Shown here piece by piece: positions 1-64,000 of a stretch of DNA of 64,000 bases. Position numbers and translations under genes: made by a program. The notes under the pieces were generated by a model, which saw only the letters and a program-made list of their open reading frames with translations, was not told the origin of the DNA and did not search any database. The stretch lies in the NCBI GenBank assembly GCA_016936235.1, contig JAFGPK010000005.1:1-64000 (forward strand), read 5' to 3'. Origin of the DNA: Candidatus Fermentibacteraceae bacterium. Its GTDB lineage: Bacteria; Fermentibacterota; Fermentibacteria; Fermentibacterales; JCC-6. How positions within the stretch are numbered: the first letter of the stretch is position 1; each line of letters begins with the position of its first letter.

Positions 1-2
1 GG

Positions 3-1496
3 GGCGAGGAGCTGTCCGGCTGCGACGTCTACAATCTGAACAATATCTACAGGCTGCATTTTCAGGGGAATGTGAGCGCCTGGGAACTGTCTGAAAGGCT
101 GCAGGACCTGCCAGGCGTCCTCAGAGCCATGCCGGTGCCGCTGCCCGTGCCACTGCCGATACCGCCCGATTACCAGAGCTTTCAGGGATACCTGAATTCC
201 GCAGGTTCAACCCCCACCGGAATAGACGCCTACTATGCATGGTCACAGGGTGGAGGCGATGGCACGGGAGTGACGGTATGCGATCTGGAATACAGCTGGA
301 ACTACCTGCACAACGACCTGTCCAGGTTGCCCGGCTCACAGATCAATACCTGGGTCGTAGACCCTTTCAGCGACAACAATCACGGGACAGCGGTGGTGGG
401 AGAGATGGTCTCGGACTTCAACTCGTGGGGAACCACTGGGATCTGCCACGGAGCGGGGCTGAAGACCTGCGGGACCTATTACGGGACGCCGTCGCCTCAA
501 TGGAACGTAGCCGGAGCGGTGACACTGGCGATATCCAACCTCGGCGCCGGGGATGTGATACTGATAGAACAGCAGTGGGAGTATGTCACAGGGTCCAATG
601 ACTACGTTCCGATAGAATGGTGGGGATCGTACTCACCTAATCCCCAGCAGTACAATTCGGTGTATGTCGCTATCCAGAATGCCGTGGCGAACGGTATCCA
701 TGTTGTGGAACCGGGAGGCAACGCGGTGAACGGCGGAGGGGCGAACATGGACCTGATGCCCTGGCTGGGGGACAGCGGAGCGATAATAGTGGGAGGGGGA
801 GGAGCCTATCCCGGGGGCACATGGCCGGGTGGCGACCTGCAGAGGCTCTTCTACTCGAACTACGGAGCGCGAATCACCAGCCAGGGCTGGGGGGAGGATG
901 TGGTTACGACCGGTTACGGGACCCTCTACAACTCCGAGGGTGTGGATTACTTCTACGCATCCGGCTTCTCAGGAACATCCAGCGCTTCCCCGGTAGTCGC
1001 CGGCGCCGTTGCCTGCTGTGTAGGATACTGGATATGCAACGGCAATCCCGCGGTGACGTTGACACCTTCGATCCTCAGGAACGCACTGAACGTTACCGGT
1101 ACGCCGCAGGTTTATCCACCCTCCGGAAACATCGGGAGCAGGCCTGATCTGGTGGGCGCTTTCGCGTACCTTTACGGCATGGGAGGGGTTGGTGCCGAAG
1201 GTGAAGGGTCTTCATCGGGAATCTTCGTCTATCCCAACCCCGCCGGGACAAGTGTCAGTGTGGATATAACGCCCTGCCCCGGGGGAGGTATCCAGGTCTC
1301 TGGCATGGCGGTTTACGATATCGCCGGAAGGCGCATGGCTTCACTCCGGCCAACGGTCTCCGGGCAGGAAAGCGCCCATTATACCTGGGACTGCAGGGAT
1401 CAGAACGGAGCCTCAGTTCCAGGCGGCATTTATATCGTTGCAGGATATATTGATGGTGAATACGCCGCGGAGCAACTGGTCGTCATCGGCAGGTGA
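3..1496 (+). CDS. S8 (subtilisin-like) serine peptidase with C-terminal FlgD/T9SS-type sorting-like domain; 5' truncated by window edge
   Basis: Triad contexts VTVCDLE (Asp), NNHGTAVVGEM (His), GTSSASPVVAGA (Ser); C-term VYPNPAG...VYDIAGRRM...GIYIVAG. Frame stays open upstream of the GTG at 72 to the window edge (GEELSGCDVYNLNNIYRLHFQGN...). Confidence 0.88.
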   Translation, partial: GEELSGCDVYNLNNIYRLHFQGNVSAWELSERLQDLPGVLRAMPVPLPVPLPIPPDYQSFQGYLNSAGSTPTGIDAYYAWSQGGGDGTGVTVCDLEYSWNYLHNDLSRLPGSQINTWVVDPFSDNNHGTAVVGEMVSDFNSWGTTGICHGAGLKTCGTYYGTPSPQWNVAGAVTLAISNLGAGDVILIEQQWEYVTGSNDYVPIEWWGSYSPNPQQYNSVYVAIQNAVANGIHVVEPGGNAVNGGGANMDLMPWLGDSGAIIVGGGGAYPGGTWPGGDLQRLFYSNYGARITSQGWGEDVVTTGYGTLYNSEGVDYFYASGFSGTSSASPVVAGAVACCVGYWICNGNPAVTLTPSILRNALNVTGTPQVYPPSGNIGSRPDLVGAFAYLYGMGGVGAEGEGSSSGIFVYPNPAGTSVSVDITPCPGGGIQVSGMAVYDIAGRRMASLRPTVSGQESAHYTWDCRDQNGASVPGGIYIVAGYIDGEYAAEQLVVIGR

Positions 1497-1565
1497 TGCC
1501 ACTGTGCCGGGGGCTGATCATGCGGATCGTCGGACAACACTGAATCCTGAAGGGTTAAGGATCAA

Positions 1566-2966
1566 ATGGGTGGTTTCTTCGGAGTAGTATCAGAGAAAGA
1601 CTGCACGGACGATGTATTCTATGGCACCGACTACCACTCACATCTGGGCACCATGCGCGGAGGGATGGCGATAAAGGGCCCGGACGGGATCGACAGGGCG
1701 ATCCATGACATCACCAGCGCGCAATTCAGGTCCAAGTTCGAGGAGGATCTGGCGCGGATGAGCGGGAACTCCGGCATCGGCGTTATAAGCGACTTCGATG
1801 ACCAGCCGCTGATAATAGGCTCACATCTGGGCAGATACGCGATAGTCACGGTGGGGGTGATAAACAATCTTGACGGAATAGTCAGGGAGGTCTTCAGGAA
1901 CCGTTCCGGTCACTTCTCGGAGATGGCCTGGGGAGAAGTGAGTCCCACGGAGGTCGTGGCCATGCTCATCAACCAGGAGGATTCCTTCTCAGCGGGGCTT
2001 CGAAGGGCGCAGGAAAGCATCCAGGGTTCCTGCTCCGTCCTGCTGCTGACCGAAAAGGGAATATACGCCTCAAGGGACAGACTCGGCCGGACCCCGGTAG
2101 CCATAGGGAGGAAGGAAGGCGCGTTCGCGGTCACCTTCGAGACCTGCGCCTTTCCAAACCTGGAGTATCGGTTCGAGAAGGAACTGGGACCCGGTGAGGT
2201 CGTCCTGCTGACGGAGGACGGGTACGAAACCGTTAAGGAACCCGGCGGGATGATGAGGATCTGCGCTTTCCTCTGGGTGTACTACGGTTTTCCGGCATCC
2301 AATTACGAAGGAGTGAACGTGGAGGATGCCCGGAACAGGTGCGGCGAATGCCTGGCCAGGAGAGACGATGTGGAAGTCGACATGGTAGCTGGTGTACCTG
2401 ATTCGGGTACCGGGCATGCCGTAGGCTACGCCAACTATTCAGGGATACCCTACAGGAGACCGTTCGTGAAGTATACGCCTACCTGGCCCAGGAGTTTCAT
2501 GCCCCAGAAGCAGGAGATGAGGGACCTTGTTGCGAGGATGAAGCTGATCCCTATAAGGGAGCTGATAAACGGGAAAAGACTTCTCTTCTGCGAGGATTCC
2601 ATCGTAAGGGGTACGCAGTTGAAGGACACCGTGAAGAGGCTGTTCGATTCAGGTGCTTCCGAGATACACATGAGACCCGCCTGTCCTCCGCTTGTCTTCG
2701 GTTGCAGATACCTCAACTTCTCAAGGTCACGTTCGGTGATGGACCTTGCAGGGAGAAAGGCGATACAGGAGCTGGAGGGCGACAACGAGAGTATTCCCGG
2801 AGCTTACCTTGACCCGGATTCGGCAGAATACACCGCGATGCTTGCCAGTATCAGAAAAAGGCTGGGTCTGACCACGCTGGCGTATCAGAGGCTGGAAGAC
2901 CTGGTGGAGGCCATAGGCCTTCCGGGGGAAAAACTATGTACCTATTGCTTCGACGGGACCGAATAG
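1566..2966 (+). CDS. Amidophosphoribosyltransferase-like protein (PurF family) lacking the N-terminal catalytic Cys
   Basis: N-term MGGFFGVVSEKDC...HLGTMRGG; PRPP-binding motif LLFCEDSIVRGTQ; C-term LCTYCFDGTE. Confidence 0.85.
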   Translation: MGGFFGVVSEKDCTDDVFYGTDYHSHLGTMRGGMAIKGPDGIDRAIHDITSAQFRSKFEEDLARMSGNSGIGVISDFDDQPLIIGSHLGRYAIVTVGVINNLDGIVREVFRNRSGHFSEMAWGEVSPTEVVAMLINQEDSFSAGLRRAQESIQGSCSVLLLTEKGIYASRDRLGRTPVAIGRKEGAFAVTFETCAFPNLEYRFEKELGPGEVVLLTEDGYETVKEPGGMMRICAFLWVYYGFPASNYEGVNVEDARNRCGECLARRDDVEVDMVAGVPDSGTGHAVGYANYSGIPYRRPFVKYTPTWPRSFMPQKQEMRDLVARMKLIPIRELINGKRLLFCEDSIVRGTQLKDTVKRLFDSGASEIHMRPACPPLVFGCRYLNFSRSRSVMDLAGRKAIQELEGDNESIPGAYLDPDSAEYTAMLASIRKRLGLTTLAYQRLEDLVEAIGLPGEKLCTYCFDGTE

Positions 2967-2995
2967 GAAAAGGCATTTGAACGAAGGGAACAAAA

Positions 2996-3448
2996 TTGCA
3001 GGCTGAATTCTACGCGCTGCTCACGGCCGTCTGCTGGTCCGTGGGCTCTCTGATGGAGAAGACCGGGGTCCGTCTGGGAAACCTGACTCCCGTGATGGGA
3101 ACCACTCTGAGGACCTTTTTCAGCCTACTGCTTCTGGCGATGCTGTCCGGACCATACTGGGGCGAGATCAAACAGGCTGGAACCAGACCTTTGCTGCTTG
3201 TGGCGGCCGGCGGTGGGATACTCGCAGGGGGTCTGGGAATCATTTTCCTGTACACGGGTCTCAAGCACGGGCAGCTATCATCGGTAATGACGATAGCCTT
3301 CTGTCTGACCCCGGTTCTGGGTGTGATACTGGGCGTACTCGTGCTGAGGGAGAAACTCAACCCTGTGCAGCTGGCGGGAATACTCCTCTGCATAGCGGGA
3401 GCGTCAATGACGGTTCTCTTCAAGGATACGGGGGCGCCTGCTCAGTAG
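2996..3448 (+). CDS. EamA/DMT-superfamily small transporter (single EamA-like repeat)
   Basis: 150 aa, four hydrophobic helices, FYALLTAVCWSVGSLMEKTGVR and C-term VLGVLVLREKLNPVQLAGILLCIAGA; TTG start. Confidence 0.75.
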   Translation: MQAEFYALLTAVCWSVGSLMEKTGVRLGNLTPVMGTTLRTFFSLLLLAMLSGPYWGEIKQAGTRPLLLVAAGGGILAGGLGIIFLYTGLKHGQLSSVMTIAFCLTPVLGVILGVLVLREKLNPVQLAGILLCIAGASMTVLFKDTGAPAQ

Positions 3449-4419
3449 CCGGCGGACAGATCCACCCTGAAGGGCATGCTGCCGCAGGATGCAAGGGCAT
3501 TGATGGAACCGGCGATCTGACGGGCTCTTTCCATCTCCAGTGCTTCAGTCCCGAAACCGCCGCCCATGTGCGGTGTCATCACTATGTTGTCCAGTGAGGC
3601 GAGATCGTGGCGGGACGGCGGAGTGCACGTCCTCTCATCCTCCGATTCCGGGTACCTGTACCAGACGTCTATTCCAGCGGCACCTATGGAGCCGCTGGAA
3701 AGGCTTCTGTAGAGGGCGTCCTCATCCACAAGCCCGCCCCTGCCGATGTTCACCAGTACGGACTTCTCATGCAGTAGACCCAGTTCCTGTTCTCCAATTA
3801 TGCCAACGGTATCGTCGGTAAGGGGAAGTGTCAGTACAAGCACATCCGTATACGGGAGAAGCCTGTGAAGTGAAGCAGCAGGCAGAATCCGGACGCCGTC
3901 TTCCACCGTCTCCGAGACCGCGCTTCGCCTTATGCCCGTGACAGAGGCCCCCAGGGCGCGGGCGGCCCTGCCGACCCTGCTCCCGATGTGTCCGTAGCCG
4001 AGGATAAGGACGGCGCTCCCGCAGATGAGAAGGCGGCCCTCCTGCCGGTACCTCCATGACCAGTCACCCTTTCTGAGCTCCCTGTCGGCGGGGATTATGA
4101 GCCTTGCGGCGGCTATCATCAGACCCAGGGCGAGTTCTGCGGCTGAATCGGCATTGTGGTGTATGTTGTGAACGGAGATATGCGGATGGTCCATCATGAG
4201 GAGGCGGGTACTCCGGGGCAGCCCTGCCCAGGGAAGAAGAAGGTGGGTGAGACGGGAGGAGCGTGCGATGAGGTCCGCGTCGGGTCTTCCCGAAACGAGT
4301 ACATCGCAGTCGGCTGAAGAGCTGTCGGGCAGGATGGTCACCTCTTTCAGAAGGAGCGATTCGAGATGCCTCAGCATCTCCGGTGACCATTGCACATCGA
4401 GGAAAACCCTCAGCTCCAA
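3442..4419 (-). CDS. D-isomer-specific 2-hydroxyacid dehydrogenase, NAD-binding
   Basis: Rossmann motif VLILGYGHIGSRVGRAARALG; VNIGRGGLVDEDAL; MTPHMGG. Confidence 0.85.
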   Translation of the reverse strand: MELRVFLDVQWSPEMLRHLESLLLKEVTILPDSSSADCDVLVSGRPDADLIARSSRLTHLLLPWAGLPRSTRLLMMDHPHISVHNIHHNADSAAELALGLMIAAARLIIPADRELRKGDWSWRYRQEGRLLICGSAVLILGYGHIGSRVGRAARALGASVTGIRRSAVSETVEDGVRILPAASLHRLLPYTDVLVLTLPLTDDTVGIIGEQELGLLHEKSVLVNIGRGGLVDEDALYRSLSSGSIGAAGIDVWYRYPESEDERTCTPPSRHDLASLDNIVMTPHMGGGFGTEALEMERARQIAGSINALASCGSMPFRVDLSAGY

Positions 4420-4548
4420 AATCCCTCCTCGATTCGACGTTTATTCCGCTCACACTGGAACTCCTTTGCCGTATTGAATATCATATGAACAGGGACATCG
4501 TTTTCATAACCCGAGGGTCCGGCCGGCACCTAACAGGGGAGGAAAGAA

Positions 4549-4965
4549 GTGAAGGTCCACGGCAAGACGATCACTGTGAACACCCGGGGCTTCTCGGACA
4601 TCGTGAACCTGGGGACCGAGGTCCAGTCCGTCGTGAGCGATTCCGGAGCGGATGACGGGCTCGTGACTGTAACGGTCATCGGCTCCACGGCTTCGGTCAC
4701 CACCATGGAGTACGAACCCGCTCTCGTGGAGGACATGCGGGAGCTCCTGGAGAAGCTGGTCCCGCGGAACATCCCCTCGAGACACTCGGAGACCTGGGGG
4801 GATGACAACGGCTTTTCCCATATGAGGGCATCCCTGATGGGACCAGGGATCACTCTTCCCGTGGCGGACGGAAGGGTACTGACGGGCACATGGCAGCAGA
4901 TCGTCCTCGTGGACCACGACAACCGTCCGAGGAGGAGGGAAGTAAGGATACAGGTACTCGGATGA
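4549..4965 (+). CDS. YjbQ/UPF0047 family protein (secondary thiamine-phosphate synthase-like)
   Basis: STASVTTMEYEPALVEDM, WGDDNGFSHMRASLMGPGITLPVADGRVLTGTWQQIVLVDHDNRPRRREV. Confidence 0.88.
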   Translation: MKVHGKTITVNTRGFSDIVNLGTEVQSVVSDSGADDGLVTVTVIGSTASVTTMEYEPALVEDMRELLEKLVPRNIPSRHSETWGDDNGFSHMRASLMGPGITLPVADGRVLTGTWQQIVLVDHDNRPRRREVRIQVLG

Positions 4966-4972
4966 GTCCCGG

Positions 4973-5001
4973 TTGCTGAAAGCATCCGCCCGGTTTATCA
5001 T
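4973..5001 (+). promoter_or_regulatory. Putative sigma70 promoter for the lipoprotein gene at 5044
   Basis: TTGCTG (4973-4978), 17-nt spacer, TATCAT (4996-5001), 43 nt before the start codon. Confidence 0.45.
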
Positions 5002-5043
5002 ATTTCCGGTGCCGTTCCATATCGAGGGGCTCGACAGAGAGGA

Positions 5044-6027
5044 ATGATAATGCTCACAGGATCCGGAGGACTGATTCGCTCAGGCCTGTTCATGACATCG
5101 GTCCTGGCAGTTCTCATGGCCGCGGGATGCATTTTCGATTCTGAACCGGAGGAACCCGGCTTTCCGTCCCAGCTCGATGCCACCATCTCCTTCCAGGCAA
5201 TAGGCGACCCGGTCCTGTGCAAGTGCATGTCGGGATCCGGTCTGGCACTGGTGGCAGCCGGAACCAGCTTGGGAGTCATCGACATACAATCGGGACAGAG
5301 TCCCGTAGAACTCGCCCTGGGGGTGGAGATAGACGATATAGCCGACAGCGATGCGGCTGGTTACGCCTGGGTGCTGGCCGACTCCCTGCTCTATCCGGTC
5401 GATCTGTCCGGACCTTCCCTTGAAAGCCCCGTCAGGCTGGGGGGAGGGGGAAGCTTCGTGACCGTTTCATCAGCGGGGAACCGGGCCCTTGTCTCCATGA
5501 ACGATGACAGTATAACCCTGGTGGACCTGACAGGGATGCAGGTGACGACCCTTGCGGAACTCCAGATACGGGCCTGTCAGGGGATGGCCTTCGGAGGCGA
5601 TGAGACCGTATACGCCGCACTGGGTTCGGAGGGCGTCATCGCCGGATACGAGACGGAGAACTGGACGGAGATCGGGCGGGTATCCGTCCCTGGTGATGTG
5701 ATAGACCTCTTTCCCGGACCATCGGGGTATATCTGCGTGATTGTGAACGGCAGCAACGAGCTGTGGTTCATCAGGACCAGCGACTGCAAGCTGTACAGTA
5801 TGACCACCTTCCCCGAGACGCCACTGGCTGCGGCGTCGATGCCGGACGGCTCTTTCGCATACGCGACATGCGCTGGAAGCGGGCTCATGGTGGTTGCCGA
5901 GAACGGACAGATCGAGCTGCGCAGCCAGCAGTTCGGAATGCCTTCAAGCATTGACATCTCGCCTGACGGATCCAGGGCCGTGCTCTGCTCGACGGATGAG
6001 CGCAGGGTTTACGTACTTGTGAAGTAG
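5044..6027 (+). CDS. Lipoprotein with beta-propeller-like repeats
   Basis: Lipobox-like LMAAGC; repetitive beta-rich sequence ending ISPDGSRAVLCSTDERRVYVL. Confidence 0.65.
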   Translation: MIMLTGSGGLIRSGLFMTSVLAVLMAAGCIFDSEPEEPGFPSQLDATISFQAIGDPVLCKCMSGSGLALVAAGTSLGVIDIQSGQSPVELALGVEIDDIADSDAAGYAWVLADSLLYPVDLSGPSLESPVRLGGGGSFVTVSSAGNRALVSMNDDSITLVDLTGMQVTTLAELQIRACQGMAFGGDETVYAALGSEGVIAGYETENWTEIGRVSVPGDVIDLFPGPSGYICVIVNGSNELWFIRTSDCKLYSMTTFPETPLAAASMPDGSFAYATCAGSGLMVVAENGQIELRSQQFGMPSSIDISPDGSRAVLCSTDERRVYVLVK

Positions 6028-6040
6028 GACGAGCCCGGGA

Positions 6041-6910
6041 TCACTGGAAGGGCGGGATCAGCAGTTCCCTCAAGTAGTTGTTCCTCTCCACCAGTACATT
6101 CAGTGTGTCTTCCGAGAGCACGAGGAGTCCCCGGAGCGTTTCGGGATGATACACGGGGGTATCGTCGATATGGGTGATGAGGTCGCCGGGGCGGAGACCG
6201 CAATTCCAGGCCATGCTTCCCGTTATGACCGAGATTATCTGTATCCCGGAGGACCTTGATGTTGTCAGGGAGATGTTGGACAATGCGGTGACCCCGAAGG
6301 AGTACTCCGAGAAATCCCGTTCCAGGACCACCAGCCTTGCCCACATGTACCAGATCTGACCTGGATAGAGTACGAGGTAATCCCTTCCGTTGTCCTCAGG
6401 GAACTGCTGCGAAGGTCTGATTATACCCGTGATCATTCCCAGGAAAGCCCCGCTGCCGTTGAAGACAGCGGCTCCCATCAGACCGTCCCTCAGCTCAGCG
6501 GAAACCAGGAAGGACCCGTCAGGGTATCGCTCGATGGCCCTGCCCCTGACCTCTATCATCCCGCCGAGCCCCTGGCCTACGATGATGATCTCCTCCCCTA
6601 TGTCAGGTATTGTGCTGGAGGGTTCCTGAAAATCATCGAAAACCTGATCATCGAAGCTCATCATTACAAGACCCAGGTCCGGGGAAATCACCATGGAGTC
6701 GGGGAAACCTATGCCGGAGGATGTCTCCACCGAGACGCTGTCGCCGGGGGAGAAGAGACACAGAGCCACGGCATGTCTGGGGGAAATCGATACCGCGGTG
6801 CACAGCTCGATGCCCCCGGGAGTGGTGCCGACCCTCACGGTATGAACGTAATCCGTGATGTCCGCGGGCACCGCCGAGGCAAGGGAGGTGATCAGAAGAA
6901 GAAGGATCAT
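6041..6910 (-). CDS. Trypsin-like/HtrA-type PDZ protein, apparently catalytically degenerate
   Basis: Signal peptide; ISPRHAVALCLF, DLGLVMMSFD, GLMGAAVFNGSGAFLGMITG in the protease region; PDZ GSMAWNCGLRPGDLITHIDDTPV. Confidence 0.65.
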   Translation of the reverse strand: MILLLLITSLASAVPADITDYVHTVRVGTTPGGIELCTAVSISPRHAVALCLFSPGDSVSVETSSGIGFPDSMVISPDLGLVMMSFDDQVFDDFQEPSSTIPDIGEEIIIVGQGLGGMIEVRGRAIERYPDGSFLVSAELRDGLMGAAVFNGSGAFLGMITGIIRPSQQFPEDNGRDYLVLYPGQIWYMWARLVVLERDFSEYSFGVTALSNISLTTSRSSGIQIISVITGSMAWNCGLRPGDLITHIDDTPVYHPETLRGLLVLSEDTLNVLVERNNYLRELLIPPFQ

Positions 6911-6916
6911 GATCCC

Positions 6917-7387
6917 TCAGAAGGATATAAGGCTTGCCTGCCTTGTGTATTCCGAGAGCGGAGCCGTCCTGATGCCTGATTTCGAGTACAGTTGCATTCC
7001 GACGTTCTTCGACTGGTAGGAAGTGATCCCGGCGACGGTGCCGTCACTGAGGGATTCTCCCGGGGAGGACAGGGGAAGAAGGGTTATGGCAAGTATGAGT
7101 ATGGCCGCAGCTGCCGGCAGGGTGAGCAAGGCGCTCAGCTTCCTTCCTGCGGTCCGGTTACGGTCCGACACGTTGCTCAGCATTCGGCGAACCTGATTCT
7201 CGAGGTCGTCCGGCGGCACAGGTGAAGGGAGGTTCCTGGCAACTCTCGAGATGTCGATTGACATCCGCATTGTCCTTCTGCAGGAACTGCATCCCATCAG
7301 ATGGAAATCCAGGAGTCTCTTCTGCTGCCCGGTGGCCTCGCCGTCGAGAACGAGGCTCATTATCATCTGTGCCTTCGAGCAGTTCAT
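6917..7387 (-). CDS. Zinc-finger anti-sigma factor
   Basis: Starts at MNCSKAQ with ATGA overlap of the sigma gene; HLMGCSSC (HxxxCxxC); one TM helix. Confidence 0.82.
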   Translation of the reverse strand: MNCSKAQMIMSLVLDGEATGQQKRLLDFHLMGCSSCRRTMRMSIDISRVARNLPSPVPPDDLENQVRRMLSNVSDRNRTAGRKLSALLTLPAAAAILILAITLLPLSSPGESLSDGTVAGITSYQSKNVGMQLYSKSGIRTAPLSEYTRQASLISF

Positions 7388-7977
7388 TTCCACTCTTCCC
7401 ATACATCGTCCAGAAGCTCCCGGAGCCTGGCCCTTGCCCTGTTTATCCTTGATTTTACCGTGCCCAGCCTGATTCCCAGTATATCGGCGATGTCCTCGTA
7501 GGACATCTGGTCCTGCTCTCTCAGAATGAAGGGTTCGCGGTAGTGCGGGGGAAGCCGGTCCACCGCCTCCTCTATGGAAGCCCTCAGTTCGATTCTGCCG
7601 GCATTGTAATGGGGTGCGGTCTTGCCGGAGCTGGTAAGGTTGACATGTTCCAGCGGGACGCTGATCCACCTGGACCTCCTGCGCCATTCCTTCTTGGCCA
7701 GATTGCTGGCAATGGTGAATACCCAGTTCACCAGCTTCCTTTCCGGATCGAACTTATCACGGTACCTGTAAACCCTGCAGAAGGTCAGCTGCAGCATCTC
7801 CTGGGCGTCCTCCTCGTTTCCCAGCATCCTTATGAGAAGGGAGTATATGGGAGCCTGGAAGCGCCTGATGATCTCGGAGAATGCATCTTCGTCGCCGCCG
7901 CAGAGGTCGACCATAAGCTGAGAGTCAGACCTCGGGTCCTTCTGCGTACGCTTGGAAGTTATGATCCTGCCAGTCAA
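7384..7977 (-). CDS. ECF RNA polymerase sigma factor (sigma-70 family)
   Basis: Region 2 AFSEIIRRFQAPIYSLLIRMLGNEEDAQEMLQLTFCRVYR; region 4 LPPHYREPFILREQDQMSYEDIADILGIRLGTVKSRINRARARLRELL. Confidence 0.93.
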   Translation of the reverse strand: MTGRIITSKRTQKDPRSDSQLMVDLCGGDEDAFSEIIRRFQAPIYSLLIRMLGNEEDAQEMLQLTFCRVYRYRDKFDPERKLVNWVFTIASNLAKKEWRRRSRWISVPLEHVNLTSSGKTAPHYNAGRIELRASIEEAVDRLPPHYREPFILREQDQMSYEDIADILGIRLGTVKSRINRARARLRELLDDVWEEWK

Positions 7978-8011
7978 ATCCGAACACCTTTCAGCTTGGG
8001 TGTCGCACTCG

Positions 8012-8043
8012 TTACATGTAATATACCCTGAGGGGTGTATATT
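8012..8043. promoter_or_regulatory. Two adjacent palindromes in a divergent intergenic region
   Basis: TTACATGTAA perfect palindrome (8012-8021) and AATATAC-N10-GTATATT inverted repeat (8020-8043) between the sigma gene (-) and ABC exporter (+). Confidence 0.45.
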
Positions 8044-8100
8044 GTTCCAGCCCCGAATTACTTGACCTGAACAGCGTTTGTAGCAAAGATAGTGTCTACC

Positions 8101-10023
8101 ATGAAAAAGAAAAGAGCCATGGGAAACAGCAGAAGCACCGTACGACGGATACTCTCATACGTGAAGCCCTACTGGAAGTGGATGACCGGGGCGATGCTGT
8201 GCATGCTCTTCTTCGCCCTGTTCAGCGGCGCCTCCCTGGGAATGATACTCCCTCTCTTCGACGACGTGCTCACTCCCGAGGAACGACCGGGGGAGACCGG
8301 CGATCTGATGCCCCTGCTCAGGGAGAACGCGGGGGATGCGTTCAGCAGGCTGGGATCCGAGATCGCGTCCCTGGATGCGGGCGGGGCCGCGGACGCGGCG
8401 GGAGACCTGGTGGAGGGAATCAGGAAGACCTTGCGGGAGGCTGATCCGGGGCAGGTCCTCCTGGCTGTCATCATCGGCCTCGTGACCATAGTCGTCCTCA
8501 AGAACATACTGGGTTTTCTTCAGATCTTCTTCCTCTCCAGGGCGGAGCAGGGTATGGTGAACGATGTCCGCAGGAAGCTCTACGACCATCTGCTGGAGCT
8601 GGATATGGGCTTCTACACGTCAGCCAGGTCCGGGGACGTAATGGCCAGGTTCACGTCCGACGTCGGGAACATGAACTGGGCCATGACCGAGATGCTGATG
8701 AGCATTCCAAGACAGGCCGTGCTGCTCCTTGTATACCTGGGGCTTGCCCTGTGGGCATCCTGGAGACTGGCTCTGATTACTCTTCTTGTATTCCCCCCGG
8801 CCATGCTCTTCATCCTGATACTCAGCCGAAGGCTGAGGAGGAAGACCCACACCTCCCAGGAGAGGCTGGCTGATTTCTCAGCGATCCTTCAGGAGACCAT
8901 CTTCGGCATACGCATAGTCAAGGCTTTTTCAATGGAGAGATTCGAGTCGGGGAGGTTCGCGGGAATGCTGGAGGTCCACAGGAGGACCGAAACCTCGCTG
9001 CAGAGGGAGAGGGCCCTGGCCAGCCCTGTCACCGAGACCATGGGCGCCATAGCCAGCGCCTTCATAATGTGGTACGGCGGGAAGGCCATACTCGCAGGCG
9101 GCGACCTGACCACGGGGCGCTTCCTGGTCTTCCTTGCGGCGGCGCTCTCAATGATGAATCCCGTAAAGACCATCAGCCATGCAAACAGCAGGATACAGAG
9201 CGGACTGGCTTCCGCGGAGAGGGTGTTCAGGCTCATGGACAGGGAGGTGGCCATACTTCAGCCGGTCGATCCCGCGCCTTTTGACGGCTTCTGCGAGTCC
9301 ATCGAGTTCAGTAGCGTATCCTTCAGCTACGACGGGAACTCGCCGGTGCTGCGTGACGTCTCCTTCACCATTCGGAAGGGCGAGATAGTGGCCCTCGTGG
9401 GACCCAGCGGAGGAGGGAAAAGCACCATAGCCGATCTAATCCCCAGGTTCTACGACCCCGACTCGGGGAAGATCCTCATTGACGGATACGATCTTCGCAC
9501 CATAGACCTGGAGGTCCTCAGGCGGAGCATGGGCGTGGTCACACAGGAGACTGTGCTGTTCAACGACACCATCAGGAACAACATCGCCTACGGTGAGGAC
9601 GGCATTCCAATGGAGAGAGTGGAGCTTGCCGCAGAGGTGGCCAATGCCATGGAGTTCATCCGGGAATTTCCCGGGGGGTTCGAAACCGTGATAGGCGAGA
9701 GGGGCACCAGACTCTCCGGCGGACAGAAACAGAGGATAGCCATAGCCAGGGCGGTACTGAAGGACCCGGACATACTCATCTTCGACGAGGCCACATCAGC
9801 CCTGGACACCCATTCGGAGAGAATGGTCCAGCAGGCCATAGACGGTCTGGTGGAGGGCAGGACCTCCCTGGTGATAGCTCACAGGCTCAGCACGGTCACC
9901 AAGGCATCCATGGTGCTCTACGTGGAGGACGGCCGGATAGTCGAGAGGGGAACACACCCGGAACTGCTGGAAAAGAATGGCAAATACAGAAAGCTCTACG
10001 ATCTGCAGTTCGCAGTTCAGTAG
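8101..10023 (+). CDS. ABC transporter, fused permease/ATPase (MsbA-like exporter)
   Basis: TM domain then Walker A GPSGGGKST, signature LSGGQKQRIAIARA, Walker B ILIFDEATSALD, H-loop IAHRLSTV. ORF extends to GTG 8092; ATG at 8101 preferred. Confidence 0.92.
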   Translation: MKKKRAMGNSRSTVRRILSYVKPYWKWMTGAMLCMLFFALFSGASLGMILPLFDDVLTPEERPGETGDLMPLLRENAGDAFSRLGSEIASLDAGGAADAAGDLVEGIRKTLREADPGQVLLAVIIGLVTIVVLKNILGFLQIFFLSRAEQGMVNDVRRKLYDHLLELDMGFYTSARSGDVMARFTSDVGNMNWAMTEMLMSIPRQAVLLLVYLGLALWASWRLALITLLVFPPAMLFILILSRRLRRKTHTSQERLADFSAILQETIFGIRIVKAFSMERFESGRFAGMLEVHRRTETSLQRERALASPVTETMGAIASAFIMWYGGKAILAGGDLTTGRFLVFLAAALSMMNPVKTISHANSRIQSGLASAERVFRLMDREVAILQPVDPAPFDGFCESIEFSSVSFSYDGNSPVLRDVSFTIRKGEIVALVGPSGGGKSTIADLIPRFYDPDSGKILIDGYDLRTIDLEVLRRSMGVVTQETVLFNDTIRNNIAYGEDGIPMERVELAAEVANAMEFIREFPGGFETVIGERGTRLSGGQKQRIAIARAVLKDPDILIFDEATSALDTHSERMVQQAIDGLVEGRTSLVIAHRLSTVTKASMVLYVEDGRIVERGTHPELLEKNGKYRKLYDLQFAVQ

Positions 10024-10039
10024 GACCGATCCGGTCACC

Positions 10040-11005
10040 GTGCCCGGGAGGACAGGTCCCGCCGGCAGCTGCCGCAGCACCGCCGTTATCCGCCTGCATT
10101 CACTGGGAGATGTCGTTCTGGCCCAGCCGGCGGCTGCAAGGCTGTCGGAAGGCGGAAGCTTGTTCCTGGTTACCTCGCGCGAGTATGCGCCCGTCGCTGA
10201 ACGCATGGAGAACGTCATCCCGGTGATGCACGACCGGGAAACCGGTCTCCCCGGGCTCAGAAGGCTTCTCAGGGATATGGCTCCCGAAAGGATCGTGGAC
10301 CTTCAGAACAGCATGAAGACAAGGCTGGCCACTCTGGGGATGAACGTCACTGGCAGGTTCCGAATGGACAGGGGCCTGCGGAAGAGGGTGCTTCGGGGAG
10401 ACCCTGCGACAATGCCGGCAAGGAGACTGGATTTCCTCGGGGCCGCAGGCTTCACCTGGGGATGTGAGCCGAGTCTCGTGAGGTCCTCGCCGCCGCCGGA
10501 GGATCTTGCCGTTGGTCTGGGCGCGGGGGGAAGGTGGCGCCTCAAATCCATTCCATCGAGTGTCATAGCTGAAGCCGCCAGGCTCCTCATTGACCTGTAC
10601 GGCGCAAGGGTGACCATTACCGGCGGCCCGGGAGAGGAGGACCTCGTCACGGAAACCTCCGCCTCGGTCATGAGGGATGGAGTGATGACCTATTGCGGGG
10701 AGGACGGGATCAGTGGCCTGATCGAAGTACTGGAAGGCCTCAGTCTGTTCGTGTCTCCCGACTCCGGTCCCGCCCATCTTGCGAAGGCCCTCGGTGTGCC
10801 GGTGATGGTGGTCTTCACTTCCACATCCCCGGCACTGGGGTTCTGGGAACAGGAGGGAGCGGGGATGTACACTTCCGGCAGGCTGGACTGCAGGCCCTGT
10901 CACAGGCACGGCGGCGAGGAGTGTTCCAGAGGGGACGAGGCATGCAGGAGGGGGATCCTTCCCCTGGACCTGGTCAGGAACGCCATGGAAATGGCGGTAC
11001 GATGA
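10040..11005 (+). CDS. Glycosyltransferase family 9 (heptosyltransferase-like)
   Basis: AVIRLHSLGDVVLAQPAAARL N-term motif; LFVSPDSGPAHLAKALGVPVMVVFTSTSP. Start uncertain (ORF from 9977; GTG 10040 avoids overlap with the ABC gene). Confidence 0.85.
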   Translation: MPGRTGPAGSCRSTAVIRLHSLGDVVLAQPAAARLSEGGSLFLVTSREYAPVAERMENVIPVMHDRETGLPGLRRLLRDMAPERIVDLQNSMKTRLATLGMNVTGRFRMDRGLRKRVLRGDPATMPARRLDFLGAAGFTWGCEPSLVRSSPPPEDLAVGLGAGGRWRLKSIPSSVIAEAARLLIDLYGARVTITGGPGEEDLVTETSASVMRDGVMTYCGEDGISGLIEVLEGLSLFVSPDSGPAHLAKALGVPVMVVFTSTSPALGFWEQEGAGMYTSGRLDCRPCHRHGGEECSRGDEACRRGILPLDLVRNAMEMAVR

Positions 11006-13557
11006 AGACGCCGATGATGAAACAGTTCCTGGATATCAAGTCCGGGCATCCCGGAGAGATACTCCTGTTCAGGATGGGCGACTTCTACGAGACCTTCTTC
11101 GAGGACGCCGCGACGGTATCCAAGGCGCTGGGCATAACGCTGACCTCAAGGGGCGGGAGCGGTGAGGACGGCGAGCGCATACCACTTGCAGGATTCCCTT
11201 ATCACGCCCTGGACGGGTACCTTTCGAAGCTGATAAAGTCAGGCTACAGGGTAGCCATCTGCGAGCAGACCGAGGACCCGGCACTCGCCAGGGGCCTTGT
11301 CAGGCGGGAGGTGATAGAGGTCATCACCCCGGGTACGCTTGTCAGCGGAGCGGCACTGGACGAGCGCAGGACATTGCTTCTCTGCGCCGCCTTCATCAGC
11401 GGGGAGAGGGGGGGTCTCGCCTTCTGCGACATCTCCACCGGGGAGATAGACGCCACCGAGATCGGCGCGCTCCTTGTCCCCTCAGAGATAGCCAGGAGGG
11501 ATCCAACCGAGCTGCTGCTGCCTGAAGGCTCGGGAATACAGCCGCCTTCAGGCTGCGAACCCACTTTCGTGGAAAGGTGGAAGTTCGATCCCGATACCGC
11601 GGCGGGAGCCGCCGGTTCGGTGCTCTCCATCATCACCCCGGAAGGGTTCGGGGCGGCGGCGGACAGTCCGGCGGTATCAGCCGTAGGCGCGCTGCTTGCC
11701 TACGTAAGGGACACCAAGAGGATGGACCTGGCCCATCTGTGCTTCACCGGAATGTACAGGCGCGAGGACAGCATGATAATCGACAGGGGCAGCGCCAGGT
11801 CACTGAACATCACCGAATCCTCCCAGGGGGAGGAGCACGCCATTCTCTCAAGGACCACTGACGAGACCGTCACCGCGGCGGGATCGAGGGAGTGGCGGAA
11901 ATGGCTGGAATCACCGTCCAGGGACAGACGTGTCATCGAGGAGAGGTACGACGCCGTGTCGTGGCTCATCGGGCACAGGGAAGCGCTGGAGGGACTCAGA
12001 AGCCGTCTCGACGGTTCCGCTGATCTTCAGAGGCAGTCGGGGAAGCTGGGGACGCTCAGGTCATCTCCGAGGGACCTGAGAGCGGTGGCTGACACCATTT
12101 CGATGCTCCCGGAAATCGCCGGGCTCATCGAGGGCGCCGATTCCGCGCTTCTGGCGGACATCGCTTCCATGGATCTTCTGGAGGGGACCGGCAGGATGAT
12201 AGACTCCGTCCTTACGGAAGACCCTCCGGCAAGGCTGGCGGATGGCGGAGTGATAAGAAAGAGCGTATCCCGCGAGCTGGACGAGTACAGGGAGATACGC
12301 TCCGGCGGTCACGACTGGATAAGGTCCAGGAGGGATGAGGAGAGGGAGCGGACGGGTATCCCGAACCTGTCCATAAACAGCAACAAGGTCTTCGGTTACT
12401 ACATCGAGGTTTCCAGAAGCCACCTGGACAAGATTCCGGAGGATTACATACGCAAGCAGACGCTGGTGAACGCTGAAAGATTCATAACGCCGCAGCTCAA
12501 GGAGATGGAGGCGCGCGTATTCCGTGCAGGCGATGAAATAGAGAAACTGGAGAACGAGCTGTTCTGTGATCTGAGAAAGAAGGTGGCTGACGACATAGAG
12601 GGCATAAGGAATGCCGGCAGGATGCTGGCCCGTCTTGATGTTCTCTCTTCGCTGGCCGTTCTCGCCTCCAGGTGGGGTTACGTAAGACCCCTGCTGGCGG
12701 AGATGCCCGGAATCTGCATAGAGGAGGGGAGGCATCCGGTCCTTGAAATGATACTGCCCCAGGGTGAGTGCGTTCCCAACAGCATCAGGCTCGATCAGGG
12801 CAGGAGGATCCTGCTGGTCACCGGACCCAACATGGCCGGCAAGTCCACATACCTCCGGCAGGCGGCTCTGCTGGTGGTCCTGGCGCAGGCAGGGTCCTTC
12901 GTACCTGCGGCCTCGATGACCTTTTCGCCCGTGGACAGGATATTCACCCGAATAGGCTCTTCTGATCGTATCACAAGGGGACAGTCCACCTTCCTCGTCG
13001 AGATGGCGGAGGCGGCCGCCCTGCTCAATTCCAGCACGAAGGACAGCCTGGCCATTCTTGACGAGGTGGGAAGAGGCACGAGCACTTATGACGGGCTCTC
13101 CCTGGCATGGGCCATGGTGGAGTACCTGCACGAAAGCGTCGATCACAGACCCCTGGTCCTATTCGCCACCCACTACCACGAACTCACCGCTCTCGGAAAC
13201 CTTCTGCCGGCCGCGGCCAACGTGAACGTGAAGGTAAAGGACACCGGCGGGAAAGTAGTATTTCTCTACAGGATAGAGGAGGGCGGCACCGATGAGTCAT
13301 ATGGCATTCACGTTGCATCGATGGCCGGAGTTCCTCCAAGGGTCGTGCGCAGAGCCAGGAAGGTGCTCGTGGACCTCGAGGCGGGCAGGCACCTGATGCC
13401 CGGCGGGGGCGGCGAGGATCAGCTGGAGCTTTCCCTGGAACCCGCGGCGCCGGTGGAAGACCCCCTAGCGGACCGTTTGAGGTCCATCGACCCGGACTCC
13501 CTCACACCAAGGAGAGCGCTGGAAATACTCTACGAGCTACGCGACAGCATAGAATAG
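11002..13557 (+). CDS. mutS: DNA mismatch repair protein MutS
   Basis: MKTPMMKQFLDIKSGHPGEILLFRMGDFYETFFEDA; VTGPNMAGKSTYLRQ; DEVGRGTSTYDGLS; ATHYHEL. ATGA overlap with upstream gene; ORF-track start 10693 is too far upstream. Confidence 0.97.
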   Translation: MKTPMMKQFLDIKSGHPGEILLFRMGDFYETFFEDAATVSKALGITLTSRGGSGEDGERIPLAGFPYHALDGYLSKLIKSGYRVAICEQTEDPALARGLVRREVIEVITPGTLVSGAALDERRTLLLCAAFISGERGGLAFCDISTGEIDATEIGALLVPSEIARRDPTELLLPEGSGIQPPSGCEPTFVERWKFDPDTAAGAAGSVLSIITPEGFGAAADSPAVSAVGALLAYVRDTKRMDLAHLCFTGMYRREDSMIIDRGSARSLNITESSQGEEHAILSRTTDETVTAAGSREWRKWLESPSRDRRVIEERYDAVSWLIGHREALEGLRSRLDGSADLQRQSGKLGTLRSSPRDLRAVADTISMLPEIAGLIEGADSALLADIASMDLLEGTGRMIDSVLTEDPPARLADGGVIRKSVSRELDEYREIRSGGHDWIRSRRDEERERTGIPNLSINSNKVFGYYIEVSRSHLDKIPEDYIRKQTLVNAERFITPQLKEMEARVFRAGDEIEKLENELFCDLRKKVADDIEGIRNAGRMLARLDVLSSLAVLASRWGYVRPLLAEMPGICIEEGRHPVLEMILPQGECVPNSIRLDQGRRILLVTGPNMAGKSTYLRQAALLVVLAQAGSFVPAASMTFSPVDRIFTRIGSSDRITRGQSTFLVEMAEAAALLNSSTKDSLAILDEVGRGTSTYDGLSLAWAMVEYLHESVDHRPLVLFATHYHELTALGNLLPAAANVNVKVKDTGGKVVFLYRIEEGGTDESYGIHVASMAGVPPRVVRRARKVLVDLEAGRHLMPGGGGEDQLELSLEPAAPVEDPLADRLRSIDPDSLTPRRALEILYELRDSIE

Positions 13558-13589
13558 GATCGCCCGTAATCGGATAAGGTGAACAGGTG

Positions 13590-13618
13590 TTTACATCATG
13601 TGAAGAAACATGTATGAT
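13590..13618 (+). promoter_or_regulatory. Sigma70-type promoter with operator-like inverted repeat in the spacer
   Basis: TTTACA (13590-13595), 17-nt spacer, TATGAT (13613-13618); CATGT-N6-ACATG (13597-13612) fills the spacer. Confidence 0.6.
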
Positions 13619-13646
13619 ATGGCCGAAGATGAGAAAGGAGGCGGCC

Positions 13647-13997
13647 ATGAGCCATATCATGACGGAAAACGGTTTCCCGTCCCCGGCTGAGATCCTGTTC
13701 ATTCACCGGCAGGCTTCGGACTCCGGAAGGTGGCAGACCGCTCCCGAGTGTCCTATTGACCAGAACTCGATGAGCGTCTTCGGTACTCTGGGCAGCAGGT
13801 ACTCGGTGCTGGTTCTGGAGAGGGATCGTGTAGATCCTCGATTGGCCGGTGCTGATGGGGGCTGGATCCTCGCTGACGGATGGCGCGGCGGCGAAAGGGT
13901 CAGGTTCGATCTCCAGTGGGCCGCAGATGCAGGAGAAAACGGATGCATCGCACTGTGCGGAAGGGAGGCGTCCGGACCTTTCTGCACTTCGGCCTGA
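13647..13997 (+). CDS. Hypothetical small protein (116 aa), no recognised family
   Basis: Strong SD AAAGGAGG upstream of ATG 13647, promoter upstream, terminator overlapping the stop. Confidence 0.6.
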   Translation: MSHIMTENGFPSPAEILFIHRQASDSGRWQTAPECPIDQNSMSVFGTLGSRYSVLVLERDRVDPRLAGADGGWILADGWRGGERVRFDLQWAADAGENGCIALCGREASGPFCTSA

Positions 13998-14037
13998 CCC
14001 CCGACGGTAGACTTCAAAAGCCCGTTGGGGTATTTTT
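13997..14037 (+). terminator. Rho-independent terminator
   Basis: ACCCC(C)GACGG ... CCGTTGGGGT, 10-bp stem with one bulge (one G-T pair), followed by ATTTTT. Confidence 0.6.
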
Positions 14038-14070
14038 CTCCGGACGGAACCCATTAACGCTATCCCGGGG

Positions 14071-14835
14071 GTGCTTCCAATAGCAGATAATCAGCATGAA
14101 GGTCTTTCCGTGATCTTCCCGGCCTTCAACGAGGAGGAGAACGTCCGCTACATGGTCGAAAGGATCATGGAAGTCCTCCATGATCTCGATATTCCCGGCG
14201 AGGTGATCATTGTGGACGACGGTTCCTCCGATCGCACGGCGGCAGTCGCCCGGGAGATGGCCGGAACCGACGGCCGGATAAGAGTCGTGAACCATCCCGT
14301 CAATATGGGCATAGGAAGAGCGGTCTGGAGCGGGATCAGCAGCGCCACAATGCCCTGGGTCTTCTACACCGACTGCGACGGCCAGTTCGATCTCGGTGAG
14401 CTGAGTATCCTCTGGGAAATGCGAAACAGCGCTGACGTCATATCAGGGTTCAGGCGGAACAGGCAGGACCCGCTGATGCGCCTTCTTTATTCCTTCGCAT
14501 ACAATTCACTGGCGTACCTTCTTTTCTGGGGCGGTTTCAGGGATGTCGACGCCTCTTTCAAACTGTTCAGGAGAGACATCTTCAGCCGTTTCGACGTAAG
14601 GTCGAACTCCAGCGTGGCAGACCTGGAACTGCTCCTGTTCCCGAGGAAACTGGGAATGAGGGTCCTTCAGGTACCGGTGTCGCATTACCCCAGGAGGGCC
14701 GGAACCGTTTCATGCGAGAGCTTCAGGAACGGAATATTCGCCTGGGTCAGGATCGGCCCCGTGATCGAGATGTTCGTCCAGCTGCTCAGGCTTCGGGCCA
14801 GGGTATGGAGGGGAGATGTCCGGAGAGAGGACTGA
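14071..14835 (+). CDS. Glycosyltransferase family 2 (dolichyl-phosphate-mannose-synthase-like)
   Basis: SVIFPAFNEEENVRYMVERI; VIIVDDGSSDRTAAVAREM; FYTDCDGQFDLGEL. Confidence 0.9.
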   Translation: MLPIADNQHEGLSVIFPAFNEEENVRYMVERIMEVLHDLDIPGEVIIVDDGSSDRTAAVAREMAGTDGRIRVVNHPVNMGIGRAVWSGISSATMPWVFYTDCDGQFDLGELSILWEMRNSADVISGFRRNRQDPLMRLLYSFAYNSLAYLLFWGGFRDVDASFKLFRRDIFSRFDVRSNSSVADLELLLFPRKLGMRVLQVPVSHYPRRAGTVSCESFRNGIFAWVRIGPVIEMFVQLLRLRARVWRGDVRRED

Positions 14836-16246
14836 AGCGCTCCTGGTCACTCCGCTGCCTCCGATGGAGACAGGTCTGGCCACCTACGCCGTTCGCGTGC
14901 TGGAACATACCCGCGACAGCATCAGATGGACGGTGGCATTCCCCGGGAAGGCCGATATTCAATCGCTTCCTGAAGGGCCCTCTTACATTCCCATTGATGC
15001 CCTCGACCCGGATGATGTCCCGGAAAGAAGGATATTCCAGCTGGGCAATTCCGTCCACTGCTTCCCGGTTCTGCAGACGCTCTACGTTCTTGGCGGTACG
15101 GTCCTCTTCCACGAGACCGTCATTCACCACATGATCAGATACTGCTGCCTTGAACAGGGGAGGGTGGAGGATTACAGGAGGGAGCTTCGGTTCTGCTTCG
15201 GACCTGGGGCCGGCAGAGTGGAAAGGATACTGGCAGCGAAGGGGCTCCCGGATACGGAATACGACTCTCTCCTGAAGAGGTATCCTCTCATCGGCAGAGC
15301 CGTGAACGCCTCTCACAGCGCTGTATGCCTCAATGAATACGCCGCAGGGTCCATACGGGGCTGCTATCCCCCGGGAGCCGTCATCACGGTGGGCCATCCC
15401 CTGAGCCCTGTCCCGGAACTTGCGGAGATCAGGAAACCATTTCCCGTGTGCCTTGGAATGGTGGGAAGCTTCCATCCCGGCAGGAACCTGCCCGATGTCC
15501 TCAGGGCCATGGAGATCATCCGATGCCGGGAACCGAATGCCGGTTTGCTGCTGATAGGCGGGGGCTACCCTGAGGACCTTCCTCCATGGGCCATGGCGAC
15601 AGGCAGGGTCCCGGAAAGGGAATACCAGAGCTGGATAAGGGTCCTGGACTGCGTCCTGGACCTGAGGCATCCCACCTGCGGCGAGACCTCCGGAAGCCTG
15701 CTGGAAGCCATGAGGGCTGGAATACCTCCCATAGTATCAGCGTCGGGGGCTTTCATCAACCTCCCATCCGATGCGGTGATAAGGATATCTCCTGACAACA
15801 TTGTTCAGGCCCTTCCGGCGGCTTTCGATATCCTGAGACGGGATGACCGGCTGCGTACCCTGATAGGCAGGGGGGCGGCGGACCATGCGAATGCGACGGG
15901 TTCAGTGGAGAGACTGGAAAGGGACTGGGAGAGGGTGATTGAACTGGCGGGAACATTCTCACGGGCCATCGTGGCGGAGAGATCTCCCGTTTCCATGGCG
16001 CCCGCATGGGTTGACCCGCCTCAGGGTTTCGAGAGGGACCTGTTCACAGGTCCTGTAACATGGAAGTTCAGCGATGGTTCGATCCTCACCGGCCCCGCCG
16101 GTTGTTCCGGCGGTTTCCTGACAGCCTGGGGCGGAGGTTCGGTGAACGGCGTCCGGCTTCCGGACCAGCCCGCTGTAATCGCCTTCGAAGGGGAGGAGCT
16201 TCTGTTCAACGGCAGCGGAAGGATCTCGGATGTATTCTGGAAATAG
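14816..16246 (+). CDS. Glycosyltransferase, GT-B type (GT4-like)
   Basis: LVTPLPPMETGLATYAVRVL; VCLGMVGSFHPGRNLPDVLRAMEII; HPTCGETSGSLLEAMRAGIPPIVSASGAF. Confidence 0.78.
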   Translation: MSGERTEALLVTPLPPMETGLATYAVRVLEHTRDSIRWTVAFPGKADIQSLPEGPSYIPIDALDPDDVPERRIFQLGNSVHCFPVLQTLYVLGGTVLFHETVIHHMIRYCCLEQGRVEDYRRELRFCFGPGAGRVERILAAKGLPDTEYDSLLKRYPLIGRAVNASHSAVCLNEYAAGSIRGCYPPGAVITVGHPLSPVPELAEIRKPFPVCLGMVGSFHPGRNLPDVLRAMEIIRCREPNAGLLLIGGGYPEDLPPWAMATGRVPEREYQSWIRVLDCVLDLRHPTCGETSGSLLEAMRAGIPPIVSASGAFINLPSDAVIRISPDNIVQALPAAFDILRRDDRLRTLIGRGAADHANATGSVERLERDWERVIELAGTFSRAIVAERSPVSMAPAWVDPPQGFERDLFTGPVTWKFSDGSILTGPAGCSGGFLTAWGGGSVNGVRLPDQPAVIAFEGEELLFNGSGRISDVFWK

Positions 16247-17816
16247 GTCCGGCGGTTCCGGCAACGGCTTGTTCGCCGCAGCCTCGGTGGCATCGGTCCT
16301 GCTGCTGATGATGCCCTACATTATCATGTTCTCTTCGGGCACTTCCGGCCTGGTGGGTCTGCCCGCCGAAGACCCTGCGGTCGAGGGTGACGGTGATCCC
16401 TACGAGCACGCATGGCATTTCTGGTGGGTTTCCCGAGCCCTGGCCGGCGGGCAAGACCCGAGGTTCTGCCCGTTGATCTACGCCCCGGATGGAGCCTCCC
16501 TGGTCTACGACCATGTCGGATGGTTCGATACGCTGGTATTCGGTTTGACAGGGCTGGGACGGGAGTATCCGGGGCTCTCACACAGCCTTTCCCTCCTGAT
16601 GGGTACACTCCTGACGGGCATCTTCGGCTGGCTCCTGGCAAGGTCATGGGGCGCGGAGAGGTACGCGGCGCTGTTCACGGCCCTTGCCCTCGCATGGATG
16701 CCCGCAAGAACGGCGCACCTGCTGCAGCACTACCAGGTAGCCGGCTGCTGGGCCCTTCCCGGAGCTCTCTGGGCTGCTGCCCTTTATCTTAGGAAGGGCG
16801 GGGGGGCGGCCCTGGCAGCCTTCGCTGCCTTCACCCTGGCCGGAGGTCTGGAAAGTCCCTTCATCTCACTGTTCATCCTGGCCTGTCTCCCCGCCGCCTG
16901 TTTTCTCCTCGGGGGCAGCTGGAAGAGAACCGGGATACTGTCGCTCTCATGGGCTGTTCCCACGCTGGCCCTTGGCATTCTGGCCGCGTCTTCCCCGGGC
17001 GATTCGGGATCGCTGGAGCCGGAATGGAGGGAAGCCGTCTACTGGGCTGCGGAACCCCAGTCATTCCTTCTGCCGTCGCCCTTCGGGACCGCGGGGTCCC
17101 TGGCGCGGATGCCGTCGCGAATGTCTTGGATGTCCAACACCTTCGAGGGTGTCGTGACTCCGGGTCTCGTTCTTCTGTTGCTTTTCGGGCTCTACTCGTT
17201 CCGGAAGAAGAGCATGAGGATGGCGCTGGTTGTCGGGGTTTTCTGGCTGCTTGCCCTGGGACCCGAGCTGAGGTTTCTCGGCAGGCCGCTGGGAATACCG
17301 CTCCCGTTCAGGATATTTCAGCTCCTGCCTGTGCTGGGCGGGATCAGGGCTCCATCCAGGTTCGCCATTCCCGGGGGTCTGTTCGTGGCGCTGGCGGCGG
17401 GAATGGCGGTCTCGGGGCTGAAGGGTCGATGGAAGTACGCTGCATTCGCTCTTCTGCTGATGGAACTTGCCCTGCCTTCCCTCCCGACCCTCCGTGACCG
17501 CATACCCGCCGAATGCAGTGAAGTCCCGGCCGGATCCACAGTGCTGGAACTGCCGGTGGACAGGAACATCAGGATGTATTCATGGTTCCAGACCGGAGGG
17601 GATTACTCGAGACGGTACGCTTTCATGGCTCGACTTCCGGATTTCGAGGATACCGGTCCTGTCCCTGAAGGCGCGATGGAGCCGGTAGACGTGCTCATGT
17701 ACCACAGATGGCTCTACAGCCCCGTGCAGCGGGCGCTGCACGACGCGGAACTCGCGGAGTTCTTTCCTGAGGGTACAGGCTCCGACTCCGTATGGGTGGC
17801 GGAGGCAGACGAATGA
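16230..17816 (+). CDS. Multi-pass membrane protein, GT-C glycosyltransferase-like
   Basis: GDGDPYEHAWHFWWVSRALAGGQDPRFCPLIYAPDGASLVYDH first-loop pattern; about 10 hydrophobic segments. Confidence 0.6.
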   Translation: MYSGNRSGGSGNGLFAAASVASVLLLMMPYIIMFSSGTSGLVGLPAEDPAVEGDGDPYEHAWHFWWVSRALAGGQDPRFCPLIYAPDGASLVYDHVGWFDTLVFGLTGLGREYPGLSHSLSLLMGTLLTGIFGWLLARSWGAERYAALFTALALAWMPARTAHLLQHYQVAGCWALPGALWAAALYLRKGGGAALAAFAAFTLAGGLESPFISLFILACLPAACFLLGGSWKRTGILSLSWAVPTLALGILAASSPGDSGSLEPEWREAVYWAAEPQSFLLPSPFGTAGSLARMPSRMSWMSNTFEGVVTPGLVLLLLFGLYSFRKKSMRMALVVGVFWLLALGPELRFLGRPLGIPLPFRIFQLLPVLGGIRAPSRFAIPGGLFVALAAGMAVSGLKGRWKYAAFALLLMELALPSLPTLRDRIPAECSEVPAGSTVLELPVDRNIRMYSWFQTGGDYSRRYAFMARLPDFEDTGPVPEGAMEPVDVLMYHRWLYSPVQRALHDAELAEFFPEGTGSDSVWVAEADE

Positions 17817-18940
17817 GCGAGATCAGGGTCGCCTTCGACCTGAGTTCCGTGCCACACGCCCTCGGAGGCGTCTCCAGGTACCTTCTTTCCCTGGCTGAAG
17901 CACTGGTGACAGCCGCGCCTGAACGGGGGATAGAACCGGTGCTGGTAGACGTTGAAGCTGCCCATCCCGGAGTGCCGGGACCCGGAGCAATGTGCAGAGT
18001 CGTGCCGACTCCTTTATACATGGAAATACCGCTGCTGCGCCGCATACCCATCAGACGCGGCTGGGAAGAGTCTTCAAGGGCCGGCAGGATCGGCAGGCGA
18101 ACAGGCTGGCCCCGGGTATACCATCACAGCGGTGTTCAGCCATTCAACCCGCCGGGATCTGTCTCGGTGGTCACCGTATACGACTTCTCCGCCCTGGATC
18201 ATCCCGAGTGGCACACCCGGGACACTGTTTCCTACGCCGGAGTCGAGGAGGAGATGCTCAGATCGGGTTCCTATGCCGCGGCCATATCCTCATGGACCGG
18301 GCACAGCCTTTCGGGAAGACTGGGCATCCCCGAGGAAATGGTATACGCAGCAGGGGGTGCGGCCGACGACGATTTCTCACCCGGTGATCCTTCGCCGGAA
18401 ATCATGGAAGAGTACGGTCTCGAACCCTTCGGGTATCTGCTTCATGTCGGGAATTTCGTTCCCCGCAAGAACATCCCTTTCCTTGTGGACGTATACCGCG
18501 AATCCAGAAAAGAGGGGATGGATGTTACACTGGTGCTGGTCACCGAAGGCGGATGGGGAGGCGTCACGGTCGCCGAGGGCGACGGAGTCCGGATACTGCA
18601 CAGGGTGCCGGATGTTCACATGCCACACCTCTACCGGGGTGCAAGGGCCCTTCTGATGCCCAGCGAGTATGAAGGGCTGGGCCTTCCGGTACTCGAGGCT
18701 TTCGCTTGCGGGACACCGGTTATATCGAGCGATTCAGCCGCTCTGAAGGAGACGGTGGGCCAGAACGGGGCACTGATCCCTGCGGGTGACGGAAGAGCCT
18801 GGCTCAGCCAGCTGAAGTCTCTTTCGGATCCGGCCAGGATCGAGGTGCTGAGGCGCATGTCGGCCTCGGCCCATAGACGTCGGTGGTCCGATGTGGCGGA
18901 GGGTCTCTGCGATTTCTACCGGAAGATAGCCGGTCGATGA
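17813..18940 (+). CDS. Glycosyltransferase family 4/1
   Basis: MSEIRVAFDLSSVPHALGGVSRYLLSL; LLHVGNFVPRKNIPFLVDVY; MPSEYEGLGLPVLEAFACGTPVISSD; ATGA overlap. Confidence 0.92.
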   Translation: MSEIRVAFDLSSVPHALGGVSRYLLSLAEALVTAAPERGIEPVLVDVEAAHPGVPGPGAMCRVVPTPLYMEIPLLRRIPIRRGWEESSRAGRIGRRTGWPRVYHHSGVQPFNPPGSVSVVTVYDFSALDHPEWHTRDTVSYAGVEEEMLRSGSYAAAISSWTGHSLSGRLGIPEEMVYAAGGAADDDFSPGDPSPEIMEEYGLEPFGYLLHVGNFVPRKNIPFLVDVYRESRKEGMDVTLVLVTEGGWGGVTVAEGDGVRILHRVPDVHMPHLYRGARALLMPSEYEGLGLPVLEAFACGTPVISSDSAALKETVGQNGALIPAGDGRAWLSQLKSLSDPARIEVLRRMSASAHRRRWSDVAEGLCDFYRKIAGR

Positions 18941-20181
18941 GAATACTCCACCTCGTCCACAGGTCATGGCCGTTCCACGGCGGAGCCGAGCGGTACGTGA
19001 TGGAGCACGCAGCGGCGGGTCTGGAGAGAGGACACAGCTCCGTGATCTGCACCACGGACGCCTGGGACATGTCATGGCTGGTCTCGAGGTCGGGACTGCA
19101 CATCCGGAGGAGAAGGGACATCCACCGGGGTGTGGACATCATCCGTTTCCCGGTGGCACATCCGCCTTTCCAGAACGTTCTCAGGGGATTGTCCCGGAGG
19201 TTCCGTCAATGCGGAAAGGACCGTTTCTTCTATCCCAACCCTTTCATACCTGAACTTGGAAAATGGCTTTCAGCTGACCGTGGCTTCGATCTCGTGCACG
19301 CGAACGCCATGCCCTTCATGCTCTATCACGGTTGGGCCTACTGCAGGAGGCGAGGCTGCCGTCTTGTCTCCGTCCCCCACGCCAACGTGGGAGAGAGGTT
19401 CAGGAGAGTCGATGGAATGGACTACTTCGGAGGATGCCAGGAGAGAATCCTCAAGGAGAGCGCCTTCGTCTCTGCCCAGAGCAGTTTCGAGAGGGGGCTC
19501 TACCTGGACTTGGGCATCCCGCAGGAAAGGATCCATCTCTCGGGAAGCGGGATAGACCCTGAGGAGTTCCGCAGAGCCGACGGGAACGCAGCACGGATCC
19601 GCCTCGGACTCGAAGGTCCGCTGATCCTCAGCCTCACGGCCCATTCCAGCCAGCGGGGAGTCAAGGACATGCTTGAAGCCTTCCGCGCCATTACCCTGAG
19701 GGGCGTGGATGCGACCCTCGTCCTGGCCGGCCCCGTACTGCCGGACGCAATGGAGCACCTCAGGCTGCTGGTTCCCGGAGACCCTCTGCTGAGAGACAGG
19801 GTCACGGTCACAGGCTACGTGAGTAAGGAGGACAGGATAGACCTGCTTCAGGCGGCTGATGTGGTAATGCTTCCATCCAGGCTGGACTGTTTCGGAATAG
19901 TGCTGCTCGAGGCATGGATGCTGAAGAAGCCCGTGATAGGATGCTGGTCGGGAGTGATGCCCGATATCATAGATGACGGCGGGAACGGTTTCCTCGTGCC
20001 CTTCGGCGACCCGGTGACCCTTGCCCACAGAATTGAGCTTCTCATGAGGGTTCCCTCCCTGGGAGCTTCCATGGGAGAGTCGGGGCAAAGGCTCGTGCTG
20101 GGGAACTGGACCTGGGACAGGGTGACCGACCGGTTCTACAGACGGCTCGCGCAGTGCTTCGCGGGAAGGCATGCGGAATGA
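18937..20181 (+). CDS. Glycosyltransferase family 4
   Basis: MRILHLVHRSWPFHGGAERYVMEHAAAGLERGH; PSRLDCFGIVLLEAWMLKKPVIGCWSG. Confidence 0.92.
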   Translation: MRILHLVHRSWPFHGGAERYVMEHAAAGLERGHSSVICTTDAWDMSWLVSRSGLHIRRRRDIHRGVDIIRFPVAHPPFQNVLRGLSRRFRQCGKDRFFYPNPFIPELGKWLSADRGFDLVHANAMPFMLYHGWAYCRRRGCRLVSVPHANVGERFRRVDGMDYFGGCQERILKESAFVSAQSSFERGLYLDLGIPQERIHLSGSGIDPEEFRRADGNAARIRLGLEGPLILSLTAHSSQRGVKDMLEAFRAITLRGVDATLVLAGPVLPDAMEHLRLLVPGDPLLRDRVTVTGYVSKEDRIDLLQAADVVMLPSRLDCFGIVLLEAWMLKKPVIGCWSGVMPDIIDDGGNGFLVPFGDPVTLAHRIELLMRVPSLGASMGESGQRLVLGNWTWDRVTDRFYRRLAQCFAGRHAE

Positions 20182-21434
20182 TCCCTCGAATGACCGCCTC
20201 GGTGGTTACCTGGAACTCGGAGAGGCTTGTGCCCTCTCTGGCTGACACTCTCAATGCACTTCTGCCTATCTGCAGGGTAATCGTATCGGACAATGCCTCC
20301 ACCGACGGGACTGCTGATCTCCTGAAGAGAGAGGTGCCGGGAGCAAGAGTGATGGTGAATCCACGCAACGGAGGGTTCGGATACGGCAACAACAGAGTAC
20401 TGGAGGTCTGTGACACGGAATTCCTGCTTCTGCTCAATTCAGATGCCTCAATAAGCAGGGAATCCCTCGAGATGCTCCTGGAGACTCTCCTGGAAGACCC
20501 CGGGCTTTCCGGGATCCAGCCCCTGATAAGGCTGTGGGGCTGGCCATCGATAACTCTCAGCGCCGGATGCTCCATGAACGAGCACGGATTCGGCTACGAC
20601 ATGGATTTCATGCATTTCCAGTCCCTGCCTGATCCCGTACCGAGGGAAGTCCCCTGCCTCACCGCGGCCCTTTCGCTTTACAGGACGGACGCTGTGAGGA
20701 GGGCTGGAGGTTTCGACGAGAGAATGTTCATGTATTTCGAGGATATCGACCTGTCCCTGCGACTCCGATCCCTGGGCGGCGGTCTGCTTTTCCAGCCCGG
20801 GGCTGAAGCGGAGCACATGACGGGGGCTTCCAGCGGCAGGAGTGCGGCGGACAGGTGGGAGCTGCGTTCTGCGGCGTATCTGGCGAGAAAGTACCTGGGA
20901 GGTTCCGGATGCAGGCTTCCCCGCTACTGGACGGAGAGGGAATGGAGGACAAGGATCCACGCCATGCTTCACGGGTTGCCCTGGTTCTGGAGACCGGGGG
21001 CAGTCGCGCAGGCTGTGAGAACGCCCGTTGATCCCGTAGCGCTTTCCGGCGAGCTGCTTTCATGGGTCCTTGCCCCGAGGCCGCTTCGTATGCCCCGGCC
21101 GAGACCTCCGGACGGTTCAGAGGCCCGGCTGCCCGGCGACGGTCAGGTCCGGCCGGGTCCGGGATGGCGCGACGGAAGAACGGGGCCCTGGGGTTTCGGG
21201 TGCCTTAAGGTGCCTTCCGGCAGGGGAAGACTCCACCTGAGGATAGTCTCGTGCGATATTCCGGGTTCCGTAGCCCTCTGGTCCGGAAACCGATTCCTCT
21301 GCCGGACATTTGTCGGCGGCGGGGCTGCGGGATTGACGGCGGAGCTTCCCGAAGGAGAGGAAAGTGCCTATCTTGTTCCCGACAGACCCGAGCAGACACT
21401 TGAACTGGAGAATGTACATTACGAACTCTTATAG
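20178..21434 (+). CDS. Glycosyltransferase family 2 (rhamnosyltransferase-like)
   Basis: TASVVTWNSERLVPSLADTLNAL; VIVSDNASTDGTADLL; MFMYFEDIDLSLRLRSLG. Confidence 0.9.
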   Translation: MIPRMTASVVTWNSERLVPSLADTLNALLPICRVIVSDNASTDGTADLLKREVPGARVMVNPRNGGFGYGNNRVLEVCDTEFLLLLNSDASISRESLEMLLETLLEDPGLSGIQPLIRLWGWPSITLSAGCSMNEHGFGYDMDFMHFQSLPDPVPREVPCLTAALSLYRTDAVRRAGGFDERMFMYFEDIDLSLRLRSLGGGLLFQPGAEAEHMTGASSGRSAADRWELRSAAYLARKYLGGSGCRLPRYWTEREWRTRIHAMLHGLPWFWRPGAVAQAVRTPVDPVALSGELLSWVLAPRPLRMPRPRPPDGSEARLPGDGQVRPGPGWRDGRTGPWGFGCLKVPSGRGRLHLRIVSCDIPGSVALWSGNRFLCRTFVGGGAAGLTAELPEGEESAYLVPDRPEQTLELENVHYELL

Positions 21435-22203
21435 GATAATGGCTCTGGGTGTTTTCACAGCATCCCTGGCGCTGCTGAGGGGACCTTCCCTTCTGGCTGG
21501 TTCGGCGTGCCTGCTGACAGCAGGGTTACTGACGTACAGGGGAGTCAGGATCGCGCTTGTCGCTGCATTGTTCCTTGGCGGCCTTTCGCTGATGGCACGA
21601 CGGCCGTCGGCCATGGCGGCTCTATTGATCACAGGATCGATGATAGCAATGGCAGGATCGGATCGGATCATCTCCAGGGTCCTGATACTTGCCTCAACAG
21701 GTCTTACCTTCGCATCCGGAGCCCTCGATGACCTGCTCCCCCTGGTTCCCGCCGTGCTTGCCGCCGCGTTCCTTCCCGGGGCGCGGCGGAGGGGGGCGGT
21801 GGAAGGTGCGGGTCTCGTCCTGATGCTGCTGGCCGCGGGACTGCCCGCAGCTTCCGATCGGAACGTCGCCCGCGGGTGGGAAAGGATTGAGGGTGGGACA
21901 GCGGAATGGACGCACGATGAGCCACTGGACCTTGCAACCCCCGTACTTGTCCTCGATGCCGGAGAGGAAAGGTTCCAGCATCTCTCATTGACCATGTCCG
22001 CCGGGGGTACAAGGGACCGGCTGCCTGTGGGCATGGTAGTCTCCGGCGACTCTACCCTGCCTGTCATGCCCGGTGACAACACCCTGGAGATCGATCACCC
22101 TGATTTCCCCGTGACGGTCCTGCTCACGAGGGAATGGAAGCCTTTCAACCACCCTGTCATACATTTCATTCGGGCGGAGGCCGGCGTTGAGCGGGCTGAT
22201 TGA
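21412..22203 (+). CDS. Hypothetical membrane protein in glycan cluster
   Basis: Hydrophobic N-terminal half; overlaps both neighbours in operon-like fashion. Confidence 0.55.
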   Translation: MYITNSYRIMALGVFTASLALLRGPSLLAGSACLLTAGLLTYRGVRIALVAALFLGGLSLMARRPSAMAALLITGSMIAMAGSDRIISRVLILASTGLTFASGALDDLLPLVPAVLAAAFLPGARRRGAVEGAGLVLMLLAAGLPAASDRNVARGWERIEGGTAEWTHDEPLDLATPVLVLDAGEERFQHLSLTMSAGGTRDRLPVGMVVSGDSTLPVMPGDNTLEIDHPDFPVTVLLTREWKPFNHPVIHFIRAEAGVERAD

Positions 22204-24256
22204 TAAGGCCGCCGGCTTCCGGGGAATGCTCTTCCACGGTATGGGGGCCGTTCTGGTATTCGCCGTCTGGAGACTTACCGGGATGCCGTCACCGGGAACC
22301 CTGGGAAGGCTCATCCCCCTGGCCTGGTTCATCACAGCCATTGTCTCAGGCAGGGAGAGTGTCTCCGCCGCATCGGCCTGGCTGCTTGGAGCCTTCCTGA
22401 TCCTTGCCACCTTCTGGGCTTCTTCGCCTCCGATGTTCATCATCTCTTCCTCATGCGGCCTGGCCGCCCTGTTCCCCGGGCTACTGAGGGTATCCCGGAC
22501 CCGTCTCGGACTTCTGACCGCGATGATACCCCTGGTACCTCTGGTGCTTCTGCTCGTGCCGTTCACAGGAGACGAGCCTCATTATGCATGGATAACGGAG
22601 AGCATCTTCCCGGGGGACGGTGACGCTTTCTCCGGCTATGCTTACCAGCGCGGAGACACAGTCGAGGGTATCAGCCATCACCAGAGCCTTTTTCCCGCCC
22701 TGATGCTCCCGGGTTATCCCCTGGGGATGGAAGGCCTCAGGCTGGTGAACATACTCTTCGCCCTTGCAGCTACCATCTTCATGTCCATGATCCTCAGGTC
22801 TTCCGGTTCTCCCAGGTGGAGGGAGCTGTCACTGCTGGGAATCCTGATGGTGCCCGGCAGCGCCGTGCTGGGGCTGGTCTACCCCGGATGGCTTGCCCTG
22901 GCCGTTTTCCTCCTGGGCATACACATGTTCCTTTCCGGCGGGCGTCGCGTCTGGGTGGTGGCGGCCGCCGCGGTACTGGTCCTTCTGAAGATGAGGTTCG
23001 CCGGTATTTCCGCAGGGATGCTCACCGCACTGGTGCTGGAGACCAGAGGGAGACGGAGATGGACACTGCCAATCGTCCTTGCGGGTCTGGCGGTTGCCGG
23101 GCTGCTTTTCGACCTGGTCTTCCTCGGGGGCCGTGTTTTCTGGGTCAGGTACGGGAACGCGCCCTTCCTGAAGACGGTGCTGCTCCAGCCGTTCTACCGT
23201 TACCCGGACATGATAGTCTCAGCATTCTCAACCCTTGTCGATGTCGAGAGCGGGCTCCTTTGGAAAGCTCCATGGGTGCTTGCGGCGCTGGCAGGGCTCC
23301 CTGTGCTCAGAAGGGAGAACAGGCGGCTTTTCAGATGGCTCGGTATTCCTGCACTCGTCTATACCGTCTTCCTGGTTCTCTGGGCCGGCGTCAACTGGAG
23401 CGGGATGCCCACTCCTGCCGGAAGGATGCTCCTTCCTCTGCTTCCTCTGCTCCTTGCCTCCCTGGGCAAGGTCTGGGACAGGAGGGGAACTGCCGTGCTG
23501 GTATGGGTCTCACTCGCCGTTTCCGCCGCCCAGTTCTGCCATCCGCTTCTGCGGTTCAACTATGCTGACGGGACCGACAACCTAATGAGCATGCTGGCCG
23601 GTCCCTTATCGGGGATATACGCATGGCTGCCCACCGCCGTCAGGTTCCGACTGCCCGCCTTCGCAATATGGACTCTGCTGTCCGCCCTGGTGATCTGGTT
23701 CGTTCACAGAAGGAGCAGAGTCACCGAGTACGCGATAGCCGCCGGCTTCGGTTTCCTCTGCCTTCTTGGTGGAATGCCGAGGACGGACTGGGAGGCCGAG
23801 GACATACCTTCGTCCATGATGGATTTCTGCACGCTCTATCCGGCGGAGAACGAACCGGAATCCAGGGCTTACTGGCTTTTCTCCAGGGAACGGATGCTGC
23901 TGCTGTCGGGAAGGGGGGACAGGGTCAGGATACCTCTTAACGCCGCCGGTGGAGAGGCGGTGACGGTGACGGTATCCTTCCGAGGGGCAGGTTCCGGAGA
24001 GGGGCCGGGACTAAGAGCATCATGCGGCGGATGGAGCGATTCGATCTTCGCCGTTTCGGAAGTGATGGAACCGCCCGTATGGACGACCCTCATAAGGGAT
24101 ACGCGGCTCGAAGGGAAACCGGAGAACCTCAGGGAGCTCACATGGCGTATAACCGTCCCGGCTGTGTGCGATACACTGATCCTCACACCGATACCGGAAG
24201 CCGGCAGGAGGTCCGGCTGCGGCGGCATATACCTTGATGAAGTGTCCATCCGGTAG
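22187..24256 (+). CDS. Multi-pass membrane glycosyltransferase, GT39/PMT-like (GT-C)
   Basis: VPFTGDEPHYAWITESIFPGDGDAFSGYAYQ after the first TM region; about 12 TM segments; C-terminal beta-rich domain. Confidence 0.65.
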   Translation: MSGLIDKAAGFRGMLFHGMGAVLVFAVWRLTGMPSPGTLGRLIPLAWFITAIVSGRESVSAASAWLLGAFLILATFWASSPPMFIISSSCGLAALFPGLLRVSRTRLGLLTAMIPLVPLVLLLVPFTGDEPHYAWITESIFPGDGDAFSGYAYQRGDTVEGISHHQSLFPALMLPGYPLGMEGLRLVNILFALAATIFMSMILRSSGSPRWRELSLLGILMVPGSAVLGLVYPGWLALAVFLLGIHMFLSGGRRVWVVAAAAVLVLLKMRFAGISAGMLTALVLETRGRRRWTLPIVLAGLAVAGLLFDLVFLGGRVFWVRYGNAPFLKTVLLQPFYRYPDMIVSAFSTLVDVESGLLWKAPWVLAALAGLPVLRRENRRLFRWLGIPALVYTVFLVLWAGVNWSGMPTPAGRMLLPLLPLLLASLGKVWDRRGTAVLVWVSLAVSAAQFCHPLLRFNYADGTDNLMSMLAGPLSGIYAWLPTAVRFRLPAFAIWTLLSALVIWFVHRRSRVTEYAIAAGFGFLCLLGGMPRTDWEAEDIPSSMMDFCTLYPAENEPESRAYWLFSRERMLLLSGRGDRVRIPLNAAGGEAVTVTVSFRGAGSGEGPGLRASCGGWSDSIFAVSEVMEPPVWTTLIRDTRLEGKPENLRELTWRITVPAVCDTLILTPIPEAGRRSGCGGIYLDEVSIR

Positions 24257-24344
24257 GTGCCGTGTCCTCTGCGGCTTGCGCCGGAACTGAGGCCTGTGCA
24301 GTATTGAGGTTGAGCGTAGGATAAGCCTTGACCGGGGAGGATGA

Positions 24345-26015
24345 TTGTCCAGAAGGTTTATAATAGGAGTGGAATTCCTGACCGGGCTGTCCATAGGCGC
24401 GGCTGCGGCAGCGGCTGCCGTGGCTTTCATGACTGCGTTCCTGGTCAACAGGGACCTGGGGGCCCAGTCCGGTCATATGGCCACGGTAACCGCATTCGCA
24501 CTGGGCCGTTCAATAGAGGATGATCCCGTGGAACAGCTGGGGAGAGTGGCAGACCCCCTTGTAAGGAGCGGAAGCCTTGAGGCAGCCGTGGTCCTGGATC
24601 AGGCAGGGAGGGTAGTGGCAGCCTCCGGCGATTCCGGTTCCGAAGCTCCGGTGCCCGGGGAATCGGACGAATGGTACTTCGCCGAGCTCCCCGGCAGCGG
24701 TCTCATTGTGGGTGTCAGACCGGGTATGTCATCGATCGCATCGGTCTACAACGTATTGATCACAGGTCTGGCCGCTCTGACTGCCGCACTGGCGGTCCTC
24801 GCATTCTTCACTCCAAGGTACCTTTCCCGAACCGTGATCTCGCCTCTCCGCGAGATACTTGTGGAAGCTGACCGGTTCACCAGCGGGGGAGGTATCGATC
24901 CCGAAACGGCGGGAGCTTCCTTCCACCGTCTGGTAGAGCTCCTCCACGAGCGGGAGAGACAGCTGAACGAGATGAAGGAGAGAGCGGAGGAGAGGGCGGA
25001 GAGGATAGAGAAGAGGTCAGCGGCCATACTCTCGGTGCTGGGCTCAGCGGTGCTGGCCATGGATTCCGAAGGGAAGCTCCTGCTCTTCAATCGTCAGTCA
25101 AGGGAGCTGTTCAGTCTTGATTACGGTGATATCGGGAGTGAGTTCCCATGGCAGAGGACCGAGGCGGGAAGGAAGCTGAAACCCCTGCTGGATCGCGGCG
25201 GTGACGAGGGTGTCTCATCCGGGGAGTTCCAGCTGGCAGGGGATAAGGGCAGGATCGATCGCATCTTTACCGTTGAGATCTCCCGCTCGAGGGGGGACGA
25301 GATAGCCGTCCTCGTGACTGATGTGACAAGGATCGGGGAACTGGAGAGGCGGATAGCCGACCAGACGGCAATGGCGGACCTTGGAGCTGCTTCGGCCGGC
25401 ATATCCCACGAGATGGGAAACACCCTGTGCGCCCTGTCGGGTTTCGTGGACCTGCTGGCCAGAGGACACTCGGATACCAGGACCGGCAACATCCTGGCGG
25501 AGGTGAGAAGAGAGGTCAACTCGGCCCGGTCGCTCATCAACTCATTCGGCAGCTTTGCGCGGTCGCCGGAACCCGAGGCATGCCGGATCTCCGCCGGCGA
25601 CCTGGAGGCGGCCATGAAGGATGTCTGCGGCGGATTTCCGGAGAGGTGCTCGGTTTCGGTAAACACGGGCGAGATAAGACTCAACGCCGATATCAAACTG
25701 ATCTCATCATGCCTTCGTAACCTTGTCCGGAACGCGGTGGAGGCTCATCCGTCCTCAAGCATCCGTGTGAGCGTCACTTCTTCCGGAGGCAACGTCATCA
25801 TCTCCGTCGCCGATTCCGGTCCGGGTCTTCCCATGGACTGCGAGGAGGTCTTCAGACCTTTCCGCTCCACCAAGGACAGGAGCAGCGGCAACATGGGACT
25901 GGGGCTTTCGGTGAGCAGGAGGATAATCAGGGCCATGGGCGGAGAGCTCAGCGGCAGGAACCGCGACGAGGGGGGGGCGGTGTTCGAGATAGTGCTTCCC
26001 CTGGACTCATCCTAG
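24345..26015 (+). CDS. Sensor histidine kinase, NtrB-like with PAS-like region
   Basis: Two TM segments; AGISHEMGNTLCALSGF (H-box); LRNLVRNAVEAHPSS (N-box); DSGPGLP; GNMGLGLSVSRRI. Confidence 0.9.
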   Translation: MSRRFIIGVEFLTGLSIGAAAAAAAVAFMTAFLVNRDLGAQSGHMATVTAFALGRSIEDDPVEQLGRVADPLVRSGSLEAAVVLDQAGRVVAASGDSGSEAPVPGESDEWYFAELPGSGLIVGVRPGMSSIASVYNVLITGLAALTAALAVLAFFTPRYLSRTVISPLREILVEADRFTSGGGIDPETAGASFHRLVELLHERERQLNEMKERAEERAERIEKRSAAILSVLGSAVLAMDSEGKLLLFNRQSRELFSLDYGDIGSEFPWQRTEAGRKLKPLLDRGGDEGVSSGEFQLAGDKGRIDRIFTVEISRSRGDEIAVLVTDVTRIGELERRIADQTAMADLGAASAGISHEMGNTLCALSGFVDLLARGHSDTRTGNILAEVRREVNSARSLINSFGSFARSPEPEACRISAGDLEAAMKDVCGGFPERCSVSVNTGEIRLNADIKLISSCLRNLVRNAVEAHPSSSIRVSVTSSGGNVIISVADSGPGLPMDCEEVFRPFRSTKDRSSGNMGLGLSVSRRIIRAMGGELSGRNRDEGGAVFEIVLPLDSS

Positions 26016-26022
26016 GAGGTTC

Positions 26023-27297
26023 ATGATGGACAGCATACTGCTGGTGGAAGACAAGCGCGCCATGCGCAACATGCTCACCACGGCCCTCAGGGAGGACGGG
26101 TGGAACGTAATCGCAGCGTCCTCGGGCGCCGAGGCCATCAGCAAGCTGGGATGCGGGAGCACGGCCCTGGTGCTCAGCGACATATGCCTCCCCGGTGAGA
26201 TCAGCGGAATGGACATACTCAGGAGGTCAAGGGAGCTCAACCACTGGGTTCCCGTGGTTCTCATGACGGCATTCGGGACCGTGGACCTTGCCGTGGAGGC
26301 GATGAAGGAAGGGGCCCGGGATTTCATAACCAAGCCCTTCGATCTGGACGAGCTACTGGCAATGGTCCGGAGGTATTCCAACTCCGCGGGAACCGAACTC
26401 GTAGGTTCCTCGCCTTCCCTGATGGCGACATTGAGGAGGGTCTCGAAAGGAGCGGAGACTAACCTGAACATACTCATACTGGGAGAGAGCGGCACGGGAA
26501 AGGAACTCCTTGCAAGGCTGATACACAGGGAAAGCTCCCGCAGTGAAGGGCCCTTCGTCCCGGTCAACTGCGCCGCAATTCCGGCAGACCTCCTCGAGAG
26601 CGAACTCTTCGGAGCGGAGAAGGGCGCTTACACCGGTGCCGACAGGACTCGGCCGGGAAGGTTCGAACACGCACAGGGAGGGTCGATCTTTCTCGACGAG
26701 GTGGGAGACCTGGACAGGACCCTGCAGGGCAAACTGCTGCGGGTGCTTCAGGAAAGGGAATACACCAGAGTGGGGGGGACCGAGATATTCCACACCAACG
26801 CCAGGGTCATCTCCGCAAGCAACCGTGACCTTAAACGCGAGACGGAGGAGGGTAGGTTCAGGGACGACCTCTATTTCAGGATAGGGGAGTTCCCGGTCTC
26901 GATATCTCCCCTCAGGGACAGGTCGGAGGATGTGCCGCTCCTGGCGCGACACTTCCTTGACCGGTCAGGCTACTCCAGGATAGAGATAACGGATGATGCG
27001 ATGGAGAAACTGAAGGCTTTCCGATGGCCCGGCAATGTACGTCAGCTCAGGAGCATCGTCCTCCGGGCGGCGGCTCTGGCCGACGGGCCTGTACTGGGTC
27101 CTGACAACCTCGAGATAGAGGGTCCTGACAGGGAGACTGGGCTCCTTGAACAGTCTGCCAGGGCAGCCAGGGACAGGGAAGTGCAACTGATAAGAAGAGC
27201 CCTGAGGGAGACCGGCGGGAACAGGAAGAAGGCGGCTGAGCTGCTGAAGGTCAGCTACAGGACCCTGCTGTCACGTCTTAAGGAGCTTGACCTCTGA
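26023..27297 (+). CDS. Sigma-54-dependent response regulator (NtrC family)
   Basis: Receiver SDICLPG; AAA+ GESGTGKELLARLIH; ELFGAEKGAYTGAD; C-term Fis-type HTH TGGNRKKAAELLKVSYRTLLSRLKEL. Confidence 0.95.
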   Translation: MMDSILLVEDKRAMRNMLTTALREDGWNVIAASSGAEAISKLGCGSTALVLSDICLPGEISGMDILRRSRELNHWVPVVLMTAFGTVDLAVEAMKEGARDFITKPFDLDELLAMVRRYSNSAGTELVGSSPSLMATLRRVSKGAETNLNILILGESGTGKELLARLIHRESSRSEGPFVPVNCAAIPADLLESELFGAEKGAYTGADRTRPGRFEHAQGGSIFLDEVGDLDRTLQGKLLRVLQEREYTRVGGTEIFHTNARVISASNRDLKRETEEGRFRDDLYFRIGEFPVSISPLRDRSEDVPLLARHFLDRSGYSRIEITDDAMEKLKAFRWPGNVRQLRSIVLRAAALADGPVLGPDNLEIEGPDRETGLLEQSARAARDREVQLIRRALRETGGNRKKAAELLKVSYRTLLSRLKELDL

Positions 27298-27342
27298 GCT
27301 GAGGGGAGACTGCCGGTACCCTGTCGCAGTTCATGAAAAGTG

Positions 27343-27371
27343 TTGTTTCCCCGGGCTTGCTGAAATATAAT
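27343..27371 (+). promoter_or_regulatory. Sigma70-type promoter for gatE-gatD
   Basis: TTGTTT (27343-27348), 17-nt spacer, TATAAT (27366-27371). Confidence 0.65.
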
Positions 27372-27463
27372 TGAGCTCTGTTCACAGATTGCTCCCGCTC
27401 TTTCCGAATTCGAAGGATATCCATTGTTCATTGCCGGAAATACTGAAAGGAGCCCGTTCCATC

Positions 27464-29410
27464 GTGATCAGGAGACTGGATGAGACCTCCCCGTCGGATT
27501 ACCTGGAGATAGGCCTTCGAAGCGGTCTCGAGATACATCAGCAGCTGGACACCGAGAAGAAGCTGTTCTGCCGCTGTCCTGTCCTTCCCTATAGAGATGA
27601 CTATGACGCCCAGGTCCTGAGGCACATGAGGCCCACCCTGTCGGAACTCGGTGAATACGACGGCACGGCCCTCATGGAATTCAAGACCAGGAAGAACATC
27701 ATCTACCAGATAAACAAGAACACCATATGCACGTACGAGATAGACGACACCCCGCCTTTCGAGCTCAACCGGCAGGCCCTGGAGTTCGGACTGGAGATAA
27801 CCATGCTCCTGAACTGCAAGCTTGTGAGCGAGATACATGTCCAGAGGAAGCAGTACCTGGACGGATCCATTCCCGCGGGTTTCCAGAGGACCACCATTCT
27901 GGGGGTGGACGGATGGATACCTTTCGGTGACAGAAGGATAAACATCATCCAGCTCGGTCTCGAGGAGGATGCCTGCAGAGAAGTCAGCGACAGGGGTCAC
28001 CTGAGGGTCTACCTGACGGACAGGCTGGGCATACCCCTGATAGAGACCGTGACCGCCCCCGAGATGAGGACTCCGCATGAGGTGGCCCAGGTTGCCAGGA
28101 TCCTCAGCAACCTCGCCAGGGCTTCGGGCAAGGTCCGCCGCGGCATTGGAGCGGCGAGACAGGACGTAAACGTCTCCGTGGAAGGCGGTAGAAGGGTGGA
28201 GATCAAGGGAGTGTCGCGTATCCCGGAGATCCCTCTTCTCGTCCACAACGAGGCTTTCAGACAGGTGTCATTGCTGGAGATAAAGGCTGAACTGGGAAGA
28301 AGGGGGATAGGGGATACAGATTTCAGCCATAAGGTGCTCGATCAGACCGGTGAGCTAGCCGGGACCTCCTACCCTCCGGCGGCTTCCGCCCTGAAGCAGG
28401 GACATCGGCTGAGGTCGGTGCTCCTCAGGGGGTATTCCGGTCTGCTCTCCGTACCGACGCAGCCAGGGAAGACATTCGCTGACGAGATCTCCGACAGGGT
28501 CAGGGTGATCGCGTGCCTCGACACCCTTCCGAACATCGTGCACGATGGCGGCGGGGGGGAGAGCTTCTCCGGCGCGGAATGGGAAATTCTGAAGCGGAAC
28601 GCCTCCTTCCGTCCCGAGGATGCACTGGTGGTGGTATGGGGATCGCCGGAGGACCTTGAGACAGCGGTGGGGGAGATAGCCATAAGGGCCAGGGAGGCCA
28701 TCGACGGAGTCATCAACGAGACCAGGCAGTCACTGCCTGACGGGACCAACGGTTTCGAGCGCATCCTGCCGGGTCCCAACAGGATGTACCCCGACACGGA
28801 CCTTCCACCCATCGCCATAGGGAACGAACTGATCGGCAGGATAACCTCCGGATTGCCGGAAAGGCCCTGGGAACGCGAGGAAAGGTACGTGACCGCCGGA
28901 GCGGCACCTGAATCGGCAAGGCAGATGAGCATCTCCCCCCTGAGGGACCTCTACGATGAGGCCCTGAAAGTGTCCGATTACTCCCCGGGGGAACTCATGC
29001 ATTTCTTCCTCAGCACGCTGAGCCATCTGAAGAAAAGAATCGACGTGCGGGAAGTGCCTGGAGACGTCCTCCTGCATGTACTCTCCGCCACCGGTGATTC
29101 GGGGCTTCCCCTCGAAGCCGCGGCTGCCGTCCTCAGGAGCGTATGCATACCCGGGGGGATTAACATCTCCGATGCACTGAAAGCACTGGAAATCCCCGGA
29201 GACGACGAGATCAGGAAGATGGCGGGTGACCTGGTCCGTGAGATGGACACGGAGACAATGGGGGAAGGCGCTCTCGCGCGCCGCCTGACAGGCATGATCG
29301 TCGAGAAATCCGGTTTTCTGGCGAAAGGCGCAAGGGTCACGGAGATAGTCAGGGAGTTCATCCCCGCCGGCAGCGAGTTCGCTGCCTCTTCTCGGAACAG
29401 CAGGAGGTGA
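27464..29410 (+). CDS. gatE: Glutamyl-tRNA(Gln) amidotransferase subunit E (archaeal-type)
   Basis: DYLEIGLRSGLEIHQQLDTEKKLFCRCP; YEIDDTPPFELNRQALEFGLEI; MYPDTDLPPI; adjacent to gatD. ORF-track start 27371 overlaps the -10 box; GTG 27464 has AAAGGAG upstream. Confidence 0.92.
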   Translation: MIRRLDETSPSDYLEIGLRSGLEIHQQLDTEKKLFCRCPVLPYRDDYDAQVLRHMRPTLSELGEYDGTALMEFKTRKNIIYQINKNTICTYEIDDTPPFELNRQALEFGLEITMLLNCKLVSEIHVQRKQYLDGSIPAGFQRTTILGVDGWIPFGDRRINIIQLGLEEDACREVSDRGHLRVYLTDRLGIPLIETVTAPEMRTPHEVAQVARILSNLARASGKVRRGIGAARQDVNVSVEGGRRVEIKGVSRIPEIPLLVHNEAFRQVSLLEIKAELGRRGIGDTDFSHKVLDQTGELAGTSYPPAASALKQGHRLRSVLLRGYSGLLSVPTQPGKTFADEISDRVRVIACLDTLPNIVHDGGGGESFSGAEWEILKRNASFRPEDALVVVWGSPEDLETAVGEIAIRAREAIDGVINETRQSLPDGTNGFERILPGPNRMYPDTDLPPIAIGNELIGRITSGLPERPWEREERYVTAGAAPESARQMSISPLRDLYDEALKVSDYSPGELMHFFLSTLSHLKKRIDVREVPGDVLLHVLSATGDSGLPLEAAAAVLRSVCIPGGINISDALKALEIPGDDEIRKMAGDLVREMDTETMGEGALARRLTGMIVEKSGFLAKGARVTEIVREFIPAGSEFAASSRNSRR

Positions 29411-30801
29411 TCCGGGTGTCATCCGACCGTTACAAGGGTTACAGAGGAAGAAGTCTCGACTGCCTGAGAAAATTCGATGCCGGCGTCTGGTCCGACGTGG
29501 AGATCAGGTCATCCAGGGGTGATTTCAGGGGCGTGATCCTCCCGAGGTCCGAGACTGCCGACGACGCGCACATCGTGCTCAAGATACACAATGGCTACAA
29601 TATCGGGATCGACGTGGACACCGTAGAGTCAATAACCGAATTCGGCAGGATCGAGGCGCACTACAAGATACCCGAAAAGGAGTTTCCCTTCGATCCGGGA
29701 AAACCGAATGTCAAACTCTTCGGCACCGGCGGAACGATCGCCTCCAGGCTGGATTACAGGACCGGGGCGGTGATACCCGCCTTCTCTCCGGGGGAACTCT
29801 ACGGATCGGTCCCGGAGCTGGCGGACATATGCAATCTCAGGACGGAGAAGCTCTACGGGGTTTTCAGCGAGAACATGGGGCCGGAACAGTGGAAGGGAAC
29901 GGCGGAAGCCATAGGCAGGGAGATAGAGAACGGGGTGGACGGCATAGTCATAGGCCATGGCACCGACACGATGCACCATACCGCCGCAATCCTGTCTTTC
30001 ATGGTTCAGGATCCGCCTGTCCCCATCGTCATGGTGGGTTCCCAGCGTTCCAGCGACAGGCCTTCCAGCGACGCGGCCCTTAACCTTATGAACGCCACCT
30101 ATGCAGCCGCCAGGAGCGACATAGCCGAAGTCATGGTCTGCATGTTCGGTCCCACCAGCGACCAGTACGGGCTCCTTCACAGGGGAACGAGGGTCAGGAA
30201 GATGCACTCGTCATACAGGTCCACGTTCAGGACCATAGGGGACATTCCACTTGCCATGGTGATGAAGGACGAGATCAGGGTACTCAAGGATGACCACAGA
30301 AAGCGAAGGAAGGATCGGACGGTGACCGTTAACACGGCATTCGACCCCAGGGTGTCCATAGTCTACTATTACCCGAACATGCAACCCGACATCATCGATT
30401 CCCTGATCGACAACGGATACAGAGGGATAGTCATCGCCGGCACCGGCCTGGGCCACGTCAACAAGCCTCTCTACCCGGCGCTGAAGAGAGCTTTCGATCA
30501 GGGAGTGCATGTATACATGACCGTCCAGACTCTATGGGGATACGTCCAGATGTTCGTCTACGACACCGGAAGGGACATGATGGACCTCGGCGTCATCCCG
30601 GCCTCCAACATGCTGCCGGAAGTCGCTTACATGAAACTCTGCTGGGCCCTGGGCCAGACCATGGACAGGGAGGAGGTCCGCAGGATAATGTGCACCCCTG
30701 TCGCGGGCGAGATTACGGAACGTGAGCCGCATAACGGATACATGATACTTCAGGGAGGCATCCCCGAGGTGGAGGAGTTCATCAGCAGGTACAACCGTTG
30801 A
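29407..30801 (+). CDS. gatD: Glutamyl-tRNA(Gln) amidotransferase subunit D (archaeal-type, asparaginase-like)
   Basis: AHIVLKIHNGYNIGIDVD N-terminal domain; LFGTGGTIASRLDYRTGAVIPAFSPGEL; VIGHGTDTMHHTAAILSFM; GSQRSSDRPSSDAALN; GYRGIVIAGTGLGHV. Confidence 0.94.
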   Translation: MIRVSSDRYKGYRGRSLDCLRKFDAGVWSDVEIRSSRGDFRGVILPRSETADDAHIVLKIHNGYNIGIDVDTVESITEFGRIEAHYKIPEKEFPFDPGKPNVKLFGTGGTIASRLDYRTGAVIPAFSPGELYGSVPELADICNLRTEKLYGVFSENMGPEQWKGTAEAIGREIENGVDGIVIGHGTDTMHHTAAILSFMVQDPPVPIVMVGSQRSSDRPSSDAALNLMNATYAAARSDIAEVMVCMFGPTSDQYGLLHRGTRVRKMHSSYRSTFRTIGDIPLAMVMKDEIRVLKDDHRKRRKDRTVTVNTAFDPRVSIVYYYPNMQPDIIDSLIDNGYRGIVIAGTGLGHVNKPLYPALKRAFDQGVHVYMTVQTLWGYVQMFVYDTGRDMMDLGVIPASNMLPEVAYMKLCWALGQTMDREEVRRIMCTPVAGEITEREPHNGYMILQGGIPEVEEFISRYNR

Positions 30802-30826
30802 CCTCGACCGTCAGGAACTATATTAT
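30798..30826 (+). promoter_or_regulatory. Sigma70-type promoter for hpf-hprK-ptsH-ptsI
   Basis: TTGACC (30798-30803, overlapping the gatD stop), 17-nt spacer, TATTAT (30821-30826). Confidence 0.55.
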
Positions 30827-30859
30827 CTCTTCGTGGTAAATACATCAGTGAATGCTAGG

Positions 30860-30905
30860 CTGCTCAGGATGTGCATAACAGGCATATGCGGAGCAGTATT
30901 TTTTT
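30860..30905 (+). terminator. Rho-independent terminator or attenuator hairpin with T-tract
   Basis: CTGCTC (30860-30865) pairs with GAGCAG (30891-30896); inner GCATA/TATGC; followed by TA then seven T's, rare in this high-GC sequence. Confidence 0.5.
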
Positions 30906-30925
30906 GTTCATGTTCATTCACCCCC

Positions 30926-30949
30926 CTCTTAGGGGCCGTCTCTTAGGGG
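30926..30949 (+). repeat. Tandem direct repeat CTCTTAGGGG x2, period 14
   Basis: CTCTTAGGGG at 30926-30935 and 30940-30949, separated by CCGT, in the hpf leader. Confidence 0.7.
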
Positions 30950-30975
30950 AGAACACTTCCTGGAAGGAGTACTTG

Positions 30976-31518
30976 ATGAACATTGAGATCAGCGGAAGGC
31001 ACTTCGACCTTACGGATGCTCTGAAGCAGCATGTCGAGAGGAAGCTGGACACCATCGACAGATTCTACGACGGAATACTCAATATACATGTGATACTGGA
31101 GGTCACTTCCGGGACCAATCATGTTCATATACAGGTGCGGGGCAATCATATAAAACTCGATTCAAAGGCCAAGTCCCACGATATCTACTCGGCGTTCGAC
31201 GAGGCTTTCGACACCCTTGAACACCGGGTGCGGAAGTTCAAGGACAAGATGCACAACCACAGAAAGAACCATGATTCCAACGGAGATTCCCTGAGCTTCT
31301 ACGTGGCCGCTGAGGAATCGGAACTGGACGACGGCATACTTATCGATGACTCCAGCGTTATACCGAGGCTTGACACTGAAGAGGCCATCGTGAACTTCGA
31401 GATCGAGCCTGAAAAGCAGTTCGTGTTCCAGAACAACGAGACCGGCAAGCTCAGTGTTGTATACTCGACCTCGAAGGGTAAGACACAGGTGGTCGAGCTG
31501 GTCAGGGAACAGAAATAG
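30976..31518 (+). CDS. hpf: Ribosome hibernation promoting factor, long form (HPF/RaiA family)
   Basis: MNIEISGRHFDLTDALKQHVERKLDTIDRFYD; C-term KQFVFQNNETGKLSVVYSTSKGKTQVVEL; AAGGAG SD before ATG 30976. Confidence 0.88.
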   Translation: MNIEISGRHFDLTDALKQHVERKLDTIDRFYDGILNIHVILEVTSGTNHVHIQVRGNHIKLDSKAKSHDIYSAFDEAFDTLEHRVRKFKDKMHNHRKNHDSNGDSLSFYVAAEESELDDGILIDDSSVIPRLDTEEAIVNFEIEPEKQFVFQNNETGKLSVVYSTSKGKTQVVELVREQK

Positions 31519-31532
31519 CGGAGCGCGTTCCC

Positions 31533-32504
31533 ATGAGAGATATTCCCGACAGGAAGGAACTCACTGTCGGAAAGCTGTACGAGCTTATGGGTGACAAGCT
31601 TGACCTCGAGCCCGTCAACGGGCCCTCGGGGCATGACCGTCAGGTTGCCTCACCGGATATCAGCAGGCCCGGAATGGCTCTGACGGGATATCTGCACAAG
31701 TTCCTCCACGAACGGATACAGATATTCGGCGAGACGGAGAAATCCTATCTCGATTCGCTGTCGGAGGAGGAAAGAAACTCCTCTCTCAGGTCTTTATTCG
31801 ATTTTCCCGTATACTGCAGCATAATCACCAAGGGTCTCGAGCCGCCGGAGGAACTCGTGAGGCTCTCCTTATCGAATTCGGCTGCTCTCTTCCTCTCTAA
31901 GAGGGACACCACTCCGCTCATACACGACTTGGCGGACTTCCTCGACCTGGTGTTCGCCCCCCGGACCGATGTCTACGGTACGCTTGTGGAAGTATTCGGT
32001 GCCGGACTGCTGTGCACTGGAAGAAGCGCCATAGGCAAGAGCGAAACGGTGCTGGGTCTGATCGAGAGGGGACACCGTCTTATCGCGGATGACATGGTTC
32101 ATGTCCGCCGGATAGGGAATGCCATTTTCGGAACAGGCGACTCGAGAATGGCTCATCATATGGAGATAAGGGGTCTTGGTCTTGTTGACGTGTCAGCATT
32201 CTACGGAATAAGGTCCATCAAGGATAGGCAGCAGATCCACCTGGAGGTGAAGCTGGAGGAGTGGTCGAAGGAGAACCAGGACTTCGATCGTACAGGTCTT
32301 GTCCAGCAGCTGAGCACAATCCTGGATATCCCCATACCAAGGACAGTTATCCCGGTACTTCCGGGCAGGAACCTCACTCTGCTCCTGGAGGTGGCGGTGA
32401 TGAACTACCTGCTTCTGCAGAAGGGTAGGAATGTGCCGGAAGAGGTTGAAAGGGATCTCATCGAGAGGATAATCAGGAAAGAGACCGAATCAGGGATGGA
32501 TTGA
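31533..32504 (+). CDS. hprK: HPr kinase/phosphorylase
   Basis: GAGLLCTGRSAIGKSETVLGLIERGHRLIADDMVHV; MEIRGLGLVDVSAFYG. Confidence 0.94.
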   Translation: MRDIPDRKELTVGKLYELMGDKLDLEPVNGPSGHDRQVASPDISRPGMALTGYLHKFLHERIQIFGETEKSYLDSLSEEERNSSLRSLFDFPVYCSIITKGLEPPEELVRLSLSNSAALFLSKRDTTPLIHDLADFLDLVFAPRTDVYGTLVEVFGAGLLCTGRSAIGKSETVLGLIERGHRLIADDMVHVRRIGNAIFGTGDSRMAHHMEIRGLGLVDVSAFYGIRSIKDRQQIHLEVKLEEWSKENQDFDRTGLVQQLSTILDIPIPRTVIPVLPGRNLTLLLEVAVMNYLLLQKGRNVPEEVERDLIERIIRKETESGMD

Positions 32505-32523
32505 ACCGAACCGGAGGTCCCTA

Positions 32524-32790
32524 TTGAAAACCGACAGAGCCGAAGTGGTGAACAAGCTGGGTATTCACGCCAGACCGGCAGCCCAGATAGTCAAGACCGC
32601 ATCCCTTTTCGACAGCATCGTCAATCTGACAGTGGAGGGCATAACCGTCAATGCCAAGAGCATCATGGGTGTCATGACCCTTGCCGCGTGCAGGGGAAGC
32701 GTGATCCAGGTAGAAGCGGAGGGGGAGGATGAGGATGCTGCGGTGCTTTCAATCATCGAACTCATCGGGAACGGCTTTGGAGAGGAATAG
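32524..32790 (+). CDS. ptsH: Phosphocarrier protein HPr
   Basis: NKLGIHARPAAQIVKTA (His phosphosite); NAKSIMGVMTLAA (Ser phosphosite); TTG start. Confidence 0.94.
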   Translation: MKTDRAEVVNKLGIHARPAAQIVKTASLFDSIVNLTVEGITVNAKSIMGVMTLAACRGSVIQVEAEGEDEDAAVLSIIELIGNGFGEE

Positions 32791-32796
32791 TCCGTC

Positions 32797-34575
32797 TTGA
32801 GCGTCAGGCTTTCCGGAACTCCCGCCTCTCCGGGAGTTTCCATAGGACCCGCATTTCTCCTGGACGTGGAGGAGATAAGGGTCATGAAGAAGGAGCTGGG
32901 GAGCGACGGAGAGGTCGAGCAGGAGCTCAGGCGGTTCCATAAAGCTCTGGAGGAGACCAGGAATGAGCTGGAACTGATCTCCGAGCAGGTGAGCGACATT
33001 ATCGAGGGAAAACAGCTGATCGAGGTCCATATACTCCTCCTGAACGATCCCTCGATGATCTCCGATGTTGAACACAGGATAAGGGGCGAGCGGGTCAGCG
33101 CGGAATACGCGGTCAGCAGGGTCCTCTACGATGTGCTGGAACGGTTCGATTCGATGAAGGATCCCTACCTCAGGAACAGGTCGGTTGACGTCAGGGATGT
33201 CGGCCGGAGAGTGATGGCCAACCTTCTCGGGACCGAACGGGAAGCACTGAAGAACATCAGGAATCCCGTGATCCTGGTCTCACGGGACCTCGATCCTTCC
33301 CAGACCGCGGGTCTCTCACGAAGGCAGCTGCTCGGGATAGTGACAGACCTCGGAGGCTCCACATCGCATACGGCCATACTGGCAAGAAGCATGGGCATAC
33401 CCGCTGTGGTCGGCCTCGGGGACGTGGCGGAGTACGCCGTACCCGGACAGACGGTGATAATCGACGGAATACACGGAAATGTCATTCTGGATCCTGAGGA
33501 AGACCAGCTGGAGTACTACTCCGAGCTCAAGAAAAGATACAATCTCGCCGAGGCGGAGATCGCCCTCAACTCCGAGAATCCCGCCGTCACAGGGGACGGG
33601 GTCCCCGTCGAGCTGTCAGCCAACATCGAATTCTCCCAGGAGGCGGACCAGGTGGGCAGGTTCGGAGGCAGGGGAGTCGGTCTTTTCAGGACGGAATTCA
33701 TAAGGCTCCTCGCGCCAGAAATGGAGGATGATGAGGAATTCCATTTCAGGGCCTACAGCCATGTGCTGAAGACCATCGCCCCCGATCCTGTGATAATCAG
33801 GACCCTTGATCTGGGTGGCGACAAGTTTCTGGATTCCATTCCCACCTTGGAGCGGAACCCTTTTCTGGGCTGGAGGGCCATCAGGATATGCCTGGACAGG
33901 CCGGAGAAGTTCGGCGTGCAGCTCAGGGCGCTGCTCAGGGCCGCAAGGTTCGGTAACGAGAGGATCATGCTGCCCATGATCACCGACCAGTTCCAGATAC
34001 TCAGGGTCAGGTCCATGCTGGAGGAGATAGCGGGACAGCTGGACCGGGCAGGTATCAGGAGGGGGGAGATCCCGCCTCTGGGCATAATGGTGGAGACTCC
34101 CGCTGCGGTGATAGCCCTGGACCACCTCCTGCCGCATGCGGACTTCGTCTCCATCGGCACCAACGACCTGACGCAGTATACTCTCGCGGTGGACAGGGGA
34201 AGTCCCTACGTGTCTAACCTCTTCGATCCCTTCCACCCGGCGGTGGTAAGGCAGATCGAGATGGCAGCCGGAAGGTGCCGCGAATCGGAGAAGTGGATCG
34301 GGATCTGCGGTCAGATGGCCAGCGATCCGCTGGCGATCCCGCTGCTGATCGGTTTCGGTATAAACGAGCTCAGTGTTCCCATTACCCTCATACCGGACGT
34401 GAAGGAGATGCTCAAGGCCATAAGGATGAACGAGGTGCGAGAACTGGCGGCGGAATCTCTGATGATGGAATCAGGCGAGCAGATAAGGAGCTTCATACTG
34501 AAATACGTCGAATCACGATACCCGGAGATCATTCTTGACGAGATCCATCGGGACAGAGAGGACGGTGGTTCCTGA
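32797..34575 (+). CDS. ptsI: PTS phosphoenolpyruvate-protein phosphotransferase (Enzyme I)
   Basis: GGSTSHTAILARSMGIPAVVGL; GIGLFRTEFI-like GVGLFRTEFIRL; FVSIGTNDLTQYTLAVDRG. Confidence 0.95.
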   Translation: MSVRLSGTPASPGVSIGPAFLLDVEEIRVMKKELGSDGEVEQELRRFHKALEETRNELELISEQVSDIIEGKQLIEVHILLLNDPSMISDVEHRIRGERVSAEYAVSRVLYDVLERFDSMKDPYLRNRSVDVRDVGRRVMANLLGTEREALKNIRNPVILVSRDLDPSQTAGLSRRQLLGIVTDLGGSTSHTAILARSMGIPAVVGLGDVAEYAVPGQTVIIDGIHGNVILDPEEDQLEYYSELKKRYNLAEAEIALNSENPAVTGDGVPVELSANIEFSQEADQVGRFGGRGVGLFRTEFIRLLAPEMEDDEEFHFRAYSHVLKTIAPDPVIIRTLDLGGDKFLDSIPTLERNPFLGWRAIRICLDRPEKFGVQLRALLRAARFGNERIMLPMITDQFQILRVRSMLEEIAGQLDRAGIRRGEIPPLGIMVETPAAVIALDHLLPHADFVSIGTNDLTQYTLAVDRGSPYVSNLFDPFHPAVVRQIEMAAGRCRESEKWIGICGQMASDPLAIPLLIGFGINELSVPITLIPDVKEMLKAIRMNEVRELAAESLMMESGEQIRSFILKYVESRYPEIILDEIHRDREDGGS

Positions 34576-34576
34576 C

Positions 34577-35557
34577 ATGCACGCCGTGATACCCGTTGCC
34601 GGAAGAGGGACCAGAATGAGGCCCCTGACATGGTCCGTACCGAAGGTCCTGATCCGCCTGGCGGGGAATACGATGCTGGGGCACATACTCGATGAGCTTG
34701 CAGTGGCCGGGGTGGACCATGTAACGCTCGTTACCGGATACCTCGGGGATCAGATAGTGAAATGGACCACTGAGAACTACCCCGGTATCAGTGTCGACCA
34801 TGCCGTGCAGGAGAAGATGGACGGACTTGCCTCCGCTATCAGCCTGGCATCGCCCATGACGGATGACGGCCCCCTTCTGGTGGTGCTCGGCGATACCCTT
34901 TTCTCAGCCGACCTTTCAAAGGCCATGGTGGATGGCAGGAACATGATCGCCGTAAGCAGGGTTGACGATCCGAGGAGGTTCGGGGTAGTGGTCATGGAAG
35001 GTGACAGAGTAGTGAGACTTGTGGAGAAACCTGCCGAACCTGTCAGCAACCTGGCCATAGTAGGCATCTACGTCTTCAGCTCCGGCAGGGCCCTCATGGA
35101 CGCCACCGAAAGACTGATCGGAAGCGGAAAGAGGACCAGGGGCGAGTACCAGCTCACGGATGCCATGCAGCTGATGCTGGATGACGGCCATGACTTCGGG
35201 GCTTTCAGTGTGGAGGGATGGTACGACTGCGGAAAACCGGAGACGATGCTCAGCACGAACCGCATCCTCCTTGACAGGGGCAGGGGCAGGTCCTCCTCCA
35301 GGGTGGAGGGATCGGTCATCCTGCCGCCTGTGAGCATACACGAGGATGCCGAGATCGTTTCCTCCATCGTAGGACCCTACGTCTCGATAGCCTCCGGCTG
35401 CCGTATCGAGGGAACACTGATATCCGACTCCATCGTAGGATGCGGCACCACCATCCGGAATGCCAACATCAGCGGCTCACTGATCGGTGACAACGCCACG
35501 GTGAGCGGCAATTCCGCCAGGATGATAGCCGGCAGTACCTGCGAAATTGAAATCTAA
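34577..35557 (+). CDS. NDP-sugar pyrophosphorylase / nucleotidyltransferase
   Basis: HAVIPVAGRGTRMRPLTWSVPKVLIRLAGNTMLGHIL; C-terminal left-handed beta-helix-like repeats. Confidence 0.88.
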   Translation: MHAVIPVAGRGTRMRPLTWSVPKVLIRLAGNTMLGHILDELAVAGVDHVTLVTGYLGDQIVKWTTENYPGISVDHAVQEKMDGLASAISLASPMTDDGPLLVVLGDTLFSADLSKAMVDGRNMIAVSRVDDPRRFGVVVMEGDRVVRLVEKPAEPVSNLAIVGIYVFSSGRALMDATERLIGSGKRTRGEYQLTDAMQLMLDDGHDFGAFSVEGWYDCGKPETMLSTNRILLDRGRGRSSSRVEGSVILPPVSIHEDAEIVSSIVGPYVSIASGCRIEGTLISDSIVGCGTTIRNANISGSLIGDNATVSGNSARMIAGSTCEIEI

Positions 35558-36617
35558 CCCCAGCAGAGGTCCCGCTCTAATCTATGCCGATGCGCTGGGC
35601 AACCGGGGCGGTACAGGAGTGTACCTCAGAAGGCTCCTGACCGGATTCGCCGGCAACGGGGCCGATGTGCTGGCAGCCGTTGGCGGGCAGGTGACATCGC
35701 CATCAGGGGCACTCGTTGCAAAACCGATGACCGGCATAAGAAAAGTGTTCTGGGAGAACATGATACTCCCCGCGGGTAATTACTCCCCGAGACCCGGCAT
35801 AGTCCACCTGCCGGCATTCTCCGGAAGAGGGATCCGGGGAGTTCCCAGTGCCGTCACGGTACATGATCTCGCCTTCTGCAGGAACCCGGCATGGTTCCCT
35901 CCGATAAGGTCCCTCTACTACAGGCTGCTTTTCAGACGGACGGCTTCAAAGGCTTCCGTCATAATGGTTGACAGTGATTTCACGGCCTCAGAGGCTGAAT
36001 CCCTCCTCGGGATCGAAAGGGAAAGGATAAGGAGGGTATACCTCTCCACGGAGCCCTTCGTGGCGGACCCGGCGGCCTTCAGGGAGAGTATCGGCATCAG
36101 CGGGAGGTATGTTGTGTTCACCGGCACTGTGGAACCGAGGAAGAACATCCAGGCCCTCCTGAGAGCATGGGCTGAGGTGAGACGGGTCCATCCCGAGCTG
36201 ACACTGGTACTGGCAGGCAGGTGGGGCTGGGGAAGCCGCAGGCTCCGGGAAAGCCTGGCGGGGACGGAAGGCGTGATCCATACGGGCAGTCTGCCCCTGA
36301 ACATTCTCAAGAGCTGCGTGAATGGAGCCTCCCTGATGGTCTACCCATCGCTTTACGAGGGTTTCGGTCTTCCGCCACTGGAGGCCGCCTCGGCCGGCGT
36401 ACCCTCGGTGGTATCTCCGGCGGAGGTCCTTAAGGAGGTCTACGGGGATATCTCCCTGGTGGCGGGAGGTTTTGACGCTACATCACTTTCGAAGGCCATA
36501 CTTGAAGGTCTGGAGACAGCCGTGGATGCCGGGGCTCTCATGGATTTTGCAGGGAGTTTCTCAGTGGAGACCATGGCTTCCGCCGTCCTGGACGTTTACC
36601 GGGAGTTCGGAGCATGA
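35547..36617 (+). CDS. Glycosyltransferase family 4
   Basis: GGTGVYLRRLL; VFTGTVEPRKNIQALLRAW; YPSLYEGFGLPPLEAASAGVPSVVS. Confidence 0.9.
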   Translation: MKSNPSRGPALIYADALGNRGGTGVYLRRLLTGFAGNGADVLAAVGGQVTSPSGALVAKPMTGIRKVFWENMILPAGNYSPRPGIVHLPAFSGRGIRGVPSAVTVHDLAFCRNPAWFPPIRSLYYRLLFRRTASKASVIMVDSDFTASEAESLLGIERERIRRVYLSTEPFVADPAAFRESIGISGRYVVFTGTVEPRKNIQALLRAWAEVRRVHPELTLVLAGRWGWGSRRLRESLAGTEGVIHTGSLPLNILKSCVNGASLMVYPSLYEGFGLPPLEAASAGVPSVVSPAEVLKEVYGDISLVAGGFDATSLSKAILEGLETAVDAGALMDFAGSFSVETMASAVLDVYREFGA

Positions 36618-37690
36618 GGGTGCTTCAGGTCTACAAGGATGTTCATCCCTTCGTCAGGGGGGGTATCGAGAGGTACGTGCACGACCTGTCGGCATTCCTG
36701 ACGGAAAGAGGGCACCGGGTCACGGTTCTCGTGGCCGGAAAGAAGGGCAGGGAGACAGAAGTCTCCGGCTTCAGGGTCATCGAGTACCCCTGCATATGCA
36801 GGATCCTGTCGAATCCGGTATCACCCGGCCTGGGTGCGGTGCTTGGTTCCATGGAGGCGGATGTGGTCCATTTCCATGTGCCCCTTCCATCCGCGGTGAT
36901 GGCCTGGCTTATGTCGGGCAACACCTGTCCGTACATGGTCACCTATCACAGCGACATAGTCAGACAGGCATTCCTGATGCCTGTCTACGGCCCTTTCCTG
37001 AGGAGGTTCCTCGAAGGCGCCCGGAAGGTCCTTGCCACTTCGCCGGTATACAGGGAGACATCCCCTTACCTTGCAGGACTTCAGAACACGTGCGTAGTCC
37101 CCATAGGGACTGACCTGAGGGTTTTCACACCTTCCACGGACGGTGGAGGGGAGTACGCCCTCTTCGTAGGAAGGTTCAGGAGCTACAAGGGTATACATGT
37201 GCTCCTCGATGCCTGGAGGGAGTTCCCGGAACGAAGGCTTATCATGGTGGGAGGAGGTCCCCTGGAGGGTCTTGTCAGGAAGAGAGTGCACATGGACGGG
37301 CTGAACGTGAGCATACTCAGCGATCCGGACGACAGGAGCCTGGTGGAACTGTACAGGCGCGCCTCCTTTCTCGTACTGCCGTCCACCAGGCGCAGCGAGG
37401 CGTTCGGTATGGTGCAGACCGAGGCTATGGCATGCGGCGTACCGGTAATAAGCACCGACCTGCCGACCGGGGTGCCATGGGTCAACAGACACGGGGTGAG
37501 CGGTCTCGTGGTTCCGCCCGGAGATCCAGGGGCGCTGGCGGATGCGGTCAGGCGGATGGATGACGCCGGGCTCCGCTCGAGGCTGGCCCTCGGCGCGCTG
37601 GACAGGGCAAGGAACGAGTTCGACTCCGGGAAGCTCTTCCTCAGGGTGGAGGATCTGCTGAGGGAGGCTTCGGGTGACGGAAAGGACTGA
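36614..37690 (+). CDS. Glycosyltransferase family 4
   Basis: MRVLQVYKDVHPFVRGGIERYVHDLSAFLTERGH; LFVGRFRSYKGIHVLLDAW; RRSEAFGMVQTEAMACGVPVIST. Confidence 0.92.
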   Translation: MRVLQVYKDVHPFVRGGIERYVHDLSAFLTERGHRVTVLVAGKKGRETEVSGFRVIEYPCICRILSNPVSPGLGAVLGSMEADVVHFHVPLPSAVMAWLMSGNTCPYMVTYHSDIVRQAFLMPVYGPFLRRFLEGARKVLATSPVYRETSPYLAGLQNTCVVPIGTDLRVFTPSTDGGGEYALFVGRFRSYKGIHVLLDAWREFPERRLIMVGGGPLEGLVRKRVHMDGLNVSILSDPDDRSLVELYRRASFLVLPSTRRSEAFGMVQTEAMACGVPVISTDLPTGVPWVNRHGVSGLVVPPGDPGALADAVRRMDDAGLRSRLALGALDRARNEFDSGKLFLRVEDLLREASGDGKD

Positions 37691-38213
37691 CAACGCAGAT
37701 GGCCGTCTGAAGGCCGAAGTCCTCATGGTCGTACTGGCTACAGGCGCCGGAGTGATCGAGAACCTCCTGCCGAGACCCGTACCATTCATTAAACCAGGTC
37801 TGGCGAACATCGTCACCGTGGCCGCCGTGGCCAGGTACGGAATGCTGACCGGGCTGCGGGTGAATATCCTCAGAACCACGGGTGCGGCGCTTTTCACAGG
37901 CTCTCTCGCCACCCCGACCTACGTTCTGTCCCTTGCCGGCGGAGTGGCGTCCGCGATGGTGATGGGCGCTTCAAGACGGCTCCTGTCAGTCACAGGCATT
38001 TCCGTTGCCGGCAGTCTTGCATCCCTCTGGATCCAGCTGGTACTTGCTTCGGTGCTGCTGCCCGGGCTTCCCGCCGCGTCGATCCTTCTGCCGCTGTCCG
38101 TTTGGGGTTTCCTCTCGGGAGCGGTCACAGGTATTATTGCAGCTGTACTGCTGAGAAAGGGATTTCCATGGATGCCCGGGACAGGGGTTGATTCGGCAGG
38201 TTCGCGGACATAG
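37674..38213 (+). CDS. Gx transporter family / heptaprenyl diphosphate synthase component I-like membrane protein
   Basis: IENLLPRPVPFIKPGLANIVTVAAVARYGMLTGLRVNILRTTGAALFTGSLATPTYVLSLAGG. Confidence 0.82.
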   Translation: MTERTDNADGRLKAEVLMVVLATGAGVIENLLPRPVPFIKPGLANIVTVAAVARYGMLTGLRVNILRTTGAALFTGSLATPTYVLSLAGGVASAMVMGASRRLLSVTGISVAGSLASLWIQLVLASVLLPGLPAASILLPLSVWGFLSGAVTGIIAAVLLRKGFPWMPGTGVDSAGSRT

Positions 38214-38234
38214 ATTACGAAGGCTGGAGGTATT

Positions 38235-38507
38235 TTGCTTCACAATCGCTCGACCGGGTTCTGGATAGCCATATCGTTCTTCGGTATGATGACGGGTACC
38301 GTGTTCGGTGAGGCGATGGCGGCGGTTCTTCCGGAGTCTTCCACCGCCCTCAAGTCGTTCTTCGGTGGAGCGCTGGAGTTTTCGATCGGGCCCTTCGGCT
38401 TCGATCTTGTGGTTCTCAGGTTCGCACTTGAGGAAATTGCCTTCAAACTGAACCTGATGAGTTTTGCGGGACTGATGTTTGTGGGTTATCTTTACCGCTG
38501 GTTCTGA
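38235..38507 (+). CDS. Small membrane protein, DUF4321-like
   Basis: 90 aa, two TM segments, SIGPFGFDLVVLRFALEEIAFKLNLMSFAGLMFVGYLYRWF. Confidence 0.6.
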   Translation: MLHNRSTGFWIAISFFGMMTGTVFGEAMAAVLPESSTALKSFFGGALEFSIGPFGFDLVVLRFALEEIAFKLNLMSFAGLMFVGYLYRWF

Positions 38508-38529
38508 GCAGTACCCTTTTACAGGAGTG

Positions 38530-38739
38530 ATGATGATGTTTCGTCCAGGCACCGGTGAGATAATACTGATAATAGTCGCTCTTCTTCTCCTTTTCGGAGC
38601 CAAGAGGATCCCGGACCTCGCCCGTTCCGTGGGTCAGGCGCTCCACATGTTCAGAAAGGGGATGAAGGAGGGAATACCGGATTCCGACAAAGAGGATGAT
38701 GATTCCGGAAACGGGGAAGACGCGAATGGCCACAGTTAG
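38530..38739 (+). CDS. tatA: Twin-arginine translocase subunit TatA/E family
   Basis: FRPGTGEIILIIVALLLLFGAKRIPDLARSVGQALHMFRKGMKE. Confidence 0.9.
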   Translation: MMMFRPGTGEIILIIVALLLLFGAKRIPDLARSVGQALHMFRKGMKEGIPDSDKEDDDSGNGEDANGHS

Positions 38740-39334
38740 CTACAGCTCGAGGGAAATAGACTGCAAGCTCGTATACGCCGGACCGGGGCTGTCAGGCAAG
38801 ACCACGAACGTGAAGTTCATCCACAGCCAGATTCCTTCAAGCGACAGGGGCAAGCTTATCTCTCTGGCCACCGGAAACGAGCGCACTCTCTTCTTCGATT
38901 TCCTTCCGATCAATACGGGGACCATATACGGATTCAAGGTGAGGCTCCATCTTTACAGCGTTCCCGGACAGGCCATGTACACCGACAGCAGACAGCTGAT
39001 ACTGCAGGGGGTAGACGGCATAATCTTCGTGGCCGATTCGCAGAGGGCCAGAATGGACGCCAACATAGCAAGTCTCAGGGACCTCAAGGAAAACCTCAGG
39101 GACACGAAGCGCAAGGGGCTCAGCCTCGTCCTTCAGGCAAACAAGAGGGACCTGCCTGACATTCTTCCCACTGACACCATCCGGAAGAAACTGGGACTGG
39201 AGCGGGTACCATGCATCGAATCCGTGGCCGTTGACGGTACCGGGGTCTTCGAGACCCTGAGAAAGGCGAGCCGGATCGTCATGAGAAGGCTCCACCGTCA
39301 GTTCTCCCTTGCCCTTAACGAGAAGCGAGGCTGA
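38726..39334 (+). CDS. MglA-like small Ras-family GTPase (copy 1)
   Basis: KLVYAGPGLSGKTTNVKFIH; RTLFFDFLPI; SVPGQAMYTDSRQLILQGVDGIIFVADSQ; ANKRDLP. Confidence 0.9.
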   Translation: MATVSYSSREIDCKLVYAGPGLSGKTTNVKFIHSQIPSSDRGKLISLATGNERTLFFDFLPINTGTIYGFKVRLHLYSVPGQAMYTDSRQLILQGVDGIIFVADSQRARMDANIASLRDLKENLRDTKRKGLSLVLQANKRDLPDILPTDTIRKKLGLERVPCIESVAVDGTGVFETLRKASRIVMRRLHRQFSLALNEKRG

Positions 39335-39335
39335 T

Positions 39336-40865
39336 TTGGACGAAGGCAGACTGGTTGACCTCCTCCTGGTAAGACTCAGCAGGGACGATGAGAAGCAGAA
39401 GGTAATCGACCTGCTGGTCAGCGAATTGGGAATGACCCAGGAACAGGCCACCGAAAAGGTGGAAAAGTCCCCCAGCATTCTCAGGGAGAACGTGGAGATG
39501 GAACAGGGCAGGATCCTTCAGGACAGGATGTACCCCTTTGTCGATCTCCTGCCGAAGTACTACAAGAGCGGGACCGAACCCTCGACCCAGACAGCTCCGG
39601 ATTCGCCGGCAACGGAGGAAGCCGTTCCATCCCCTCCGGAGGACGACTCCATACAGCACGGTTTCGACGACATCGGTGTGAAAGGGGCTGATCAGGACAT
39701 CGATCAGGATGAGGACATGAGCGACATCATCCACAACCAGAGCGCCATCACCGAAGATGAGTACAAGGTGTCCTACGATGATGCGGAAGATGAATCCCTC
39801 ATAATCACATCCGCAGCTGAAGATGTAATAAACGTTGACAGGTGCCATATCTGTGGCAGGACTCCCACCAAAGATGAAAAACTGGTCCCATGCACCACAT
39901 GCGGGGAACTCACGTGCGTCAGATGCTACAACAGGAAGGAACACGTCTGCGAGAAATGCGCGGCGATGGGTAGGACGGTCGACCGGCCGCTGGATGCGCC
40001 TCCAGAGATGGAATCCCCGGCCAGGCCCGAACCGGAGCATTTCTCCACCAGCAGAAGACCCCCGGCGCGCAAGTCCGCCTCGGTACGCTCAGGTTCATTC
40101 TTCGGCATCTCTCCCGTGATTCTCGCAGTATCGGTCCTGGTCGTTCTGGCGATCGCGTTCGTCCTTCTGGACCCCCTGAACATGCTAGGCAAGGATGAGG
40201 GGGAAGACGGAAGCACCGCTTTTGTCCCGGACACGGTGGATGTGCATCCGCAGGATACCGTCGCGACAGGTCCGGTCGAGGTTCCCGATTCATCCATCGT
40301 GGCAGTGGTCGACTCGGGCGTCGTTGCGCAGGACTCCATGATGACGGATACGCTTGACACACCTCCGGCAATCTCCCTGAGAGATATCAGCCTTCCGGAT
40401 TCACTGCTGATCCCGGATGGCTTCCCGGTTCCCAGGGCAGTCACAGATCTGCGCATACAGGGGATAGAGGTTCAGTCGGAATCTCTGCAGTTCATCGCCA
40501 CCCCTCTCGGCCAGCTCTCGGCCCTTTACTCCATAGAGCTGGACGGTTACTCGCTCATCAGGACCGAATCAGGGCACGACATACTCCTCATGTCAATCCT
40601 GCACCCTGAACCCGCTGAGAAGAGGGCAGCCATGATCGGCATGCTGGGTTCTCTGCTTGATTCCACCATGATCGACCAGATGGTGCTCTACTACCAGGAG
40701 AACCAGTACTACGAGCCGGATATGTTCTCGTTCACGGCCGACAGCTTCAGTGCCCTGGCCCTTTCCACCAGCCCCTACTTCCTTCAGAGAAAACAGGCCA
40801 TGATACCGGAGACATCTGAACTCGTGACCGGTCTCATCTTCCAGCGGATGACGGATCTGGACTGA
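39336..40865 (+). CDS. Uncharacterised zinc-finger/transmembrane protein adjacent to MglA
   Basis: Cys-rich CHICGRTPTKDEKLVPCTTCGELTCVRCYNRKEHVCEKC; one TM helix FFGISPVILAVSVLVVLAIAFVLL; acidic/Pro-rich linkers. TTG start adjacent to the mglA stop. Confidence 0.75.
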   Translation: MDEGRLVDLLLVRLSRDDEKQKVIDLLVSELGMTQEQATEKVEKSPSILRENVEMEQGRILQDRMYPFVDLLPKYYKSGTEPSTQTAPDSPATEEAVPSPPEDDSIQHGFDDIGVKGADQDIDQDEDMSDIIHNQSAITEDEYKVSYDDAEDESLIITSAAEDVINVDRCHICGRTPTKDEKLVPCTTCGELTCVRCYNRKEHVCEKCAAMGRTVDRPLDAPPEMESPARPEPEHFSTSRRPPARKSASVRSGSFFGISPVILAVSVLVVLAIAFVLLDPLNMLGKDEGEDGSTAFVPDTVDVHPQDTVATGPVEVPDSSIVAVVDSGVVAQDSMMTDTLDTPPAISLRDISLPDSLLIPDGFPVPRAVTDLRIQGIEVQSESLQFIATPLGQLSALYSIELDGYSLIRTESGHDILLMSILHPEPAEKRAAMIGMLGSLLDSTMIDQMVLYYQENQYYEPDMFSFTADSFSALALSTSPYFLQRKQAMIPETSELVTGLIFQRMTDLD

Positions 40866-40930
40866 GACTGCATCCGGTGGCCGATCCCGGTCTGGCTTTC
40901 CTCCAATGAACATTCAAGCATGAAAGAGAC

Positions 40931-43135
40931 ATGAGCAAGAAAGAGTACCTTGTGATAATAGAGTCACCTGCCAAGGCCAGAAGCCTGCGGGGCTACCTTG
41001 GAGAGGACTACGAGATAGTGGCTTCCAACGGTCACATCAGGGATCTTCCCAGGAATTATCTCGGCGTCAACGAAGAGGACGGGTTCAAACCCTCCTACAC
41101 GATACTTCCTGAGAAAAGAAGGAAGGTTTCGGAACTCAAGAGGATATCCCGGGACTATAAGAGGATCTATCTCGCGGCTGACCCTGACAGGGAGGGCGAG
41201 GCTATCTGCTGGCACCTTTCCCAGATACTCGACCGTGATGGCGTCGTCTTCAACCGGCTCAGGTTCAATGCCATCACAAGGGAGACTGTCCAGGGATCCC
41301 TGAACAGACCCAGCTCCATTGACATGCAGCTCGTGGACGCGCAGCAGGCCAGAAGGGTTATGGACAGGCTCGTGGGTTACAAGGTCTCATCCTGGCTGCA
41401 GAGGATAATGGGAAAGGGAAAGAGCGCCGGCCGGGTGCAGTCCGTCGCCCTGAGGATGATCCAGGAGAGAGAAGACAGGATAAGTGATTTCGTGCCGGTG
41501 GAATACTGGGTCCTGGAAGTGGTCTTCAACCGGGAAGGCAGAAGCTTCACCGCGTCGCTCCAGAGAATGGACGGAGTTCCCTGCTGCAGGCCGGGGAAGA
41601 GCCCGTGCAACAGGGGTGAGGCCGAAGAGGCCGCCGCAAGGGTAAGGGCTGCCGCAGACCGTTGGGCCATATCCGGGATCAAATCCAGGACCAGGGCCGT
41701 GAAGCCTCCCCCTCCCTTCATCACCAGCACGCTGCAGCAGGCGGCCTCCAGCCGGCTCTCCTTCTCTCCGGGAAGGACCATGACCCTTGCCCAGCAGCTC
41801 TACGAAGGCATCTCCATGGACATGGGCGAAAGGAAGGGGCTCATCACGTACATGCGTACGGATTCGGTGCGGATAAGCCCCGAAAGCCTGAACAGCTGCA
41901 GGGAGTACCTTGAGAAGAAGTACGGCCCCGGGGCTCTCACTCCCAGGGCGAGGCGTTACCGGAGTTCCAAAGGCTCACAGGACGCCCACGAGGCCATAAG
42001 ACCCGTGGACGTTAATCTCGAACCGGACGATCTTGGGTCTTTCCTCACACCTGCACAGCTTTCCCTCTACCGTCTCATCTGGAACCGTTTCACGGCCACA
42101 CAGCTTCAGGACGCGAAAGTAACATCGACCACTGTCACAATAGCCGGAGACGGGATGGAATTCGAGGCGACGGGTGAAGTGATGACCCAGCGGGGTTTCT
42201 CGATCATCGATCCCTCTTTCATAAAAATAACGCAGGAACTTCCCGAGCTCACGAAGGGGGCGGTGGTTCCTGCGGAGCCCTCATTGGAGCAGAAGCACAC
42301 CTCGCCGCCCTCGAGGTTCAACGAGGCCAGGCTGGTGGCGGAGATGAAGAAGGTGGGCATAGGAAGGCCCTCAACCTATGTGAGCACCATACAGACCCTG
42401 ACCAAACGGCAGTACGTGGAGATGGAGGGCAGGTTCCTGAAGCCCACCGAGCTCGGGACCACGACGGTAAGGATACTGACAAGGATGTTCCCCCACATCT
42501 TCCAGATTGACTTCACCGCCAGGATGGAAGACCTGCTGGATTCCATCGCAAGGGGGGAAGAGACCTATGAGAGCGTTCTGGAACAGCTCAGCGTACCGCT
42601 GGAGGCCTCACTGGCGGACGCCAACAGGAACACCGACAGGTTCAGGGATGAACTTGAGGAGGATACGGGAGAACAGTGTCCGGAGTGCGGCTCTCCGATG
42701 ATAATCCGCTGGGGCAGGTACGGGAAGTTCAAGGCATGTACTGCTTTCCCGTCATGCAGGTTCTCCATGCCGCTGGAGGAGGAGGCGGAAGCCGGCTACT
42801 CCGGAAGAGACTGCCCTCTTTGCGGGGGCAGGCTCCTTATCAAAACGGGCAGGTTCGGAAGATACCTCGGCTGCGGGAACCATCCCGCGTGCAGGCACAC
42901 TGAGCCTGTTCCCACAGGGGTGTCGTGTCCCGAGGAGGGCTGCGGCGGCGAGCTTGTTGAGAAGAGGACGGGGAAGAGGAGGATATTCTTCGGGTGCAGC
43001 CGCTATCCTGCATGTAAATACGCTCTGTGGAACAGACCCGTGGACATTGTCTGTCCCCGGTGCGGCTTCCCCCTTCTGGAACAGAGAAAGAAAGGTGTCT
43101 GGTGTCCCAGGTGCAAGAAGAAGATATCGGACTGA
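40931..43135 (+). CDS. topA: DNA topoisomerase I with C-terminal zinc ribbons
   Basis: LVIIESPAKARSLRGYLG; LAADPDREGEAICWHL; GLITYMRTDSVRISP; four C4 motifs. Confidence 0.97.
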   Translation: MSKKEYLVIIESPAKARSLRGYLGEDYEIVASNGHIRDLPRNYLGVNEEDGFKPSYTILPEKRRKVSELKRISRDYKRIYLAADPDREGEAICWHLSQILDRDGVVFNRLRFNAITRETVQGSLNRPSSIDMQLVDAQQARRVMDRLVGYKVSSWLQRIMGKGKSAGRVQSVALRMIQEREDRISDFVPVEYWVLEVVFNREGRSFTASLQRMDGVPCCRPGKSPCNRGEAEEAAARVRAAADRWAISGIKSRTRAVKPPPPFITSTLQQAASSRLSFSPGRTMTLAQQLYEGISMDMGERKGLITYMRTDSVRISPESLNSCREYLEKKYGPGALTPRARRYRSSKGSQDAHEAIRPVDVNLEPDDLGSFLTPAQLSLYRLIWNRFTATQLQDAKVTSTTVTIAGDGMEFEATGEVMTQRGFSIIDPSFIKITQELPELTKGAVVPAEPSLEQKHTSPPSRFNEARLVAEMKKVGIGRPSTYVSTIQTLTKRQYVEMEGRFLKPTELGTTTVRILTRMFPHIFQIDFTARMEDLLDSIARGEETYESVLEQLSVPLEASLADANRNTDRFRDELEEDTGEQCPECGSPMIIRWGRYGKFKACTAFPSCRFSMPLEEEAEAGYSGRDCPLCGGRLLIKTGRFGRYLGCGNHPACRHTEPVPTGVSCPEEGCGGELVEKRTGKRRIFFGCSRYPACKYALWNRPVDIVCPRCGFPLLEQRKKGVWCPRCKKKISD

Positions 43136-44013
43136 TAGAGGATTTCTGCATGGACCTCAGACATGGCAGGAAATTCTCCGAGAACACGATCCGGGCATAC
43201 AGGGCGGACATGTACAGGTTCTTCCGCCACCAGCACTCCCGGAACCTGCTGGACGGTTTCACGGTGAACGAGATAAGGGGCTTCATGAGGAACGAGACAG
43301 CAAGGGGTATCGATTCAAGGTCCCTCTCGCGGGAGCTTTCCACACTGCGCACCTTCGGGAACTGGCTCATGGAGACCGGCAGATCGCCGAAGAACCCGGC
43401 CCGGCTCGTGGCGATGCCAAGGAGCAGAGCGGGCCTGCCCGGCTTTCTCAGCGTAGCCGAGGTGCGGCGCGTGCTCGATACCTACGACGGGTCCGCGGTT
43501 CTCGATATCCGGAACCGGGCCGTTGTGGAGATCCTTTACGGAGCGGGACTGAGGGCGGCTGAAACGGTATCCATAACCCTGTCCGGACTTGATACTTCGG
43601 AGCGGCAGGTCTCGGTAACGGGCAAGGGGGACAGGGAGAGGATAGTACCGCTTCCGGAACCCACGTGCCGTTACCTGGATAGATGGCTCGGCAGGAGAGG
43701 GGAGTTGCTGACCGGGGGGCGCGCGGATCCGGGAACCGTATTCGTGAGCGCAAGGGGGCGAAAGCCTGACCCGAGAGATATCCGGCGTATTGTTGCATGC
43801 GGAGTGAGCAAAGCTGCCCGGGCGGCTGGGGCGACTCCCCATACCTTCCGGCACAGCTTCGCCACGCATCTGCTGGACAATGGAGCTGACCTGAGGGCGG
43901 TCCAGGACATGCTGGGACACGCGAGTCTCTCCACCACGCAGATATATACGCATCTGACAATGGAAAGGCTCAGGAAGGCGTACAGAAAAGCACATCCCAG
44001 GGGGAAAGAGTGA
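43102..44013 (+). CDS. Tyrosine recombinase, XerC/XerD family
   Basis: LYGAGLRAAETVSI; HTFRHSFATHLLDNGADLRAVQDMLGHASLSTTQIYTHL. Start uncertain (43102 or 43111). Confidence 0.93.
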   Translation: MSQVQEEDIGLIEDFCMDLRHGRKFSENTIRAYRADMYRFFRHQHSRNLLDGFTVNEIRGFMRNETARGIDSRSLSRELSTLRTFGNWLMETGRSPKNPARLVAMPRSRAGLPGFLSVAEVRRVLDTYDGSAVLDIRNRAVVEILYGAGLRAAETVSITLSGLDTSERQVSVTGKGDRERIVPLPEPTCRYLDRWLGRRGELLTGGRADPGTVFVSARGRKPDPRDIRRIVACGVSKAARAAGATPHTFRHSFATHLLDNGADLRAVQDMLGHASLSTTQIYTHLTMERLRKAYRKAHPRGKE

Positions 44014-47000
44014 CAGATCATACGATTGAAGCCAGAAGGATCCGGACCGACAGGATAATCGCCACAGCGATAGGCCTGGTTGCATTGCTCGCTTATCTGG
44101 TCACACTTGCGCCCAGTGTCAGCTTCTGGGACAGCGGGGAGTACATCACGGCTTCCTGGACGGCCGGTGTTCCCCATCCGCCCGGAGTTCCCCTGTTCGT
44201 GCTGCTGGGAAGATTCAGCACCATACTCTTCTCTTTCCTTCCCGCCGTCGCTGCTCGTACGAACCTTCTCTGCGCGCTTGCGGGTGCATCCACCGTCGCC
44301 CTTCTGGCAAGACTCGTTCAGAGATGGGGCAACAGGATGGGCTTCAACCCGTCATGGTACAGGCCGATGTCGGTCCTGTCGGGTCTCATCGCGGCCTTCA
44401 GCTACTCCGTATGGCGCAACAGCAACGGTACCGAGACCTACGCCACGGCCCTGCTGCTGACATTCATAATCATGTGGTCCTTTGACTGCTGGATAGAGAA
44501 ATACGCGGAAAAGGAACACAGGAAGGGCAGACAGGACCACGGCGGCTGGGGAGAAGCCAGGTACCTGCTGCTGATCTCCTACCTGATCATCCTGGCCGTG
44601 GCAAACCACGGAAGCGTCCCCTTCGTTACTGGTCCCCCTGTACTGATGATGTACCTCATTTACGCCTTCAGGCGAAAGACCGACATATGGAAGCGTTCCT
44701 GGTTCATACTGACCATTCTGGGCCTTGTGGTCCTCGCTTTCAGCATTCACCTCTACATGCCCCTGCGGGCGGTGCAGAGACCGGAAATAAACGAGACGGA
44801 TTCCAGGCACTGGGAGGACTTCGAGAAAGCTTTCACCAGGGAGCAGTACGGGAGGACCTCCGTACTCGACCGAAAGGGTCCCTTCCTGGATCAGATGAAG
44901 CTCTATATGGAATACCTGTCCTGGCAGTCGGGCAGGGTGAATTCGGGATGGGACCGTCTGCTCGGCGACACCGCCGGGGCCGCGGCGGCCATGGTGATGA
45001 GGATACTCCTGATATTCGGAGCGATCTACGGACTGGTGGTCCTGGGGATGAAGAGGCCCAAACTGCTTCTTTACCTCGGCCTGCTCTTCGTGATGTCTTC
45101 CATCCTTTTCATCTTCTTCATCCTGAATTTCAAGACCGGACCGGAGGGAACGCCTCTGGGCGAGGTGAGGGAGCGCGATTATTTCTTCGGCGCCTCCTTC
45201 GCGCTCTTTGCGGTATTCTCCGGGATCGGTCTGGTTTCCGTGTTCAGGGACTTCCTCTCGGAGAAGTCCAGGCTGGCATGGCTGACCCTTGCCGTTCCGG
45301 TGGTCATGTTCACCGTTAACCATCACAGGTGCGACCGATCGCATTCGTATTTCGCAAGGGACTACGGGATCAACCTTCTCGAGAGCTGTCCCGAGAACGC
45401 AGTTCTGATAACCAACGGCGACAATGACACGTTCCCCCTCTGGTTCGCCCAGGGCGTACTTGGCGTTCGGCGGGACGTCATTGTCAGCAACCTGAGCCTG
45501 ATGAACACCAACTGGTACGTCCAGCAGCTGGTGGAGAAGGATCCCCTGCTGCTTGACTACGACGATTACGGACTTGTGGACTCCCTTCGTCCCATTTACA
45601 TCTGGGGACCTCATCACTTCCATGTGGAAAGACATGGCATGCCGGCTTCATCACCCGTTGACGGGGAGATACTGCGGGTCACGTTCACTCAGCCCTGGCC
45701 CTGGGCCATTACCAGCGGCTCCATGGCGGTCGCCATGCCGACAGAGGGCATAGCGAACCAGGGAGTGCTCACCATGCAGGACCTGGTGCTCCTGAACATG
45801 ATCAAGAACAGGCCCATCCACGGCAGGGACATCTATTTCGCCGGTACAGTGGCAGTTGAGAGCAGGCAGTTCCTGGAACCCTACCAGCAGATGGAGGGAA
45901 TCGCCTTCAGGATCACGGACAGACCCATGGTCGACGCGGTGAACGGGACCAGGGGCTGGCGGCTGATGGACAACTACAGCTTCGAGGGGGTGGATGACCC
46001 TTCCATCTACAAGTGCGACCAGGCGGTGCAGCTGCTTAAGAACTATGTTTCTGCGTTTCATAGACTTGCGTACCATTATCTGGACAGGGGCCGGCCGGAC
46101 AGTGTACAGATGGCCCTTGACCGCTCCCGGGAGCTCTTCGTGACACTTCCCGATGAATGGGCCGAGGTCCTTCCCTCCAGGGCGATGATAGTAGGCAAGC
46201 TGGTCGACGGTCTGAGCGGACCAGCAGCGGCATCCGACACTCTTCAGGCCCTGGCTGACCAGGCACTCGATGCGGCCAGGAGACTGGGGGACCAGAATCT
46301 CGCGGGCCTGGCCATTACCCTGTCGAACCTCGCCACAGGCACCGACGGAACTCTGGGCTACAGGCAGGAGATGGAGTACAGACAGCTCTTCGACAGGCTG
46401 GACGACGGAAGCGTCCAGTTCGCCTGGATGAGGGTGGAGGTCGCCCTGCTCTTCTCCGACTACATCGGAGCGTGGATAATCGTGGATGACATGGACAAGG
46501 CCGCCGACAGCGTCTCAGCCAGGCTGGCGGAGCTCGCATCCGGTTCACTCCGCAGAACCCTTGACACGTCGCCGGTAGGGTACAGGGTCAACGTTAGGGA
46601 AACGGGTCTTTCGATACTGTTCGAGTCCATCGACCCTGCCTCGGTTGATGAGATCAGTCTGAACGGCGATGTAGACGGCGGATGGATGATGAGGGAGATG
46701 ATCAGGCTCGCGTCAAACGGTCATATCGTGTCGGCCGTCTCCGCGGGCCTGGTACTGTCCGAGCATCTGGATGACCGGTACCAGGCGGCCATGGTCAGGG
46801 ACCTGGCTTTGACAATGCTGAACGAGAGCCCCGAGGAGACACTGCGGTGGTCCCTGTGGTTCATGACCGAGCAGAACAGGGTGAGCCCCGAGGCGATGGC
46901 CTACATGGCTGCCAGGGGAGGAAGATACGGGATGATGTACGCAGCCCTCCAGGGCGGCGAAGAAGCTACACCTGCGCAGCTGGAGCTCCTGCTTCGTGAT

Positions 47001-47087
47001 CCTTCCGGCTACGCGGCTGGCGTACCCGAACCCGGGGAGGGTTCGGGGAACTATTCCTGGGTCAACAAGCTGGAAGAGGGTTCATGA
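44010..47087 (+). CDS. DUF2723-family membrane protein (protein O-mannosyltransferase-like GT-C)
   Basis: LVTLAPSVSFWDSGEYITASWTAGVPHPPGVPLFVLLGRFSTIL; soluble C-terminal TPR-like region. Confidence 0.88.
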   Translation: MTDHTIEARRIRTDRIIATAIGLVALLAYLVTLAPSVSFWDSGEYITASWTAGVPHPPGVPLFVLLGRFSTILFSFLPAVAARTNLLCALAGASTVALLARLVQRWGNRMGFNPSWYRPMSVLSGLIAAFSYSVWRNSNGTETYATALLLTFIIMWSFDCWIEKYAEKEHRKGRQDHGGWGEARYLLLISYLIILAVANHGSVPFVTGPPVLMMYLIYAFRRKTDIWKRSWFILTILGLVVLAFSIHLYMPLRAVQRPEINETDSRHWEDFEKAFTREQYGRTSVLDRKGPFLDQMKLYMEYLSWQSGRVNSGWDRLLGDTAGAAAAMVMRILLIFGAIYGLVVLGMKRPKLLLYLGLLFVMSSILFIFFILNFKTGPEGTPLGEVRERDYFFGASFALFAVFSGIGLVSVFRDFLSEKSRLAWLTLAVPVVMFTVNHHRCDRSHSYFARDYGINLLESCPENAVLITNGDNDTFPLWFAQGVLGVRRDVIVSNLSLMNTNWYVQQLVEKDPLLLDYDDYGLVDSLRPIYIWGPHHFHVERHGMPASSPVDGEILRVTFTQPWPWAITSGSMAVAMPTEGIANQGVLTMQDLVLLNMIKNRPIHGRDIYFAGTVAVESRQFLEPYQQMEGIAFRITDRPMVDAVNGTRGWRLMDNYSFEGVDDPSIYKCDQAVQLLKNYVSAFHRLAYHYLDRGRPDSVQMALDRSRELFVTLPDEWAEVLPSRAMIVGKLVDGLSGPAAASDTLQALADQALDAARRLGDQNLAGLAITLSNLATGTDGTLGYRQEMEYRQLFDRLDDGSVQFAWMRVEVALLFSDYIGAWIIVDDMDKAADSVSARLAELASGSLRRTLDTSPVGYRVNVRETGLSILFESIDPASVDEISLNGDVDGGWMMREMIRLASNGHIVSAVSAGLVLSEHLDDRYQAAMVRDLALTMLNESPEETLRWSLWFMTEQNRVSPEAMAYMAARGGRYGMMYAALQGGEEATPAQLELLLRDPSGYAAGVPEPGEGSGNYSWVNKLEEGS

Positions 47088-47641
47088 TGGACACGGACCT
47101 GAAGCACCTCATGATCCGGTCGACCACTGTCGTAGGAATAGTCAGGGACGGCAAGGCCGCCATGGCGGCCGACGGTCAGGTCACCCTTGGGGAGACCGTC
47201 CTCAAGAGGTCCGCCCGGAAGATACGCAGGCTCTATTCGGATACGGTGCTGGTGGGATTCTCCGGTACCGGCGCCGACGCCTTCGCGCTTGTTGAAAGAC
47301 TGGAGGAGAAGCTCGAGACCGCAAGGGGAAACCTGCCCAGGGCCGCGGTGGATCTCGCCAGGGAGTGGAGGACCGACAAGTACCTGAGGGAACTCCAGGC
47401 TCTGATAGCTGCCGTGGACAGGGAGCACGCCCTTCTCATAGGCGGATCCGGCGAAATAGTGGAGTCCGAAGACGGGATAGTGTCAGTCGGCTCCGGTCAG
47501 CCCTATGCGATAGCCGCGGCGAGGGCGCTTGACGCGCATACACGAATGGGACCCGCGAGGATAGCCCTTGAAAGCATCAGGATCGCGTCGGGCATATGCA
47601 TCTACACCGGCGGTGACATTCAGCTTGAGGAGCTTGACTGA
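47084..47641 (+). CDS. hslV: ATP-dependent protease subunit HslV (ClpQ)
   Basis: STTVVGIVRDGKAAMAADGQVTLGETVLKRSARKIRRLY; SVGSGQPYAIAAARAL. Confidence 0.96.
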   Translation: MMDTDLKHLMIRSTTVVGIVRDGKAAMAADGQVTLGETVLKRSARKIRRLYSDTVLVGFSGTGADAFALVERLEEKLETARGNLPRAAVDLAREWRTDKYLRELQALIAAVDREHALLIGGSGEIVESEDGIVSVGSGQPYAIAAARALDAHTRMGPARIALESIRIASGICIYTGGDIQLEELD

Positions 47642-48954
47642 TGGACAGGGAGCTGACTCCCGCTCAGATAGTCAAATGGCTGGACCGGCACGTGATCGGT
47701 CAGGACCAGGCCAAACGGGCCGTGGCCATTGCTCTCCGCAACCGCTACCGCAGGCGTCACGCCGACAGGGAGATAAGGTCCGAAATATACCCGAGCAATC
47801 TCATAATGATGGGGCCCACCGGGATAGGGAAGACCGAGATCGCCAGGCGACTGGCGAACCTCACAGGAGCGCCCTTCGTGAAGGTGGAGGCCACGAAGTA
47901 CACGGAGACCGGCTATGTAGGCAGGGACGTTGAATCAATGGTCAGGGCCCTTGTCCGTCAGGCTGTCAACATCGAGGCTGAGAAAGAGAGAAGGGACCGA
48001 AAGGAACAGGTGGACAGGGTGGTCAACGGGAAGCTCGTGGACGCTCTGAAGAACTCGGGTTACGATTCCATGGCAGAGGGTGAGCTTCTGAGCATGCTGG
48101 AGACCTCCGCCCTGGAGGACACCCAGATCGAGATGATGCTGCCCGATCAGCTGCCGCAGATGGAGATAATGCCCCTGGTTCCCGGGGACGGGTTCGACAA
48201 CCCTGCCGGGGAGAACATTAAGAAACTCATGCAGAAGATGATAGGGGGCAGGAGGAAAAGAACGAAGCTTGCCGTGTCCGAAGCCAGGGAGAGGCTGAGG
48301 GAAGATGAACTGGGCAGGCTCCTCGAGGGAAGCGATCACATAGCGAGGGGCATGAACCTTGCCCAGGAAGAGGGTATAATATTCATAGACGAGATAGACA
48401 AGATCATCGGTATCAGCGAGAGCAAGGGTCCCGAGGTTTCCAGGGCCGGCGTCCAGAGGGACCTGCTGCCCATAGTTGAAGGCTGCACGGTCCCGACGAG
48501 GTACGGCCCTGTGGTGACGGACCACATACTGTTCATAGCCGCCGGCGCCTTTCACGGATCCAGCCCCGCCGACCTGATACCCGAGCTTCAGGGAAGATTC
48601 CCCATGAGGGTCGAACTTGCGCCGCTCTCGGAGGACGACCTGTTCAGGATACTGACAGAGCCGGAGAACTCTCTTCTCAGGCAGTATACGGCACTGCTCA
48701 AGGCGGACGGGGTAGACATCAGACTCAGTCCTAAGGCCGCCCGTGAAGTAGCGAGAGTGGCAAACCACCTTAACGAGGAGACGGAAGACATAGGCGCGAG
48801 GAGACTCAGACCCGTCCTGAGCTATCTCCTGGACGAGCAGCTGTTCGGCGCGCCTGACCTTGTACGGGGCACCGTGACCATCTCCGGCTCGGCTGCCTCG
48901 TCGATACTTCTTGACCTTGCTGACCGAAGAGAAGATGGTAATTATATACTGTAA
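47641..48954 (+). CDS. hslU: ATP-dependent protease ATPase subunit HslU (ClpY)
   Basis: LTPAQIVKWLDRHVIGQDQAKRAVAIALRNRYRR; MMGPTGIGKTEIARRLA; EATKYTETGYVGRDVESMVRALV. Confidence 0.97.
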   Translation: MDRELTPAQIVKWLDRHVIGQDQAKRAVAIALRNRYRRRHADREIRSEIYPSNLIMMGPTGIGKTEIARRLANLTGAPFVKVEATKYTETGYVGRDVESMVRALVRQAVNIEAEKERRDRKEQVDRVVNGKLVDALKNSGYDSMAEGELLSMLETSALEDTQIEMMLPDQLPQMEIMPLVPGDGFDNPAGENIKKLMQKMIGGRRKRTKLAVSEARERLREDELGRLLEGSDHIARGMNLAQEEGIIFIDEIDKIIGISESKGPEVSRAGVQRDLLPIVEGCTVPTRYGPVVTDHILFIAAGAFHGSSPADLIPELQGRFPMRVELAPLSEDDLFRILTEPENSLLRQYTALLKADGVDIRLSPKAAREVARVANHLNEETEDIGARRLRPVLSYLLDEQLFGAPDLVRGTVTISGSAASSILLDLADRREDGNYIL

Positions 48955-48983
48955 GATTCCCAGGCACTCTGAAAAGGGGATAA

Positions 48984-49565
48984 ATGCACAGATCTGTCAA
49001 TGAGGTTGCGTACAAGATAGTCTATTACGGCCCCGGGCTCTCCGGAAAGACGACTAACCTCAAGAGGGTGCGGGACCTGATAGCTCCGGAGCACAGGGGC
49101 AGACTGGTCACTCTGTGTACGAGAGGTGAAAGGACCGTCTTCTTCGACTTCCTTCCCATAAATTTCGCCTCCATAGGTAACGACAGGGTCAGGCTGCATC
49201 TTTATTCGGTTCCGGGGCAGGCCTATTACTCCCTCAGCAGGAAGGTCATACTCGACGGGGTCGACGGCATAATCTTCGTGGCCGACAGCCAGGGCGAGAG
49301 AATGGATGCCAATGTTGACAGCCTCGAGGACCTCGAGAACAACCTTGAATCCTACGGTCTCAAACTGTCCGATGTCCCGTCGGTGCTTCAGTTCAACAAG
49401 CGCGACCTTCCTTCCATTGCCTCCACCGAGCATATGGAGGAACTGCTGAACCGCTACCGGTGGCCTTCCATCGAATCCGTCGCCATAGGCGGAAGCGGTC
49501 CCATTGAAACACTGAAGATAATGTCGGTGATAATAGCGAAGCAGCACGCGGGACTCCTGTCCTGA
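48984..49565 (+). CDS. MglA-like small GTPase (copy 2)
   Basis: KIVYYGPGLSGKTTNLKRVRD; RTVFFDFLPI; SVPGQAYYSLSRKVILDGVDGIIFVADSQ; FNKRDLP. Confidence 0.9.
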   Translation: MHRSVNEVAYKIVYYGPGLSGKTTNLKRVRDLIAPEHRGRLVTLCTRGERTVFFDFLPINFASIGNDRVRLHLYSVPGQAYYSLSRKVILDGVDGIIFVADSQGERMDANVDSLEDLENNLESYGLKLSDVPSVLQFNKRDLPSIASTEHMEELLNRYRWPSIESVAIGGSGPIETLKIMSVIIAKQHAGLLS

Positions 49566-49608
49566 CAGGGCGGCCCCGCCGGGCATACTTCCTTCTTGGA
49601 GAGACCTA

Positions 49609-51822
49609 TTGATGTCCGCTAGAACAAGGAATCTCCTTACAGTCCTATCTCTGGCCGCCGCCCTTGCCGCCGGCTTCGCGTTCAGGAGCTGGTTCATCTC
49701 CACCGTAATGCCCCCCCCCGGGAGAATGCAGGCCGAGACCACCCAGGCCTACAGATACGCCAGGATGTTTTCCTCGAGGGGTGAGATCCCCCAGCTGGAT
49801 ACCCTGGTGATGCATCCCGAAGGAATGATGACTTCCCAGAACTCGGTGTTCGAGGAATACCTTGCCGGAGGACTGCACAGGGTGACAGGAGGAGATTTCG
49901 ATGACTTCATAGGGATATTCTGCCTTCTGTTCCCGCTGCTTGCGATCATCTTCCTGTTCCTGTGGATGGTGTCGGCCGGTTACGAAAGACTGCCGGCGCT
50001 TGCCGCATCATCCCTGTACGGTTTCCTCCTGCCGGCAATACTCCGTGCCAGGGGCGAGTCCCTCTACAGGGAGACCGTAGCTCTGCCCATGCTCATCGCC
50101 CTGGGCTGGCTGACCGAGAAGTCCCTGGGAGCCGGAGAGGAAAGCAACGGGAAGACGTATCCCATAGCGGCGGGAATACTCCTCCTTGGATGCCTGGCCG
50201 CGTGGAAGGTGACGGCCTTCATATCCTTCTTCCTTCTGCTGTACCTGCTCTGGAGGAACTGGAGAAGGGGGGACGTGCCTTTTGCGTTGAGGATATCGCT
50301 GGCAGCGGCACAGATCGGAGGGTCTCTCCTTCTCCCTCACATGAGGCACGACACAGCTCTTCTGAGCCCGGCAACGGCAATCGCGGTCTTCCTTCTGCTG
50401 CCGAGACTCAAATCGGTATGGTTCCCTTTGGGTTTCACTCTCCTTGCTGCGGGATCCGCCATCGTCGGAAAGGGTGCCACCGGCCATGTGGCATCGGTCA
50501 TCACCGCTAAGCTCAGGTTCCTTTTCTCACATCCCGAGGACCCGTCACTGCTCTCGGACGATGCGAGGATATTCTGGGTGCCCGGGTACACCAGTCCCTC
50601 TCCGGCGCAGGTTCTGTTTCTCTTCGGCATACCCCTGCTGGCCGCCGCCCCGGGGCTCGTCCGCTTCTGGCGGGAGAAGAGGCGGATGCTCTTCTTCTGG
50701 CTTCTTCCCCTTTCCCTTGCCGGGTACCTCTTCTTCGACAGGCTCATGATCTTCCTGGCGGTGGCGCTGCTGCCCGTGATCGCGCTCTCCTTCAGAAGGA
50801 GATGGCTCCTGTTCCCGGTTGCCGCCGTGATCATACTGCAGTCAGCCGTTCCCGGGAGGATAGCTTCCCTGATAGCATCCAGCGGTCTGGAGTTCCAGGA
50901 TTCCTCGTCACTCCTCAACGACGGGGAGCTGGACTCCTTCCTGGCCTGGCTCCGGAACGAGACATCCGAGGATGATGCCGTTCTGAGCTTCTGGCACATA
51001 TCAGGCCTGGTTTCCGCCTACGCGCAGCGCCCTGTGGTGACCCACACCTTCTTCGAGAACCTGGAGAACCGGAGGACGATAATGCGCTTCGCCCGGTCAG
51101 TGTTCATGCCCGAGGACAGCCTGGTTTCATTCATGCGGGAGGTGGACTGCGACCTGCTGGTGTACCAGGCGGATTTCCTCCTGGACAGGAGCAGCAGCGG
51201 ACTGCTCTACCTGGCGGGTCTCGTGGAAGTCCCGGACAGCGCGGTTGCGTGGCTTCTGCAGTACCGCCCTGAAGGCCTCGATTCCCTCGTCCCGATGTAC
51301 CAGGGGCCATCTCTCAGAGTGTTCGGCTTTGACGGTCCCGGGCGGAACCTTCGAAGGAGCTTCCTCTTCCAGGAGAGGTACGCGCACTGCTACAAAGGGT
51401 ACGACGAGGCCAGGGCTATACTGGCCGACCCCAGGGGCTGGTCGGGATACCTTGCGGACAGGGGCATCGAGATGAACGATCCCGACATGCTCTCCGGCGC
51501 CCTGCTGCTGGGCCTGGAGGGCGGAGGACCGGAGGATGTCACCGGTATGATGCTGAACGACCTTATCCAGTTGTATATTAGGGGAAGCTACGATCTCGAC
51601 GATCTTGCCGAGGACGTTGACGGTTTCACCTGGTTCTGCGGGCCCAGACCCGACCTGCGACTCCTGATGGGCAGGTTGTATGCATCGGAAGGCCGCCTGT
51701 CCAGTGCCTGCGACCAGTACAGGATGGTCCTCCTGGACGATCCGGGGAATACGGAAGCCTCGGCTGAACTGCGAATGATCATTGATGAGATGGGTACCCT
51801 GATGGAAGAGGCTGTGGAATGA
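49609..51822 (+). CDS. Multi-pass membrane protein, divergent STT3/oligosaccharyltransferase-like GT-C
   Basis: First loop AETTQAYRYARMFSSRGEIPQLDTLVMHPEGM; about 12 TM segments; soluble VLSFWHISGLVSAYAQRPVVTHTFFENLENRRTIMRFA resembling the STT3 WWDYG region. Confidence 0.6.
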   Translation: MMSARTRNLLTVLSLAAALAAGFAFRSWFISTVMPPPGRMQAETTQAYRYARMFSSRGEIPQLDTLVMHPEGMMTSQNSVFEEYLAGGLHRVTGGDFDDFIGIFCLLFPLLAIIFLFLWMVSAGYERLPALAASSLYGFLLPAILRARGESLYRETVALPMLIALGWLTEKSLGAGEESNGKTYPIAAGILLLGCLAAWKVTAFISFFLLLYLLWRNWRRGDVPFALRISLAAAQIGGSLLLPHMRHDTALLSPATAIAVFLLLPRLKSVWFPLGFTLLAAGSAIVGKGATGHVASVITAKLRFLFSHPEDPSLLSDDARIFWVPGYTSPSPAQVLFLFGIPLLAAAPGLVRFWREKRRMLFFWLLPLSLAGYLFFDRLMIFLAVALLPVIALSFRRRWLLFPVAAVIILQSAVPGRIASLIASSGLEFQDSSSLLNDGELDSFLAWLRNETSEDDAVLSFWHISGLVSAYAQRPVVTHTFFENLENRRTIMRFARSVFMPEDSLVSFMREVDCDLLVYQADFLLDRSSSGLLYLAGLVEVPDSAVAWLLQYRPEGLDSLVPMYQGPSLRVFGFDGPGRNLRRSFLFQERYAHCYKGYDEARAILADPRGWSGYLADRGIEMNDPDMLSGALLLGLEGGGPEDVTGMMLNDLIQLYIRGSYDLDDLAEDVDGFTWFCGPRPDLRLLMGRLYASEGRLSSACDQYRMVLLDDPGNTEASAELRMIIDEMGTLMEEAVE

Positions 51823-52649
51823 GCATCAAGTTCGTAAAGATGAGCGGGGCCGGGAACGATTTCATAGTCCTCGAAAACCTCGAAGGTTCGCTGGACCCCT
51901 TCCTCACCCGCGGTACAATCAGCTCCCTCTGCAGAAGAGGGTTGTCCGTTGGCGCTGACGGTCTTATCCAGCTCCGGCGGGATTCAGAGCTCCCCTTCAG
52001 GATGAAGTACTACAACAGTGACGGTGAACCCGCCGGAATGTGCGGTAACGGAGGGCGATGCATAGCTGTATTCGCAGCGTCCAGAGGATTTGTCGAGAGG
52101 GAGGTCGATTTCCATTTCAGAAGCGACGCCGGAATACACAGGGCCAGGGTGCTGGGCGATGACGAGGCCAGGATATGGATGACGGAACCGATGGTGCATT
52201 TCCTGGCAAGGGATCTCCTGGCCGGAGCCAGCGATGTTCGGGTATCCTTCGTTGACACCGGAGTGCCGCATGCGGTTGTGATGGCCGACGAGCCGGACAC
52301 TCCTGACTTCATCACCACCGCACCTCTTCTGAGAAGGCACGAAGCATTCGGGGCCGCAGGGGCGAATGTAGACTACCTCTGGAGAGGCGACTCCGTAATG
52401 CGCATCAGGACATGGGAACGGGGAGTGGAGGGCGAGACACTGGCATGCGGCACGGGAGCCGTGGCCTGTGCCATATGCGCCAGGGACCTGCTGGGTGCAC
52501 AGCTACCGCTGGAGCTGCGCGTTCAAAGCGGAAAGATCCTGACTGTGGGAATGGACGGAAATGGCTGGTGGCTCCAGGGTGAGGCCAGGGAGGTCTATTC
52601 GGGTATTCTGAGAGCACTGCCCGCCTGGAGCTTGACGGAGGACCCATGA
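51819..52649 (+). CDS. dapF: Diaminopimelate epimerase
   Basis: VKMSGAGNDFIVLEN; GMCGNGGRCIA; RTWERGVEGETLACGTGAVA. Confidence 0.95.
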   Translation: MSIKFVKMSGAGNDFIVLENLEGSLDPFLTRGTISSLCRRGLSVGADGLIQLRRDSELPFRMKYYNSDGEPAGMCGNGGRCIAVFAASRGFVEREVDFHFRSDAGIHRARVLGDDEARIWMTEPMVHFLARDLLAGASDVRVSFVDTGVPHAVVMADEPDTPDFITTAPLLRRHEAFGAAGANVDYLWRGDSVMRIRTWERGVEGETLACGTGAVACAICARDLLGAQLPLELRVQSGKILTVGMDGNGWWLQGEAREVYSGILRALPAWSLTEDP

Positions 52650-52675
52650 GCACCTATTCATTCGCAGATGACGGA

Positions 52676-52751
52676 GCGGGTATAACTCAGTTGGCAGAGT
52701 GTCAGCTTCCCAAGCTGAATGTCGCGGGTTCGATCCCCGTTACCCGCTCCA
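52676..52751 (+). tRNA. tRNA-Gly(CCC), CCA encoded
   Basis: Cloverleaf: GCGGGTA/TACCCGC acceptor, ACTC/GAGT D stem, TCAGC-TTCCCAA-GCTGA anticodon arm (CCC), GCGGG-TTCGATC-CCCGT T arm, U discriminator, CCA. Confidence 0.95.
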
Positions 52752-52753
52752 TC

Positions 52754-53341
52754 GTGCTGTTCTTTCTTCTGATGCTGATCCCGGTGCCTGCCGTCGCCCG
52801 GGTCCTTCCCGTAATCGATGACTTCTGGACGGAAGCCTCGGGTTCTCACCTCGCCGCCGATTCCTTCACCGTCGGGTCTGTGAGCGAGACGGCCCTGAAA
52901 AGCCAGATGGGAAACGGCAACCGGACAGCCCTGATCCATCTTATCCGCCTCCTGGTCGCACAGGGTCGCATCAGCGAGGCTGAAGCGTGGATGGAGGGCG
53001 GTGGAAGAGTGATACCGGTCACGAGGAGGGATCTCGGAATCGCCCTTTCGTGGTACGGCCGGTTCGAGTTCTACGGTATACTCAGCACAGGACTCACCGT
53101 GCCCCCTGACCTCGAGGACGACGACTATGGAACCACCCTGGCGGCCATAGTCGGCATGGGCTGGATGGACACCTCATCGGACGGCCGGTTCCATCCTGAC
53201 CTTCTTGTGGGAGGGCGGGACCTGGAACTGCTTGCAGGTGTTTTCTTTCCCCGCAACATTGACTGGGACAGGGAATGGATAAGCATGGGCTCTCTCGACA
53301 GTCTGTTCGCCGAAGGCATAAGGCAGGGTGTCTCACGGTGA
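52754..53341 (+). CDS. Hypothetical exported protein
   Basis: GTG 52754 just after the tRNA gives signal peptide VLFFLLMLIPVPAVA. The ORF-track start at 52646 reads through the tRNA and is not accepted. Confidence 0.6.
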   Translation: MLFFLLMLIPVPAVARVLPVIDDFWTEASGSHLAADSFTVGSVSETALKSQMGNGNRTALIHLIRLLVAQGRISEAEAWMEGGGRVIPVTRRDLGIALSWYGRFEFYGILSTGLTVPPDLEDDDYGTTLAAIVGMGWMDTSSDGRFHPDLLVGGRDLELLAGVFFPRNIDWDREWISMGSLDSLFAEGIRQGVSR

Positions 53342-53979
53342 CCTCGGAATCCGGCAGCGGCTGGAGCATCATGAGGCAGCTTAAGCTGGAGGTCCAGGAA
53401 CGGGCTCAGCAGATAGCCGGCAGCTTTGCCCTTGTCCCTGCCCTGATAACCTGGTTCAGATTCATCGCGGCGGTTCTTCTGATAGTCGTTGTGTACGGGT
53501 CCGGGGACACCGGTGTGATATTCTGGATAATACTTGCCGGAGCCATGTCGGATTACCTCGACGGCTGGGTAGCCAGAAGGATGAAGAGGAACACCTACCC
53601 CGGCAAGGTCATGGACTTCATCGCGGACAAGCTGTTCATCTCCGTGGCCATGATAACAGTGGCCTTCAACCTCGGGGGGCTGGACACATTCGCGGCCAGC
53701 ATTCTCACGGCTTACCATCTCCTCCTTCTGTTTTCACTTTCGGTCATCTCATGGAGCGTGCATGTTCCAGTAGTGACCATAACCACGGGAGAGCGACTGG
53801 CGATACTCTTCAGTTACCTTCTGCTGATAACGGCCACGGGCAGGATGGCTTTTCCGCAGAAGCAGATCTTCAGCTCCCTGTACACACCGCTGATGATAAT
53901 CGCGCTGCTCTCCGCATTGACAGGCCTTCTCAGTTACATGAGGTTGCTGAGACGGATCCTGGCGAGAATCCTGGAGTAG
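53338..53979 (+). CDS. CDP-alcohol phosphatidyltransferase family (PgsA-like)
   Basis: DYLDGWVARRMKRNTYPGKVMDFIADK matches D-x2-DG-x2-AR-x8-G-x3-D-x3-D; GTGA overlap start. Confidence 0.88.
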   Translation: MTSESGSGWSIMRQLKLEVQERAQQIAGSFALVPALITWFRFIAAVLLIVVVYGSGDTGVIFWIILAGAMSDYLDGWVARRMKRNTYPGKVMDFIADKLFISVAMITVAFNLGGLDTFAASILTAYHLLLLFSLSVISWSVHVPVVTITTGERLAILFSYLLLITATGRMAFPQKQIFSSLYTPLMIIALLSALTGLLSYMRLLRRILARILE

Positions 53980-53982
53980 ACA

Positions 53983-54660
53983 ATGCACTTTGGTCTGATT
54001 CTGCTTTCACTGATCATGTCCGAAGGGACCCGGCTGGAGGCTTCCGGTGATTTTACCGGAGCCGGAAGAGCCTACTACGAAGAGGGTGATCTGGCAGGTG
54101 AGGTGCGAATACTCACACGTTTCATAGAAGAATCCCTCTATTCGGGTAACAGCGTTCACGCCTTCGACCTTATTAGGCAGGTGGAGAATCTCCCGCTCGA
54201 GACGGGCTGCATAGATTTCTGGTACGCCAGGCTCGCCTGGAGCTGCGGTCTTCCGGAGTACTCCTGTGCGGCTCTGGATTCGGTGGATGGCTCCCCCTGG
54301 CTGGAGATGCGGGCTGCAGGACTCGCATCCCTGTTCCGCGGGGACCCTGATGAAGCCGTGGAATTATTCGCCGGTTCAATGGAACTGGCGGGTTCCGCAA
54401 GACAGAAGTACTACTCGGCACTGGACCTGAGTTTCGCCCTGGTTTCAGCCCGCCGGTTCGAAGAGGCCGAGGAGATAGCTGTCCTGCTCTCGGGAGGGTT
54501 CCCCGGGGAAGGTCTGCCTCTGGCGGCACTGGCACTCAGCATGCAGGGTCAGGGCAGGTTCGGCCAGGCGATGGCCGTGCTGGAATCGGTCTATACATCA
54601 TCGCAGTACTCCTTCATATCCCGGGACTTCGCCAGGTCCCTGATGGAGGACCTGGAATGA
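53983..54660 (+). CDS. Hypothetical protein, TPR-like
   Basis: Helical repeat-like sequence (YFEEGDLAGEVRILTRF-type, SARRFEEAEEIAVLL, GQGRFGQAMAVLESV); GGAGTAG SD; ATGA overlap with next gene. Confidence 0.55.
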   Translation: MHFGLILLSLIMSEGTRLEASGDFTGAGRAYYEEGDLAGEVRILTRFIEESLYSGNSVHAFDLIRQVENLPLETGCIDFWYARLAWSCGLPEYSCAALDSVDGSPWLEMRAAGLASLFRGDPDEAVELFAGSMELAGSARQKYYSALDLSFALVSARRFEEAEEIAVLLSGGFPGEGLPLAALALSMQGQGRFGQAMAVLESVYTSSQYSFISRDFARSLMEDLE

Positions 54661-55580
54661 CGGATCCTCTGAGCAGGATGTTCGGAAGGATGAGATCGAA
54701 GAAAGGGACCGGCACAGGCAGGGACAGGATGATGCACCTTCCCGCGGATATCCGGAAACCCGGCGGACTGGTTCTCTTTTCCGGACCCATGGAGTCCGAC
54801 GTATGGCCCGCCCTGTACATGGCCAATACCCTTCAGAAAGGTTTTCCAGACGTTGAGCTGGACGTCATATGCCCCAGGAGGGACAACGGGCTGTTCAGCA
54901 TGCTCAGCTGGAGGCCTCCGGTCCACTGCTACAGCGGCAAACCGGCCATCCCCGAGACTCTGGACAGGGACAGGCTGAATCAGAACACCGTATTCTACTA
55001 CCCGTACCCGAAGGTCATCGAATCCGACAGAGACCTGCTGGCCGGTATCTCCTGCGGGGTTCGGATAGCCCCCCTCGACCATCCGTCACCGCTGGTGAAC
55101 CTCACCGTCAGGACTGAAAGCCCATACTTCCCGGAGAAGCTGGAACAGATGTGCCGGATGCTGGGCCTGACCTACGACAAGGAATGGAGACCCGTGGTCC
55201 AGACCCACGCGGAGAGGGCGGCGGAGCAGAAGATGGCTCCGGTAACTGGAAGGATGCTGCCGTACATTGTAACAACCTCCTCGGCCCTCTCAATACTGGA
55301 AAGGAGCAGGGCCGAGATCCCTCTCAGGACGGTCTCCCTGGCGGGCAAGAACAGCGACCTCTGCGACCTGGACAGGGAGCTGAAGACGGCCATTGTGGCC
55401 GGAGCCTCTGCGGTGGCTACGGACAACGATGACCTCTGGGGCGACGCATGTGCTTTCGATGTCCCCGTTATCGGACTCGACAGGCTTGGTGATTTCATAA
55501 AATGGCATGGGCTCGAGGCTTCACGGCAGGAGAGCGATTTCGTCGAAGCCTGGGTCGCGCTGCTGAAGAGAGGGTGGTAG
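54657..55580 (+). CDS. Divergent GT9-fold-like protein, probably non-canonical
   Basis: ALYMANTLQKGFPDVELDVICP and AIVAGASAVATDNDDLWGDACAFDVPVIGL align by eye with GT9 N- and C-terminal motifs but lack DSGxxH; directly upstream of a waaF-like gene. Confidence 0.45.
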   Translation: MTDPLSRMFGRMRSKKGTGTGRDRMMHLPADIRKPGGLVLFSGPMESDVWPALYMANTLQKGFPDVELDVICPRRDNGLFSMLSWRPPVHCYSGKPAIPETLDRDRLNQNTVFYYPYPKVIESDRDLLAGISCGVRIAPLDHPSPLVNLTVRTESPYFPEKLEQMCRMLGLTYDKEWRPVVQTHAERAAEQKMAPVTGRMLPYIVTTSSALSILERSRAEIPLRTVSLAGKNSDLCDLDRELKTAIVAGASAVATDNDDLWGDACAFDVPVIGLDRLGDFIKWHGLEASRQESDFVEAWVALLKRGW

Positions 55581-55581
55581 C

Positions 55582-56511
55582 ATTTCCCTTGTCGTCAGAA
55601 CGCCGAACTGGCTCGGGGACCTCGTCATGGCCCTTCCAGCCCTTTCTATGCTGGCCGGCTGCCATCCTGATGTGGTTTTCTGGGTGCATCCCAGGGTAGC
55701 GGGTCTCCTTCCGGTCTTCTTTCCCGATGCCGGGATTCGCACCGGCTCCAGGTTCCCCGGGAACGCGAACGACCGACTGCTCCTCATGACAGGCTCATTC
55801 AGGTCGGCGCTGCAGGGATTTCTGTCCAGAATACCGGTAAGGACGGGATACGGGACGGATATGAGGCGGTTGCTGCTTACCGAATCCCTCGAACCGCCCG
55901 CCGGAAGGGAACATCATCATTCGGAGGATTACATCAGGCTTGCTTCGGCCATCGGGTGCCGTGCTCGACCGGCTGTTGTGAAGCCCTGCGTGGAGCCCCT
56001 GGGTGCACCTCATGCGGCGTTCTTCCCCGGAGCCAGGTACGGAAGCGCCAAGAGGTGGGGGGGGTTCGGAGAACTGGCCTCACTCGTTGCGGTGAGTACG
56101 GGGCTGCCGGTGGTCCTCTACGGTTCCGAAGGCGAGGAGGAGGAGCTGAGAGTAACCGCCAGGGGCAGAGAAGCATGTTCTGTGGAGGCGGGACTGGAAC
56201 TCCCCGTGCTGGTATCGAGGCTGCTGAAGTCGGTCCTGACTGTGGGCAACGATTCAGGCGGCGTCCATCTCTCTGCGCTCCTCGGTGTTCCAACGGTGAC
56301 CGTATTCGGATCCACGTCGCCCCTCTGGACGGCACCGTCGGGCATGTTCACGGCGGAAGTCACATCCTCCAGGGAGTGTTCTCCCTGCTTCAGGCGCGAT
56401 TGCCCGAAGGGCCGCGCCGCATGCCTTTCCGACATTACCCCTCGAATGGTCCTGGATGAATCTCTCGGCCTCCTCCGCAAGTCCGGAGCGGCGGTTTCTT
56501 CACATGTCTGA
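55582..56511 (+). CDS. Glycosyltransferase family 9, WaaF-like heptosyltransferase; probable ATT start
   Basis: ISLVVRTPNWLGDLVMALPALSML begins at ATT 55582; GSFRSALQGFLSRIPVRTGYGTDMR; VGNDSGGVHLSALLGVPTVTVFGSTSP. ORF-track ATG at 55627 truncates the N-terminal motif. Confidence 0.8.
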   Translation: MSLVVRTPNWLGDLVMALPALSMLAGCHPDVVFWVHPRVAGLLPVFFPDAGIRTGSRFPGNANDRLLLMTGSFRSALQGFLSRIPVRTGYGTDMRRLLLTESLEPPAGREHHHSEDYIRLASAIGCRARPAVVKPCVEPLGAPHAAFFPGARYGSAKRWGGFGELASLVAVSTGLPVVLYGSEGEEEELRVTARGREACSVEAGLELPVLVSRLLKSVLTVGNDSGGVHLSALLGVPTVTVFGSTSPLWTAPSGMFTAEVTSSRECSPCFRRDCPKGRAACLSDITPRMVLDESLGLLRKSGAAVSSHV

Positions 56512-59209
56512 GAAGCTCATTCTGCTGGTCGACTGTCATGCGCTTCTGTACAGGGGGCATTTCGCCATGATGAGGAATCCGCTCCGCGCCGCCGACGGCA
56601 CCAATACCAGCGGACTGTTCTTTCTGGTCAGGGAGATCCTCGACAGGAGGGAGTCCAGGAATCCTGACATTGTCGCCGCTGTCTTCGATCATCCCGGACC
56701 CACGTTCAGGGTGGGCTTGTATCCGGAATACAAGGCCAACAGACCCCCCATGCCCGAGGACCTCCGGAAACAGTCCGAATACGCTCTCAGGCTGATCCCC
56801 GCCCTGGGAGTACCGGTTCTGCGGAAGGAGGGCCTGGAGGCTGATGACATAATAGCGTGGCTGGCCCAGGAGGCGGGCTCGACGGGGAACAGGGCCGAGA
56901 TCCTCTCTTCGGACAAGGACCTCCTTCAACTGGTATCGGAAAGGGTGACTGTGATAAGACCCGGCAGTCGTGAAGGTCAGGATGTGATTGCGGGGAAAGG
57001 GGACGTGGAGGGAATAATGGGCGTGAGGGCGGACCAGGTGGCTGATTTCCTCGCACTCACGGGGGATTCCTCCGACAACATCCCCGGAGCGAGGGGCATC
57101 GGCAGGAAGACTGCCATCGGGCTCCTCAGGGACCACGGCAGTCTCGAAGGGGTTTACTCGTCACTTGACCGGATCCCGCCTCAGGTCAGCAGGAAGCTGG
57201 AAGAGAGCAGGGAAATGGTGGAGCTCAGCAGACGCCTGGTCACCCTTTGCCCCGCAAGGGATGCGGGGATAGGTCTCGAGGACCTCTCCATGAGTTATCC
57301 GGACGAACCTGCGGCTGTGGAGCTCCTGAGCTCCCTCGGCATGTCCAGCATTATCGACAGGCTCGGTCTGAGCCACGGTCCGGGTCCGGGCCGGGAGAAA
57401 GACCTGTTCGGATCCATACGGGAGGAGACGGCGGGAGCCCGGTGTTCCGTCAAAGTGGTCCGCTCCATTCCTGAATTGAAGGAAATGGAGCCCGGGCCGA
57501 CCTACGAAGGACTCGTCGCCATAGATACCGAGACGACCTCAAGGGACCCTTTCCAGGCCGATCCGGTAGGGCTTTCCATTGCGACTTCAGGCAGCAGCGC
57601 CTGGTATGCGCCGCTTTCCGGACCCGACGCGCTGGACCTTGAGCAGGCCATAGGGGTCCTGGGAGGAAAGCTCGCTGGTAAGAACCTCGTGGCGCAGAAC
57701 GGGAAGTACGACATGCATGTGCTTGAGAACCTCGGACTGAGGATACCGGTCCTCTCCGGCGATCCCATGATAGCCGATTACCTGCTCCGCCCCGAGATCC
57801 AGTCGCATTCGCTTTCGAACCTTTCCGTAACATGGCTCGGAAAGACGATGACGGAGTACGGGGAAGTGCTGGGGAACTCGGATACACTGATCGATGTGGC
57901 TACCGACAGGGTGGCGGATTACTGCGGGTGCGACTCGGCGACCGCCCTTGAGCTGTCCGGTCTCCTGCTGGACAGGCTCAGTGAGGATCCCAGGCTTCTC
58001 TCCATCTACCGTGATGTGGAACTGCCACTGGTCAGGGTGATAGCCGACATGGAAGCCAGGGGCGTGGGACTGGATATACGATCGCTTCACGAGCTGGAAT
58101 CCGAATTCTCCCTGGCGATAGCGGAGCTGGAGGAAAGGGCGGCCGGTACCGCAGGGTCCCGGCTCAACCTGAGCAGCCCGTCACAGGTGTCGCGGGTGCT
58201 TTTCGAACAACTCGGCCTTTCCCCGGTCAGAAAGACCTCCACGGGGATCAACTCATCCAGCATGGAAGTGCTGGAGAAGCTCAGAGGCCGGCACGAGTTC
58301 GTCGACACGGTGATCGAGCACAGAGAGCTTTCCAAACTGCTGAACACCTACGTCAGGAAACTGCCGGGATTCCTGTGCCCGCGGGACGGACTGATCCACA
58401 CCAGCTTCAGCCAGACCGTGACGGCCACCGGCAGGCTGAGCTCCAGCAATCCGAACCTTCAGAACATTCCCATCAGGACGATCAGGGGACGCCAGGTGAG
58501 GAAGTGTTTCGTCCCCGGCAGGCAGGGGCATGTGTTCATAACCGCAGACTACTCGCAGATAGAGCTGAGGATACTGGCTCACTTCGCCGGGCCGGGCAAC
58601 ATGAGGAAGGCCTACGACAGGAACCTTGACATACACGGAAGGACGGCTGAGGCCGTTTTCGGTGATTCATCCCCGGAACACAGGAGGAAAGCCAAGGAGG
58701 TCAATTTCTCCATCCTCTACGGTATCAGTCCCTGGGGCCTGAGCAACAGGCTGAACATAGGCAGGGGAGAGGCGACGGAGATAATAGACCGTTACATCGA
58801 AACATACCCCGAAGTGGAATCCTATTTCAGACAGTGCGTCGAATACGCGGAGAAGCATGGAGAGACAAGGACGATACTTGGAAGGAAAAGGGAGTTCAAG
58901 GGTATGGCGAAGGCGAAGGGCGCGATCCGGAGCTCAATGGAGAGAATGGCCGTGAACACCACGATCCAGGGTTCCGCCGCGGACATCATCAAGCTTGCCA
59001 TGCTTCGCGTGCACGGGCGTCTGGCGGAAATGGCCGACGCCGGGCTGGTCCTCCAGGTTCACGATGAGCTCGTGGCCACAGCGCCGGCGGAGATGGCTGA
59101 AGACGTGGCGGAAATTATCAGGACGGAGATGGCTTCGGCATTCTCCCTTGAGGTGCCTCTGGTGGTGGACACCGGGATCGGGGAGAACTGGCTGGAGGCT
59201 CAGCACTGA
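56504..59209 (+). CDS. polA: DNA polymerase I
   Basis: 5' nuclease LILLVDCHALLYRGHFA; 3'-5' exo IDTETTS and VADYCGCDSA; polymerase DYSQIELRILAH, VLQVHDELV. Start at 56504 rather than 56456. Confidence 0.96.
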   Translation: MSEKLILLVDCHALLYRGHFAMMRNPLRAADGTNTSGLFFLVREILDRRESRNPDIVAAVFDHPGPTFRVGLYPEYKANRPPMPEDLRKQSEYALRLIPALGVPVLRKEGLEADDIIAWLAQEAGSTGNRAEILSSDKDLLQLVSERVTVIRPGSREGQDVIAGKGDVEGIMGVRADQVADFLALTGDSSDNIPGARGIGRKTAIGLLRDHGSLEGVYSSLDRIPPQVSRKLEESREMVELSRRLVTLCPARDAGIGLEDLSMSYPDEPAAVELLSSLGMSSIIDRLGLSHGPGPGREKDLFGSIREETAGARCSVKVVRSIPELKEMEPGPTYEGLVAIDTETTSRDPFQADPVGLSIATSGSSAWYAPLSGPDALDLEQAIGVLGGKLAGKNLVAQNGKYDMHVLENLGLRIPVLSGDPMIADYLLRPEIQSHSLSNLSVTWLGKTMTEYGEVLGNSDTLIDVATDRVADYCGCDSATALELSGLLLDRLSEDPRLLSIYRDVELPLVRVIADMEARGVGLDIRSLHELESEFSLAIAELEERAAGTAGSRLNLSSPSQVSRVLFEQLGLSPVRKTSTGINSSSMEVLEKLRGRHEFVDTVIEHRELSKLLNTYVRKLPGFLCPRDGLIHTSFSQTVTATGRLSSSNPNLQNIPIRTIRGRQVRKCFVPGRQGHVFITADYSQIELRILAHFAGPGNMRKAYDRNLDIHGRTAEAVFGDSSPEHRRKAKEVNFSILYGISPWGLSNRLNIGRGEATEIIDRYIETYPEVESYFRQCVEYAEKHGETRTILGRKREFKGMAKAKGAIRSSMERMAVNTTIQGSAADIIKLAMLRVHGRLAEMADAGLVLQVHDELVATAPAEMAEDVAEIIRTEMASAFSLEVPLVVDTGIGENWLEAQH

Positions 59210-60546
59210 TGCTGTGCAGAGCCGCTCTGGCCGCGATACCGCTCCTGTTGATCCTGTCCTGCGGAAGGGGCGACGTCGAAGGAACTCCGGATCTCAACGT
59301 CGTACTCGTGATAATAGACACTCTCCGCGCCGACCACATCGGGTACTGGGGATATGACAGGGGAACGACACCCTGCCTCGACAGTCTTGCGGCTGCGGGA
59401 ACCGCCTGGATGGAAACCCAGGCTCAGAGTTCCTGGACCCTTCCCTCAGTCGCATCGATCCTCACCGGCCTGACCCCGAGAGAACACGGAGCCGGCTACG
59501 CCGGAGGAGAGCTCTTCGGACTGTCATCATCGATCCGGACCCTTCAGGGCATTCTCCATTCCAGGGGCTGGAGATCGTGCGGGATATTCAATGTAATCTT
59601 CCTCAACGAGGATTTCGGTTTCCACAGGGGCTTCGACCATTTCGACTGCCGTGGTATCACCGAGAACAGCAGTACGAGAAGGGCCGGTGAGACGGTGGAT
59701 ACCGCGATCCAATGGCTGGAGGGCCTTGCGGAGGATGATAAGTTCCTTCTGGTGGTTCATTTCTACGATCCCCACATTCCATACGATCCGCCTCCACCCT
59801 ATGACGTGATGTTCAGCGATGAGGGGGGCACCGGCGGAGCAGGGTACTCGGGGCTTGTGATGGATACGATACTCGCCGTGAACAGAGGCGAGGCGAGTCT
59901 GTCTCTTCATGGCCTGCGGATGATGACCGACCTGTACGACGGTGAGGTAGCCTATACGGACGGCCAGATAGGCAGGCTCTTCAATTACCTCACTGAGACC
60001 GGGCTCTCCGATAGATCCCTCGTTATAGTCACAGCCGATCACGGTGAGGAATTCCTGGAGCACTCAGGGCTCGAACATGGAAGGACGCTCTACCAGGAAG
60101 TGCTGCATGTTCCGCTCATTCTCAGCGGTCCCGGCGTTCCCGCCGGCGCTATCAGGACTGAGCCCTGCGCACAGGTTGACATCCTGCCCACAGTCCTGTC
60201 CTATCTGGGGCTGGAAATCCCTGCCGGTCCTTCCGGAATCGATCTCCTCGGCGGCAGCGGCGCAGGCTCAAGGGACCTGCCGTCCAGCAACCTCATGTGG
60301 AGCGCTCCAGCTGCATCGGTCAGGAGGGACGACCGGAAGATCATCTGGAAGGCGGAGGATGGCGGTACTGAATTCTACGATCTCTCAGAGGATCCCATGG
60401 AGCAGCATTCCATTGGCGTCAGCGGCAGCGCCATGCTTCAGGCCGTGGAGTATTACTGGTCCACGCCGCCCCTGGCGGACCCTCCCGTTGTCTCCTTCGG
60501 CGATGCCGAGGACAATCAGCTCAGGGACCTTGGATACCTCCGATAG
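59209..60546 (+). CDS. Sulfatase-superfamily lipoprotein (alkaline-phosphatase fold)
   Basis: Lipobox LLILSC; NVVLVIIDTLRADHIGYWGYDRGTTPCLDSLAAAG; SSWTLPSVASILTGL; VIVTADHGEEF. Confidence 0.88.
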   Translation: MLCRAALAAIPLLLILSCGRGDVEGTPDLNVVLVIIDTLRADHIGYWGYDRGTTPCLDSLAAAGTAWMETQAQSSWTLPSVASILTGLTPREHGAGYAGGELFGLSSSIRTLQGILHSRGWRSCGIFNVIFLNEDFGFHRGFDHFDCRGITENSSTRRAGETVDTAIQWLEGLAEDDKFLLVVHFYDPHIPYDPPPPYDVMFSDEGGTGGAGYSGLVMDTILAVNRGEASLSLHGLRMMTDLYDGEVAYTDGQIGRLFNYLTETGLSDRSLVIVTADHGEEFLEHSGLEHGRTLYQEVLHVPLILSGPGVPAGAIRTEPCAQVDILPTVLSYLGLEIPAGPSGIDLLGGSGAGSRDLPSSNLMWSAPAASVRRDDRKIIWKAEDGGTEFYDLSEDPMEQHSIGVSGSAMLQAVEYYWSTPPLADPPVVSFGDAEDNQLRDLGYLR

Positions 60547-60556
60547 TGTTACAGAA

Positions 60557-60581
60557 GAATGGACGGATAAATCGTCCATTC
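60557..60581. terminator. Hairpin between convergent genes, candidate bidirectional terminator
   Basis: Perfect 9-bp inverted repeat GAATGGACG-GATAAAT-CGTCCATTC; no strong T-tract. Confidence 0.45.
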
Positions 60582-60590
60582 CGGGCATTC

Positions 60591-61049
60591 TCAGCCCATG
60601 GACCTTCGTCTCAGCAGCTCAGCCGCTACGATGGCGGCAGTACTGGAAACATTGATGCATCTCCTCAGACCGGTCTGGGGGATCATTACATGAAGGTCCG
60701 CGATACGTGAAAGACCGGCGCTGAGCCCCATGGCCTCGTTGCCCAGCATGTAGGCGGCCGACAGGGGGAGATCGGCATCCCACAGGCTCGCCGCCTCAGC
60801 CGTGTTCTCCACGGCCACGAGTGTCCTTCCGCTTCCCCTGGCCCACAATGCGGCGTCGAGCGCATCCCGGAAGTATCTCCAGGGAACTTCGGCATGGGTT
60901 CCCCTGGATGTATGGGAAAGCTTCCTGTTCCCCGGCCTGCAGCAGATCCCCGTCAGGAAGACGGCCACGGGCCTGACAGCTTCCGCCGTTCGGAAGACGG
61001 AACCCACATTGAACGCGCTCCTGAGATTGTCGAGTATGAAGATGGGCAT
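60591..61049 (-). CDS. TrmH/SpoU-family RNA 2'-O-methyltransferase
   Basis: FILDNLRSAFNVGSVFRTAEA; YMLGNEAMGLSAGL; MIPQTGLRRCINVSSTAAIV. Could start at 61103. Confidence 0.88.
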   Translation of the reverse strand: MPIFILDNLRSAFNVGSVFRTAEAVRPVAVFLTGICCRPGNRKLSHTSRGTHAEVPWRYFRDALDAALWARGSGRTLVAVENTAEAASLWDADLPLSAAYMLGNEAMGLSAGLSRIADLHVMIPQTGLRRCINVSSTAAIVAAELLRRRSMG

Positions 61050-61092
61050 TCCACTTGAACCATGGAGTGATTCGGGGTACACTCGAGTTGAG

Positions 61093-62391
61093 ATGGAATC
61101 CAAGAAGTATCCCTTTCTGCTGGTGGTCCTGTTCCTGACCGGATATTATACGCCTGCATCAACGGGATCCCAAATGTGGTGGGTACCCGCGATCGCCGCG
61201 GGTCTCGCAACGGTTTCCGCGGGTTTCGCGCGCACGGGCAGGGCCCTTCTATGCGCCGCCGCGATACTGGCGGGCATGTCCGCGGGCCATCGACCGGGCC
61301 CCGGGAATACCCGCACTGAACCCGCCGGGGGGGTATGGCGGGCGGGAGTGGAAACGAACACCGCCACGGGGGTCCTTCTGAGGGTAGAGGGGATGGGTAC
61401 CCTCTGGGCATCCCGCAGGGACCTGGCACAGCGCTGCTCCAGGGGTGACTCGGTGGTCCTTGTCGGAAGTACGGACGGGGTTTTCCTGAATGTCTCCGCA
61501 TTCAGGGTCCTGGAATCGTCCTCGCTTCCCGACAGGGCTCGCAGAGCGCTGACAGACCTTATCATGAGCAGGATACCCTCGAGGGATACGGCTTCCCTTG
61601 TGGCCGCCCTGATAACCGGGGAAAGAGGACGTATACCTCCCTCGGTGCGTGAAGCTTTCGGGAGTACAGGCACTTCGCATCTCCTTGCCCTGTCCGGACT
61701 GCACGTCGGAATACTGGCCGGAGCCGTTCTTGTTCTGACAAGGAAGACGGCGGGCAGCGGGTGGCCCGCTTTCATTTCAGTAACCCTGTTGTGCGGCGCC
61801 TATGTAATGATCTCCGGCGGAAGGGCCTCGACTTTTCGGGCATGGGTGATGCTGATGACACTGCTCGGCCTATGGCAATTATCAGGTAGAATGCCTCATC
61901 TCCTCATAGTATGGTCAGTTGCGGTAACCATTATGGTGGCGTTATCAGGTGGCGGCATTCTCGAGGACGTGGGGGCTCAGATGTCCTTCGCCGCCGTCCT
62001 CAGCCTGATCCTTCTGGGAAGCAGGATCGGAGGGAGGCGGGTCTGGCTGTTCTCCGCCGGATACGCCGGGCTGGTGGTGACCGTCTCCCTTGCTCCACTG
62101 GTGTCATCGGTCTATGGAGGGTTCAATCCTGTGGCACCCATTGCCACCGCGGTCTCCATTCCCCTTATGGTGCTGCTCATGATCCTGGGATCCATTACGC
62201 TCATGCTTCCCGTGATACCCGGGATATCCAAACTGGCGGAATGGACTGCATACCTCTGGCTTGCTCTTCTGAGGGGGCTGGCGGTGGAAGAGGTGGCCTT
62301 CCGGGGCTGGATGACGGCCGTCTGGTTCTTCTGTCTGGCGGGGCTATGGCTCTTCGGAAGTAGAAGGGGGTACCTGCTCAGGTTCAGGTGA
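61093..62391 (+). CDS. ComEC/Rec2-family competence protein, membrane domain only
   Basis: LVAALITGERGRIPPSVREAFGSTGTSHLLALSGLHVGILAGAVLVL; multiple TM helices; ends without a metallo-beta-lactamase domain. Confidence 0.82.
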   Translation: MESKKYPFLLVVLFLTGYYTPASTGSQMWWVPAIAAGLATVSAGFARTGRALLCAAAILAGMSAGHRPGPGNTRTEPAGGVWRAGVETNTATGVLLRVEGMGTLWASRRDLAQRCSRGDSVVLVGSTDGVFLNVSAFRVLESSSLPDRARRALTDLIMSRIPSRDTASLVAALITGERGRIPPSVREAFGSTGTSHLLALSGLHVGILAGAVLVLTRKTAGSGWPAFISVTLLCGAYVMISGGRASTFRAWVMLMTLLGLWQLSGRMPHLLIVWSVAVTIMVALSGGGILEDVGAQMSFAAVLSLILLGSRIGGRRVWLFSAGYAGLVVTVSLAPLVSSVYGGFNPVAPIATAVSIPLMVLLMILGSITLMLPVIPGISKLAEWTAYLWLALLRGLAVEEVAFRGWMTAVWFFCLAGLWLFGSRRGYLLRFR

Positions 62392-63108
62392 CGTGTCCCG
62401 GGCAGTGGGTTCCGACGCGAGGCTATCCTCCATGACCTCGAATACGACCTGTATGTTGCCCTCGTTGTCCATGGCGTCTTCCAGGTTGTCCAGGCCGGTG
62501 GCCTGGACAGTCGCGCCAAGGGGAAGGTTCAGGATCAGTGTATCACCGGGAAGCATTCCGTAGGCCTCTCTGTAGTCCCATTGCGTCTTCACCACGAGTA
62601 TGACGAGCCCGTCGTAACCCGAGAGAGCTTCGGCGGTGGAGACGGCCCTGTATACACCCGGAGCTATCTGAATGTTCCTGGCCCTCTCGAGGATGGAGAG
62701 ATGGTATGCCGCCGATACCGTCACAGAAGGGACCACATCCGGTATCACGGGCAGGAACCTGATGGTGTCCGTCACTGTGGGAGTGGTGATGATTATGGAA
62801 ACGGAATCCTCCAGTCCCGGCGACGGCTGCCAGGTGACGCTCCTTCCCCCGGCGATCTTGCTCCCGGTCTCCAGGAAATCACCGTGTGAGCATTCCCATA
62901 CCGCCTCGCTGCCATCCTCAAGGATGGTGGAGAAGGTCGTGGTCCGACCGCCCTCTAGGTTCATGGTGGCGACGATGTGAAGGGGATTCTCCTCCTGGCC
63001 CCTGCACTGCGAGGCCAGCCACAGCACCAGCACACCGGCGGGCAGTACGAAGGGCAGCAGGAGACTGAGCATCCTGACGAACGATTTTCCGCGCGTATTC
63101 CTGTTCAT
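62344..63108 (-). CDS. Hypothetical membrane-anchored protein
   Basis: N-terminal TM (MLSLLLPFVLPAGVLVLWLA), extracytoplasmic beta-rich region, Pro/Glu-rich tail; 3' end overlaps comEC-like gene by 48 nt. Confidence 0.6.
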   Translation of the reverse strand: MNRNTRGKSFVRMLSLLLPFVLPAGVLVLWLASQCRGQEENPLHIVATMNLEGGRTTTFSTILEDGSEAVWECSHGDFLETGSKIAGGRSVTWQPSPGLEDSVSIIITTPTVTDTIRFLPVIPDVVPSVTVSAAYHLSILERARNIQIAPGVYRAVSTAEALSGYDGLVILVVKTQWDYREAYGMLPGDTLILNLPLGATVQATGLDNLEDAMDNEGNIQVVFEVMEDSLASEPTARDTSPEPEQVPPSTSEEP

Positions 63109-63180
63109 GGCCGGAATATGATGATTAATCCTCCGGACAGGAACCCTGTTCCGCAGGAATCCAGGCCGGCCGGAAGGGGT

Positions 63181-63732
63181 TCAGCCGCTGTCCGAGATAA
63201 TGATCTCCACAGCTTCCGATATGTCACCGGCCACCCTCCATGGAGCTGGAAGCCCCCCGGACTCCATTATTCCGAGCTGGTCGCTTCCCCTGCCGGTGAG
63301 TACGAGTATGGTCTTCAGGCCCGCTCTTCTGCCGAGTTCCATGTCCGATTCCGCATCGCCTACGATGTAACCTCCGGCGGGGAGGTCGAGATCACTCCTG
63401 GCAGCGTCCACCATTCCGGTTTCGGGCTTTCTGCAGGCGCAGCCTTCATCAGGACGATGGGGGCAGTAGTAGATTCCCGACAGCGCTCCGCCCGCGTCCC
63501 TCACAAGCTCCGTGAGATGACTGTGGATATCCCTTACACAGGCCTCGGTGCAGTAATTCCTTCCTATGGCCGACTGATTGGTGATCACCACCACGGGATG
63601 CCCGGCACTGCAGAGCCTTACGATGGAAGCGACGGCGCCGGGGAAGGGCTTCCACTCTTCGAGGGATTTCACGTAATCATCGCGGTCGCGGTTGATCACC
63701 CCGTCACGGTCAAGGAATACCGGAACTCTCAA
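63181..63732 (-). CDS. gmhB: D-glycero-D-manno-heptose 1,7-bisphosphate 7-phosphatase (HAD, GmhB-like)
   Basis: VFLDRDGVINRD; VVITNQSAIGR; CPHRPDEGCACRKPETGM; YIVGDAESDMELGRRAGLKTILV; TTG start. Confidence 0.9.
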   Translation of the reverse strand: MRVPVFLDRDGVINRDRDDYVKSLEEWKPFPGAVASIVRLCSAGHPVVVITNQSAIGRNYCTEACVRDIHSHLTELVRDAGGALSGIYYCPHRPDEGCACRKPETGMVDAARSDLDLPAGGYIVGDAESDMELGRRAGLKTILVLTGRGSDQLGIMESGGLPAPWRVAGDISEAVEIIISDSG

Positions 63733-64000
63733 ATCCCCTGTTCCTCCAGCCTGTCCCTGTGGTAATCCACGAGGTCACGAAGGCCATCCTCGAATAGGAT
63801 CTCCGGTTCCCATCCAAGGATTTCCCTTGCCCTGTCGCTGGAAAGGGCGATCTTCCGTATCTCCTCAGGGAGAGGGGGACCGAAGGATGGTGACAGGTCT
63901 GTGCCCGCGTATTCCCTTATGAGGCGGTCCAGCTCCAGTACGGACCTCCCGGTGCCGAAGCCCAGGTTGAATACCCTGCCGGATATTTCGCTCCTGGAAA
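63729..64000 (-). CDS. NAD-dependent epimerase/dehydratase, C-terminal part (truncated by window edge)
   Basis: Not in the ORF track; reading the minus strand gives SGRVFNLGFGTGRSVLELDRLIREYAG...EEIRKIALSSDRAREILGWEPEILFEDGLRDLVDYHRDRLEEQGI*, typical extended-SDR C-terminus; TGAG overlap with gmhB start. Confidence 0.8.
   Translation of the reverse strand, partial: SRSEISGRVFNLGFGTGRSVLELDRLIREYAGTDLSPSFGPPLPEEIRKIALSSDRAREILGWEPEILFEDGLRDLVDYHRDRLEEQGI

Follow-up and report, generated by a model that had tools for sequence, protein, structure and literature searches.

The genome of a bacterium of the genus Aegiribacteria (Fermentibacterota) contains a genuine archaeal-type GatDE pair, and many other bacterial genomes also combine GatDE with GlnRS and a bacterial tRNA-Gln. 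The host does not depend on GatDE for its Gln-tRNA, since a canonical GlnRS is present. Judging from the sequences, we give about even chances to a functional bacterial GatDE which would provide a second route to Gln-tRNA, or repair Glu-tRNA(Gln), beside GlnRS.

These results contrast with published descriptions. Two 2022 reviews call GatDE archaea-only, and in one of them it is named an archaeal signature protein (PMC8762117, PMC9499178). In PMC9499178, archaeal tRNA-Gln is characterized by A1-U72 and A73, and it is argued that the co-evolution of GatDE and archaeal tRNA-Gln has kept GlnRS out of archaea. The coexistence of GatDE and GlnRS is also relevant to the proposal that the ancestors of bacteria were GatCAB-only populations. 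An earlier report of bacterial GatDE outside the open-licence literature is possible, and pipelines which use equivalog models will already annotate the bacterial gatD and gatE genes. In any case, these bacteria are natural systems for asking why two Gln-tRNA routes persist, or what else GatDE does.

The gatE-gatD locus

The features of the locus are shown in Table 1, with positions in the window, that is, the whole stretch of 64,000 nt that was analyzed. The arrangement of gatE followed by gatD is as described in the first-pass annotation, and the overlap between both genes is real. The best start of gatE is a GTG codon which is common to its relatives in the alignment, while the longer reading frame from TTG begins within the proposed -10 box. 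The letters TTGTTT-17-TATAAT, previously described as a good promoter, are indeed present, but the -35 box matches the consensus in only three of its six positions and the site does not appear in the list given by a consensus scan. Two promoter-like sites are found in the region, when 1.4 are expected by chance. This sigma70 promoter has been rejected, as it does not rise above chance level. A sigma54 promoter near gatE was also rejected, with 17 matches in the window against 22.8 expected.

Table 1. Features of the gatE-gatD locus (positions in the window).
Feature	Position	Strand	Remarks
gatE	27464..29410	+	648 aa from best start GTG 27464; longest ORF from TTG 27371 (27371-29410)
gatD	29407..30801	+	464 aa; glutaminase/asparaginase-like subunit; overlaps gatE by 4 nt (29407-29410)
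Shine-Dalgarno-like AAAGGAG	27446..27452	+	11 nt before GTG 27464; proposed from the sequence
TTGTTT-17-TATAAT, promoter of the first-pass annotation	27343..27371	+	weak -35; at chance level
Histidine kinase and sigma54-type response regulator (NtrB/NtrC-like), upstream	24345..27297	+	neighbours only

The neighbouring genes are bacterial, as noted before, and the order ntrC-like, gatE, gatD, hpf is repeated in independent genomes of Aegiribacteria (L107, L109). The likeness of the upstream two-component genes to ntrB and ntrC stands. Nevertheless, the regulator upstream of gatE is below the ntrC cut-off, so that these genes are only NtrB/NtrC-like and a true NtrC is not supported. The GC content of the gatE-gatD locus is similar to that of its surroundings. 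A contig made chimeric by archaeal DNA, an objection raised in the first-pass annotation, is ruled out by these observations: the neighbours are bacterial, and the same gene order recurs in independent genomes. As GatDE is also common in the phylum, the locus is neither contamination nor a private acquisition.

In six loci (L110, L111, L112, L113, L114 and L115) glnA is found directly upstream of gatE-gatD. Among their hosts are Aegiribacteria (L110), Krumholzibacteriota (L111, L112 and L113) and Latescibacteria (L114). Four of the six upstream glutamine synthetases were scanned, and these exceed the type I GlnA cut-off; in L112 and L113 the identity of glnA rests on position and sequence likeness. 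Only gatD is a general neighbour of gatE, with glnA in these six loci and no other gene conserved in general. The neighbours are thus of little use as a functional clue.

Identification of the proteins

The identification of this pair as GatDE is close to certain from sequence comparison. Both subunits exceed the cut-offs of NCBIfam equivalog models: GatE scores 481.9 bits with NF003107 (cut-off 456) and 421.6 with TIGR00134 (cut-off 319.55), while GatD scores 517.4 bits with TIGR02153 (cut-off 324). GatD contains the GatD_N domain and both Asparaginase domains. Its T110, T186, D187 and K265 align with T101, T177, D178 and K254 of the Methanothermobacter protein (2d6f_A), and we take these residues (Thr, Thr-Asp, Lys) to be catalytic. 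The first-pass annotation was right in recognizing a true GatDE pair. The catalytic core is also that of type I L-asparaginases, although GatD differs from them in its GatD_N domain and its GatE partner, and a separate asparaginase is found elsewhere in the genome.

GatE matches two archaeal GatE sequences over its whole length, 1zq1_C (5.5e-101) and 2d6f_C (7.5e-88), and archaeal GatE also provides the best PDB fold matches of its AlphaFold model (pLDDT 84). Archaeal GatDE, as in Methanothermobacter (2d6f) and Pyrococcus abyssi (1zq1), has the same equivalog-level subunits, catalytic residues and fold. The conserved cradle motifs of GatE are kept. All 38 type A GatE proteins have the GatB_N domain, 32 have GAD and 26 have GatB_Yqey, so that the GAD and YqeY regions of archaeal GatDE are also those of bacterial type A. 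When the GatE of the window is taken alone, GAD is only matched with E = 0.14 and YqeY is unmatched; the alignment reaches the end of the GatE models. The AspRS-like insert and the tail are the fastest-evolving parts of GatE, yet they are recognized in most members. In bacterial GatE, 99 near-invariant columns are shared with both archaeal sequences, while 52 are near-invariant but unlike both. Some motifs, such as YDGTALMEFK and CTYE-DDTPPF, are conserved in bacterial GatDE only.

Glutamine and asparagine enzymes in the host genome

The canonical GlnRS of the host scores 724 bits (cut-off 425.8), and its best PDB match is E. coli GlnRS (9e-219). AsnRS, LysRS, the asparagine synthetase AsnB (C67) and GlnA-family proteins are also present. 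The only AspRS found (L034 1480-2823, G000:C39) is of the archaeal type, which NCBIfam names non-discriminating, and it is accompanied by AsnRS. GatB was not found in this draft, which is 94% complete and on which all absences reported for the host rest: the GatE model matched only GatE, and this model recognizes GatB in control bacteria. The genome search proposed in the first-pass annotation for glnS, gatCAB and asnS has thus given GlnRS and AsnRS and no GatB. Its two suggestions, a lineage which uses GatDE to make Gln-tRNA(Gln) and a GatDE which works alongside a GatCAB devoted to Asn, are contradicted by the canonical GlnRS in the first case, and by the presence of AsnRS and the failure to find GatB in this 94% complete draft in the second.

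A single GluRS was found, and the type of this enzyme, also raised earlier, can be given as bacterial. Its residue equivalent to Arg358 of T. thermophilus is again Arg, which we take to be a mark of discriminating GluRS, although the sequence alone does not settle discrimination. A tRNA-Glu (CTC) gene comes after the GluRS gene. The two tRNA-Gln genes have the bacterial U1-A72 and G73. A tRNA-Sec gene was also detected by ARAGORN (L103 147-243, G000:C4), and selenocysteine use may follow.

The archaeal Gln-tRNA pathway is recognized by the lack of GlnRS in the genome and by a tRNA-Gln with A1-U72. Here GlnRS is present and tRNA-Gln has U1-A72. For this reason, the pair is GatDE by sequence, but we do not assign it to the archaeal pathway. 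An archaeal-type tRNA-Gln was rejected both for the host and for the other GatDE bacteria in which tRNA-Gln was read, as all have U1-A72. GatDE as the sole source of Gln or Asn was also rejected, in view of AsnB in the host and of a GlnA-family protein in all 42 genomes of the phylum.

Distribution in bacteria

GatDE is not peculiar to one unusual genome, as had been suggested. On the contrary, it is routine in Fermentibacterota, a situation which the first-pass annotation had named as contrary to its reading, and it is found in many other bacterial phyla. In the phylum, GatE is present in 35 of 42 genomes, and GatD is above cut-off in 33. Both genes co-occur in these 42 genomes, even when unlinked, and with few exceptions they are absent together. 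For example, neither gatD nor gatE was found in G012 and G041, two genomes of the same family, both more than 90% complete, which keep GlnRS. GlnRS is above cut-off in 37 of the 42 genomes, and most have a separate asparaginase.

Two genera of the same family (g3 and g4) and another family (f2) have a type B GatE of about 560 aa, without tail or recognizable GAD, and their gatD is unlinked (loci L014-L017, L019-L026 and L028-L030). Type B does not have the architecture of cradle, GAD insert and YqeY tail. It forms a long branch in the tree, but it is still under purifying selection (pN/pS 0.14). Its structure model (pLDDT 53) is too poor for use.

A scan of a public genome collection gave at least 587 confirmed stretches with GatE. 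The queries were peptides conserved in Fermentibacterota, so GatE of the archaeal kind in bacteria would be missed. The best 80 of these relatives are all bacterial according to the depositors' titles, from which the phylum labels are taken. More than twelve phyla are represented: Krumholzibacteriota, Latescibacterota, Zixibacteria, KSB1, Marinimicrobia, Ignavibacteria, Calditrichota, Bacteroidota, Kapabacteria, Aminicenantes, Acidobacteria, Elusimicrobia, Cloacimonetes, Planctomycetes, Gemmatimonadetes and Myxococcota. At 64 of these 80 loci, gatE has gatD within the next 400 nt; most of the others correspond to contig ends or interruptions.

In 50 GatDE genomes outside the phylum, all tallies being above cut-off, we found GlnRS without GatB (22), both (18), GatB without GlnRS (7) and neither (3); one of these last three has GatB in two pieces, and GlnRS and/or GatB are found in 48 of the 50. 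The tRNA-Gln genes read in other GatDE bacteria also have U1-A72, a pair taken from the sequences, where some genes have no CCA end. In several GatDE bacteria (L245, L246, L254 and L259) tRNA-Gln comes after a GluRS gene, in the form of tRNA-Gln (CTG) and then tRNA-Glu (CTC), or of tRNA-Gln (TTG). A draft of Neomarinimicrobiota (G062) shows GatDE but no GlnRS and no GatB, and of its two GluRS genes one lies next to tRNA-Gln. A bacterium which relies on GatDE for Gln-tRNA would be at most a rare case among these genomes, with G062 as the best candidate.

Neither gene is decaying, and gatD is under very strong purifying selection. In the closest pairs within the genus, dN/dS is 0.03–0.05 for gatD and 0.09–0.17 for gatE. 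The GatD of the window is 74–79% identical to that of other phyla, while the GlnRS proteins of the same genomes only reach 59–67%.

Possible functions

We infer Glu-tRNA(Gln) as the substrate, and a role in back-up or repair. Relaxed charging by GluRS would yield Glu-tRNA(Gln); GatD would free ammonia from glutamine (or asparagine), and GatE, using ATP, would activate the side-chain carboxylate of the tRNA-borne glutamate and then amidate it. The product would be Gln-tRNA(Gln), as a second route or as a repair step beside GlnRS, and GatDE would be adapted to the bacterial tRNA-Gln, which has U1-A72 and G73 where the archaeal one has A1-U72. This second route is the most likely reading because the fold, the catalytic residues and the tRNA-binding regions are kept. 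The equivalog matches, the conserved motifs, the type A architecture, the co-occurrence of GatD and GatE and the low dN/dS all argue for a functional enzyme, and the upstream glnA in six loci, the adjacency of GluRS and tRNA-Gln, the conservation of GatD above that of GlnRS and the case of G062 agree with a second route. On the other hand, a second route seems redundant where GlnRS and/or GatB are present, as in 48 of the 50 GatDE genomes outside the phylum, which fits poorly with the conservation of GatD. Arg at position 358 of GluRS, a tRNA-Gln without the A1-U72 read by archaeal GatDE, and the several genera of the phylum whose GatE has no tail or recognizable GAD also argue against it. A comparable case is GatCAB in Bdellovibrio and Deinococcus, also a tRNA-dependent amidotransferase kept despite direct synthetases. 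It is found beside GlnRS and AsnRS and serves Asn synthesis where asparagine synthetase is missing (PMC4206432). The present host differs in that its enzyme is GatDE, it has GlnA and AsnB, and GatB was not found.

The main rival is a changed substrate, a possible but rather unlikely reading in which GatDE amidates another carboxylate, unrelated to the decoding of Gln codons. The target would belong to glutamine or nitrogen metabolism and could be a different acyl-tRNA, a modified base of a tRNA or a molecule other than tRNA. This rival owes its place to the indifference of GatDE to the other Gln-tRNA enzymes, with which it coexists in every combination of GlnRS and GatCAB, and to a GatD more conserved than GlnRS. 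The 52 near-invariant columns unlike the archaeal sequences, the glnA-gatE-gatD cluster of several phyla and the persistence of purifying selection in type B point in the same direction. However, most type A proteins retain the GAD and YqeY parts associated with tRNA recognition, there is no candidate substrate, and the only conserved neighbours are gatD and sometimes glnA. A bolder and slightly more doubtful proposal is that a widespread bacterial GatDE subfamily may have left Gln-tRNA synthesis for an undescribed, strongly constrained glutamine-linked amidation, and that some Fermentibacterota have a form of it without the tail. It is improbable that GatDE replaces GatCAB in the amidation of Asp-tRNA(Asn) from the archaeal-type AspRS, a tRNA-dependent asparagine route like that of Deinococcus. 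The non-discriminating name of this single AspRS and the lack of a detected GatB in the draft would fit such a route, but AsnRS and AsnB are present, GatB also occurs in half of the other GatDE bacteria, and archaeal GatDE is not known to act on anything but Glu-tRNA(Gln). We give even less credit to a relic, or to GatD acting alone as a glutaminase or asparaginase: the pair seems dispensable in G012 and G041, but dN/dS is far below 1 for both genes, GatD accompanies GatE even when unlinked, and most genomes have a separate asparaginase. Least credible of all is the model of the first-pass annotation, a GatDE acquired from archaea as the organism's means of making Gln-tRNA(Gln). The pair is genuine and GatB was not found in the host draft, but this model is contradicted for the host genome by its GlnRS, canonical and widespread in the phylum, as well as by the bacterial tRNA-Gln and by a deep bacterial branch instead of a recent transfer; it could still apply only to genomes such as G062.

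Origin of bacterial GatDE

A GatE tree was built from 99 bacterial and 3 archaeal sequences, which gives the comparison with archaeal homologs that had been proposed. All bacteria lie together on a single side of a long branch that is fully supported by SH-aLRT. The third archaeal row is partly out of frame, which inflates its branch, so the archaeal placement rests on two good sequences. The group of the window nests among Krumholzibacteriota and Latescibacterota. According to this tree, bacterial GatE is a family well separated from archaeal GatE. Bacterial GatDE thus differs from the archaeal one in its deep separate branch, its own motifs, and a host with GlnRS and a U1-A72, G73 tRNA-Gln. 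The ancient horizontal acquisition suggested previously is partly upheld: the tree agrees with an ancient origin or an ancient transfer but not with a recent one, and an archaeal donor cannot be named from three archaeal sequences.

Carriage by plasmids or viruses was rejected. No bacterial-type GatE from plasmids or viral contigs is found among the matches listed, where the only plasmid GatE is haloarchaeal: an unannotated and apparently frameshifted gatE in a Natrinema megaplasmid (CP031304.1; L223, about 3992-5854). The matches also include drafts labelled Caldithrix and Ignavibacterium, genera which presumably have cultured members.
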